A stretch of 41,351 bases of DNA, taken from contig JAUNPJ010000028.1 in assembly GCA_030536755.1 (NCBI GenBank), forward strand, positions 1 to 41,351, read 5' to 3'. A model generated the notes under the pieces. That model saw nothing but the letters and a program-made list of their open reading frames with translations. It ran no database searches and was not told the DNA's origin. Of this stretch, positions 1 to 41,351 are shown one piece after another (positions within the stretch are counted from its first letter, which is position 1; each line of letters starts with the position of its first letter). The stretch comes from Eubacteriales bacterium. Lineage in GTDB: Bacteria > Bacillota > Clostridia > Lachnospirales > Lachnospiraceae. The translations under genes and the position numbers were made by a program.

Positions 1-1145
<1,145 letters not shown>

Positions 1146-1185
1146 TCATTACCTCCGATATATTTTGAATACTTTCTGTTATGAC

Positions 1186-1470
1186 TTATTTTACTACTGC
1201 AAGAATGTCGTTCTGTCTTACGATGATGTATTCCTCGCCATCCAGCTTTACTTCTGTTCCTGCATATTTAGAATAGATCACCTGATCGCCGACAGCAACT
1301 TCCATTTTTACTTCTTTGCCGTCAACCATTCCGCCTGGTCCAACAGCAACAACCTCTGCCTGCTGTGGTTTCTCCTGTGCCTGACCCGGAAGAACGATTC
1401 CAGATTTTGTTGTCTCTTCTGCTTTTAACTGTTTTAATACAACTCTGTCACCCAATGGTACTAATTTCAT
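1186..1470 (-). CDS. groES: Co-chaperonin GroES (10 kDa)
   Basis: Ninety-four-residue lid of the GroEL folding chamber, the normal family length. The N-terminus [14 protein letters not shown], the mobile-loop region (about residues 17-35) and the C-terminal part ending [13 protein letters not shown] are all typical. A GGAGGC ribosome-binding site precedes the ATG. It is the first gene of the groES-groEL operon. The upstream region carries a CIRCE operator, so HrcA-dependent heat-shock control is expected; hrcA itself is not in the window. Confidence 0.98.
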
Positions 1471-1514
1471 AATCTATTGCCTCCTTAAAAATTAATCTGT
1501 TTTCTTTTTCATTA

Positions 1515-1541
1515 GTAGCACTCATTTTAGCCGAGTGCTAA
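1515..1541 (-). promoter_or_regulatory. CIRCE operator (HrcA binding site) upstream of groES
   Basis: On the minus strand the arms are TTAGCACTC and GAGTGCTAC, separated by nine bases. This matches the CIRCE consensus TTAGCACTC-N9-GAGTGCTAA except at the last base. It lies in the groES leader, 44 bp before the start codon. HrcA binding here to repress groESL at normal temperature is established for this element; that it happens here is inferred. Confidence 0.95.
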
Positions 1542-1550
1542 TCACTGACT

Positions 1551-1585
1551 ATTATATTATTCAAATTGCCTGTTTTCTGCAACTT
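1551..1585 (-). promoter_or_regulatory. Probable groESL promoter
   Basis: Immediately upstream of CIRCE the minus strand has an overlapping TAATAT/TATAAT -10 region (TATAAT at 1551-1556) and a TTGCAG -35 candidate 17 bp before TAATAT. The predicted start falls at the edge of CIRCE, as expected for HrcA repression. Further upstream (about 1600-1690) the minus strand is almost pure purine and A/T-rich, which could act as a curved or UP-like element. No other feature is visible in that stretch. Confidence 0.6.
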
Positions 1586-1693
1586 CCAATATCTTTATAT
1601 ATTCTATATTATCTTATTATTAATCTTTTATACTCTTATTTTCTCTTTTTTTCTTACTTTTTTATTTTTTAAAATATTCTACCAAACTTTTGT

Positions 1694-1740
1694 CGAAAAA
1701 AGCGCAAAAGAAAAAAGCCATTCAGGCTTTTTTCTTGCGC
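1694..1740 (-). terminator. Intrinsic terminator overlapping the 3' end of codY
   Basis: On the minus strand a stem of about 16 bp (arms GCGCAAGAAAAAAGCC and GGCTTTTTTCTTTTGCGC) with a five-base loop is followed by TTTTTT. The left arm is coding sequence: it encodes the last residues of CodY (ERKKKA), and the stop codon sits in the loop. Confidence 0.92.
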
Positions 1741-2510
1741 TCATTTTTAATTTCTTCTAATTCATCGAAAATCACTTCATTTAAAACCTTGATGTAAGTC
1801 CCCTTCATACCAGAGGAACGGGATTCGATCACACCGGCACTTTCGAATTTACGCAGAGCATTGACGATCACCGAACGAGTGATTCCGACCCGGTCTGCAA
1901 TCTTGCTCGCCACCAGAATACCCTCATTACCATCTAATTCATCGAAAATATGAATAATCGCTTCCAACTCCGTAAATGATAGCGTGCTGAATGCAGATTT
2001 CACTACCTGTTTCTTTCGATCCTCCTCTGCATTCTCTTCATGGACAGAGCGCATCATCTCAAGTCCCACCACCGTTGTTCCATACTCACTTACAATAATA
2101 TCTTCAATATCATACGGTCTATGGTCACGATACATAAACACCGTTCCAAGGCGTTCTCCTGCAATATCAATCGGATTGATGATTCCCTGATATTCCCTGG
2201 CGATATCCACTTCAAACCCCAAAGTCTGAAGATTTACATTTTCTTTTGTTGATAAAACTCCCAGAAATCTTTCATTCAAAAGCGAATCAATATGGCCGCC
2301 TACCTGGTCTACGATCAATTCTGTGATTTCCCCAACTCCTGGGCACAAACTCACTCCCAATACTTTTCCTTTCTTGCTGATAACCAGAATATTCGAATCC
2401 AATGTTTCCATTAAAACCTGACAAATGTCATTAAAAACAACCTTACTTGAACTATTATTATGAAGCAATTTGTTAATTTTTCTGGTCTTATCCAATAACT
2501 GAACACTCAT
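1722..2510 (-). CDS. codY: GTP- and branched-chain-amino-acid-sensing global repressor CodY
   Basis: CodY is the cytosolic regulator that, when bound to GTP and branched-chain amino acids, represses stationary-phase and nutrient-scavenging genes in Firmicutes. The 262-residue protein has the normal length, an N-terminal GAF-like ligand domain opening MSVQLLDKTRKINKLL, and a C-terminal winged helix with the highly conserved recognition helix (VGITRSVIVNALRKFESAG, about residues 207-225). The start has a GGAGGGGAACCC leader. It follows topA after an intrinsic terminator and has its own promoter. Its final codons form one arm of its transcription terminator. Confidence 0.97.
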   Translation of the reverse strand: MSVQLLDKTRKINKLLHNNSSSKVVFNDICQVLMETLDSNILVISKKGKVLGVSLCPGVGEITELIVDQVGGHIDSLLNERFLGVLSTKENVNLQTLGFEVDIAREYQGIINPIDIAGERLGTVFMYRDHRPYDIEDIIVSEYGTTVVGLEMMRSVHEENAEEDRKKQVVKSAFSTLSFTELEAIIHIFDELDGNEGILVASKIADRVGITRSVIVNALRKFESAGVIESRSSGMKGTYIKVLNEVIFDELEEIKNERKKKA

Positions 2511-2554
2511 TTAGGGTTCCCCTCCTTCATTCTAATACTTCCTAGTTTTTTTCT

Positions 2555-2583
2555 ATGTTATCATAAAAATCAAGCATTTTCAA
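2555..2583 (-). promoter_or_regulatory. codY promoter
   Basis: On the minus strand TTGAAA (2578-2583) and TAACAT (2555-2560) are separated by exactly 17 bp, about 45 bp before the codY start. An 11-bp palindrome TTGTCAGACAA (2617-2627) lies just upstream of the -35. It resembles the core of a CodY box only partly, so autoregulation is possible but weakly supported. Confidence 0.72.
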
Positions 2584-2655
2584 TATTTGTTTTATTTTTA
2601 ACATCAAAATTTAATGTTGTCAGACAAAAAATTTTTTTCTACCTATTAAAATGCA

Positions 2656-2704
2656 AAAATGAGGTTAAAATTTCTATATTCATAAGAAATCTCAACCTCA
2701 TTTT
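2656..2704 (-). terminator. Stem-loop terminator after topA
   Basis: Arms AAAATGAGGTT and AACCTCATTTT pair, with extra pairing of AGATTTCT and AGAAATTT inside. The stem starts 8 bp after the topA stop codon. The following sequence is T-rich (TTTTTGCATTTT) rather than a pure U-run, so termination may be partial and the structure may also serve the opposite strand. Confidence 0.78.
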
Positions 2705-2711
2705 ACTGTTT

Positions 2712-4784
2712 TTATTCTTCTTTTGGTTTCTGCATTACATACCCACAATGTTCATCCGCACATACCAGCTTATTTCCCTTCTCAAGCATGTAGCCTCCGC
2801 ATTGAGGACATCTTTCTTCTGAAGGCTTCTGCCATGTCATAAACTCACACTCCGGATTATTTTCACAGCCATAATATTTCCGTCCTTTTTTTGTTTTCTT
2901 CAATACGACATCACCGCCGCACATCGGACATTGTACACCGATTTTCTCATAATAAGGCTTCGTATTACGGCATTCCGGAAATCCCGGACATGCCAGGAAT
3001 CTTCCATGAGGACCATATTTGATCACCATATTTCGCCCGCATTCCTCACAGATGATATCGGTAACCTCGTCCTCAATTTTCACTGCTTCCAGCTCCTTTT
3101 GGGCAGCCTCTACAGCCTCATGCAGATCCGGATAGAAATTGCTGACAACTGTTTTCCATTTTACACTGCCATCTTCCACCTTGTCCAACAGATCCTCCAT
3201 GGTAGCAGTAAAATTCACATCCACAATACTTGGGAATGCCTGCTTCATGATATTATTGACTACTTCCCCAATCTCTGTGATATAAAGATTTTTATTTTCC
3301 TTTGCGACATATCTTCTCGCCAGCAGGGTTGTGATCGTCGGCGCATAAGTACTTGGACGCCCGATTCCCAATTCTTCCAGTGTTTTTACAAGAGAAGCTT
3401 CTGTATAGTGTGCCGGCGGCTGTGTGAAATGCTGCTGCGGATCAAATTCTTTCAATGTCAGTTTGGAATTTTCATCCAATGTTTTAGCCAACAGATTCGA
3501 GTTCTTCTTTTCGTCTCCATCCTGGGTATACACAGACATGAATCCATCGAAAATCATCTTGGAAGCAGATACCGTAAATACATACTCTCCTCCATTGATT
3601 TTTACAGATGTTGTCTCATATTTTGCCGGACTCATACGGCTTGCCACAAATCGTTTCCAGATGAGCTGATACAGACGATACTGGTCTCTTGACAGAGAAT
3701 CTTTCAAAGAGATCGGTGTTCTTGTGACATCCGTCGGACGAATGGCCTCGTGTGCATCCTGAATTTTTTTACCATTTTCCTGCTTTTTCGCAGCTTTTAC
3801 TGTGTAATCATCTCCAAATTCCCGACTGATATACTCTCTCGCTGCTGTATCGGCCTCTTCAGAAATACGAATAGAGTCTGTACGCAGATAACTGATCACA
3901 CCCACCGTTCCATTGCCTTTGATATCAATTCCTTCATACAGCTGCTGCGCAAGGCGCATCGTCTTTTGTGTCGAAAAATTCAGAGTTTTGGCAGCTTCCT
4001 GCTGTAAAGTACTCGTAGTAAAAGGATTCGGCGCCTTTTTCATGCGCTCCCCTTTTTTCACTTCAGCCACACGATAAGAAACTCCCTCCAGTTCACTGAG
4101 AATCTTTTTCATCTCCTGCTCACTGTGGATTTCTATTTTTTTATCTTTGCCATAGAATTTGGCACGCAGCGGCTTACGCTCGCCCTCTACCTGAAAATCT
4201 GCCTCCAAAGACCAGTATTCTTCCGGAATAAAGGAATTAATCTCATCTTCTCTGTCACCGATCAGGCGAAGTGTGACAGACTGTACACGACCAGCGCTTA
4301 ATCCACGCTTTACTTTTGCCCAAAGCAGCGGGCTGATCTCATATCCCACCATACGGTCCAACATACGACGAGCCTGCTGTGCGTCCACAAGATTCATATC
4401 AATTTCTCTTGCCTGTTTAATAGAAGCTTTTACAGCAGTTTTTGTAATTTCATTAAATGTAATCCTGTGCATTTTACTCTCATCTGCTTTCAGAGCAGTC
4501 TTCAAATGCCAGGAAATCGCCTCCCCCTCACGGTCGGGGTCAGTTGCAAGATATATTTTATCCGCTTTCTTGGCTGACTTACGCAAAGCTGCCAACAGTT
4601 CTCCCTTTCCGCGGATTGTAATGTATTTCGGTTCAAAGTCATGCTCAACATCAATTCCCAACTGACTTTTAGGCAAGTCTCTGACATGCCCGTTCGATGC
4701 TGCCACCTCATAATTACTCCCCAAAAACTTTTTGATTGTTTTTACCTTCGCAGGTGATTCTACAATAACAAGATATTTTGCCAT
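2712..4784 (-). CDS. topA: DNA topoisomerase I (type IA)
   Basis: Relaxes negative supercoils by cutting one DNA strand through a 5'-phosphotyrosine. The 690-residue protein begins MAKYLVIVESPAKVK. An in-frame ATG nine codons upstream exists, but the 4784 start has the AGGAGA ribosome-binding site. The Toprim domain is at the N-terminus with DPDREG at 82-87, and the catalytic tyrosine is about residue 299 in SYLRTDS. Three C-terminal CxxC-type zinc ribbons begin near 579, 619 and 659, as in full-length bacterial TopA. Upstream dprA and yifB face the same way, but topA also has its own promoter (4877-4905). Confidence 0.97.
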   Translation of the reverse strand: MAKYLVIVESPAKVKTIKKFLGSNYEVAASNGHVRDLPKSQLGIDVEHDFEPKYITIRGKGELLAALRKSAKKADKIYLATDPDREGEAISWHLKTALKADESKMHRITFNEITKTAVKASIKQAREIDMNLVDAQQARRMLDRMVGYEISPLLWAKVKRGLSAGRVQSVTLRLIGDREDEINSFIPEEYWSLEADFQVEGERKPLRAKFYGKDKKIEIHSEQEMKKILSELEGVSYRVAEVKKGERMKKAPNPFTTSTLQQEAAKTLNFSTQKTMRLAQQLYEGIDIKGNGTVGVISYLRTDSIRISEEADTAAREYISREFGDDYTVKAAKKQENGKKIQDAHEAIRPTDVTRTPISLKDSLSRDQYRLYQLIWKRFVASRMSPAKYETTSVKINGGEYVFTVSASKMIFDGFMSVYTQDGDEKKNSNLLAKTLDENSKLTLKEFDPQQHFTQPPAHYTEASLVKTLEELGIGRPSTYAPTITTLLARRYVAKENKNLYITEIGEVVNNIMKQAFPSIVDVNFTATMEDLLDKVEDGSVKWKTVVSNFYPDLHEAVEAAQKELEAVKIEDEVTDIICEECGRNMVIKYGPHGRFLACPGFPECRNTKPYYEKIGVQCPMCGGDVVLKKTKKGRKYYGCENNPECEFMTWQKPSEERCPQCGGYMLEKGNKLVCADEHCGYVMQKPKEE

Positions 4785-4876
4785 TTTTTGTCTCCTAAAT
4801 CTAATCAGCACTTTCAGCAGCTATGCTGACTGCCGGGCCCTCCCTCAACAACAGACGTTCCGTCCAAATCCAGTCC

Positions 4877-4905
4877 ACTATACAACAATTTTTTCGTACT
4901 TTCAA
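4877..4905 (-). promoter_or_regulatory. topA promoter
   Basis: TTGAAA (4900-4905) and TATAGT (4877-4882) on the minus strand are spaced 17 bp apart, giving a leader of about 85 nt before the topA ATG. The leader includes a GC-rich segment near 4830 with possible hairpins. The MITE-like element ends 33 bp upstream of the -35 box. Confidence 0.75.
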
Positions 4906-4946
4906 GTCTTTCTGCACAAAATTCTTGTAATTACTTCCCACACATC

Positions 4947-5089
4947 GTTACTGTTCACTCCGTTCACAGTAACTTAGCCAAAATTCATTCCAGATTGCCT
5001 TCGGCAATGGAATTTTGGCTTGTATGTCTCGGGATTTTGGCATATTCATGCCAAAACACCTCGCGGGATAGTGCCGTGTGAACAGTAAC
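4947..5089. mobile_element. MITE-like non-autonomous element with 12-bp terminal inverted repeats
   Basis: The 143-bp element begins GTTACTGTTCAC (4947-4958) and ends with its exact inverse GTGAACAGTAAC (5078-5089). The octamer CACACATC lies directly on both sides (4939-4946 and 5090-5097), as expected for a target-site duplication. Inside are three stem-loops: a terminal one using GTTACTGT/ACAGTAAC (4947-4973), one on GCCAAAATTC/GGAATTTTGGC, and one on TTTTGGCAT/ATGCCAAAA. There is no coding capacity. It fills most of the 344-bp gap between dprA and topA. The transposase family that moved it cannot be named from this window. Confidence 0.85.
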
Positions 5090-5128
5090 CACACATCTCA
5101 AAAATTTCTTCTATCATTCTATCGATAC

Positions 5129-6007
5129 TCAGGAAAATTTAGAACTTTTGACATAATAATTCTTGCTGATTTCAATCACAATCTGCTCCAGCTGCAATTC
5201 GAGAAGTGCCCCCTGCACCTGTTGTATATCATAAGGAACCCTACGGCATAAATCTTCCAGAGAAATCGGCGTGGTATCCAACTGTCTATAGATGTATTGT
5301 GCCTCCGCAGACATCTGCAAAACTTTTCTCTGACGAAAATTTTCCGCCAGTATGCTTTTTTCCATCCCCAGTTCCTGCAAAATCATATCCGGTGAACAAG
5401 CAATTCCGGCCCCCTGTGCGATCAGACGGTTGCATCCTTCACTCAACACATCCCCAACTCTCCCCGGGAGTGCATAAACCGTTTTTCCCTGCTCCAGTGC
5501 ATAATCTACGGTAATCAGAGAGCCGCTGTGGCGACGTGCCTCTACGACCACAATCACATCCGACAATGCACTGATAATACGATTTCTTGCCGGAAAAAAA
5601 TATGGCCGGGCCTGTGTTCCTTCTGGCTGCTCCCCTAAAATCCCGCCGCCGGATTCCAGAATTTTATCATAAATCCTCTGATTGGCTCTCGGATAGCATA
5701 CATTCACATCATTCGCCAGTACTGCATAAGTGGGTGTTTTTCCCTTCATAGCTCCTGCATGCGCCTCCCCGTCGACTCCCAGTGCAAGCCCACTGATAAT
5801 CTGTACCCCTTCCTGACTGAGTACCCGCGCAAATTCTGACGCCATATTCCTTCCATAATTGCTGCAGGAACGCGCCCCCACAATGGCAACCGAGGGCTTG
5901 TCATCTGCCGGAAGATTTCCCCGAACATACAGAATTTCCGGCATCTGATTCAATCTCTTCAAACGAAGCGGGTAAGCATCATCCGTTTTCTTTACTATTT
6001 TTATCAT
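5129..6007 (-). CDS. dprA: DNA processing protein DprA (Smf)
   Basis: DprA binds incoming single-stranded DNA and loads RecA during natural transformation; many non-competent Firmicutes keep it. The 292-residue protein has the Rossmann-like DprA core with SGLALGVD at about 72-79 and FPARNRI near 138-144. A small winged-helix-like domain (about 230-290) ends the protein. It starts near the core with almost no N-terminal SAM-like domain, similar to short DprA forms. The gene lies 20 bp downstream of yifB, a comM-type gene also linked to transformation, so the two are probably one operon. Confidence 0.95.
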   Translation of the reverse strand: MIKIVKKTDDAYPLRLKRLNQMPEILYVRGNLPADDKPSVAIVGARSCSNYGRNMASEFARVLSQEGVQIISGLALGVDGEAHAGAMKGKTPTYAVLANDVNVCYPRANQRIYDKILESGGGILGEQPEGTQARPYFFPARNRIISALSDVIVVVEARRHSGSLITVDYALEQGKTVYALPGRVGDVLSEGCNRLIAQGAGIACSPDMILQELGMEKSILAENFRQRKVLQMSAEAQYIYRQLDTTPISLEDLCRRVPYDIQQVQGALLELQLEQIVIEISKNYYVKSSKFS

Positions 6008-6027
6008 CTTTCACCTGTCCTTTCCTA

Positions 6028-7560
6028 TCAGGATCCGCTCCAGTACTTTCTGTCAATCATACGATATGTCAAAGCTTCCGCGATATGTTTTTCCGTAATC
6101 AGTTCCTCCTCTTCCATATCCGCGATAGTTCTTGCTACCTTCAAAACCCTGTGGTACCCTCTTGCGCTGAGTGCAAGACCTGTAAATGCCTTTTGGATCA
6201 TTTCCTTTCCTTTGGAACTCATTACACAATACTGCTCTACTTCTCTGGCTCCCATGTCCGAATTAAAATGTATGCCTGTACCGGAATAACGTTGCTGCTG
6301 AATCTTTTGTGTTCTGGTGACAAGTTCCCGAATCTGCGCGGATGTCTCCCCGTTTCTTTCTCCTGTCATCTCCTGCCAGGACACGGCGGGCGCTTCTACA
6401 CAGATATCTATACGATCCAGAAGAGGCTGGCTGATCTTTCTCAGATAACGATGGATTTCCTGTTGTGTACATCGGCAGCGATTCATATCCGGATAATATC
6501 CGCAAGGACAGGGATTCATAGCTGCTACAAGCATAAAATCTGCCGGAAATGTATAAGTTCCCTGCACTCTGGATAAATGAATACAATGGTCTTCCATAGG
6601 CTGACGCAGCACTTCAAGACTGGACTTGGAAAATTCTGGAAGCTCATCCAGAAAAAGAACGGAACGGTGTGCCAGTGTTACCTCGCCCGGTTTGGGGATT
6701 TTTCCACCGCCGGCAAGTGCCTGGGCAGAAATCGTATGATGAGGGGATCGAAATGGACGGATACGCATCACAGGGCTGTCTTGCGGCAGCAATCCTGCAA
6801 TGCTGTAGATTTTTGTAATTTCCAGGCTTTCTTCCATAGTAAGATTCGGCATAATCGTCGGAATTCTTCTTGCAATCATCGTCTTGCCTGCTCCCGGAAC
6901 ACCGATCAGCAAAAGATTGTGTAATCCACTTGCTGCGATTACAGCCGCTCTTTTCAGATTCTCCTGCCCACGAATATCCGAAAAATCCGTATCGTATACA
7001 CATGGTGTCTCATCCGGACTCCAGATTTTTTCTTCCATAATAAATGGATCCGGCAAATTAAGCTTTTCCAGCATTTCTTCCAGAGTGCTTACACCGATAA
7101 TCGGAATGTCTTTTACCAGAAGTCCTTCTTTCTGATTTGCTGCCGGAATCACACAGGCACTGCATCCCATTTCTCTGGCCTTCATCACACTCGGCAAAAT
7201 TCCGGAAACGCCCCGAATCTCCCCATTCAGGCTCAATTCTCCAAGCATCATGATATTTTCCATCCTGTCCCTTGGTATATACCCCATGGAAGTAAGCACG
7301 GCACCTGCCACCGGAAGATCAAATCCCGCCCCCTCCTTTCGCACATCGGCCGGTGCCAGATTGACTGTAATCTTTTTGGGCGGTAATGCAATCTTACTGT
7401 TTCGAAGCGCTGTTCTTACCCTGTCCTGTGCTTCTTTCACCTGCGAAGATACATAGCCCACCATAGAAAACGAAGGCAGACCGTCACTCACATCGGCTTC
7501 CACACGCACGGGCAGAATTTCCATGCCTAAAATAGCTGCTGATAACACACTGCTGAACAT
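6028..7560 (-). CDS. YifB/ComM family Mg-chelatase-like AAA+ ATPase
   Basis: A 510-residue member of the YifB/ComM family; ComM is a hexameric helicase promoting branch migration during recombination of transformed DNA. The order is an N-terminal ChlI-like/Lon-protease-fold domain (about 1-170), an AAA+ module with Walker A GVPGAGKT (220-227) and a Walker B-like LFLDELPEF, and a C-terminal ChlI domain with the CPCGYYPD cysteine motif. An in-frame ATG 18 codons upstream is possible, but the GGAG site fits the start at 7560. It is first in the yifB-dprA pair. Confidence 0.93.
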   Translation of the reverse strand: MFSSVLSAAILGMEILPVRVEADVSDGLPSFSMVGYVSSQVKEAQDRVRTALRNSKIALPPKKITVNLAPADVRKEGAGFDLPVAGAVLTSMGYIPRDRMENIMMLGELSLNGEIRGVSGILPSVMKAREMGCSACVIPAANQKEGLLVKDIPIIGVSTLEEMLEKLNLPDPFIMEEKIWSPDETPCVYDTDFSDIRGQENLKRAAVIAASGLHNLLLIGVPGAGKTMIARRIPTIMPNLTMEESLEITKIYSIAGLLPQDSPVMRIRPFRSPHHTISAQALAGGGKIPKPGEVTLAHRSVLFLDELPEFSKSSLEVLRQPMEDHCIHLSRVQGTYTFPADFMLVAAMNPCPCGYYPDMNRCRCTQQEIHRYLRKISQPLLDRIDICVEAPAVSWQEMTGERNGETSAQIRELVTRTQKIQQQRYSGTGIHFNSDMGAREVEQYCVMSSKGKEMIQKAFTGLALSARGYHRVLKVARTIADMEEEELITEKHIAEALTYRMIDRKYWSGS

Positions 7561-7628
7561 AAAATCTCCTTTCTTCTGTTTTATCACTTTTTTGAAAATT
7601 CGGGATAGATGCATCCCTTAAGAATTGC

Positions 7629-7644
7629 TGCAGGTATACCTGCA
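7629..7644. promoter_or_regulatory. Perfect 16-bp palindrome in the yifB leader
   Basis: TGCAGGTATACCTGCA is a perfect palindrome between the terminator-like hairpin and the yifB start. It is short and has no loop, which fits a dimeric protein operator better than an RNA hairpin. I do not recognise the regulator. Confidence 0.5.
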
Positions 7645-7656
7645 AGAAATGTTATA

Positions 7657-7698
7657 AAAGCTGAAATCATGTGATTATTATAGCATGATTTCAGCTTT
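7657..7698 (-). terminator. 15-bp stem-loop after the lysozyme-like gene
   Basis: AAAGCTGAAATCATG (7657-7671) pairs perfectly with CATGATTTCAGCTTT (7684-7698) around a 12-base A/T loop. It lies 33 bp after the stop codon of the upstream gene. Only three T residues end the stem on the minus strand, so it may terminate weakly or act as an mRNA 3'-end stabiliser. Confidence 0.7.
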
Positions 7699-7731
7699 CT
7701 TACATATTATAATGTATAAATTTTTTATAAA

Positions 7732-8787
7732 CTATTCCTGTGTCACAGGAAGCGCATAATAGCGAAGCACATGTTCCGGATAAAACTGATCTCCATAATC
7801 CCACTTTCCCATCAGTTTTGTATCATGCTCATCACGCGTTCGCCCATTGCTTGCCATCTCGGCATACTCAGCTGCAATCTGTTCATTCCATCCTGTAACA
7901 CCTTTTTCCTCTGAGAAATCCAGATAACGAATTCCAAAATTATATGCCTGGAGAGCCTGCTCGATTCGCGGAATATCATCCGGTCCCTCTACACCAGCCT
8001 TCACCAGTGCCTCCTTCAGTTCCTGGACACCGCATTCAATCGAATAACTGATATCTGTGATGCCATTCGGAACTCTTGGGTAACGTGTATTAAATGCTCC
8101 CTCAGAAGACTGCATGATGTCCAGTCCTTTTCCTGCACTTTCCTGCATCATAAGAGCCATCAGCAAATCTGTATACTGAGGAATTCCATATCTTGCCGCC
8201 ATCTGTTCCACTTGAGTTCGATAAGATTCACAGTGTTCATTAATCTCTTTTTCTGCTCTTTTGATTGTAGGAAGCCGAAGCTCTTTCGCAGTCTCTTCTA
8301 CCACACTCTCCTCAACAGACACTGGTTTTTCTCTGTCCGGAATGCAGCAAAATGCGATAATAGACAACACACAGATGATACGGACCATCACCAGCATCCG
8401 ATCATACTGTTTCTTTCTCCTGCTTTTTTTCTTTTTTCCGGATGTCTTTTTTCTCTTCGTCTGTTCTGATACATTCGGTGCTTTTTCTGTCCTGGTGCCT
8501 TCCTGCGCACCTTCCTTTTTTTCTTCTTCCGTTTTCTGCGGTGTATGTTCTGTTTCCTGCTGTGCAGTCGGCTTTTCCTCCTGCGTCAGTTCTTCTTTCA
8601 ACGGTTCCTGTACACTCGTCTCTGTCTTTGCTTCTTCCTGCGGTATCTCCTCTGCTGTTTTTTCCTCTGCTGTGTTCTCTTCTGTCACAGACGCTCCTGG
8701 CTCTGTCACAGTCTGCACATCTTTTTGTTCTTCGTTTTCCCCTTGTTCTGCCGCTGCCTCTTTCTGCTCTATCATATCCTCTTTCAT
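7732..8787 (-). CDS. Membrane-anchored lysozyme-like (CwlT-type) muramidase with a long acidic cytoplasmic tail
   Basis: The C-terminal half (about 185-340) matches the bacterial lysozyme-like fold of CwlT/Tn916 Orf14: ALMMQESAGK with the candidate catalytic Glu216, DIMQSSEG (223-230) and the AYNFG motif. Before it lie a roughly 110-residue Glu/Thr/Gln-rich low-complexity region, a Lys/Arg cluster (111-130) and one membrane helix (131-149), giving type II topology with the enzyme outside. Predicted role: local peptidoglycan cleavage. No secretion operon is adjacent. The start is uncertain: the ribosome-binding site is weak and an ATG four codons downstream is possible. It follows the MFS gene by 59 bp and may share its transcript. 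Confidence 0.82.
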   Translation of the reverse strand: MKEDMIEQKEAAAEQGENEEQKDVQTVTEPGASVTEENTAEEKTAEEIPQEEAKTETSVQEPLKEELTQEEKPTAQQETEHTPQKTEEEKKEGAQEGTRTEKAPNVSEQTKRKKTSGKKKKSRRKKQYDRMLVMVRIICVLSIIAFCCIPDREKPVSVEESVVEETAKELRLPTIKRAEKEINEHCESYRTQVEQMAARYGIPQYTDLLMALMMQESAGKGLDIMQSSEGAFNTRYPRVPNGITDISYSIECGVQELKEALVKAGVEGPDDIPRIEQALQAYNFGIRYLDFSEEKGVTGWNEQIAAEYAEMASNGRTRDEHDTKLMGKWDYGDQFYPEHVLRYYALPVTQE

Positions 8788-8846
8788 AAGCTTTCTATAC
8801 CTTTATATCTTTTGTTATATCCGTTCAGTAACTCGCAAAATACTCC

Positions 8847-10055
8847 CTACTGGACAGTTATCTTTTGTTCATTCCTTTGTCTTCCGGCAAAAATCAGTCC
8901 AATCAGCAGGACTGTCGGAAACAGTACTGCCGCCAGCATTCCTGCTTTCAAATTGCCATTTGCACGCTCTGCTACCCAGCCTACCACACCTGGACCACTT
9001 GCGCAACCCAAATCTCCGGCAAGAGCCAGAAAAGCAAACATAGCAGTTCCGCCAGTTCTCATAGTTTTTGCAGCAATACTAAAGGTTCCCGGCCACATCA
9101 CGCCAACAGAAAATCCACAGACAGCACAGCCAAGCAATCCCAGCAGCGAATGATCGGTCAATGAAATCAGAAGATAACTGGCAATACAAAGCAATGTACT
9201 GAAAATCATATATTTCTCCAGCTTTATTTTTTCACTGCATTTTGCATAAAACAAACGAGAACTTCCCATCAGCAGCGCAAAAGTCAGCGGTCCTGCCAGA
9301 TCTCCTACTGTTTTGGAAACACCAAGCCCCTCTTCCGCAAAAGCAGATGCCCATTGACTGACGCCCTGCTCACTTGCTCCAGCACAGAGCATAAAAACAA
9401 TCATCAGCCAGAACATAGGATTTTTTAAGAGTTTTCCAATTCCATGCAGCCCTTCTTCCCCTTTCAAAGAAGGAACAGGAACCAGAAGAAAGTATATCAT
9501 ATTCAAGGTTGGAATCAAAGCCCATAACACCGCCAAAAGTTTCCAGTGCTGAATTCCTGCCGTCACAAAAAACACAGTAGACAAAACAATCACTCCGGCA
9601 TGCCCCCAGCAGTAGAACGAATGCAGAAGACTCATAACAGCCTCCTTCCGCTCAGTCGGACATGCCTCCACAATGGGGCTGATGAGAACCTCCAAAAGAC
9701 CGCCTCCAACCGCATAGATCGATACTGCTGTCAGCAGCCCTATGAACGGATTCGAAAAGATTCCGGGAAAGAGAGCAAACGCGATCAATCCCATCGCTGC
9801 AAGAAAATGCGCCAGTACCACGCTTTTTTTGTATCCAATGCGGTCTACAAATCCCGAAGAAAGAAAATCCACCAAAAGCTGTACACCAAAATTTACAGAA
9901 ATCAAAATAGAAATCTGTTCTACGGAAATGTGATACTGTCTGCTCAGCATCACGAACAACAGTGGTGCAAAATTATTTACCACAGCCTGCACCACATACC
10001 CAACGAAACAGGCATAAACAGTATGCTGATAATTGTTCCGTAATGTTTGCCTCAT
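8847..10055 (-). CDS. Major facilitator superfamily transporter
   Basis: A 402-residue integral membrane protein with about twelve hydrophobic helices. It has the MFS loop 2-3 signature region (DRIGYKKSV) and the same between helices 8 and 9 in weaker form. N-terminal MRQTLRNNYQHTVYACFVGYVVQ resembles the FucP/GlpT-like sugar-permease branch often called 'MFS transporter' in Clostridia. The substrate cannot be read from sequence. It has its own promoter (10099-10127) and lies downstream of the feoB terminator. Confidence 0.88.
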   Translation of the reverse strand: MRQTLRNNYQHTVYACFVGYVVQAVVNNFAPLLFVMLSRQYHISVEQISILISVNFGVQLLVDFLSSGFVDRIGYKKSVVLAHFLAAMGLIAFALFPGIFSNPFIGLLTAVSIYAVGGGLLEVLISPIVEACPTERKEAVMSLLHSFYCWGHAGVIVLSTVFFVTAGIQHWKLLAVLWALIPTLNMIYFLLVPVPSLKGEEGLHGIGKLLKNPMFWLMIVFMLCAGASEQGVSQWASAFAEEGLGVSKTVGDLAGPLTFALLMGSSRLFYAKCSEKIKLEKYMIFSTLLCIASYLLISLTDHSLLGLLGCAVCGFSVGVMWPGTFSIAAKTMRTGGTAMFAFLALAGDLGCASGPGVVGWVAERANGNLKAGMLAAVLFPTVLLIGLIFAGRQRNEQKITVQ

Positions 10056-10098
10056 AACTAAGTATCCTTTCTCATGATTCTTTTTTCAACGCGCTCGT

Positions 10099-10127
10099 AT
10101 TGTATTATTTTACCACTATTTGGACAA
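10099..10127 (-). promoter_or_regulatory. Promoter of the MFS gene
   Basis: TTGTCC (10122-10127) and TACAAT (10099-10104) on the minus strand are spaced 17 bp apart, immediately after the feoB terminator. The start codon is 43 bp further on. Confidence 0.68.
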
Positions 10128-10134
10128 AAAAGAA

Positions 10135-10168
10135 ACACCGGGTGATACATTTCTGCATCATCCGGTGT
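10135..10168 (-). terminator. feoB terminator
   Basis: ACACCGGATGAT pairs with ATCACCCGGTGT (one mismatch) around a short loop, followed by TTCTTTTTT on the minus strand. It ends the feo operon 28 bp after the feoB stop. Confidence 0.92.
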
Positions 10169-10195
10169 ATGTCATTTATATTTGTTTTTCAACCT

Positions 10196-12346
10196 TTATG
10201 CTTTCGCAGTTTTTTTTAATTTAACCTGCAAAGTTTTACTCTCCTGATATGGTCGGAACAAAAGCCATAAAAATCCGGCAACCAAAAGGATTGCCACAAC
10301 AACTCCGATTCCAAAGCTGCCTGTTGTTACCCATGTTCCCAACTGATATACGCAAAGAGACACCACATAAGCAAGTACTGTCTGATAACCAATTGCAAAC
10401 CAGAACCATTTTGTATTATTCATCTCACGTTTAATGGCACCCATAGCTGCAAAGCAAGGCGCGCAAAGCAGGTTAAATACCAGGAAGGAATATGCAGCAA
10501 TCGCTGTCATGCTGGCAGCAAGCTGTCCCCATATTTCAGCACCATCTTCTGCAACTTCCGCAAATCCAAAGAGAATTCCGATCGTGCCAACTACATTTTC
10601 CTTGGCAATCAGTCCGGTAACAGCTGCCACTGCCATCTTCCAGTCTCCCCAGCCAAGCGGTGCAAAAAGAGGTGCAATTACGCCGCCGACTGCTGCCAGA
10701 ATACTGCTGTCAAGCTGCTCGGCTTCCAGCATTCCAAATTGTCCTTCCACCCATCCGAAGCTCATAAGGAACCACAACACAATAGTGGACAGAAGAATGA
10801 TTGTTCCTGCTTTTTTGATAAAGGACCATCCACGCTCCCACATACTTCTCAGCACATTTCCTGCAGTCGGCAGATGATACGCTGGCAGTTCCATAACAAA
10901 TGGGGCAGGATCTCCGACAAACATCTTTGTTTTTTTCAAAATAATACCAGAACAGATGATTGCGGCGATTCCCACAAAATACGCACTCGGAGCAACCCAA
11001 GATGCCCCTCCAAACAAAGCACCTGCAATCAGGGCAATAATCGGAAGCTTCGCGCCGCATGGAATAAAGGTTGTAGTCATGATCGTCATTTTACGATCAC
11101 GGTCATTCTCGATTGTTCTGGATGCCATAATTCCGGGAACTCCGCATCCGGTTCCGATGAGCATCGGAATAAACGATTTTCCGGAAAGTCCAAACTTACG
11201 GAAAATTCTATCCATGATAAATGCCACTCTCGCCATATATCCGCAGCCTTCCAAAAATGCCAGAAAAATAAACAGTACCAGCATCTGAGGGACAAATCCG
11301 AGCACTGCACCAACACCGGCAACAATACCATCCAAAATCAGGCCCTGCAGCCAATCCGCACAATGAATGCTTACCAGAAAGCCTTCCACTGCCGGTGGAA
11401 TGATTTCGCCGAACAGTACATCATTCGTCCAGTCTGTCACAATCGTTCCGACGGTAGATACCGAAACATAGTATACCAGCCACATCACTGCAGCAAAAAT
11501 AGGAAGAGCCAGCCAGCGATTCGTCACAATACGATCAATTTTGTCGGAGGTGCTCATACTCTTTTTCTGATTCTTCGTACAGCATTCCCCTATCATGGAC
11601 GATATATATACATATCTCTCATTGGTAATGATACTTTCTGTATCATCGTCAAATTCTTCTTCCAGTGCTTTAATCTCTGCCGATACATCCGGCAAGACCT
11701 TTAGCTGCTCCGCAATTTTATCATCTTTTTCCAGAAGCTTCACAGCAAAAAAACGTTTCTGCCCCTCTGCAACCGACGTACCCAGTTTCTTTTCCACGGA
11801 ATCAATCGCATGTTCCAGACCGGATGCAAACTTATGTACCGGAATTGTTGCTTTTTTCTGCTGTGCCAGAGAAACTGCCTTTTCAGCAGCTTTTTTGATT
11901 CCCGTTCCTTTCAGAGCAGAAATCTCTACCACTTCACAGCCAAGTTTCTTACTCAGTTTGTCGATATGTATCCGATCACCGGACTTTTCCAGAACATCAA
12001 TCATATTGACAGCTATGATGACCGGAATTCCCAGTTCCATGATCTGCGTAGACAGATAGAGATTTCTTTCAATATTGGTTCCATCCACAATGTTGATAAT
12101 CGCATCCGGTCTCTCATTGATCAGATAATTTCTGGCAACCACCTCTTCCAGCGTGTAGGGCGACAGTGAATAGATACCCGGAAGGTCTATAATACTGACA
12201 TCCTTATACCCTTTTAGTTTTCCTTCTTTCTTTTCCACTGTAACACCCGGCCAGTTGCCTACAAACTGATTGGAACCCGTCAACGCGTTAAAAAGAGTCG
12301 TCTTTCCACAGTTCGGATTGCCGGCTAATGCAATTTTTACTGACAT
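10196..12346 (-). CDS. feoB: Ferrous iron transporter FeoB
   Basis: Inner-membrane Fe(II) importer with an N-terminal G protein. The 716-residue protein has the G1 P-loop GNPNCGKT (9-16), G3 DLPG (54-57) and G4 NMID (114-117). A helical linker follows, then two Gate domains with conserved cysteines (GTGCGVPGIM and PCGAKLPI), and it ends in further membrane helices. The start at 12346 is two codons inside the longest frame, because AAGGAG is 7 bp from that ATG and only 1 bp from the first. It is third in the feoA-feoA-feoB operon. The 96-bp A/T-rich gap before it holds a 9-bp hairpin (12399-12439). Confidence 0.97.
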   Translation of the reverse strand: MSVKIALAGNPNCGKTTLFNALTGSNQFVGNWPGVTVEKKEGKLKGYKDVSIIDLPGIYSLSPYTLEEVVARNYLINERPDAIINIVDGTNIERNLYLSTQIMELGIPVIIAVNMIDVLEKSGDRIHIDKLSKKLGCEVVEISALKGTGIKKAAEKAVSLAQQKKATIPVHKFASGLEHAIDSVEKKLGTSVAEGQKRFFAVKLLEKDDKIAEQLKVLPDVSAEIKALEEEFDDDTESIITNERYVYISSMIGECCTKNQKKSMSTSDKIDRIVTNRWLALPIFAAVMWLVYYVSVSTVGTIVTDWTNDVLFGEIIPPAVEGFLVSIHCADWLQGLILDGIVAGVGAVLGFVPQMLVLFIFLAFLEGCGYMARVAFIMDRIFRKFGLSGKSFIPMLIGTGCGVPGIMASRTIENDRDRKMTIMTTTFIPCGAKLPIIALIAGALFGGASWVAPSAYFVGIAAIICSGIILKKTKMFVGDPAPFVMELPAYHLPTAGNVLRSMWERGWSFIKKAGTIILLSTIVLWFLMSFGWVEGQFGMLEAEQLDSSILAAVGGVIAPLFAPLGWGDWKMAVAAVTGLIAKENVVGTIGILFGFAEVAEDGAEIWGQLAASMTAIAAYSFLVFNLLCAPCFAAMGAIKREMNNTKWFWFAIGYQTVLAYVVSLCVYQLGTWVTTGSFGIGVVVAILLVAGFLWLLFRPYQESKTLQVKLKKTAKA

Positions 12347-12398
12347 TATCATTCTCCTTTTCCCTCTGAATCATTTTATATTTCTATCTTTTATTTGT

Positions 12399-12439
12399 TT
12401 TATCTATTTTTTATTAGAAACATCTAACCGATAGATAAA
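12399..12439 (-). other. Small hairpin between feoA and feoB
   Basis: ATAGATAAA (12431-12439) is the exact inverse of TTTATCTAT (12399-12407) across a 23-base loop. No U-run follows on the minus strand. It could set feoA/feoB stoichiometry by mRNA processing, or be chance in very A/T-rich DNA. Confidence 0.35.
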
Positions 12440-12442
12440 AAA

Positions 12443-12664
12443 TTATTCCACTATAATCATAGCAGCATCCGCCTTGCGAAGAGACAGCTCATACCCTCTC
12501 ACAGTGACCTCTACCGGATCACCCAGAGGTGCCACCTTTCTCACAAAAACTTCGACTCCTTTTGTGATTCCCATGTCCATGATGCGTCTTTTTACCGGGC
12601 CTTCTCCCTCAAGTTTCTTAACAATGACCGTATGGCCGCACGCAATTTCTTTTAATGTCTTCAT
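12443..12664 (-). CDS. feoA: FeoA, ferrous iron transport accessory protein (second copy)
   Basis: A 73-residue SH3-like FeoA protein thought to bind the cytosolic side of FeoB. The central RRIMDMGITKGVEV and the VRGYELSLRKADA segment are classic FeoA. An ATG five codons upstream overlaps the previous stop, but the GAGGGAG site is placed for the ATG at 12664. It lies 15 bp after the other feoA. Confidence 0.93.
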   Translation of the reverse strand: MKTLKEIACGHTVIVKKLEGEGPVKRRIMDMGITKGVEVFVRKVAPLGDPVEVTVRGYELSLRKADAAMIIVE

Positions 12665-12679
12665 AGTTTTCTCCCTCAT

Positions 12680-12889
12680 TTATACGATGATTTTGTTCGC
12701 CATCTCTTTTCCAATGGCAACCCTGGAATCTTTCACATTGACGATCAGATTTCCATTTATTTCAGAAACAACCGTCACCATGCTTCCTGCCACAAAGCCA
12801 AGATTCTCCAGGAATCTTCTCACTTCTTCTTTTCCGCCTACTTTTTTAATCATAGTCTTTTCTCCCACATTTACCATTGATAAAGGCAT
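12680..12889 (-). CDS. feoA: FeoA-family protein (first copy)
   Basis: A 69-residue FeoA-like protein with RRFLENLGFVAGSMVTVV followed by VNVKDSRVAIGKEMANKI, the same SH3-like fold as the adjacent FeoA but only distantly similar to it. The longest frame starts ten codons earlier, but AGGAGG is 8 bp from the ATG at 12889. It heads the feo operon. Tandem feoA genes upstream of feoB are common in Clostridia; the two copies presumably do different jobs at the transporter. Confidence 0.9.
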   Translation of the reverse strand: MPLSMVNVGEKTMIKKVGGKEEVRRFLENLGFVAGSMVTVVSEINGNLIVNVKDSRVAIGKEMANKIIV

Positions 12890-12932
12890 GCACATTCCCT
12901 CCTGTTCCAAAATCATCATCTCTTTTCTTTAG

Positions 12933-12963
12933 TTAGTATATACTAATATATATTAGCTGTCAA
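12933..12963 (-). promoter_or_regulatory. feo operon promoter overlapped by nested TTAG/CTAA palindromes
   Basis: TTGACA (12958-12963) and TATACT (12935-12940) on the minus strand are separated by exactly 17 bp, a near-consensus promoter. Two palindromes overlap it: TTAGTATATACTAA (12933-12946) covers the -10, and CTAATATATATTAG (12943-12956) fills the spacer. TTAG...CTAA palindromes are characteristic of DtxR/IdeR-family metalloregulators, so iron repression is inferred. A classical Fur box is not evident. Confidence 0.82.
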
Positions 12964-13035
12964 TAATCTTATTGATAACTTTTATCAAAAAGGCTTTTGT
13001 TCACTAGTGTACTAGCAACATAGCAGATTATATTA

Positions 13036-13084
13036 CAGCCGGTACATTCCGCAAAAGCAAACGTCCCATGGAATGCACCGGCTG
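13036..13084 (-). terminator. Terminator of the GntR-ABC operon
   Basis: CAGCCGGTGCATTCC pairs with GGAATGTACCGGCTG (one mismatch) around a 19-base loop, 28 bp past the permease stop. The tail is TAATATAATC rather than a clear U-run, so efficiency is uncertain. Confidence 0.7.
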
Positions 13085-13111
13085 CTGATAAACAACCAGA
13101 AATATGATAGC

Positions 13112-13747
13112 TCAAAATTCCTTTTTCTCAAATATTTTCACCGATACTATATAAGATACCATATATGCCCCAACTGCCGCCGCACATACACATGCCATAA
13201 CAACTGAAAAACTGTTGTCAAGTACCATTTCCAAGGCTGACATATTCTTGCCTGCATGCTGTACCAGAAAAACAATCAAAACACAGGGAAGCGCAACTAC
13301 TGCCAGCATCACATATCTGGCCTTCTGTACATTCCATTTCAAAGCCACCGGCACTATAAAAGCCATAATAATAAGATAAAAAGCTGCACACATCAGTGCG
13401 GAAGCAATACACTCTATCACATCTTCTTTTACAAACAAATTAATGATCAGCCCAAGAACTGTCGTAATACCCCAGACAATACACATCGCACCTGCAAAAA
13501 ACAGATATTTTCCCTGCACAACCTGTTTTCTTGTCACTGGCATCGTCATGGAAAAGGAAAATCCACCGGATTCATCCATGCTCAAAATCGAAAATAAGGT
13601 AGAAACACCCATGACCATTCCCATAAACACCAGGTACGCAGGACTTTTCATTGTCACAGCAAAAACCATAAAAAACAAAAGCATAGACGCATAAGATTTG
13701 AAATAGGTTTTCATTAGATAAACATCTTTTAAAATTAATCCTTTCAT
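13112..13747 (-). CDS. ABC-2 type transporter permease
   Basis: A 211-residue membrane protein with about six hydrophobic segments and the N-terminal LILKDVYLMKTYFK typical of ABC-2 permeases encoded with YtrA-type regulators. The motif MDESGGFSFSMTMPVTRKQVVQGKY matches the cytosolic loop of this family. Its start overlaps the ATPase stop by 4 bp (ATGA), so the two are translationally coupled. The substrate is unknown; such systems often respond to cell-envelope-active compounds. Confidence 0.88.
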   Translation of the reverse strand: MKGLILKDVYLMKTYFKSYASMLLFFMVFAVTMKSPAYLVFMGMVMGVSTLFSILSMDESGGFSFSMTMPVTRKQVVQGKYLFFAGAMCIVWGITTVLGLIINLFVKEDVIECIASALMCAAFYLIIMAFIVPVALKWNVQKARYVMLAVVALPCVLIVFLVQHAGKNMSALEMVLDNSFSVVMACVCAAAVGAYMVSYIVSVKIFEKKEF

Positions 13748-14604
13748 TCCTTCTCCCCCTTTACCAGATACAAAATCACATCCTCAATTCCCACAGAATC
13801 TACCGTAAATTTCGGAAACCTCTGTCGGATTTCTTCCTTCGAGGACACCAGCACCTCATAACCAAACTGACCTTTGCGGACACCTTTTACCAGATTTTCC
13901 GGCAGTTTCTCATACTGGCTGGGACTGCAGCGCACCACACCGTAGTTATACAGAATTTCGTCCTTATTCATATAGAATTTCAGGCGTCCCTCATGGAGAA
14001 ACGCAATGTAATCAGCAGCCTTCTCAAGATCTGTCACAATATGAGAAGAAATCAGTGCTGTATGATTCTCATCCTGAATAAATTCCAAAAGAATATCAAG
14101 AATATCATCCCGTACAATCGGATCAAGTCCACTGGTAGCTTCATCAAAGATCAGCAGCTTCGCCTGATGAGACAGAGCAACCGCAATATGTAACTTCATC
14201 TTCATTCCCTTCGAATACTTCTGTATCTTCTTAGCAGGTTCAATCTTAAACTTTGACAAATAGCTTTCATAAACCGTCTGCTGCCAGTTTTCATACATTC
14301 CTGCCATCACTTTGCCCACTTCCCGTGCATTCATATTTCCTGCAAAATCCAGTCCCGAGAGAATCACACCCACATCCTTCTTCCAGTCATTCGGAAGCTG
14401 TCCGGCAGACACTCCATCCAGATAAATCTGTCCCTCATCTAAATGGACCATCTCCAAAACAGCTTTTAAAAGTGTCGTCTTTCCCGCTCCGTTTTCTCCC
14501 ACCAGTCCTACAATGCAGCCTTTAGGAATATCCATCGTTACATGATCCAATGTAAATGATTCATAATTCTTTGTCACATTATGCAAGCGAATAGCCGTAT
14601 CCAT
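13744..14604 (-). CDS. ABC transporter ATP-binding protein
   Basis: A 286-residue ATPase with Walker A GENGAGKTT (36-44), a signature-like YSKGMKMKLHIAVAL, Walker B LLIFDEATSGLD and the switch His in LISSHIV. The C-terminal extension (about 215-286) is typical of EcsA/YtrB-like subunits. The longest frame begins two codons earlier, but GAGGAGG favours the ATG at 14604, just after the GntR stop. It energises the adjacent permease. Confidence 0.93.
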   Translation of the reverse strand: MDTAIRLHNVTKNYESFTLDHVTMDIPKGCIVGLVGENGAGKTTLLKAVLEMVHLDEGQIYLDGVSAGQLPNDWKKDVGVILSGLDFAGNMNAREVGKVMAGMYENWQQTVYESYLSKFKIEPAKKIQKYSKGMKMKLHIAVALSHQAKLLIFDEATSGLDPIVRDDILDILLEFIQDENHTALISSHIVTDLEKAADYIAFLHEGRLKFYMNKDEILYNYGVVRCSPSQYEKLPENLVKGVRKGQFGYEVLVSSKEEIRQRFPKFTVDSVGIEDVILYLVKGEKE

Positions 14605-14606
14605 AC

Positions 14607-14981
14607 TCATACCTCCTCATATAACATCTGCAGCATTTCTATCACTTCTTCTCTTGATACATTACTCTGGCTGGCAATTTCCACTGCCTGCTCCAGATGT
14701 TCCTCAATTTTCTTCAACTGTTCCTCCCGAATCAACTCATGATTGGCATCTGCTACAAAGCTTCCTTTCCCGACCACGGTATAGATAAATCCGTCTTTTT
14801 CCAGATCCTCATACGCTCTCTTTGTCGTGATCACACTGATGCGAAGTTCCTTTGCCAGAAAACGCATGGAGGGAAGCGCATCATGCGGCCGCAGCTGTCC
14901 CGCAAGAATCTGCTGTTTAATCTGACTGGTTATCTGCTCATAAATCGGTTTTCCACTGGAATTACTGATTATAATATTCAT
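14607..14981 (-). CDS. GntR-family (YtrA subfamily) transcriptional regulator
   Basis: A 124-residue repressor with a winged helix at about 10-76 (IYEQITSQIKQQI, LPSMRFLAKELRIS, KRAYEDLEKDGF, VGKGSFV) and a short helical C-terminal dimerisation region. That is the YtrA layout, without a large effector domain. It is the first gene of the operon with an ABC ATPase and permease. The palindrome overlapping its promoter is the expected autoregulatory site. Confidence 0.93.
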   Translation of the reverse strand: MNIIISNSSGKPIYEQITSQIKQQILAGQLRPHDALPSMRFLAKELRISVITTKRAYEDLEKDGFIYTVVGKGSFVADANHELIREEQLKKIEEHLEQAVEIASQSNVSREEVIEMLQMLYEEV

Positions 14982-15005
14982 TTACTCACCTATTCCCGTT
15001 CTTTC

Positions 15006-15030
15006 ATTGTATATATACACTATATACAAT
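15006..15030. promoter_or_regulatory. Operator of the GntR/YtrA repressor
   Basis: ATTGTATATA (15006-15015) and its exact inverse TATATACAAT (15021-15030) are separated by TACAC. The repeat covers the -10 box of the operon promoter, so a bound dimer would block transcription. YtrA-type sites are A/T-rich inverted repeats of this shape. Confidence 0.82.
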
Positions 15031-15047
15031 ATTTACAATTTTGTCAA
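15019..15047 (-). promoter_or_regulatory. Promoter of the gntR-ABC operon
   Basis: TTGACA (15042-15047) and TATAGT (15019-15024) on the minus strand are spaced 17 bp apart. The start codon is about 38 bp downstream of the -10. Confidence 0.82.
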
Positions 15048-15066
15048 TATCTTTTTGAAACATATA

Positions 15067-15118
15067 AAAAACTCTTTCTGAAAACAGTCTGAAAAGTTCT
15101 GCGTTCAAAAAGAGTTTT
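15067..15118 (-). terminator. Terminator after the flippase gene
   Basis: AAAACTCTTTTTGAA pairs with TTCAGAAAGAGTTTT (minor mismatch), with a TTTTTTAT tail on the minus strand. It begins 23 bp past the gene and separates it from the gntR promoter. Confidence 0.85.
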
Positions 15119-15140
15119 CTTATTTTCATTTTTAACAATT

Positions 15141-16760
15141 TTAATATAATTTCAGCATACGTCCGATTCTTACTAAAATTCCTCCAAACGGAAAACTGCG
15201 AAGCTGTTCTTCTGACACTTTTGCCACAAAAACAAACGCTACGATATAAACCACTGCCGCCAGCATAATCGAAACAGCCAGACACACGATATTGATCGGC
15301 AGCAGCAAATAAAGTCCATGGTAAACGCCAAAGGCCACCACTCCCATCGGAATGCTTGCCAGAATCGGCTGTACATACCCCTTAATCCACGGGTTTCTGT
15401 AATTCAGATACTTCTTCATAAAACGATCATTCAATATACACACAGACACTGCATAAATGATCATCGCCACCAGAAGAGCATATACGCCAAGATTGGTAAA
15501 AAGCAACAGCGCCACAACTGCTACGACATCCACTGCCAGCGCTATGGCAGCCGTGATCATCGGTATTTTCGGTTTTCCGATTCCCTGCAAAACACCATTG
15601 GAAATGTTCGACATACCATTCAGCAAAATCGTAAATGAACCCAGCATAAGCAGATAACCCGCTGTTCCATTTGTTCTCGAAAACAGCAGAGATACAATCG
15701 GGTGCGTCAGCACAGCAAGACCAACTGCACAGGGGGCCGAAATAAACATCGACAGCTGCACCGTCTGATCAATGCGGTTACAGGTCTCATCAATGTCCCC
15801 CGTGGCATACAGCGCCGATACTTCCGGAATCATAGAAGTTGGCGCAGCACTCGATAAAGTCAGCGGAATGTTGATGATCATCATAAAATAGCTGGCATAT
15901 TCCGCATACATGATGCTGATTTCTTGTGCATTTGCACCTCTGTATCCTAAAATATCCGAAAAAAGCACACCATTTAAATAACCATTTACGTTATAAATAA
16001 ATGCACTGAGAATAATCGGCGATACGATCAAAATAATCAATTTAAAAATCTCTTTGTAAGATTCTTCCTCGTGTGTTTTATCTGATCGGATTCTGGCACA
16101 GATACCCTTTCGGTTCACACCATATACAACAAGCATAAACAGCAATGCAACAACAACACCTGCGCCCGTCCCTACGGTAGAACCGGCAGCGCCCCATTTT
16201 GCAACACTCAGCTCGCTTCCATCCGAAATATTCCTGATAAACAGCCAGGCTGCCAGAATACTGACAAACGCATTAAAAATCTGTTCCAGAATCTGTGAGA
16301 TCGATGTTGGCATCATATTTCGAAATGCCTGAAAATATCCACGATACACACCGAGAATGCCCGAAAGGAAAATCGTCGGCGCCAGAATCTGAAGTGCTAA
16401 AATCGCATTGGGCTGGTTGCTTGGAATGATCCATTTTGCGCCAAACAGGCAAACCAGCGCTACCACTCCGCCCACAACCACAGCATACAGCATCGCCCCT
16501 TTGAAAATCTTCTGGGCATTTCTGTAATCTCTGAATGCGATTCTTTCCGATATCAGTTTGGATACCGCCTGTGGGATGCTGTAAGACGCAATCATCAACA
16601 GAATCATATACGCATTCTGCGCCAGACTGATGTAACCCATTCCCACATTTCCCACAATCGCAGACAGCGGACTTTTGTACAAAAGACCGATGATTTTTGA
16701 AATCATCGCTGCCATCATCAAAAAAGAGGCATTTTTCACTAATGTATTTTTTTGTTCCAT
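15141..16760 (-). CDS. SpoVB/MurJ-like flippase (MVF/polysaccharide biosynthesis family)
   Basis: A 539-residue membrane protein with about fourteen hydrophobic helices, opening LVKNASFLMMAAMISKIIGLLYKSPL, the start shared by SpoVB- and YtgP-type proteins of Firmicutes. Members move lipid-linked cell-wall precursors or polysaccharides across the membrane; which of these applies here is not readable. An AAAGGAAAT site precedes the ATG. It is the last gene of the hisH-hisF-ung-flippase run, 23 bp after ung. Confidence 0.88.
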   Translation of the reverse strand: MEQKNTLVKNASFLMMAAMISKIIGLLYKSPLSAIVGNVGMGYISLAQNAYMILLMIASYSIPQAVSKLISERIAFRDYRNAQKIFKGAMLYAVVVGGVVALVCLFGAKWIIPSNQPNAILALQILAPTIFLSGILGVYRGYFQAFRNMMPTSISQILEQIFNAFVSILAAWLFIRNISDGSELSVAKWGAAGSTVGTGAGVVVALLFMLVVYGVNRKGICARIRSDKTHEEESYKEIFKLIILIVSPIILSAFIYNVNGYLNGVLFSDILGYRGANAQEISIMYAEYASYFMMIINIPLTLSSAAPTSMIPEVSALYATGDIDETCNRIDQTVQLSMFISAPCAVGLAVLTHPIVSLLFSRTNGTAGYLLMLGSFTILLNGMSNISNGVLQGIGKPKIPMITAAIALAVDVVAVVALLLFTNLGVYALLVAMIIYAVSVCILNDRFMKKYLNYRNPWIKGYVQPILASIPMGVVAFGVYHGLYLLLPINIVCLAVSIMLAAVVYIVAFVFVAKVSEEQLRSFPFGGILVRIGRMLKLY

Positions 16761-16783
16761 ATTTATTTCCTTTATTTTACAGC

Positions 16784-17458
16784 TTATACATTTTCAATCT
16801 GCCAGTCAATCGGTGTAAGCCCGTTGGCAGTCAGAAAATCATTGGTTTTACTAAAAGGGCGGCTTCCAAAAAATCCCCGGTACGCCGACAGAGGACTCGG
16901 ATGCGGAGCCTCCAAAATCAGATGTTTGGGATTGTGAAGCATACTTTTTTTTGCCTGTGCCGGTCTGCCCCATAAAATAAATACAATCGGGCGATCCTGC
17001 TGAGCAATGACACGAATCGCTGCATCTGTAAATTCTTCCCAGCCAATTCCACGATGCGAATTCGCCTGATGAGCCCGAACCGTCAGTACCGTATTCAGCA
17101 TCATAACTCCCTGACGCGCCCATTTTTCCAGATATCCGTTATTCGGGATATAACATCCAAGATCATCATGCAGTTCCTGATAAATATTCACCAGCGACGG
17201 CGGAATCTCCACATCCTTTTTTACAGAAAAACACAGCCCATGCGCCTGTCCATCGTTATGATACGGATCCTGTCCCAGAATCACAACCTTTACCTGACTT
17301 AACGGCGTAAAATGGAAGGCATTAAAAATATCATCTGCAGGTGGAAAAATCTTTCTTGTTTGATATTCTTCCCCTACCTTCTGAAATAATGCCCGATAAT
17401 AGGGTTTATGAAATTCTCCTTTCAGAGCTTCCAGCCATTCCCCTGATAATGGTGCCAT
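16784..17458 (-). CDS. ung: Uracil-DNA glycosylase
   Basis: Family 1 UDG, 224 residues, removing uracil from DNA. The catalytic water-activating loop GQDPYH is at 62-67 (Asp64), the uracil-binding region includes GLCFSV (74-79), and the HPSPLS loop with the catalytic His is at 186-191. An AGGAGG ribosome-binding site is present. It lies 9 bp after hisF, so it is almost certainly cotranscribed with the histidine genes despite the unrelated function. Confidence 0.97.
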   Translation of the reverse strand: MAPLSGEWLEALKGEFHKPYYRALFQKVGEEYQTRKIFPPADDIFNAFHFTPLSQVKVVILGQDPYHNDGQAHGLCFSVKKDVEIPPSLVNIYQELHDDLGCYIPNNGYLEKWARQGVMMLNTVLTVRAHQANSHRGIGWEEFTDAAIRVIAQQDRPIVFILWGRPAQAKKSMLHNPKHLILEAPHPSPLSAYRGFFGSRPFSKTNDFLTANGLTPIDWQIENV

Positions 17459-17467
17459 AAAATCCTC

Positions 17468-18229
17468 CTATCTGCGCACAGAAACGCCGCGGTCTGCAAG
17501 ATAATCCTTTACTTCCATAATTTCCAGTTCTTTGTAATGGAATAGCGATGCTGCCAGAGCCGCATCTGCCTTTCCTTCTGTCAATGCATCATAAAAATGC
17601 TCCAGTGTTCCTGCACCGCCGGATGCAATGACAGGAATCGAAACAGCCTCTGCAATAGCCCTGGTCAATTCAATATCATAACCAGCTTTCGTACCGTCAC
17701 AGTCCATGCTTGTAAGAAGAATCTCACCGGCACCAAGGCTCTCTACTTTCTTTGCCCATTCCACTGCATCGATCCCCACATCGACACGGCCTCCGTTTTT
17801 GTAAATATTCCAGCCGCTTCCATCTTCTCTTCGCTTTGCATCAATCGCCACAACAACACACTGACTTCCAAATTTCATTGCCGCATCCTGCACCAGCTGC
17901 GGATTGTTGATTGCAGAAGAATTAATCGAAATTTTGTCCGCACCCTCACGAAGAAGCATCTTAAAATCATCGACCGTACGAATACCACCGCCTACAGTAA
18001 ACGGAATAAAAACATTGGCAGCTACCTTTCGTACCATATCCACTACGGTACTGCGGTTATCGGACGATGCCGTGATATCCAGAAATACCACTTCATCAGC
18101 TCCGGCTTTGTCATAAGCCTTTGCAATTTCCACAGGGTCTCCGGCATCCTGCAGATTTACAAAATTCACGCCTTTCACTACCCGTCCGTTATTGACATCC
18201 AGACAGGGAATAATTCTTTTTGTAAACAT
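17468..18229 (-). CDS. hisF: Imidazole glycerol phosphate synthase, cyclase subunit HisF
   Basis: A 253-residue (beta/alpha)8 barrel that condenses PRFAR with HisH-derived ammonia to IGP and AICAR in histidine synthesis. Catalytic Asp11 ([12 protein letters not shown]) and Asp130 (VVAIDAKR) are present, with phosphate loops GGGIRT (80-85) and ASGGAG. The reading frame is open for 41 codons further upstream within hisH, but the GGGAGGGATGCG site and the family start [12 protein letters not shown] fix 18229. It overlaps the hisH stop by one base (TAATG), so the two subunits are translationally coupled. Confidence 0.97.
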
Positions 18230-18849
18230 TACGCATCCCTCCCATCCAGATTTGCAAAATTCTCCAACATTTTCAGGCCCCAGGTACTGCTCTTTTCCGG
18301 GTGGAACTGACATGCAAACACATTGTCCTGTTCTACCGAAGCATGAATACATGTACTGTATTGAGTCGTTGCCTTTACAATCTGTTCATCGGCAGCCTTC
18401 AGATAATAGGAATGCACAAAATAAACATAGGTATCCTCCAAAATCCCGCGAAACAGCCTTCCATCGTTCTGCAGATGAAGGGAATTCCATCCCATATGAG
18501 GTATCTTCAGGCCTTCCTTCTCAGGAATACGCAAAATTTGTCCCTTCAGCACACCGAGTCCCTCCACACCCGGAGCTTCGTCACTTCGTTCAAAAAGAAG
18601 CTGCAGTCCCAGACAGATTCCGAGAAACGGTTTTTTTTGCTGTACAACCTGGTGAATCACATCCACCAGTCCGTATCTGTGAAGCTTTTCCATGGCATCG
18701 CCAAAATGTCCGACACCTGGAAGAATTACTTTATCTGCTGATAAAATCTCCTGGGCATCACGGGTTACCAGAACCTCCTGTCCCAGAGAAACCAACGCCT
18801 TTTCCACACTTTTGATGTTGCCGGCATCGTAATCAATGATTGCTATCAT
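18229..18849 (-). CDS. hisH: Imidazole glycerol phosphate synthase, glutaminase subunit HisH
   Basis: A 206-residue class I amidotransferase that hydrolyses glutamine and passes ammonia to HisF. The nucleophile Cys79 lies in [10 protein letters not shown] and the His183/Glu185 pair in [26 protein letters not shown] is the normal N-terminus. It is the first gene of the run hisH-hisF-ung-flippase. No other histidine genes flank it, so the rest of the pathway must be elsewhere. Confidence 0.97.
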
Positions 18850-18908
18850 ACTCTCTCACCTCATATCCTTTTCCCTTACCTTTTCCGCACTACTTTGCAA
18901 AAGGCAAT

Positions 18909-18937
18909 AATCATAGTTGCTATTCTAACATAAAACA
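18909..18937 (-). promoter_or_regulatory. Promoter of the hisHF-ung operon
   Basis: TTGTTT (18932-18937) and TATGAT (18909-18914) on the minus strand are spaced 17 bp apart, leaving a leader of about 55 nt. No leader peptide rich in His codons is visible. Confidence 0.6.
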
Positions 18938-18974
18938 AAAAGAATGTACAGAACCCTAATCGACTATTAACGAC

Positions 18975-19007
18975 AAAATCGGACGGAAACACAAGGTTTC
19001 CGCCCGA
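18975..19007 (-). terminator. Terminator after the flavin reductase-rubredoxin gene
   Basis: TCGGGCGGAAAC pairs with GTTTCCGTCCGA (one G-T) around CTTGT, followed by TTTTGT on the minus strand. Confidence 0.92.
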
Positions 19008-19016
19008 CACTCATCT

Positions 19017-19637
19017 TTATTCTTCATAAATTGGTTCAAAATCATCTGGACCATGTCCGCACAATGGACATGCAAAATCCTCCGGAAGCTCACTTCCCTG
19101 ATATTCATATTTGCAGATCTTGCAGCGCCAGCCCACAATCTTTTTGTCTTCCGCTTTTGGTGCCGGTTTTGGTTTCACCTTCGTCTGATAATCGTCATAA
19201 GTAAGCGGTGCATTGTCATTTAAAAGCTTCGCATCTTCTACCTCTGCAATAAATAACGTATGGCTTCCCAGATCCTGACTGCTGACCACCCGTCCGCTGA
19301 TCACTGCGCATGCCTGCCATCCCATATAAGGAATTCCATTGATGTCCACAGGCATCTGAAGATTCTCAAATTTGTTGACATCTCTGCCTGACTGGAATCC
19401 GAAATGTTTGATCAGCTCATAGGAACAGGTCTGATCCAGCAAGCTCAACGCAAACACGCCGCTCTTCTTGATCAGGTCACAAGTGTAATTGGTGTTGATC
19501 ACCGCTATGGCAATTCTTGTCGGACTGTTTGCCACCTGCATACAGGTATTGGTAATACAGCCGTTTACCGTTTCTCCATCTTTGGTTGACAGCATAAAAA
19601 CCCCATAACTCAGCTTATACAGCGCTTTTTTGTCCAT
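19017..19637 (-). CDS. Flavin reductase-rubredoxin fusion (high-molecular-weight rubredoxin type)
   Basis: A 206-residue cytosolic redox protein. Residues 1-155 form a flavin-reductase-like FMN domain, and residues 166-206 a rubredoxin with Fe ligands Cys172, Cys175, Cys190 and Cys193 (CKIC, CPLC). This is the architecture of the high-molecular-weight rubredoxin (Hrb) of acetogens, which takes electrons from NADH to a flavodiiron protein for oxygen or NO reduction. The role here is inferred from architecture. The gene starts 21 bp after the sensor kinase stop and likely forms an operon with the two-component genes. Confidence 0.92.
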   Translation of the reverse strand: MDKKALYKLSYGVFMLSTKDGETVNGCITNTCMQVANSPTRIAIAVINTNYTCDLIKKSGVFALSLLDQTCSYELIKHFGFQSGRDVNKFENLQMPVDINGIPYMGWQACAVISGRVVSSQDLGSHTLFIAEVEDAKLLNDNAPLTYDDYQTKVKPKPAPKAEDKKIVGWRCKICKYEYQGSELPEDFACPLCGHGPDDFEPIYEE

Positions 19638-19658
19638 AAAAAATCCTCGCTCTCTTAT

Positions 19659-21128
19659 TTATTCACAATTTAACTCGAACCAGAATTCTACGCCATTGTT
19701 ATAGTTTTTCACCCCGTACGCCTGGTGGTGAGATTCCATGATTGCCTTCACAATAGACAAACCGATTCCACTGCCGCCATACTCCCTGGTTCTTGCCTTA
19801 TCTACTTTATAAAACTTTTTCCAGATGTTGTCAATATCCGCTTCGGGTATTGGAGCTCCCGTGTTGAACACAGAAATACGTGCCTTCTTTCCTTTCCTGA
19901 AAATCTTAATCTGTATCCTTTTTTCCCCATCCAAATGATTTAAAGCATTTGTAAAGAAATTGGTCACGACTTCCTCGATTTTAAATTCATCTGCCCATAC
20001 ATAAAGACTGTTTTCACCTTCAATCTCAACTTTAGCCTCTTTTTGCTGTACCAGGATATTGGACTTTTCCACAACACCTCTTACCAATGCCGTAATATCA
20101 AAATGCTCCACCATAACCGAATCCTGACCTGACTCCAATTGATTGAGATTCAGCAGCTGTTTCACCATCCGGTTCATTTTGCCCGCTTCATCAATAATCA
20201 CATCACAATAGAATTCTCTGCTCTCCGGATCGTCATCATTAATATTATCTTTCAGTCCTTCTGCATAGCCCTGAATCAGTGCAATCGGCGTTTTCAGTTC
20301 ATGCGAAACATTATTCAGAAATTCCTTTCGCATTTCATCAATCTTGATTTTGTCGGCAATGTCCCTCTCCAGTTCCAGATTTGCCCGCTTCAATTCTGTA
20401 ATCGTTGTCTCAAGCTGCTCTGACATACTGTTAAAATTCTCACCAAGCATGTCAATCTCATTTTGGTGGCCCCTGCAGTTATATTTGGCATTAAAATCCA
20501 GCGCAGCCATTTTCTGGGAAATCTCTGTAAGCTCACAGATTGGCTTTGTGAGGCGATTGGTTAAAAACACAATAATAAACGCACTGCACAAAACAATGAT
20601 AATACCTACTGAAATCAGAAAGCGATTGGAAATATCCACACTTTCCCGAATACTTTCCAAAGGCGAACGAATGAGGCAGCTGTTTCCATTCTTTAATGTT
20701 CCCCAGAGTTCCACATATTCCATGCCGGTAAACTTATTCTTACTCTTTTGGATAATATAAAGATCATTTTCATCAATAATCTCAGAAGAATTGTTCTTTT
20801 CCAGCCCTGTCTGATATCCAAAAAGGCTGGTAATCAGCTGTTTCTTTTCCCGTTCCTGTCCACAATACTTTGCTTCGCTGTTGGTGGAATTTGTCACAAT
20901 CCAGCTGAGATTATTCTCCGAACTGGTGACCGAAAGAGAATCCGAAATATCTTCTCCGTACACATCAAAATCCTCCAGCTCACTATACGCCGTTTTCAAA
21001 ACCTCTGTCTTTTGGGAAATATAATAATTTTCCAGAAAAAACACATTGATCATGCCAATCGAAAGCAGAGCAAGCAGCATCAGACCGATAAACGTAGCTG
21101 CCACCTGTGTTTTCAGTTTGTGTTTCAT
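19659..21128 (-). CDS. Two-component sensor histidine kinase
   Basis: A 489-residue membrane kinase: helix 1 at about 10-32, an extracellular sensor region of roughly 135 residues, helix 2 at about 170-190, and HAMP to about 245. HisKA has the phospho-acceptor His276 in NVSHELKTP, and the C-terminal HATPase has NFFTNALNHL and GGSGIGLSIV. Its start overlaps the response-regulator stop by 4 bp (ATGA). The signal is unknown. It is flanked downstream by a rubredoxin fusion, which could mean a redox or oxygen stimulus; that is speculation. Confidence 0.94.
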   Translation of the reverse strand: MKHKLKTQVAATFIGLMLLALLSIGMINVFFLENYYISQKTEVLKTAYSELEDFDVYGEDISDSLSVTSSENNLSWIVTNSTNSEAKYCGQEREKKQLITSLFGYQTGLEKNNSSEIIDENDLYIIQKSKNKFTGMEYVELWGTLKNGNSCLIRSPLESIRESVDISNRFLISVGIIIVLCSAFIIVFLTNRLTKPICELTEISQKMAALDFNAKYNCRGHQNEIDMLGENFNSMSEQLETTITELKRANLELERDIADKIKIDEMRKEFLNNVSHELKTPIALIQGYAEGLKDNINDDDPESREFYCDVIIDEAGKMNRMVKQLLNLNQLESGQDSVMVEHFDITALVRGVVEKSNILVQQKEAKVEIEGENSLYVWADEFKIEEVVTNFFTNALNHLDGEKRIQIKIFRKGKKARISVFNTGAPIPEADIDNIWKKFYKVDKARTREYGGSGIGLSIVKAIMESHHQAYGVKNYNNGVEFWFELNCE

Positions 21129-21808
21129 GGAGTATCCACCTCAAATTTGTAGCCCATTCCCCAGACCGTCTTAATATACTCCCCTTTCTTGCCAAGCTTG
21201 CTTCTGAGCTTTTTGACATGTGTATCGATCGTTCTGGCATCTCCAAAGTAATCATAATTCCATACAGAATTTAAAATTTTCTCTCTGGAAAGTGCAATTC
21301 CCTGATTTTCCATAAAATAAGTCAGCAATTCAAATTCCTTATAGCTCAATTCAATCACCTGACCATCCACAGTCACCTGATGGGCCGATTTATCCAACAG
21401 GATACCACCCGCTGTCAGAGCTTCATTTTGTTCCGCCAGACTGGTTCTGCGTAAAATCGCCTCCACACGCGCGACCAGGATCTTCGGACTGAATGGTTTG
21501 GAAATATATTCATCCACTCCAAGTTCAAAGCCAAGAAGTTCATCCCGCTCATCGCTTCTTGCCGTCAGCATGATAATCGGAACCTTCGAGTACTGCCGAA
21601 TCTCCCGACATACCTGCCATCCATCCATTTTCGGCATCATGACATCCAGAATAATCAGCGAAATATCTTTATTTTCAAAGAAAATATCCACCGCCTGCGC
21701 TCCATCTTCTGCCTCAATCACTGTAAAATCTTTCTTCGTCAGAAAGTCGCGCACCAGCTTACGCATGCGGCTTTCATCATCCACAACCAGTATTTTTAAT
21801 TTATCCAT
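21125..21808 (-). CDS. OmpR/PhoB-family response regulator
   Basis: A 227-residue DNA-binding regulator: receiver domain with acidic pocket VVDDE (8-12), phospho-acceptor Asp55 and the conserved Lys near 107 (SKPFSP), then a winged helix (about 130-225) with ELLTYFMEN and DTHVKKLRSKLG. The frame extends five codons upstream, but AGGAGG points to the ATG at 21808. It is coupled to the downstream kinase gene. Confidence 0.95.
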   Translation of the reverse strand: MDKLKILVVDDESRMRKLVRDFLTKKDFTVIEAEDGAQAVDIFFENKDISLIILDVMMPKMDGWQVCREIRQYSKVPIIMLTARSDERDELLGFELGVDEYISKPFSPKILVARVEAILRRTSLAEQNEALTAGGILLDKSAHQVTVDGQVIELSYKEFELLTYFMENQGIALSREKILNSVWNYDYFGDARTIDTHVKKLRSKLGKKGEYIKTVWGMGYKFEVDTP

Positions 21809-21921
21809 AGGAAACCTCCTCATAAAATTCTTCAGATTTTCTTATGAAGTATCATAACAGAGAAATATGATATAAATGTGAACAAAATGAGGAAATAAAT
21901 TTTGATATGTAAAAATTTCTA

Positions 21922-21950
21922 TTGATTTTGAAGTTTATTTGTGCTATCAT
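21922..21950 (+). promoter_or_regulatory. ssrA promoter
   Basis: Plus-strand TTGATT (21922-21927) and TATCAT (21945-21950) are spaced 17 bp apart, about 58 bp before the mature 5' end of tmRNA, leaving a short precursor leader for RNase P to remove. Confidence 0.72.
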
Positions 21951-22008
21951 ATCTACACTTATCAAAGTCGGAGCAATCCAACAGTCTGCACTGGTACAAA
22001 TCAAACAG

Positions 22009-22346
22009 GGGCTTGTACTGGTTTCGACGGGGGTTTTGAAGATGGAGAAGCTATCCGCAGGCGATGCGTCAAATCGCGAATCTAAATATAAACGCAGACG
22101 AAGAGTACGCGTTAGCAGCCTAGTTGCTGCTCGTCAGCCCTGATGCACTCACACATCAGGATCCTGGCGTCGACTATGTGAGAAACGATACAGGCAAAGC
22201 TTTGAGTCTGTAGGCGTATTATGAAGCTACCAAAACCGGAAGGTTGTTCGTTATCGTCCGGCAGAGGGAATGTCAAAGAACGGACTATGATAGTAGAAGT
22301 ACATGGGATAGACTTTCGGACAGGGGTTCGATTCCCCTCAGGTCCA
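22009..22346 (+). ncRNA. ssrA: Transfer-messenger RNA (tmRNA)
   Basis: The 5' end GGGCTTGTACTGGTTTCGACGG and the 3' end with the T-arm GGGGTTCGATTCCCC form the tRNA-like half. GGGCTT pairs with AGGTCC (one G-T, one T-G) to close the acceptor stem, leaving discriminator A; CCA is not encoded. The tag frame (22076-22123) reads ANLNINADEEYALAA then TAG, ending in the protease signal ALAA; the resume codon is inferred. tmRNA rescues stalled ribosomes with SmpB, which is encoded convergently next door. It is the only plus-strand gene called in the window. Confidence 0.97.
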
Positions 22347-22354
22347 TTTATGAC

Positions 22355-22395
22355 AAAAAATCCGAACACGGCAAACTGCTGTGTCCGGATTTTTT
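22355..22395. terminator. Bidirectional terminator between ssrA and smpB
   Basis: AAAAAATCCGAACACGGC pairs with GCTGTGTCCGGATTTTTT (minor mismatches). Runs of six T at the end on either strand let it serve both the plus-strand ssrA and the minus-strand smpB transcripts. Confidence 0.93.
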
Positions 22396-22399
22396 CATT

Positions 22400-22870
22400 T
22401 TAATAAAGGTTTTTGACTTTAAATTCTCTTTCCGCTTCCCGCTTCATATCCTTCTTGGCGATATCCTGACGTTTATCATAAAGTTTCTTACCTTTTGCCA
22501 CGCCAATCTCTATTTTAACCAGGCTCCCCTTAAAATAGACACGAAGGGGAACGAGCGTGAAACCTTTTTCTGCGATTTTTCCCTCCATTTTGTTGATTTC
22601 TGAACGATGGAGAAGGAGCTTTCGCACACGCAGCGGATCTTTATTAAAAATATTTCCTTTTTCGTATGGGCTGATATGCATGCCATACACAAACACTTCT
22701 CCGCGTTCGATGCGGATAAAAGCCTCCTTGATGCTGCATTTTCCCATACGCAGGGATTTTACCTCTGTTCCTGCCAGCGAAATCCCCGCCTCATATTTTT
22801 CTTCAATAAAATAATCATGATATGCCTTTTTGTTGTTGGCAATCAAACGATCATTGGACTCCTTTTTCAC
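22400..22870 (-). CDS. smpB: SsrA-binding protein SmpB
   Basis: A 156-residue OB-fold protein that binds the tRNA-like end of tmRNA and fills the decoding centre of stalled ribosomes. Typical segments are [28 protein letters not shown] and the C-terminal basic tail [20 protein letters not shown]. It lies 2 bp after rnr and faces ssrA, so the trans-translation partners are neighbours. Confidence 0.97.
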
Positions 22871-22872
22871 TT

Positions 22873-24984
22873 TTATTCAACCTCCCCTTTGTCTTCCGTC
22901 AGCACAAAATCTATGGACTTGAGATACGTGTCCACTTCCATCACGCGCACCGTTACCTCCTGTCCCATCATATAACGGTGTCCTGTCATCTCGCCCACAA
23001 GCTGACGGCTTTCCTCATCAAAATTATAAAAATCATCACGAATCGTACTGATATGAACCAGTCCTTCCACGGTATTTGGCAGTTCCACATACAATCCCCA
23101 GCCAGTTACACCGGAAATCACACCGGTAAAGCTTTCCCCGATATGAGAAAGCATATATTCCGCCTTTTTGAGTTTCTCTGTCTCGCGCTCTGCCTCCTCG
23201 GCTCTTCGCTCCATCGCACTCGACTGCTGTGCCACCTCATCCAGAAAACCGGCATATCTTTTTTTGCGCTCTTCATCCATTCTTCCCCGCAGCTCATCCT
23301 TGATGATTCTGTGAATCTGCAGATCCGGGTAACGGCGGATTGGAGAAGTAAAATGGCAGTAATATTTGGCAGCCAGTCCAAAATGCCCACTGCAGTCCGT
23401 CGTATATTTCGCCTGCTGCATCGTGCGAAGCGTCATACGGCTGATGAGAGGTTCCTCCGGCTGGCCTTCGATACCTCGAAGCAGCTTCTGAATCTCTTTT
23501 GGAGAAATCTTTTCTTTGGCCTTCTGTACCTCAAAACCCTGATTATGAAGGAATGTCAGAAGTCCCTCGATTTTCTCCGGATCAGGCTCCTCATGAGTAC
23601 GATAGACAAACGGTATTTTCTTCTTATAAAATTCCTGCGCGACCGTCTCATTGGCAAGAAGCATAAAATCTTCAATCAGACGCGTTGCCACATTCTGCTC
23701 GTAAGGACGGATATCGACCGGTTTTCCCTGGCTGTTTAATATCACCTTGCATTCCGGGAAGTCAAAATCAATCGAACCTCTGCGCTTTCTCCGTTTGCGA
23801 AGCTGCGCGGACAGCTCTGCCATCAGATCAAACATGGGTACCAGTTTTTTATAACGCATCAGGACATCTTCATCTGTGCGCTCAATAATCTTTTTGACAT
23901 TTGTATAAGTCATACGCTCATTCACACAGATGACTGTCTCCGCAATCTGATGATGAATCACCTTTCCCTTGCTGTCAATATCCATCAGACAGCTCAATGC
24001 CAGACGGTCTTCCCCCTGATTTAGGGAACAAATGCCATTTGACAGGCGTTTCGGCAGCATCGGAATCACACGATCCACCAGATACACACTCGTTCCTCGC
24101 TTGAGAGCCTCTCTGTCCATCGCACTTCCTGCCTGCACATAATTGCTGACATCCGCAATATGGACACCCAGATGATAAACCTCTCCCTCCTTTGTCAGAG
24201 AAATTCCATCATCAAGATCCTTCGCATCCTCCCCGTCAATCGTCACTACAGTCCAGTCTCGGATATCCATTCTTCCCTGGAAATCGCCCTCAATCAGCGC
24301 ATCCTTCACCCGCTCTGCCTGCTTCTTTACTTTTTCCGGAAATTCCGTTGGAAGCCCATGTGATTTGGCGATAGCGAGGATATCCGTTCCCGGCTCACTT
24401 TCTTTTCCGAGAATCTCGGTAATTCTTCCCTCCGGATTGCGATTCTTGCTGCCATAATCGATAATCTCTGCTACTACTTTATCTCCCGTAGAAGCTCCCA
24501 TTGAATACTCCTTCGGAATAAACACATCTTTGGAAAACCGAGGATTGTCCGACAGTACGAACCCAAAGGAATTACTTCTCTGATAGCTTCCGATGACCTC
24601 TTTCATGCCATGCTCCAGAATTTTCACAACCGTACCTTCCTGACGTTTACCGCTCTTATCCGGGAAAATAATGATCTGCACCTGATCCTGATCCATCGCA
24701 CCATGTGTCTGTGATTCTGGGATAAAGATATCTTCCTCCCGTCCCTCAATCACAACAAAACCAAAGCCTTTGAGATTACCGACAAATGTACCTGTGGCAT
24801 ATTCTTCCCCGTAATGCAGTTTCCTTACGGACTCCTCTTTGGGCACATCTGCCCATTTTTTCTTTTTTCCCACCTTCTTGCCAGACTTTTTATCTTTTCC
24901 CGTAATTGCCTCGGCAAGTCTCTGGAAACGTTTTTTATTGATCTTTTTTTGTTCTGCCTTGCTGATTTTTTTCTTTTTTCCCAC
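22873..24984 (-). CDS. rnr: Ribonuclease R
   Basis: A 703-residue 3'-5' exoribonuclease that degrades structured RNA, including mRNA freed by trans-translation. A Lys-rich N-terminal extension (1-50) precedes two cold-shock/OB regions (about 60-190). The RNB domain starts near 240 with the metal-binding Asp cluster [10 protein letters not shown] (250-259) and the PIRRYPDL motif. The C-terminal S1 domain (about 620-700) includes [15 protein letters not shown]. It sits between secG and smpB in the order common in Firmicutes. Confidence 0.96.
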
Positions 24985-25007
24985 AATTCTCTCCTATTAT
25001 CAAGATA

Positions 25008-25040
25008 AAAAGCACCCTTGTTCACATACAAGAGTGCTTC
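25008..25040 (-). terminator. Stem-loop between secG and rnr
   Basis: AAGCACTCTTGT pairs with ACAAGGGTGCTT around a six-base loop, followed by TTTATC on the minus strand. It begins 9 bp after the secG stop and would terminate or attenuate transcription into rnr-smpB. Confidence 0.82.
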
Positions 25041-25047
25041 GTCTTTC

Positions 25048-25284
25048 CTAAAAATTCATGTTCAAAACTGCAGCTAATACAAAAAATAAAACCGCCATAA
25101 TCTTGGTAGCCTTTACAAGAGCGCCTTCCATAGAACGGCCTTTATTTTTACCCCAGTATGTATCTGCAGCACCTGCAATGGCACCCAGCCCCTGCTGTTT
25201 ACCTTCCTGCATCAGTACTACAACTGTTAACGCTATACAATCAATAGCAAAAATAACTGTCAACACAATTCTTAAAATTTCCAT
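25048..25284 (-). CDS. secG: Preprotein translocase subunit SecG
   Basis: A 78-residue protein with two membrane helices (about 2-22 and 56-76) joined by a loop with MQEGKQQGLGAIAGAADTYWGKNKGR, the conserved SecG signature. It assists SecYE translocation. It has a good ribosome-binding site (AGGAGG) and its own promoter. Confidence 0.95.
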   Translation of the reverse strand: MEILRIVLTVIFAIDCIALTVVVLMQEGKQQGLGAIAGAADTYWGKNKGRSMEGALVKATKIMAVLFFVLAAVLNMNF

Positions 25285-25317
25285 GCTCTGATCACACCTC
25301 CTAATTAACCGAACTTA

Positions 25318-25346
25318 ATTGTAACATAGCCCAAATAGTAATTCAA
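25318..25346 (-). promoter_or_regulatory. secG promoter
   Basis: TTGAAT (25341-25346) and TACAAT (25318-25323) on the minus strand are spaced 17 bp apart, 33 bp before the secG start codon. Confidence 0.75.
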
Positions 25347-25385
25347 CCTTTATTTCCTGTTTTTTAAAGCATTTTTATGTATGCA

Positions 25386-25403
25386 GTTACTGTTCACAGT
25401 AAC
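25386..25403. repeat. 18-bp palindromic element related to the MITE termini, with flanking direct repeats
   Basis: GTTACTGTTCACAGTAAC equals the terminal stem-loop of the element at 4947-4973 with 9 bp removed between its two GTTCAC copies. TGTATGCA (25378-25385) and TGTATGCC (25404-25411) flank it, a 7-of-8 direct repeat suggesting a target duplication. It lies between eno and the secG promoter and could also act as a small hairpin in RNA. Confidence 0.65.
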
Positions 25404-25410
25404 TGTATGC

Positions 25411-25447
25411 CTTCTTTGACGCTTTCTTTTGCATCAAAAAAGGCATC
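25411..25447 (-). terminator. Stem-loop after eno
   Basis: TGCCTTTTTTGATGC pairs with GCGTCAAAGAAGGCA (about 13 of 15) just past the eno stop on the minus strand. The stem is followed by ATACAGTTACTG rather than a U-run, so it may be a degraded terminator or a processing hairpin. The MITE-derived 18-bp element sits immediately behind it. Confidence 0.55.
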
Positions 25448-25452
25448 TGTCT

Positions 25453-26790
25453 TTATTTGCTTACTTCCTGATTGAGAAAGGGATGGTCATAGCTTGCCAT
25501 TTTCCCCAGATAGTCTTCGATTCGAAGCAGCTGATTATACTTGGCATTGCGATCCGAGCGGCAAGGCGCTCCTGTCTTAATCTGCCCAGCACCTGTCGCC
25601 ACAGCCAGATCTGCAATAAAAGAATCCTCCGTCTCACCGGAACGATGGGAAATCACAGCTTTATACCCTGCCTTTTGCGCCATCTCCACGGCATCAAGCG
25701 CTTCTGAAAGCGTGCCAATCTGGTTTACTTTTACAAGAATCGCATTGGCGGTCTGCAGCTTAATGCCGCAGCGAAGCCGTTTGCTGTTTGTCACAAACAG
25801 ATCATCTCCTACCAGCTGCACTCTGCTGCCAAGCGTCTGCGTCAATATTTTCCAGCCTTCCCAATCATCCTCATGAAGTCCGTCCTCAATAGAAACAATT
25901 GGGTATTTTTCTACCAGATTCTCATAGTACTCTACCATCTCCTGACAGCTTCTGGTGATTTCTTTTCCTGCCATCTGACTTTCTCCCGGAAAATAATACA
26001 CATTTCGGCTCTCGTCATACAATTCGCTGGCCGCCGCGTCAATCGCAATGCACACCTGTTCTCCCGGATGATATCCTGCACGCTCAATCGCCTCCACCAT
26101 CAAAGACAATACCTCCTCAGCCGACGCCAGATCCGGCGCAAATCCACCTTCATCTCCCACAGCCGTAGACAATTTGCGCTCCCGCAGTGTAATCTTCAGA
26201 AACTGATAAATTTCCACACAGATGCGAAGGCCATCATGAAAGCTCTGTGCGCCTACCGGCATGATCATAAACTCCTGCAGATCGACCGTATTATCTGCAT
26301 GTACTCCGCCATTTAAAATATTCATCATTGGAACCGGCATGCGGCGTGCATGACATCCGCCGATATACTGATAAAGCGGAATCTTCAAAGCTTGTGCCGC
26401 AGCTCTTGCCACCGCCATCGACACGCCAAGCATCGCATTCGCTCCCACATTACTCTTATTGTCCGTACCATCTGCCTCCAGAAGCAGAAAGTCAATATAT
26501 GACTGATCGAGTGCATTTTCTCCAAGAATCGCATCTGCCAGCTTCGTGTTGACATTGCTGACGGCTTTCTCCACGCCAAGTCCTACGTATTCCTGTTTAT
26601 TTCCATCCCGTATCTCTACTGCTTCAAATTTTCCCGTTGACGCACCAGAAGGAACCATGGCACGGCCTGTACAGCCATTTACCGCCACAATTCCTTCTCC
26701 TACTGTCACTTCAACCTCCACGGTGGGATTTCCTCTCGAATCCAGCACCTGTCTGGCGTGCACTTTTCTGATGGGTAAATATCGGTACAT
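25453..26790 (-). CDS. eno: Enolase (phosphopyruvate hydratase)
   Basis: A 445-residue enolase converting 2-phosphoglycerate to phosphoenolpyruvate. Catalytic Glu214 (GDEGGFAPD) and Lys354 (ILVKVNQIG), the Mg ligands near Asp251, Glu302 and Asp329, the loop [10 protein letters not shown] (381-390) and Lys405 are all present. It has a few extra N-terminal residues ([20 protein letters not shown]) and a divergent helix after HDGLRI where most enolases have RMGAE. It lies 49 bp downstream of the large sensor kinase and upstream of secG, apart from other glycolytic genes. Confidence 0.95.
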
Positions 26791-26839
26791 AACACACCTC
26801 CTGATCTTGATGGAGATAGTATGTCACCTTTTTTTATTC

Positions 26840-29398
26840 TTATACCTGTGAAAAGACAATCATTACTTTAAACAGATCACCGTCCAGATAAACCTGAAAC
26901 TCACCTTTCTGCAATTCGGTCAGACTTTTGGCAATCGATAAGCCAAGTCCGCTTCCCTCTGTACTTCTCGAACCATCGCCGCGGATAAAACGCTCGGTCA
27001 GCTCATCTGCGGAAATATTCAAAGGCTCCGCTGAAATGTTTTTTAAAGAAAACGAGACCTTTCCATCCCGCTTTTTTAAATCGACATAAACTCTTGTTCC
27101 CTCCATGGCATATTTTGCCGTGTTATTAAAAATATTTGCAAGCACACGCCACATGCGCCGCCCGTCCGCATAAATCATGACAGGTTCCTCGGGAAGATTC
27201 AACATCAGCTTCAGATTTTTTTCTTCCATTTTTTCCTGAAATTCCCCAATCACCTGATGCAGCATTTCCACAAGATTCAGATTCGTCATCTCCAGCGTGA
27301 TATTTCCCGTGCTTGCTTTCGACGCCTCCACCACATCCTCCGTGAGAATCTTCAATCTCTGTGCCTTGGCATCCAGAATATCCAGATACCCGACAATCTT
27401 CGGGTCTGACAGATTTTCCCGCTTCAAAAGATCAACATAATTGATAATAGAAGTAAGCGGAGTCTTGATATCGTGTGATACGTTCGTGATCAATTCTGTC
27501 TTCATGCGCTCATTTTTCAGACTGTTTTCCACAGCCGCATCCAACCCGGCACCGATGCTGTTGATCGCTTCTGCAACTGTTTTCTGCTCTCCGATGAGCT
27601 TCTCGCACGGAATCTTATAATGAAGATCTCCGTCTGTAATCTTTTTCAGTCCCTCCAGAATTTCCTTCTGTCCGTTTACTCTTCGTACAAAATACCAGAA
27701 AGCAATGCCATCCAGAGCTAACAGCAGCAACAGACAGAAGAAAGATCCTCCTCCAAAAGATGCCGATACAAGAAACATCTGTGCCACAAGAAACGCGCCA
27801 AACAGGGAAACCATCTTCAGCGTTCTTCCATGCTGCACATCACTCCCTGCCTGTTCCAGAAATACTCTTGCCCGTCTCCACGCTTTCTTAACGAATCGCC
27901 AGAACCAGAGCAAAAAGCTGTTTTTCCAAAGCGTCTTTCCCTTGATTCTTCGCACAAGGCTCAGATAGCCAAGAAGAAACATCGCACAGCTTCCAAGCGC
28001 AAACACCACAACGGATGCATACAGAGCAAAGGCTGGAAAAAGTCCTCTGCTGTAATTTTCCCACACAGCAACCGGCACACACAAAAGCAAACACTCAAGA
28101 AACAGCAGACCACCAGCTGCAATTTCCGTAAAAATCCGGTCAAACCAGATCAAATGCAGTTCTCCGTCTCCTTCTTTTCGTCCGGCTCCAGGTGTGAGAA
28201 TCGCAAGCCCTGCCAGCCACAGCACCAGACAGACACACATCACAACAATCACCGGAATCAGCCAGCTCGAATATTTTTCATAATTGCGGCTTCGAATAGC
28301 CAGTTCATCTTCAATCGGATACGTGGTGTCCACACCGACTGCAAAAATGCAATCCGTAAGTCCCTCCGGAGCCGTCCTCCTAACAAAGTCCTGCCATTCC
28401 CGCAAATCGGTGTTCATCGTTGTCTCACATTGGGAAAGTTTTGGTTTGACGATCACATAAGCACCCGTTTCCCGGATAGCTGCCAGCGCAGCCTGGTGTG
28501 TTTTGTAAGAAGCATAGTCTTCCTTATTTGTATAAACTTTCCTGTTTTTCTGATCTACATACAGATACGTCAGATTTGTATTTCCCTCTGTATATTGTTC
28601 CAGTTTGCTGCTAAAAACCGCATTGGACATCTCCTGCAGTGCAAGATCCAGCGCCTGATAGGCTTCCTGCAGTCTTCCGTTCCAATTCGGATTTTTATTC
28701 ACAACATCCAGAATACTGTCTGCACCATCCGGTGCGTATTTTTCCTGAATGCTTTCCCCATAAAATGACCAGATACTGACATAGACAATCTCCCCTTTTT
28801 TATTTGCCACGCCCTGCAGTCCGTAAGTGTTTCCTTCCTCATAAGTTCTATACTGAATACGATCGCGGATATTAAAAATCGTAGCATCTTCGTCTCCATA
28901 GGACTTGTCCACTATAAATTTTAAGGATTTTTTGTCAATCAGATTCAAAAATTCCTGCGCATAGTAATAATCATAAGTTCCATCCGCCTTCTTGCACACA
29001 AGGATATTTTCGGCATTGTCATAGGAATCGTAACCTGCCGCCCAGTCTTTCAGATCAGACATCCGGTACGCAAGACCGGAAGTATTTTTATAAGTATATT
29101 CCTTTCCCTCATATACCTCCTGCAGATCCAGAAGACGGGAACTTCCATCTTCATTTTTTGTCTTCGTCCACTGCTGATATTGGATTCCATATAAAATATC
29201 TGCCGACATCTCGTGAATCTGCTGTGCAAAACCTTCTGTCTCTGCATTCAGCTTCTCTTTTACATCTGCCGGAAGATTTCCCCGGTTATATTGGTCAATC
29301 AAAAATATTCCGCATACCAGAGCTGCCGTCAGTAAGATATGTTCCAATGCAATCCATAAAATTTTTACCCAATTACGCCTGTACCATCTTTCTTTCAT
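26840..29398 (-). CDS. Large multi-pass sensor histidine kinase
   Basis: An 852-residue kinase. One N-terminal helix (about 12-34) is followed by a long extracellular region (about 35-370), then six or so further helices (about 375-570) and a short linker. HisKA has His642 in NVSHDIKTP, and HATPase has NIFNNTAKYA and GSGLGLSIAKSL. The kinase core is VanS-like; the large extracellular domain and polytopic membrane part are not assigned. It begins 3 bp after its response regulator and ends 49 bp before eno. Confidence 0.92.
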   Translation of the reverse strand: MKERWYRRNWVKILWIALEHILLTAALVCGIFLIDQYNRGNLPADVKEKLNAETEGFAQQIHEMSADILYGIQYQQWTKTKNEDGSSRLLDLQEVYEGKEYTYKNTSGLAYRMSDLKDWAAGYDSYDNAENILVCKKADGTYDYYYAQEFLNLIDKKSLKFIVDKSYGDEDATIFNIRDRIQYRTYEEGNTYGLQGVANKKGEIVYVSIWSFYGESIQEKYAPDGADSILDVVNKNPNWNGRLQEAYQALDLALQEMSNAVFSSKLEQYTEGNTNLTYLYVDQKNRKVYTNKEDYASYKTHQAALAAIRETGAYVIVKPKLSQCETTMNTDLREWQDFVRRTAPEGLTDCIFAVGVDTTYPIEDELAIRSRNYEKYSSWLIPVIVVMCVCLVLWLAGLAILTPGAGRKEGDGELHLIWFDRIFTEIAAGGLLFLECLLLCVPVAVWENYSRGLFPAFALYASVVVFALGSCAMFLLGYLSLVRRIKGKTLWKNSFLLWFWRFVKKAWRRARVFLEQAGSDVQHGRTLKMVSLFGAFLVAQMFLVSASFGGGSFFCLLLLLALDGIAFWYFVRRVNGQKEILEGLKKITDGDLHYKIPCEKLIGEQKTVAEAINSIGAGLDAAVENSLKNERMKTELITNVSHDIKTPLTSIINYVDLLKRENLSDPKIVGYLDILDAKAQRLKILTEDVVEASKASTGNITLEMTNLNLVEMLHQVIGEFQEKMEEKNLKLMLNLPEEPVMIYADGRRMWRVLANIFNNTAKYAMEGTRVYVDLKKRDGKVSFSLKNISAEPLNISADELTERFIRGDGSRSTEGSGLGLSIAKSLTELQKGEFQVYLDGDLFKVMIVFSQV

Positions 29399-29401
29399 GC
29401 C

Positions 29402-30106
29402 TTACTCCCTTCTGAAGCTTTCCACCTTGTAGCCCACACCCCAGACCACCTTCAGATAACGGGGATCTTTTGGATTGATCTCAATCTTCTCCCGAATATG
29501 GCGGATATGAACAGCCACCGTATTGTCCACACCAATCGCATTTTCATTCCAGACATTTTCATAAATCTGATTGATGGAAAATACTCTTCCCTGATTTTTT
29601 ACCAGCAAAAGTAAAATGTCATATTCAATCGGTGTAAGTTTTACCAGCTCCCCGTCTACACGTACCTCTTTGCGCTCATCATCCATACTCAGTCCTCCTG
29701 CTGTATACACATGACTGTTTTTTTCCTGCACCATTGCACCAAGCTGTGTATATCTGCGAAGCTGCGACTTGACTCTTGCCACCAGCTCCAGAGGATTAAA
29801 CGGTTTCGTTACATAATCGTCTGCTCCTACATTCAGCCCGAGAATCTTGTCCGCGTCCTCCGATTTGGCAGATAAAATAATAATGGGTAGAGGATTTTTC
29901 TTTCGGATCTGAAGTGTAGCCCGAATGCCGTCAAGCTTTGGCATCATGACATCAATCACCAGAAGATCCACATGGTTTTCTGAAAGTACTTTTAAAGCCT
30001 CCTCACCGTCATAAGCTTTTAGTACGTGGTAGCCCTCCTGTGTCAGATAGATTTCTATTGCCTCCACAATTTCTTTATCGTCATCGCAAACTAAAATGTC
30101 TGCCAT
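29402..30106 (-). CDS. OmpR-family (VanR-like) response regulator
   Basis: A 234-residue regulator: receiver with CDDDKE (8-12), phospho-acceptor Asp52 and Lys near 101 (TKPFNP), then a winged helix ending HIRHIREKIEINPKDPRYLKVVWGVGYK. The frame is open eight codons further, but GGAGGTGAGAAAC places the start at 30106. It forms a transcription unit with the downstream kinase. Confidence 0.95.
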   Translation of the reverse strand: MADILVCDDDKEIVEAIEIYLTQEGYHVLKAYDGEEALKVLSENHVDLLVIDVMMPKLDGIRATLQIRKKNPLPIIILSAKSEDADKILGLNVGADDYVTKPFNPLELVARVKSQLRRYTQLGAMVQEKNSHVYTAGGLSMDDERKEVRVDGELVKLTPIEYDILLLLVKNQGRVFSINQIYENVWNENAIGVDNTVAVHIRHIREKIEINPKDPRYLKVVWGVGYKVESFRRE

Positions 30107-30203
30107 GTTTCTCACCTCCTCTGTAAACATAGAATAACAAAAACTTTTTAAGATGACAGAACGTAATTCTTAATACTTTCTTAGGATTTCACTTTCGTTA
30201 CAA

Positions 30204-30232
30204 AAGGCGAAGAACAAAATGCTCTTCGCCTT
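30204..30232 (-). terminator. Terminator after the EAL-domain gene
   Basis: AAGGCGAAGA and TCTTCGCCTT form a perfect 10-bp stem around GCATTTTGT, followed by TTG on the minus strand, 28 bp past the stop codon. Confidence 0.85.
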
Positions 30233-30259
30233 ATACCTTACTTCAATTTTCTATTTTTT

Positions 30260-33200
30260 TCAACAATTCCCATGTCTTTTCACAACAGCATGTTTCTGAG
30301 AGAGATCATCCAGCAGACGATGATATCCTTCCAGAACAATCACACCATTTTCATGGATGGATTTTGCACCCACACAGCGAACAGCCACATCTCCGAGTTC
30401 CGGATGATTCCATATATATTCCAGCTCGACAATTTTATCTGTTGTCATCATGGTTTCCGCTCTGTTCTGCACATATGCAGTATACTCCTGATGGATTCTT
30501 CCATGCCAATACTCATAATATTCTTCTGGAGTCAGATTTTCTTTAACACCAAGAATCTGCTTCATCTTTTCATCTACAATCAGTGATTTTTCTCCCGTGT
30601 TTCTATTAATCTTAATAATCCAAAGTCCCAGCGATACGTTGAAGAGAATATCGGCATTGATCTTATTCCTCTTTAGCCTGGAAAAAGGCTGTCCATCTAT
30701 TTCTGTTCTTTGCAGTTCTGCCTGAATACGACGTCCAGTTATTACAGCCGCCTTCTCAAGAAGACTCCAGTCATCATGAATTTTTTCCACATTGTCAAGA
30801 CAATAGAACCCATACAGTTTTCCCTCTACCCAGATTGCTGACAGCAAACTGTTTTTGATGTTCTGCATCTGTATTTGTTTCCATAAAGTCAAATGATTCT
30901 TTTTATATTCCTCTGTACTCTCCACAAACACTATATTGTGTGCTTTTAACTGTTCAATCCATACCTGCATTTTACTGCACAGTACTACAGATAAATGTGC
31001 CGGTTTTCCCATAACACCTACTGCACAGGTCGCATCTTCCACCACCCACATATCCATGGCTTCTTTATATGTATACAACAAAACACGATCTGCCCTGTAT
31101 GTTCTCTTGAGAAATTCAAGTATATTTTTATAAAAAGAAGAAATATCGCATTCAGCAAAAGAAAGTTGATACATCTCTTCCGCCAGTCTTCCAACTTCCA
31201 GCTCTTTCTTCATTTCCTGATAAACCCGGTTGTTTTCTCGCATTAAGTCTCTTCCAATAATCAACTCCGTTTTTCTGTTATTCCATTTCACAGTCTTTTC
31301 CTGAAAAATCATTCTGCCATTGGATTTTTCCCACAAATGATACTGGAAACGGCATTCCAGATGACCCGATTTGGTAGTTTTACATCCTTTGCAGGGTTGC
31401 TTTGCGTTCACAAACAGATTGTAGCATTTCTTTCCTTCATAATCATAAATTCCCGTTTCTCTTTTGGCTGCCGCATTTATATAACACACTTCTCTGCTCT
31501 CCTTGTCCACAAGCCAGATCAAAATATTCAGATTATCGAGAATCTGTTGATAACAGACACTGTTTTCAACCTCCGGATTCGGCACTTTGCCCAGTTCTTT
31601 CATACTTTGGCGAATATTTATTACTTTCTGATGATATGCCGCATCTTCCATCAGATATTCTCTCTCAAAGCAATCTCCCGGAATCGGCCTGCCAAAAAAG
31701 AAGCCCTGAATCAATTCCGGATACAATTGTCCCAGACAATTCAGTTCTTCCTCCATCTCAACCCCTTCACAGCACACACGGATATGCACACTATGAGCCA
31801 ATTCAAGCACATTGCTCAACAGGCGAAAATTGTAAGCATTCTTTTGAATTCCGCTGACAAAACATTTGTCAATCTTAATCTCATCAATATCAAGATTTTT
31901 CAGATACTCCAAAGAAGAATAACCGGTTCCAAAATCATCTACAGAAATACGGATACCATTGTCTCTCCACTGATGGAAAATATTGTTATAATAATGAAAA
32001 TTCTGCAGATGTATGCTTTCTGTAATCTCAAGAGATAAAGCGGAACCAGGAAGCCCTGATTTCCACAGTGCCTCATTTACATCCGCTACGATCGATGGCT
32101 CCTGCAGCTGTATATACGACATGTTCACACTAATGTGAAACCCCACATTCCATTTTCTCCATCTTGCACATTGAACCAAAGCCTTCTCCAACACCCATTT
32201 TCCCACAGGAACGATCATACCCGTATCTTCAAGAATCGGAATAAATACCGCCGGGGATAAAAATCCATGCTTTTCAGACGTAAAACGAAGCAATGCTTCT
32301 GCCCCATAGACTGAAAAATCTCCTATTCGCACCTGTGGCTGATAATACAGTTCAAAACCTTCAAAACCATGTTCCACACTTTTTTTCAGTTCTTCCTGAA
32401 TTTCAATGCGATACAAATTTGCTTCGTAATCCTCTGAAGAGAAGAACTCCATGCGATTTCTTCCATTTTGTTTTGCCCGTTCGAGCGCACTTTCCGCATA
32501 CTGCATCAAAACAGAACTGTCCGATATCTGCTCGATAGGATAAGATACTACTCCGGCAGACAACGTACACTGCCCCTCCATCTGTACCTGGATATTCTGG
32601 AAATATTTTTCTGTTTCTCTTGCATTAAATCCACCCAAATCTATGCCAAACTGGTCACCATCCAAACGATATACCTGAATCAGCGACTTATTGCAGGCTT
32701 TCTCCAGTATTTCCCCCATATATTTCAGAAGACGATTTCCATAGGCACGTCCCATCCTCTGGTTGATGTCCTTGAAGTTATCAATCCCTATGATCATTAA
32801 ATGACCACGGCGACCTTTAAACAGGCGCTTCGTCATATTTTCCAGCAATTTGCTGTAATTCATAAGTCCTGTCAGCAAATCGATTTTATCAGCCAGTACC
32901 GTATTCGAAAAACGTCCCAATGCAATATCCGGATTTCCAGCCTTATCCAGCTGAACACTGCCTCTGCAGTTGATCCAGTAACGTTCCCCCTTCTGGTCAA
33001 TCGCTCTGCAGTCAAAGTCAAATTTATCCCGTTCCCCGGAACGAATGTCCGATATCACATGCTTCACGTACTCCTGATCATTTTCACTGACTACAGACAA
33101 AAAAGACTGTACTGAATAAACACTGACTCCATTTTGAATGAAAGAAAATTCTCCTGTTGTATGGTTTGCCAGAGAAATCTCTCCATTTTTAATATTCCAC

Positions 33201-33652
33201 AGAAAAAGTACATCATCCGTCGACTCATTTAAAGTCTTGAGCATTTCATAATATTGCTTTTGCTGTTCTTCCCTTTCCTGCTCCCGTCCCAATTCAAATA
33301 ACATATGATTAAATGCCTCTGAAAGTTCTCCCATATATGTTATACAGGAAGAACATTCTCCCGAAGCAATCTGCTTCATTTTCCAGACCAGGTGATTAAA
33401 ATTGGCATGCAGATTTTTCAAATTATAGCAAAACGTATTTTCTTCGGGAGGAAGAGGAACATCCAGATTTCCTCTGGAAAGTTCAGATGAATACGCTTTC
33501 ATCTCTTCAACATTTTTCTGAAGCACCTGGAGTCCTTCTCCCAGTCTTCGATACTCATCATCCAGTTCCTGCAGATTTATTTTTTTGATATGTGTATCAT
33601 ATAAAATACTCTTTAAATACTCAAAAAGCAAATCACAGTTTCTATTGCTCAT
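30260..33652 (-). CDS. Cytoplasmic multi-sensor c-di-GMP phosphodiesterase (degenerate GGDEF, intact EAL)
   Basis: An 1130-residue soluble protein with no membrane helix. Order: an N-terminal helical, HAMP-like region (about 1-130), PAS (140-250), GGDEF (255-405), EAL (415-665), a PAS with a CxxC pair (720-830), GAF-like (870-1010) and a last PAS (1030-1110). The GGDEF motif is DGDQF (331-335), so cyclase activity is doubtful. The EAL domain keeps EALLRF (452-457), Asn510, Glu545, DDFGTGYS (572-579), Lys593 and EGVE (629-632), so c-di-GMP hydrolysis is expected. AGGAG precedes the 33652 ATG, 7 bp after the V4R gene stop. Confidence 0.92.
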   Translation of the reverse strand: MSNRNCDLLFEYLKSILYDTHIKKINLQELDDEYRRLGEGLQVLQKNVEEMKAYSSELSRGNLDVPLPPEENTFCYNLKNLHANFNHLVWKMKQIASGECSSCITYMGELSEAFNHMLFELGREQEREEQQKQYYEMLKTLNESTDDVLFLWNIKNGEISLANHTTGEFSFIQNGVSVYSVQSFLSVVSENDQEYVKHVISDIRSGERDKFDFDCRAIDQKGERYWINCRGSVQLDKAGNPDIALGRFSNTVLADKIDLLTGLMNYSKLLENMTKRLFKGRRGHLMIIGIDNFKDINQRMGRAYGNRLLKYMGEILEKACNKSLIQVYRLDGDQFGIDLGGFNARETEKYFQNIQVQMEGQCTLSAGVVSYPIEQISDSSVLMQYAESALERAKQNGRNRMEFFSSEDYEANLYRIEIQEELKKSVEHGFEGFELYYQPQVRIGDFSVYGAEALLRFTSEKHGFLSPAVFIPILEDTGMIVPVGKWVLEKALVQCARWRKWNVGFHISVNMSYIQLQEPSIVADVNEALWKSGLPGSALSLEITESIHLQNFHYYNNIFHQWRDNGIRISVDDFGTGYSSLEYLKNLDIDEIKIDKCFVSGIQKNAYNFRLLSNVLELAHSVHIRVCCEGVEMEEELNCLGQLYPELIQGFFFGRPIPGDCFEREYLMEDAAYHQKVINIRQSMKELGKVPNPEVENSVCYQQILDNLNILIWLVDKESREVCYINAAAKRETGIYDYEGKKCYNLFVNAKQPCKGCKTTKSGHLECRFQYHLWEKSNGRMIFQEKTVKWNNRKTELIIGRDLMRENNRVYQEMKKELEVGRLAEEMYQLSFAECDISSFYKNILEFLKRTYRADRVLLYTYKEAMDMWVVEDATCAVGVMGKPAHLSVVLCSKMQVWIEQLKAHNIVFVESTEEYKKNHLTLWKQIQMQNIKNSLLSAIWVEGKLYGFYCLDNVEKIHDDWSLLEKAAVITGRRIQAELQRTEIDGQPFSRLKRNKINADILFNVSLGLWIIKINRNTGEKSLIVDEKMKQILGVKENLTPEEYYEYWHGRIHQEYTAYVQNRAETMMTTDKIVELEYIWNHPELGDVAVRCVGAKSIHENGVIVLEGYHRLLDDLSQKHAVVKRHGNC

Positions 33653-33659
33653 AATACTC

Positions 33660-34196
33660 CTACTTATCTTTTTCTGCACAAAATCTGCAAACACGGTCGC
33701 CTGTTGCCCAACAGTCAATCTCTATGACGTTATACGTACATTCATAGTACTTTGATAAAATTCCAGAAATAAATCCCTCATCATAATTACAGACAGCTTC
33801 CCCTAAAACAGGAAGTCCCGAACAGTCTGCATCCTCCGATACCGTCAGAACCATCGTTCCTGTCTGATCGTCAAATTTTTCAATGCGTAAAATTCCAATT
33901 TTCAAATCCTGCATTTTTTCCTGAAGCTGCAGCACAAACTCATTGACCGGAAGAAAGAGATTCAACATTTTTTCTGCAAAAAATGTACCTGCGCGTTTTC
34001 CTGCATTTCGAAAAATCTCTTTTTGCTTTTCTGCACCAAACTCTTCTTCCAGCTGCTCTTTTAAAGAATATTCCAGCAGACGATACACCATAACCGGGAT
34101 TTCACTTCCCAGATTGCAGCGTCCCTCTTCCGAAAAATTCAGATAATCCATCAAGGATAATTTCTTATCACATTCAAAAAAAATGTTCTTTTCCAT
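33660..34196 (-). CDS. V4R-domain small-molecule-binding protein
   Basis: A 178-residue protein whose C-terminal part (about 115-175) matches the V4R (4-vinyl reductase) fold: GEAVCNYDEGF and the closing DCWATGDRVCRFC motif with cysteines that in relatives bind a ligand or metal. The N-terminal half is helical. V4R domains act as input modules for signalling proteins. Here the domain is a separate chain 7 bp upstream of the EAL protein, so a sensor-effector pair is likely. GAGGTGAAG supports the ATG at 34196 over an earlier in-frame one. Confidence 0.82.
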   Translation of the reverse strand: MEKNIFFECDKKLSLMDYLNFSEEGRCNLGSEIPVMVYRLLEYSLKEQLEEEFGAEKQKEIFRNAGKRAGTFFAEKMLNLFLPVNEFVLQLQEKMQDLKIGILRIEKFDDQTGTMVLTVSEDADCSGLPVLGEAVCNYDEGFISGILSKYYECTYNVIEIDCWATGDRVCRFCAEKDK

Positions 34197-34238
34197 ACTT
34201 TCTTCACCTCTTCCCATAAAATCGTACATTTACATAAG

Positions 34239-34266
34239 ATTATACCATTTTCGAGGTATTTTGCAA
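34239..34266 (-). promoter_or_regulatory. Promoter of the V4R-EAL operon
   Basis: TATAAT (34239-34244) with a TTGCAA -35 (34261-34266) at 16-bp spacing on the minus strand. It starts 10 bp after the hairpin that ends the upstream gene. Confidence 0.7.
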
Positions 34267-34275
34267 TCTGAAATT

Positions 34276-34331
34276 AAGGGGGAAAGGTTTCCATGTACGG
34301 GTTTTCCCGGACATAGGAACCTTTCCCCCTT
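34276..34331 (-). terminator. Very long stem-loop after the PI-PLC gene
   Basis: A 26-bp-arm hairpin (AAGGGGGAAAGGTT outer arm, CGGG/CCCG at the TTTT loop) with about four mismatches begins 4 bp after the stop codon. The tail AATTTC is a poor U-run. The stem is far longer than other terminators in the window and may be a repeat-derived structure used as a terminator. Confidence 0.75.
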
Positions 34332-34335
34332 GTCC

Positions 34336-37300
34336 TTATTTTACGGTCACAGTCACGGTCTTTCTGATACCGTTCTGTGTATAAACATAAATCTTACAGC
34401 TGCCAGTACCTTTGGCATTGATCTGTCCGGATTTGCTGACCGTTGCCACATACGGGTTGCTGGTCGCATAGCGGACCTTCGCGCTGTGAACCTTCACACT
34501 GCGTTTTGCAGGCACCTGTACAGTTGCCTTGAGTGTCTGCATCTTGCCTTTCTTTAGAGAAATTGCAGTCTGCTTCACGGTAATGCCAGTCGGATTACCA
34601 TACTTGCTGCTGGTCGTTGTTGCATGGATGCAGGCAGACTTGGCAATGCGAACCTTCTTACCTCCAACCAGCTTGTAAGCATCCACATAGTATTTGTAAT
34701 AAGTATTCGCTTTCAGGGACGATTTTGTCCAAGAAAGGGTACTTTCACCGTTAATCGTCTTCAAGAGCTTCGCTGACTTGCCGCAGGCAGCCCCGTAGAT
34801 ACGGTAGCCGTCCGCACCGGAAACTTTATTCCACGCAATCTTCTGTGCTGTTGACGTAGATTTCTTGACCTGAGGGATCAGAACCTTCGGAATCACTTTC
34901 TCTGTTTTCTGATAGAAATCGGTTATCTTCACTTGTGCCGTTATCTTGCTAAAACGTGAATCTTTTGGTGTAAAGGTCATCGTGAAGGTTTTTCCGGCCT
35001 TATATTCGTCAAGCGTAGGGATATGTGTTCCGTCGTTAAAGCTCCAGGTTCCGTTTCCAGTCTGTCCGCTTAACGATGCTTCTCTAAGAGTCTGCCCGTG
35101 AGTCATCTTCACGGTCGTCGGCGCAGTGACTTTTGCTGCGAAAAAGTTACCGCCATTGAAATTCGTTTCATAGATCAGTTTCGACATCTGGATATCGATG
35201 AAGTTCAGCATCACCATTCCCGTTCTTTGATTGTTAAAATACTTACTTCCGTCACCATTATACAACCATGGATTGACATGCCGCGTCTGGTCAAGCGGAA
35301 CATCCAAACCGGAATCGGATACACAACTCGTATAATTAAAGACCCATGCACTATTGTCTTTTTCTGACATTTGTTTCAATGTTCCTTCTATGAACTTTTC
35401 TTTCTCGTCCCAACGTTCCTTGTAGGCATCCTGCACATAGACAGACGTATTACCCATCTGATATATTCTTTCCGCATAATATCTGGAATCACTATAGTTA
35501 TAGCTATCCCAGTTGGTAAGATCTATTCCGAAGTATTGTTCACTCAAACCATCTGCCTCATAATTATAGCCGTCAAGCGAGTATCTTCTCATAAACACGA
35601 TCTTACCACGTGCTTCTCCCATAGTCGGAATTTCATCGCCTGTCCAGACACAATCCATATGACCTTTGATAAAGCTTCCGACAGACTTTGCCAGCCCTAA
35701 TTCTGACCCGCCATCCGCCTTGATCAGCAGGATAATTGATTCCGAAGGATGTTTTTTCAAAAATCTGACACTGTCATCCAAGATTGACTGCAAATAAAGC
35801 TTGCTGCCATCACGATCATAGCATGGTGCAAACATGCTGCCGTGAACGATCCTTACACCTGCCGGACTCGTATCATCTTTATCAGCGTTACAGCGTACAT
35901 CAAAGCTGCGAGCCCCGACATTGAGCTGCTCACCATAATAATATTTCTGGCAGGTAGAAATGGATGCCTGTGCGGAAGCATCCCAGAATACCCCAGCCGT
36001 TCCCGTATCATGAGTACCCGGAATATTCACAGAAGACAGCAGGGCATCATCCGGGATATCCTTCATCCAATCATCGGCGTAATTGAAATTTACCGGATTA
36101 TCCGTTCCCGCAAATGCATCGATTGTAAAATGTGCAAGCTCTACATATGTAGTCTTATCTTCATCCTCATTCAGCACATAAGCTTTTCCATCCCATTGTA
36201 CGAGCGTTCCCGAACTTTTTGGTTCCTCTTCATTCTCCTCTTTCTTCTTTTTCACTTCATATTTATAACCTATGAATTTTCCGGTTTTCGCATTCTGTAT
36301 CGTGTAGCTTCCGTCATTCTGCCTGAAAAATCTCCAAAGCTGGCTTGTATTGTAATTACCATTTTTAGATTGACGATCCCACAGATGAATATTGGGAGTA
36401 CCTTCTGATGCACCTTCATTTTCTACGTCCCACACTTTATCGTAGATATTATTTTCACCGTCGGTACAGTAAGCCATCTCATAAGCTGAGTAATACGAAT
36501 TCCATTTCAAAAGAATTTTACTGTTGGTTCCCATTCTGTAAAAATGAAGATGCGTATAAAGAGCAGGAATATCGTCGACAGCGGTGACACATTCAAGCGT
36601 TCCCGGCTTGAACAGCGAAATAAAAGTGCCGTCCTCTTTTCCAGATCCATCCTCTTTATCTTTAATCAGATCCTCTACTTCACCGCCCTGCTTTGGAACG
36701 ACTGCTTTTGTAATGATCCATTTCTCACGAGATCCCTGCTCGGTCTGAATGATCTTATCTTCATAGCTCGGGTTTCCGCTTTTGTCAGTATCCTCATATC
36801 CCATCCACAATTCGCTGTTTCTATTCTGAATATAATAAAGTTCATTACCATATTGATCTGTACCCGCAGAATAGAAGGCAAACTGGCGATGATTGTTACC
36901 TTTGAGTTCACTGTCTCTATCTTCCCAAAGATGAAGCTTCGCACCTGACTTCTTGCTCTTATCATCAATATCAACAAATCTGTCCGTACCATTATCCTTT
37001 ATATGCTTGATTCCATAATATCCATCATCAATCTTATTACCGTTCTTGTCCGTCACATCATACAGCTTAAAATAACAGTTGCTGCCGGAATAATCATCCA
37101 GATGAATGACGTTGCTTTTTTCCGCACTGCCATTGGCATTCCACCTGTAATCAGTATTTTTTGCAAGTGTTATAAACAGCAGCTCTCCCGTAGGCATACT
37201 GATTCCACCGCTACCCACAAGCTCCTGTTCACCTTCCTCGGAATCCTCAATGATTATATCACTGTCATTCGAGGACGTTTCTTCAATCTCTACCTCATTT

Positions 37301-37506
37301 TCTGCTGTTGTGCTGCTCTCATCGGCATCCGTATTTCCGTCGGACTGTTCATCGCTCTCATCAACAGCAATGTCTCCATCGCTCTGACTTCCCGATTCGT
37401 CTGTCAAAAGTTCTTCTGTTTTTGTCTCTGCCATACACACGGACACATTTCCAAGGCATAACAAAAGTGTCAGAAGCAATGCCAGAAGCCTCTTTGCCTT
37501 ATACAT
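34336..37506 (-). CDS. Secreted PI-PLC-like phosphodiesterase with ricin-type, FN3 and Ig-like domains
   Basis: A 1056-residue exported protein. The signal peptide is residues 1-26 (cleavage after VCMA), then an acidic Ser/Asp/Glu linker (30-100). Two ricin-type lectin-like regions follow (about 105-270 and 290-460). The PI-PLC X-like domain (about 480-790) has His499 in IPGTHDTG, the SFDVR motif and His555 in IVHGS, the expected catalytic pair. An FN3 domain (about 880-960) and a Big2 domain (970-1056) end it; no LPXTG motif. Substrates could be phosphatidylinositol or GPI anchors. GGAGG fits the ATG at 37506, not earlier ones. Confidence 0.88.
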   Translation of the reverse strand: MYKAKRLLALLLTLLLCLGNVSVCMAETKTEELLTDESGSQSDGDIAVDESDEQSDGNTDADESSTTAENEVEIEETSSNDSDIIIEDSEEGEQELVGSGGISMPTGELLFITLAKNTDYRWNANGSAEKSNVIHLDDYSGSNCYFKLYDVTDKNGNKIDDGYYGIKHIKDNGTDRFVDIDDKSKKSGAKLHLWEDRDSELKGNNHRQFAFYSAGTDQYGNELYYIQNRNSELWMGYEDTDKSGNPSYEDKIIQTEQGSREKWIITKAVVPKQGGEVEDLIKDKEDGSGKEDGTFISLFKPGTLECVTAVDDIPALYTHLHFYRMGTNSKILLKWNSYYSAYEMAYCTDGENNIYDKVWDVENEGASEGTPNIHLWDRQSKNGNYNTSQLWRFFRQNDGSYTIQNAKTGKFIGYKYEVKKKKEENEEEPKSSGTLVQWDGKAYVLNEDEDKTTYVELAHFTIDAFAGTDNPVNFNYADDWMKDIPDDALLSSVNIPGTHDTGTAGVFWDASAQASISTCQKYYYGEQLNVGARSFDVRCNADKDDTSPAGVRIVHGSMFAPCYDRDGSKLYLQSILDDSVRFLKKHPSESIILLIKADGGSELGLAKSVGSFIKGHMDCVWTGDEIPTMGEARGKIVFMRRYSLDGYNYEADGLSEQYFGIDLTNWDSYNYSDSRYYAERIYQMGNTSVYVQDAYKERWDEKEKFIEGTLKQMSEKDNSAWVFNYTSCVSDSGLDVPLDQTRHVNPWLYNGDGSKYFNNQRTGMVMLNFIDIQMSKLIYETNFNGGNFFAAKVTAPTTVKMTHGQTLREASLSGQTGNGTWSFNDGTHIPTLDEYKAGKTFTMTFTPKDSRFSKITAQVKITDFYQKTEKVIPKVLIPQVKKSTSTAQKIAWNKVSGADGYRIYGAACGKSAKLLKTINGESTLSWTKSSLKANTYYKYYVDAYKLVGGKKVRIAKSACIHATTTSSKYGNPTGITVKQTAISLKKGKMQTLKATVQVPAKRSVKVHSAKVRYATSNPYVATVSKSGQINAKGTGSCKIYVYTQNGIRKTVTVTVK

Positions 37507-37597
37507 ATACATACCTCCTTCTTTTGGCTGCTTTGCATATTTATACAGATTCATGATTTAACTTCGCTACAGCCAATAAAATATTATGTTGGTTTTA

Positions 37598-37626
37598 AAT
37601 ATAACACTTCTTTTGATGTTTTTCAA
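37598..37626 (-). promoter_or_regulatory. Promoter of the PI-PLC-like gene
   Basis: TTGAAA (37621-37626) and TATATT (37598-37603) on the minus strand are spaced 17 bp apart. The A/T-rich 70 bp upstream contain TGTT/TGTC words at roughly 20-bp intervals, which could be LytTR-type direct repeats, but they match poorly. Confidence 0.72.
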
Positions 37627-37699
37627 CAAAGATTCGACCAAAAGACATTGAATTCTATAATTTAACATAAATTATCCGACAAAAAGGTTTTTTATCTGT

Positions 37700-38482
37700 C
37701 TATTTCCCAAAATAAAGCATCCTTGCTGTTTCAGCATCACTGCTGTTTTGAACATATTTTATCTCTGAAATATCAAACAAAATGCACCCGCAGTGCCCCC
37801 TGAATGTTGGAAAGCATATCACTTTCAGATAAGTATCGATTTCCGGACTGTAGTCCATCATCTCCAGACTTTCCCCATAAAGAGTTGCCCGCTCGTAACT
37901 TCGCAGCCACTTGGAATCCATATTGGAAAACAGGCTTCCAAACGAACGACCGATCAACTGCTCCAACGGCAGCTTTTCAAGTTTCGCAAGCGCAGGATTT
38001 CCATACCGAAAGATCCAGTCCACAGCGCGCTTCTCCTCATCAAAGATCATCTCAATATCTGCGAATGCAAAAGGCAGATGATCAAAACTACTGTAATACC
38101 TGCGATATTCTTCCTCCGTTACAGGACAATCGTCTTTGATAAAACTACTGACAATACGCTTCTGCTTTGATCGGAACTGAGCAATTAAAAGTTTCTTCTT
38201 TCGGATTGTGTAATCCAGTGAATCGCCATTGATCAGATTTACTTTGTCCGTGATATCATGGATTGCCATTGCCGATACAAGACATCCGCGATGCACCTGA
38301 ATAAATTCATCCCCCAGCAATTCCCTGAGTGAACAAAGGCTGCTCCATGTTTCGTATATTTTATTTCCGGCCACATGAATTTCAGCTTTATCTCTTCTCA
38401 TGATAATGTAAAGGATCGAATCGGTATTCAGTTCAATCTTTTTCTTTTTAGAGAAAATGGTTATGTATTTTGTTTTCTTCAA
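37700..38482 (-). CDS. LytTR DNA-binding regulator with a C-terminal PAS-like domain
   Basis: A 260-residue cytosolic protein. The N-terminal ~100 residues are a LytTR domain (ILYIIMRRDKAEIHV, SLCSLRELLGDEFIQVHRGCLVS), and the rest (about 125-240) is a PAS-like sensor (FAFADIEMIFDEEKR, DWIFRYGNPALAKLEKLP, IGRSFGSLF). This is the reverse of the usual order, where LytTR is C-terminal. It starts with TTG, placed 8 bp after GGGGAGG. The next gene downstream is the PI-PLC-like gene, an obvious candidate target, but no binding site is proven. Confidence 0.85.
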   Translation of the reverse strand: MKKTKYITIFSKKKKIELNTDSILYIIMRRDKAEIHVAGNKIYETWSSLCSLRELLGDEFIQVHRGCLVSAMAIHDITDKVNLINGDSLDYTIRKKKLLIAQFRSKQKRIVSSFIKDDCPVTEEEYRRYYSSFDHLPFAFADIEMIFDEEKRAVDWIFRYGNPALAKLEKLPLEQLIGRSFGSLFSNMDSKWLRSYERATLYGESLEMMDYSPEIDTYLKVICFPTFRGHCGCILFDISEIKYVQNSSDAETARMLYFGK

Positions 38483-38551
38483 ATAAGGCGCCTCCCCTAT
38501 CCATTATGTATACAAATATCATTGTATCACGATTTTGTTGTAAAGGACAGG

Positions 38552-38567
38552 GGACAGGTTTCTGTCC
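38552..38567. repeat. REP-like hairpin upstream of the LytTR gene
   Basis: GGACAG-GTTT-CTGTCC is a perfect 6-bp stem with a four-base loop, preceded by another GGACAG (38545-38550). It marks the left side of the structured, more GC-rich segment and resembles REP-type intergenic repeats. Confidence 0.55.
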
Positions 38568-38673
38568 GAAAGATATACGCATCTCTATCAATTCTGTTTG
38601 TCGAGTTGTATGGGCACCACTTTCCCGGTCAACGGAACACTTCCCAACGGCAAAGTTTTCGGGTCGCCTACTT

Positions 38674-38906
38674 CCGGAGTTTTTCCACATGACCTGCACT
38701 CGCCCGGGAGGGATACCACCGCCTAGGCATGTCGATTTTCTTGCTTTTTCTGCGCCGCTTATGGATTGCTCTTGCCGCGAACTCGCGCTTTGCGCTCAAA
38801 CAGTGCGTCGCGAGCAATCGCTATGCTCGAAAAATCTGCGAAAATTTCTCCAAATGCCTGTGCGGTGGTATCCCTCCCGGACGAGCACGGTCATGCGGAA
38901 AACTCC
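38674..38906. repeat. 233-bp imperfect palindromic element
   Basis: The left arm 38676-38730 and the inverse of 38854-38906 match closely, sharing GGAGTTTTTCC-type ends and the block CGGGAGGGATACCACCGC. Inside, GATTGCTC (38764-38771) pairs with GAGCAATC (38812-38819), and GCGC-TTT-GCGC lies near the centre. The region is richer in GC than its surroundings. It has small open frames on both strands but no convincing gene, and is most simply a repeat or a structured RNA element. It fills much of the 569-bp gap between the LytTR and Nudix genes. Confidence 0.78.
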
Positions 38907-38951
38907 TGCGTTTTCGTAAACGATGCAGATTTTGAAAAGTAGAACAGACAA

Positions 38952-39027
38952 TTTGCACAGAACCATCACCTTCCGAAATCAAAGTGCAGATCTCTCCGCT
39001 TGATGCGGAAAGTCCTCCCTGTGCAAA
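38952..39027. repeat. 76-bp stem-loop segment near the Nudix gene 3' end
   Basis: TTTGCACAG (38952-38960) and CTGTGCAAA (39019-39027) are exact inverses. Inside, TTCCG pairs with CGGAA and CCGC with GCGG around CTTGAT. It lies 24 bp past the Nudix stop and could be its terminator, though no U-run follows, or part of the same repeat cluster. Confidence 0.5.
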
Positions 39028-39051
39028 TGGCTGTTCGTCATCGCAGCGTTC

Positions 39052-39417
39052 CTATCTGCAGCAGTGTTTTGCCCATGCAGCCAGTCCTGCTCCATGCATG
39101 AATTCTCCGGATGCAATCATATGTTTCAGTTCTTCTACCGGGATTTCCTCCCGATTCAGAACTTCCGCCTCATCCAGACTGGTATCTGTGTGCTCTGCAC
39201 ATACTGCCTCAAACAGATAAATTTTTTCGTTTGTAGATCCAAAAGAAGGATAAAAAGCACCAAGTGAAATCAATTGTTCCGCCTGATATCCCGTTTCCTC
39301 CAGTAATTCCCGTTGTGCTGCTTCTTCTGGTGTCTCTCCCGGATCAATCAGCCCTCCCGGCAATTCTCTCTGCCAGGAACGAATCGGATAACGATATTCT
39401 TTCAAATGGATGCTCAC
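39052..39417 (-). CDS. Nudix hydrolase, short form
   Basis: A 121-residue protein with a complete Nudix box at about 22-44 (GLIDPGE, then [11 protein letters not shown]), which coordinates Mg for nucleoside-diphosphate hydrolysis. The EYRYPI...ELPGG segment before it resembles ADP-ribose pyrophosphatases, but the N-terminal strands those carry are missing. Translation starts at a GTG 9 bp after AGGAGG; an ATG two bases upstream is in another frame. It follows the beta-glucosidase by 23 bp. It is either a compact active enzyme or an N-terminally trimmed one. Confidence 0.85.
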
Positions 39418-39440
39418 ACATACTTACTCCTCCTTCCAAT

Positions 39441-40799
39441 CTATAATTGCTGACCATTATTTTTAATTACATCGCGATACCAGTATGCAGAATCCTTTAA
39501 GATTCGCTCCTGAGTCTTGTAATCTACATAAACCAGACCAAAACGCTCCGAATATCCCTTTGCCCACTCAAAATTGTCCATCAGCGACCACTGAAAATAT
39601 CCTCGCAGATCAATCTCTCCTGCTGCACGTTTCAGCTCATGAAGATATCTTGCCAGAAAATCAATTCTGTTTGGATCATGCACTTTGCCGTCCAGGGAAA
39701 CCACGTCATGACAGGACATACCATTCTCCGTAATATACATCGGTTTCTGGTAACGTTCATACAAAAACTTCGGTCCCCAGTACAGACATTCCGGTGTCAC
39801 CGGCCAGTCAATGGCAGTCTTTGGAAATCCCTCGTATCTCTTTACTTCTTCCGGCTTTCCGTCTGCTCCCATACGGATACATCTTCCGTTGTAAATGTTC
39901 TGTCCGTATACATCAATCGGCTCGGAGATCAGTTTCATATCTTCTTCTGTAATCTTCGGAAGATATTTCTCATAGCGAACAAGAGCTTCCTCCGGATAAT
40001 GACCAAGAAGAACCGGATCAGACCACCAGGAAATGTTCCAAGTCCAGTTGCGGTCATCCGGCTGCAGTGCAAACTGTGCCTGTCTTGCCGCCTCGATATC
40101 TTCTGCAGTTTCTGTTTCCGGATAACACATACCACAAGTCGGAGCATATCCAATCGTCAACGGCTGTTTTCCATACTGACGAAGCATCTGTACGGCTCTT
40201 CCATGCGCTTTCAGTGCATTGTGAGACATCTCAAATGTATCTCTTAACGGAACACGAAGTCCCGGTGCGTGTTCTCCAGTCAGAAAGCCCAGTCCCACAA
40301 AGCACTGCGGCTCATTCAGTGTAAAATAATGTGTCACTCTGTCGCTGAAACGCTCTGCAATCAACTTCGCATACTCGCCAAACCATTCTACAATCTGCGG
40401 ATTCATCCATCCGCCGCGCTTATAAATTTCATACGGAAGTTCCCAGTGAAACAGTGTGATATATGGCTCGATTCCATTTTCCAGAAGTTCATCAATCAAT
40501 GCATTGTAAAATGCAATTCCCTTTTCATTGACGCGGCCAAATCCATCCGGCAGCACACGTGACCAGTCAATCGAAAAACGGTAGGCTTTCAGGCCGATTT
40601 CCTTCATGATTTTTACATCCTCGCGATATCTGTGGTAATGGTCACAAGCCACTTCTCCTGTATGCCTTTCAAATACATATCCCGGTTCTCTCGTGCAGAC
40701 ATCCCAGATATGCTCTCCTTTTCCTTCTCCAGTTACCGCGCCCTCAATCTGATATGCACTTGTCGCAGCGCCCCACACAAAATCCTCTCGAAATCCCAT
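39441..40799 (-). CDS. GH1 family beta-glucosidase
   Basis: A 452-residue cytosolic glycoside hydrolase of family 1 opening FVWGAATSAYQIEGA. The acid/base Glu163 is in TLNEPQ and the nucleophile Glu358 in ITENG; WSLMDNFEWAKGY forms the subsite. The absence of a 6-phospho-binding signature suggests an unphosphorylated beta-glucoside substrate, but this is uncertain. The frame is open 29 codons upstream; AGGAGGAAATTTACT and the family N-terminus fix 40799. No transporter is next to it. Confidence 0.96.
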   Translation of the reverse strand: MGFREDFVWGAATSAYQIEGAVTGEGKGEHIWDVCTREPGYVFERHTGEVACDHYHRYREDVKIMKEIGLKAYRFSIDWSRVLPDGFGRVNEKGIAFYNALIDELLENGIEPYITLFHWELPYEIYKRGGWMNPQIVEWFGEYAKLIAERFSDRVTHYFTLNEPQCFVGLGFLTGEHAPGLRVPLRDTFEMSHNALKAHGRAVQMLRQYGKQPLTIGYAPTCGMCYPETETAEDIEAARQAQFALQPDDRNWTWNISWWSDPVLLGHYPEEALVRYEKYLPKITEEDMKLISEPIDVYGQNIYNGRCIRMGADGKPEEVKRYEGFPKTAIDWPVTPECLYWGPKFLYERYQKPMYITENGMSCHDVVSLDGKVHDPNRIDFLARYLHELKRAAGEIDLRGYFQWSLMDNFEWAKGYSERFGLVYVDYKTQERILKDSAYWYRDVIKNNGQQL

Positions 40800-40817
40800 A
40801 GTAAATTTCCTCCTATA

Positions 40818-40846
40818 TTTATAAAATAATCCTTGACATCTGTCAA
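40818..40846 (-). promoter_or_regulatory. Promoter-like site for the beta-glucosidase gene
   Basis: TTGACA (40841-40846) and TATAAA (40818-40823) on the minus strand are spaced 17 bp apart. The TTGACA is one arm of TTGACA-GA-TGTCAA, a possible operator. The predicted start would fall inside the AGGAGG site, so this may be a regulatory inverted repeat instead. A second TTGACA (40881-40886) has a weaker -10 (TAAAAA, 16-bp spacing). Confidence 0.5.
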
Positions 40847-41029
40847 AAGAATGTCCTATTTTTACTTCATAGATATTTCCTGTCAAATGGAAATAATTAT
40901 GCTGAATATCACATCTGCATCTTCGCTAATTCCTTATAAGTTTAGATTCTATTGCGTTCTTTATATGAGTTTACATCTGTTAGAAACGCAGCCACAAAAA
41001 TAGCCGGTGAATTCCAGTAAATCGTTATC

Positions 41030-41269
41030 TCATTTAAAGAATAAAATCCGATCTTCTCGCTCCAGCAGGCAGATTCCTCCAGGTGTGTGTCCTGGTATGT
41101 GATACACTTCCAGTGTTACTCCTCCCAGATCAAAGATATCGCCTTCCTTTACAGGAAGCAACGGAGGAAATTTCAGCTTGCGCTGTCCCACTGCATTCTG
41201 AAATTCTGGAATTTTTGTATAATTGCGGGCAAGCTCCCAATCATCCGGGTTAATCAACTGTTTCGACAA
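41030..41269 (-). pseudogene. Remnant of a metallo-beta-lactamase-fold hydrolase gene
   Basis: A 79-residue open frame. Its end has the second metal-binding segment of MBL-fold enzymes (HIPGHTPGGICLL), and it stops at ILFFK where intact proteins continue FGD. The upstream HxHxDH motif region is absent, and the sequence before it (41270-41351) is A/T-rich with stops. Both halves of the enzyme are therefore missing. The 230 bp between this remnant and the beta-glucosidase hold only the promoter candidates described. Confidence 0.75.
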
Positions 41270-41351
41270 ATAGAAATAATTATATAAAAAATATATTATG
41301 ATGATGCCAGGGTCGAATAAACATTTTTATTTCCCTTGTCTTTAGCACCTT

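Follow-up and report, generated by a model that had tools for sequence, protein, structure and literature searches.

A 143-bp MITE with a three-hairpin interior in Lachnospiraceae genomes, and its likely mobilisation by divergent IS66-subgroup transposases

A short, strongly folding tract between two genes of a Lachnospiraceae bacterium raises the question of whether it is a mobile element and, if so, which enzyme would move it and what its interior is. The window (the whole stretch of DNA that was analysed, 41,351 nt, contig JAUNPJ010000028.1 of the Eubacteriales bacterium assembly GCA_030536755.1) carries at positions 4947–5089 an element of 143 bp that has no coding sequence, is bounded by exact inverted ends of 12 bp, and is flanked by a target duplication of 8 bp, which is where a preliminary description made from the sequence had placed it. 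The left inverted end, GTTACTGTTCAC, lies at 4947–4958 and its exact inverse at 5078–5089. The interior forms three hairpins, H1, H2, and H3: the inner arm of H1 is an inverted repeat of the left end with two mismatches, and H3 consists of a variable stem-loop between the near-invariant tracts GTCTCGGGATTTT (5026–5038) and AAAACACCTCGCGGGAT (5053–5069). The features are as follows.

4939..4946, plus strand: left copy of the target duplication, 8 bp, CACACATC, read from the sequence
4947..4973, plus strand: left end, the terminal hairpin H1 (GTTACTGTTCACTCCGTTCACAGTAAC), of which the first 12 bp make up the left inverted end
4976..5020, plus strand: hairpin H2, AGCCAAAATTC...GAATTTTGGCT with an inner stem; two-sided changes in type-A elements
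5025..5070, plus strand: hairpin H3, the alpha core; two-sided changes in the upper stem, core used as bait
5078..5089, minus strand: right inverted end GTTACTGTTCAC, continuing inward as ACGGCACT; the last 14 bp equal the ends of the IS66-like elements L253 and L255
5090..5097, plus strand: right copy of the target duplication, 8 bp, CACACATC, read from the sequence
25386..25403, plus strand: 18-bp palindromic remnant of the same family, GTTACTGTTCACAGTAAC, with flanks TGTATGCA / TGTATGCC that match at 7 of 8 positions

When folded as RNA, the plus strand of positions 4939–5097 reached −58.9 kcal/mol, whereas shuffled sequences averaged −33.4 (z −7.3, with 0 of 200 shuffles as low), and the other strand gave a z of −5.0. 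No ORF of at least 90 aa overlapped the element, so that the hairpin-rich, non-coding character noted earlier was confirmed. A search of positions 4400–5600 with the Rfam covariance models, at E up to 1, yielded no match to the element; the sole hit was weak, outside the element, and under its gathering score. The element sits in a 317-bp gap between the minus-strand ORFs 2712–4811 and 5129–6007, which are topA and dprA by the naming of the preliminary description only. The 33-bp spacing to a topA −35 box given there is correct when measured between the duplication at 4939 and the promoter-like TTGAAA that starts at 4905 on the minus strand.

In the host genome, which comprises 3.84 Mb in 145 contigs, the exact 12-mer occurred 61 times, compared with 2 occurrences of the pattern read backwards. 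With the 159-base stretch as the query, at least 41 matches were obtained in this genome (40 of the 67 candidates being scored). At least 20 of the host copies, the window copy counted, were full-length at 96–100% identity, which suggests, as far as sequence identity dates it, that the element spread recently in this host, and a sister family was represented by at least 10 copies at 74–76% identity. The remaining host matches were partial, several of them at contig ends, and several contigs stopped inside copies. Outside the host, the core pattern was found in at least 95 stretches of GTDB contigs, from Blautia wexlerae, other Blautia, Oliverpabstia intestinalis, [Ruminococcus] faecis, a Fusicatenibacter MAG, and others; because the exact core served as the bait for this collection, the conservation of the core within it is partly a selection effect. 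A covariance model built from 20 diverse elements matched 22 of 150 Lachnospiraceae genomes (21 of 149 genera), while in a class-level sample it matched 1 of 245 genomes, the host itself, the sample including at least 8 other members of the family and about 236 genomes from outside it; both searches ran under stricter filters, and the match numbers per genome are minimum values.

Insertion has left direct traces at many of these copies. When the ends were called by motif alone, an exact 8-bp duplication flanked 19 of the 22 copies in the host and 40 of the 68 from public loci (36 further copies without callable ends stand outside these counts), whereas mismatched flank pairs agreed in 0 of 462 host and 1 of 4,556 public comparisons. 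The joined flanks of 101 copies were searched against the collected loci and gave five spanning hits, of which three were clean empty sites: that of the L043 copy in L152, that of the L152 copy in L043, and that of the L123 copy in L133. One of the remaining two was weak, at 71% identity, and the other was the window locus, where the genome G150, from the host genus, has the same two genes adjacent, without the element and also without approximately 33 bp of the flank. The preliminary description had named the finding that would count against a mobile element, namely the same DNA at this locus only, with no other copies and no empty site. The family as a whole escapes this case, although for the window copy none of the spanning hits is a clean empty site. 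The 18-bp site at 25386–25403 was too diverged in both G150 and G136 for a call between insertion and deletion. Being non-coding and shorter than about 500 bp, with inverted ends, a duplication of fixed length, dispersed copies with empty sites, and ends that match those of an IS, the element is, on sequence grounds, a MITE; the earlier reading as a MITE-like element is thus strengthened by the copy number, the 8-bp duplications, the three clean empty sites elsewhere, and an IS subgroup whose ends match.

This IS subgroup emerged from a search with PF03050 of 15 of the 22 model-positive genomes, which gave 13 matches in 6 of the 15. One of them, in locus L230, was enclosed by the inverted ends GTTACTTTTCACGGGG, and its 581-aa protein, P0001, scored 64.4 bits against PF03050 (cut-off 23.1, E 1.5e−17), which marks it as an IS66 DDE transposase; against NF033517 it gave an E-value of 7.8e−40 and yet 137 bits, under the 180-bit cut-off. 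Matches to P0001, some weak, were present in 14 of the 150 family genomes. Of the 19 loci in the P0001 subgroup, 7 carried GTWWCTGTTCAS ends in pairs, 1.2–3.2 kb apart and with no more than one mismatch, compared with 0 of 14 other IS66 loci, for some of which an end may fall beyond the available flank, and the reversed-pattern control gave 0 in both sets. The set of 19 omits L252, which is the same as L230, and the fragments L268–L276; many of its 12 loci without paired ends are likewise fragments. Among the seven IS elements with paired ends, only L253 (2,358 bp, with ORFs of 89 and 558 aa) had a target duplication, GCCGGAAT; five had none and L255 begins at a contig end. The window element shared with these IS elements only its 11–14 terminal bases, 14 being identical in L253 and L255, and the sister family shared 17 bases with L259 at one end and 12 at the opposite one; three more internal hits of 11–13 bases had E ≥0.025. 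In L230, L253, L255, and L257, an extra ORF of 89–105 aa lies ahead of the transposase, while L259 has one long ORF of 487 aa; the small ORF of L230 (100 aa) matched nothing in Pfam or NCBIfam at E 0.001. In L255 and L257 this small ORF (99–105 aa) lies on the minus strand, at 1784–2083 (start MAIIKQHDKRSGITYVY) and 3147–3464, respectively.

An alignment of five P0001 relatives detected two stop-free copies in G150, one of them with 16 terminal bases identical at each end, and no subgroup transposase in G136, another genome of the genus. In the host genome, P0001 had no match, and the five-relative alignment found only an N-terminal IS66 remnant. The MITE was present in 6 of the 14 transposase-bearing genomes against 16 of the 136 others (one-sided Fisher p 0.007, uncorrected for relatedness); the 8 transposase-bearing genomes without a MITE match include the genomes that carry the paired-end elements L255, L257, and L259, and the ten IS-bearing or G150 loci (38.7 kb) contained no MITE match. 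The preliminary description had left the mobilising transposase unnamed, and there is now a strong candidate, although no intact copy of it was seen in the host: a divergent IS66-family transposase is, from the agreement of the ends, the likely mobiliser. Other candidates were set aside. Classical IS66 elements, at the host loci L155 and L158 and at 12 loci elsewhere, had no paired ends of this type. Two host stretches considered as autonomous elements, C23:75550-78740 and C87:10322-13537, have unrelated genes between ends that are either shortened copies or chance matches. A search of 168 loci for elements of 300–7,900 bp with these ends and a duplication gave none. The host remnant, at L278 1333–1989 on contig C69, has GTAACTATTCAG upstream and may be what is left of the mobiliser of the sister family.

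We therefore consider the element, with a probability of roughly nine in ten, to be a non-autonomous MITE that resembles an IS at its ends only, that would be moved in trans by divergent IS66-subgroup DDE transposases with ISBst12-like ends, whose interior is a three-hairpin unit rather than a decayed IS, and whose copies later shrink by deletion. In the proposed mechanism, a transposase of this subgroup would recognise the GTTACTGTTCAC ends and place the element mostly in intergenic DNA, duplicating 8 bp, and the copies would afterwards shorten by deletion, for example to 27 or 18 bp, with the duplication mostly kept.

The interior was compared among diverse elements. The length was 142–145 bp in 98 of 103 kept copies, in a tally whose ends were chosen in favour of a duplication and from which 24 of 127 core-bearing copies had been excluded by a boundary-score and length filter. 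The main alignment, A1, contained 20 of 21 dereplicated elements (L119 being left out, and the window copy standing for L003). Within it, the pairs of H1 and H3 were formed in 96.2% of cells, against 88.0% in shuffled alignments and 33–52% in slid ones, and two-sided compensatory changes occurred in 10 of 26 pairs, that is, in 5 of 8 in H1 and 5 of 9 in the upper stem of H3; the lower stem of H3, with two-sided change in 0 of 9 pairs and six that never vary, gives no covariation support. H2 occurs in at least two types. In type A (12 elements), the pairs were formed in 98.0% of cells and 7 of 17 pairs had a two-sided change; type B is an unrelated hairpin at the same place in the sister families (8 elements), with 97.3% paired and two-sided change in 4 of 10 pairs. 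The covariation score exceeded all 500 shuffles in each of the three alignments (H1 with H3, H2 type A, and H2 type B), under a control that takes no account of relatedness among the elements, and the number of further pair types did not rise above the shuffles, of which 42, 469, and 215 of 500 were as high in A1, H2 type A, and H2 type B, respectively. The outer inverted ends also covaried (94.2% paired, 4 of 12 pairs). The flanks of H3 and an unpaired CACC were constant in the 20 diverse elements while the adjacent stem varied, in a set for which the core had been the bait.

The right-hand core also exists in more than one form. Ten elements of 130–157 bp (L118, L179–L181, L183–L186, L188, and L198) have the same ends, the same H2 and, by eye, the same H1, and a different, beta core, roughly TGAATCA..TTCTTACGG-hairpin-CCTG. 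In their alignment, which L182 and L189 stand outside, two-sided change was seen in 15 of 32 predicted pairs, with a consensus fold that pairs the outer ends and not H1. The genome G102 has three 233-bp versions (L232, L233, and L234) with approximately 90 extra bases in H2, each flanked by an exact 8-bp repeat. As part of the explanation that we favour, the interior would not be a decayed partner IS but a three-hairpin unit of near-fixed length despite strong divergence.

Shortened forms of the element were also examined. At host loci, all nine free 27-bp forms of family 1 were flanked by a repeat, exact in seven and with no more than one mismatch in the others; among nine 18-bp forms the repeat was exact in three, had one mismatch in two and two mismatches in two, and was absent in two; and three of four free 27-bp forms of family 2 had an exact repeat. 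Further lengths, from a search that required an exact repeat, were 28, 30, 43, 45, 46, 53, 55, and 79 bp. The duplications retained at the 27-bp forms would also be expected if these had been inserted as such, with H1 acting as a minimal transposon with two facing ends. The family-2 forms lend this possibility some weight: the three duplication-flanked host forms all end in CAGATAC (CAGTTAC and CAGTAAC being permitted by the search as well), whereas CAGTTAC is the terminus of the full-length family-2 elements listed, and the longest tract common to both places would yield CAGTTAC, so that these forms fit a deletion less well. Direct insertion of 27-bp units is nevertheless unlikely in our judgement, because both family-1 lengths can be derived from direct repeats inside the element, ACAGTAAC fitting the 27-bp deletion and GTTCAC the 18-bp one, because the 45-, 46-, and 79-bp forms, known from copies with exact duplications, resemble ordinary internal deletions, and because a lone 12-bp end within an apparent 8-bp repeat in L201 fits, by eye, a deletion by a 4-bp slip. 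Loss of the interior by deletion thus stands as the preferred origin of the short forms, which we infer from these repeats.

The fold could alternatively reflect a function at the host genes, the element being a regulatory or terminator cassette, an array of RNA hairpins under selection at topA and at other sites, with mobility incidental. The strong fold, the covarying hairpins, and the position between dprA and topA are all compatible with such a role, as is the gene context of the family. Among 84 copies from host and public loci with 700 bases on either side, none lay inside an ORF of at least 100 aa (the definition of a gene used here), and the gaps were tandem in 53, divergent in 28, and convergent in 3; the last figure compares with 13.9% expected by gap length (p 0.0017, with a background from public loci only), so that convergent gaps appear to be avoided. 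On the other hand, the orientation of the element in tandem gaps was mixed (31 opposite, 22 same), which speaks against a role in cis of one strand, and no terminator-like site was found on either strand of positions 4700–5200, where shuffles averaged 0.2. The dispersed insertions, their target duplications and empty sites, and the presence of both genes side by side without the element in G150, likewise fit poorly with a cassette, and we regard this explanation as very improbable. The suggestion that the hairpins end the yifB-dprA message is at odds with the absent terminator-like site, the mixed orientation, and the few convergent copies (3 of 84), and that of insulation of the topA promoter found no support beyond position and fold; the single window copy may have an effect on topA.

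A more serious alternative concerns the hairpins alone. Template switching in inverted repeats perfects hairpins and is an established mutational process. The stems and their covariation could thus have arisen from DNA events, with no selected role as an RNA or as a binding site for a protein, and we give this a considerable chance, somewhat short of even. It accords with the lack of a fixed orientation of the element relative to genes, with shuffles uncorrected for relatedness, and with the numbers of further pair types, which the shuffles often equalled; the constancy of CACC and the H3 flanks beside a changing stem, in elements collected by that core, and the narrow range of lengths argue against it. 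Because the shuffles ignore relatedness and template switching can itself perfect hairpins, selection on the fold is only plausible. More tentatively still, and with lower odds than DNA events alone, H1/H2/H3 might be a selected nucleic-acid module, with at least two H2 types and at least two right cores (alpha and beta), that owes its spread in Lachnospiraceae, on IS66-type ends, to an activity of the folded strand, which would either bind the transposase or a host protein or serve as a small RNA in promoter-side gaps.

The MITE reading can be set beside known systems. ISDge4 of Deinococcus geothermalis is, in the portion of PMC12898284 that deals with it, an active and autonomous member of the ISBst12 group of IS66, a single-ORF group, with a 449-aa transposase, the ends GTGACTACTCAGCA / GTAACTGCTCAGCA, and an 8-bp direct repeat, CCTCGATG. 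Its end GTAACTGCTCAGCA resembles the right end of the sister family, GTAACTGTTCAGCA, and the 8-bp direct repeat upon insertion and the IS66-type transposase are common to both systems as far as that portion describes them; in contrast, the window element has no gene, and the putative partners L230, L253, L255, and L257 have the further 89–105-aa ORF. Type II bacterial MITEs (QMITE2 and Chunjie, in the relevant sections of PMC10969869) are likewise 50–500 bp long and intergenic, with inverted ends, direct repeats, a stable fold, and shortened copies; as we read those sections, their likeness to the partner is limited to the inverted ends. They differ in that the interior of the window family is a three-hairpin unit with modules exchangeable across genera. 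The main text of that review has no occurrence of IS66. The pneumococcal repeats RUP and BOX, in the part of PMC3049150 that treats them, are also short and structured, with inverted ends and target duplications; BOX is modular, and movement of RUP in trans by IS630-Spn1 was hypothesised there. Their sequences and ends differ from those of the window family, and BOX, RUP, and SPRITE are in excess between convergent genes in that account, whereas the window family avoids such gaps (3 of 84).

A search of open-licence PMC, partly by best-ranked papers, returned no paper on such a repeat, and the end strings gave papers that were unrelated, as judged by title and the opening of the abstract. With the present analysis, Blautia and related common gut bacteria gain a widespread genomic repeat family together with its likely mobiliser; some of the intergenic hairpins that their genomes contain probably represent the element or remnants of it. 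The many natural copies make the role of the conserved folded interior accessible to testing. A plasmid collection searched for the element gave no match. Among unannotated 'Bacteriophage sp.' records from human faeces, seven matched the element, two of them over most of its length; these short records, MT839053.1 and MT839183.1, contain near-full copies and may be bacterial fragments.
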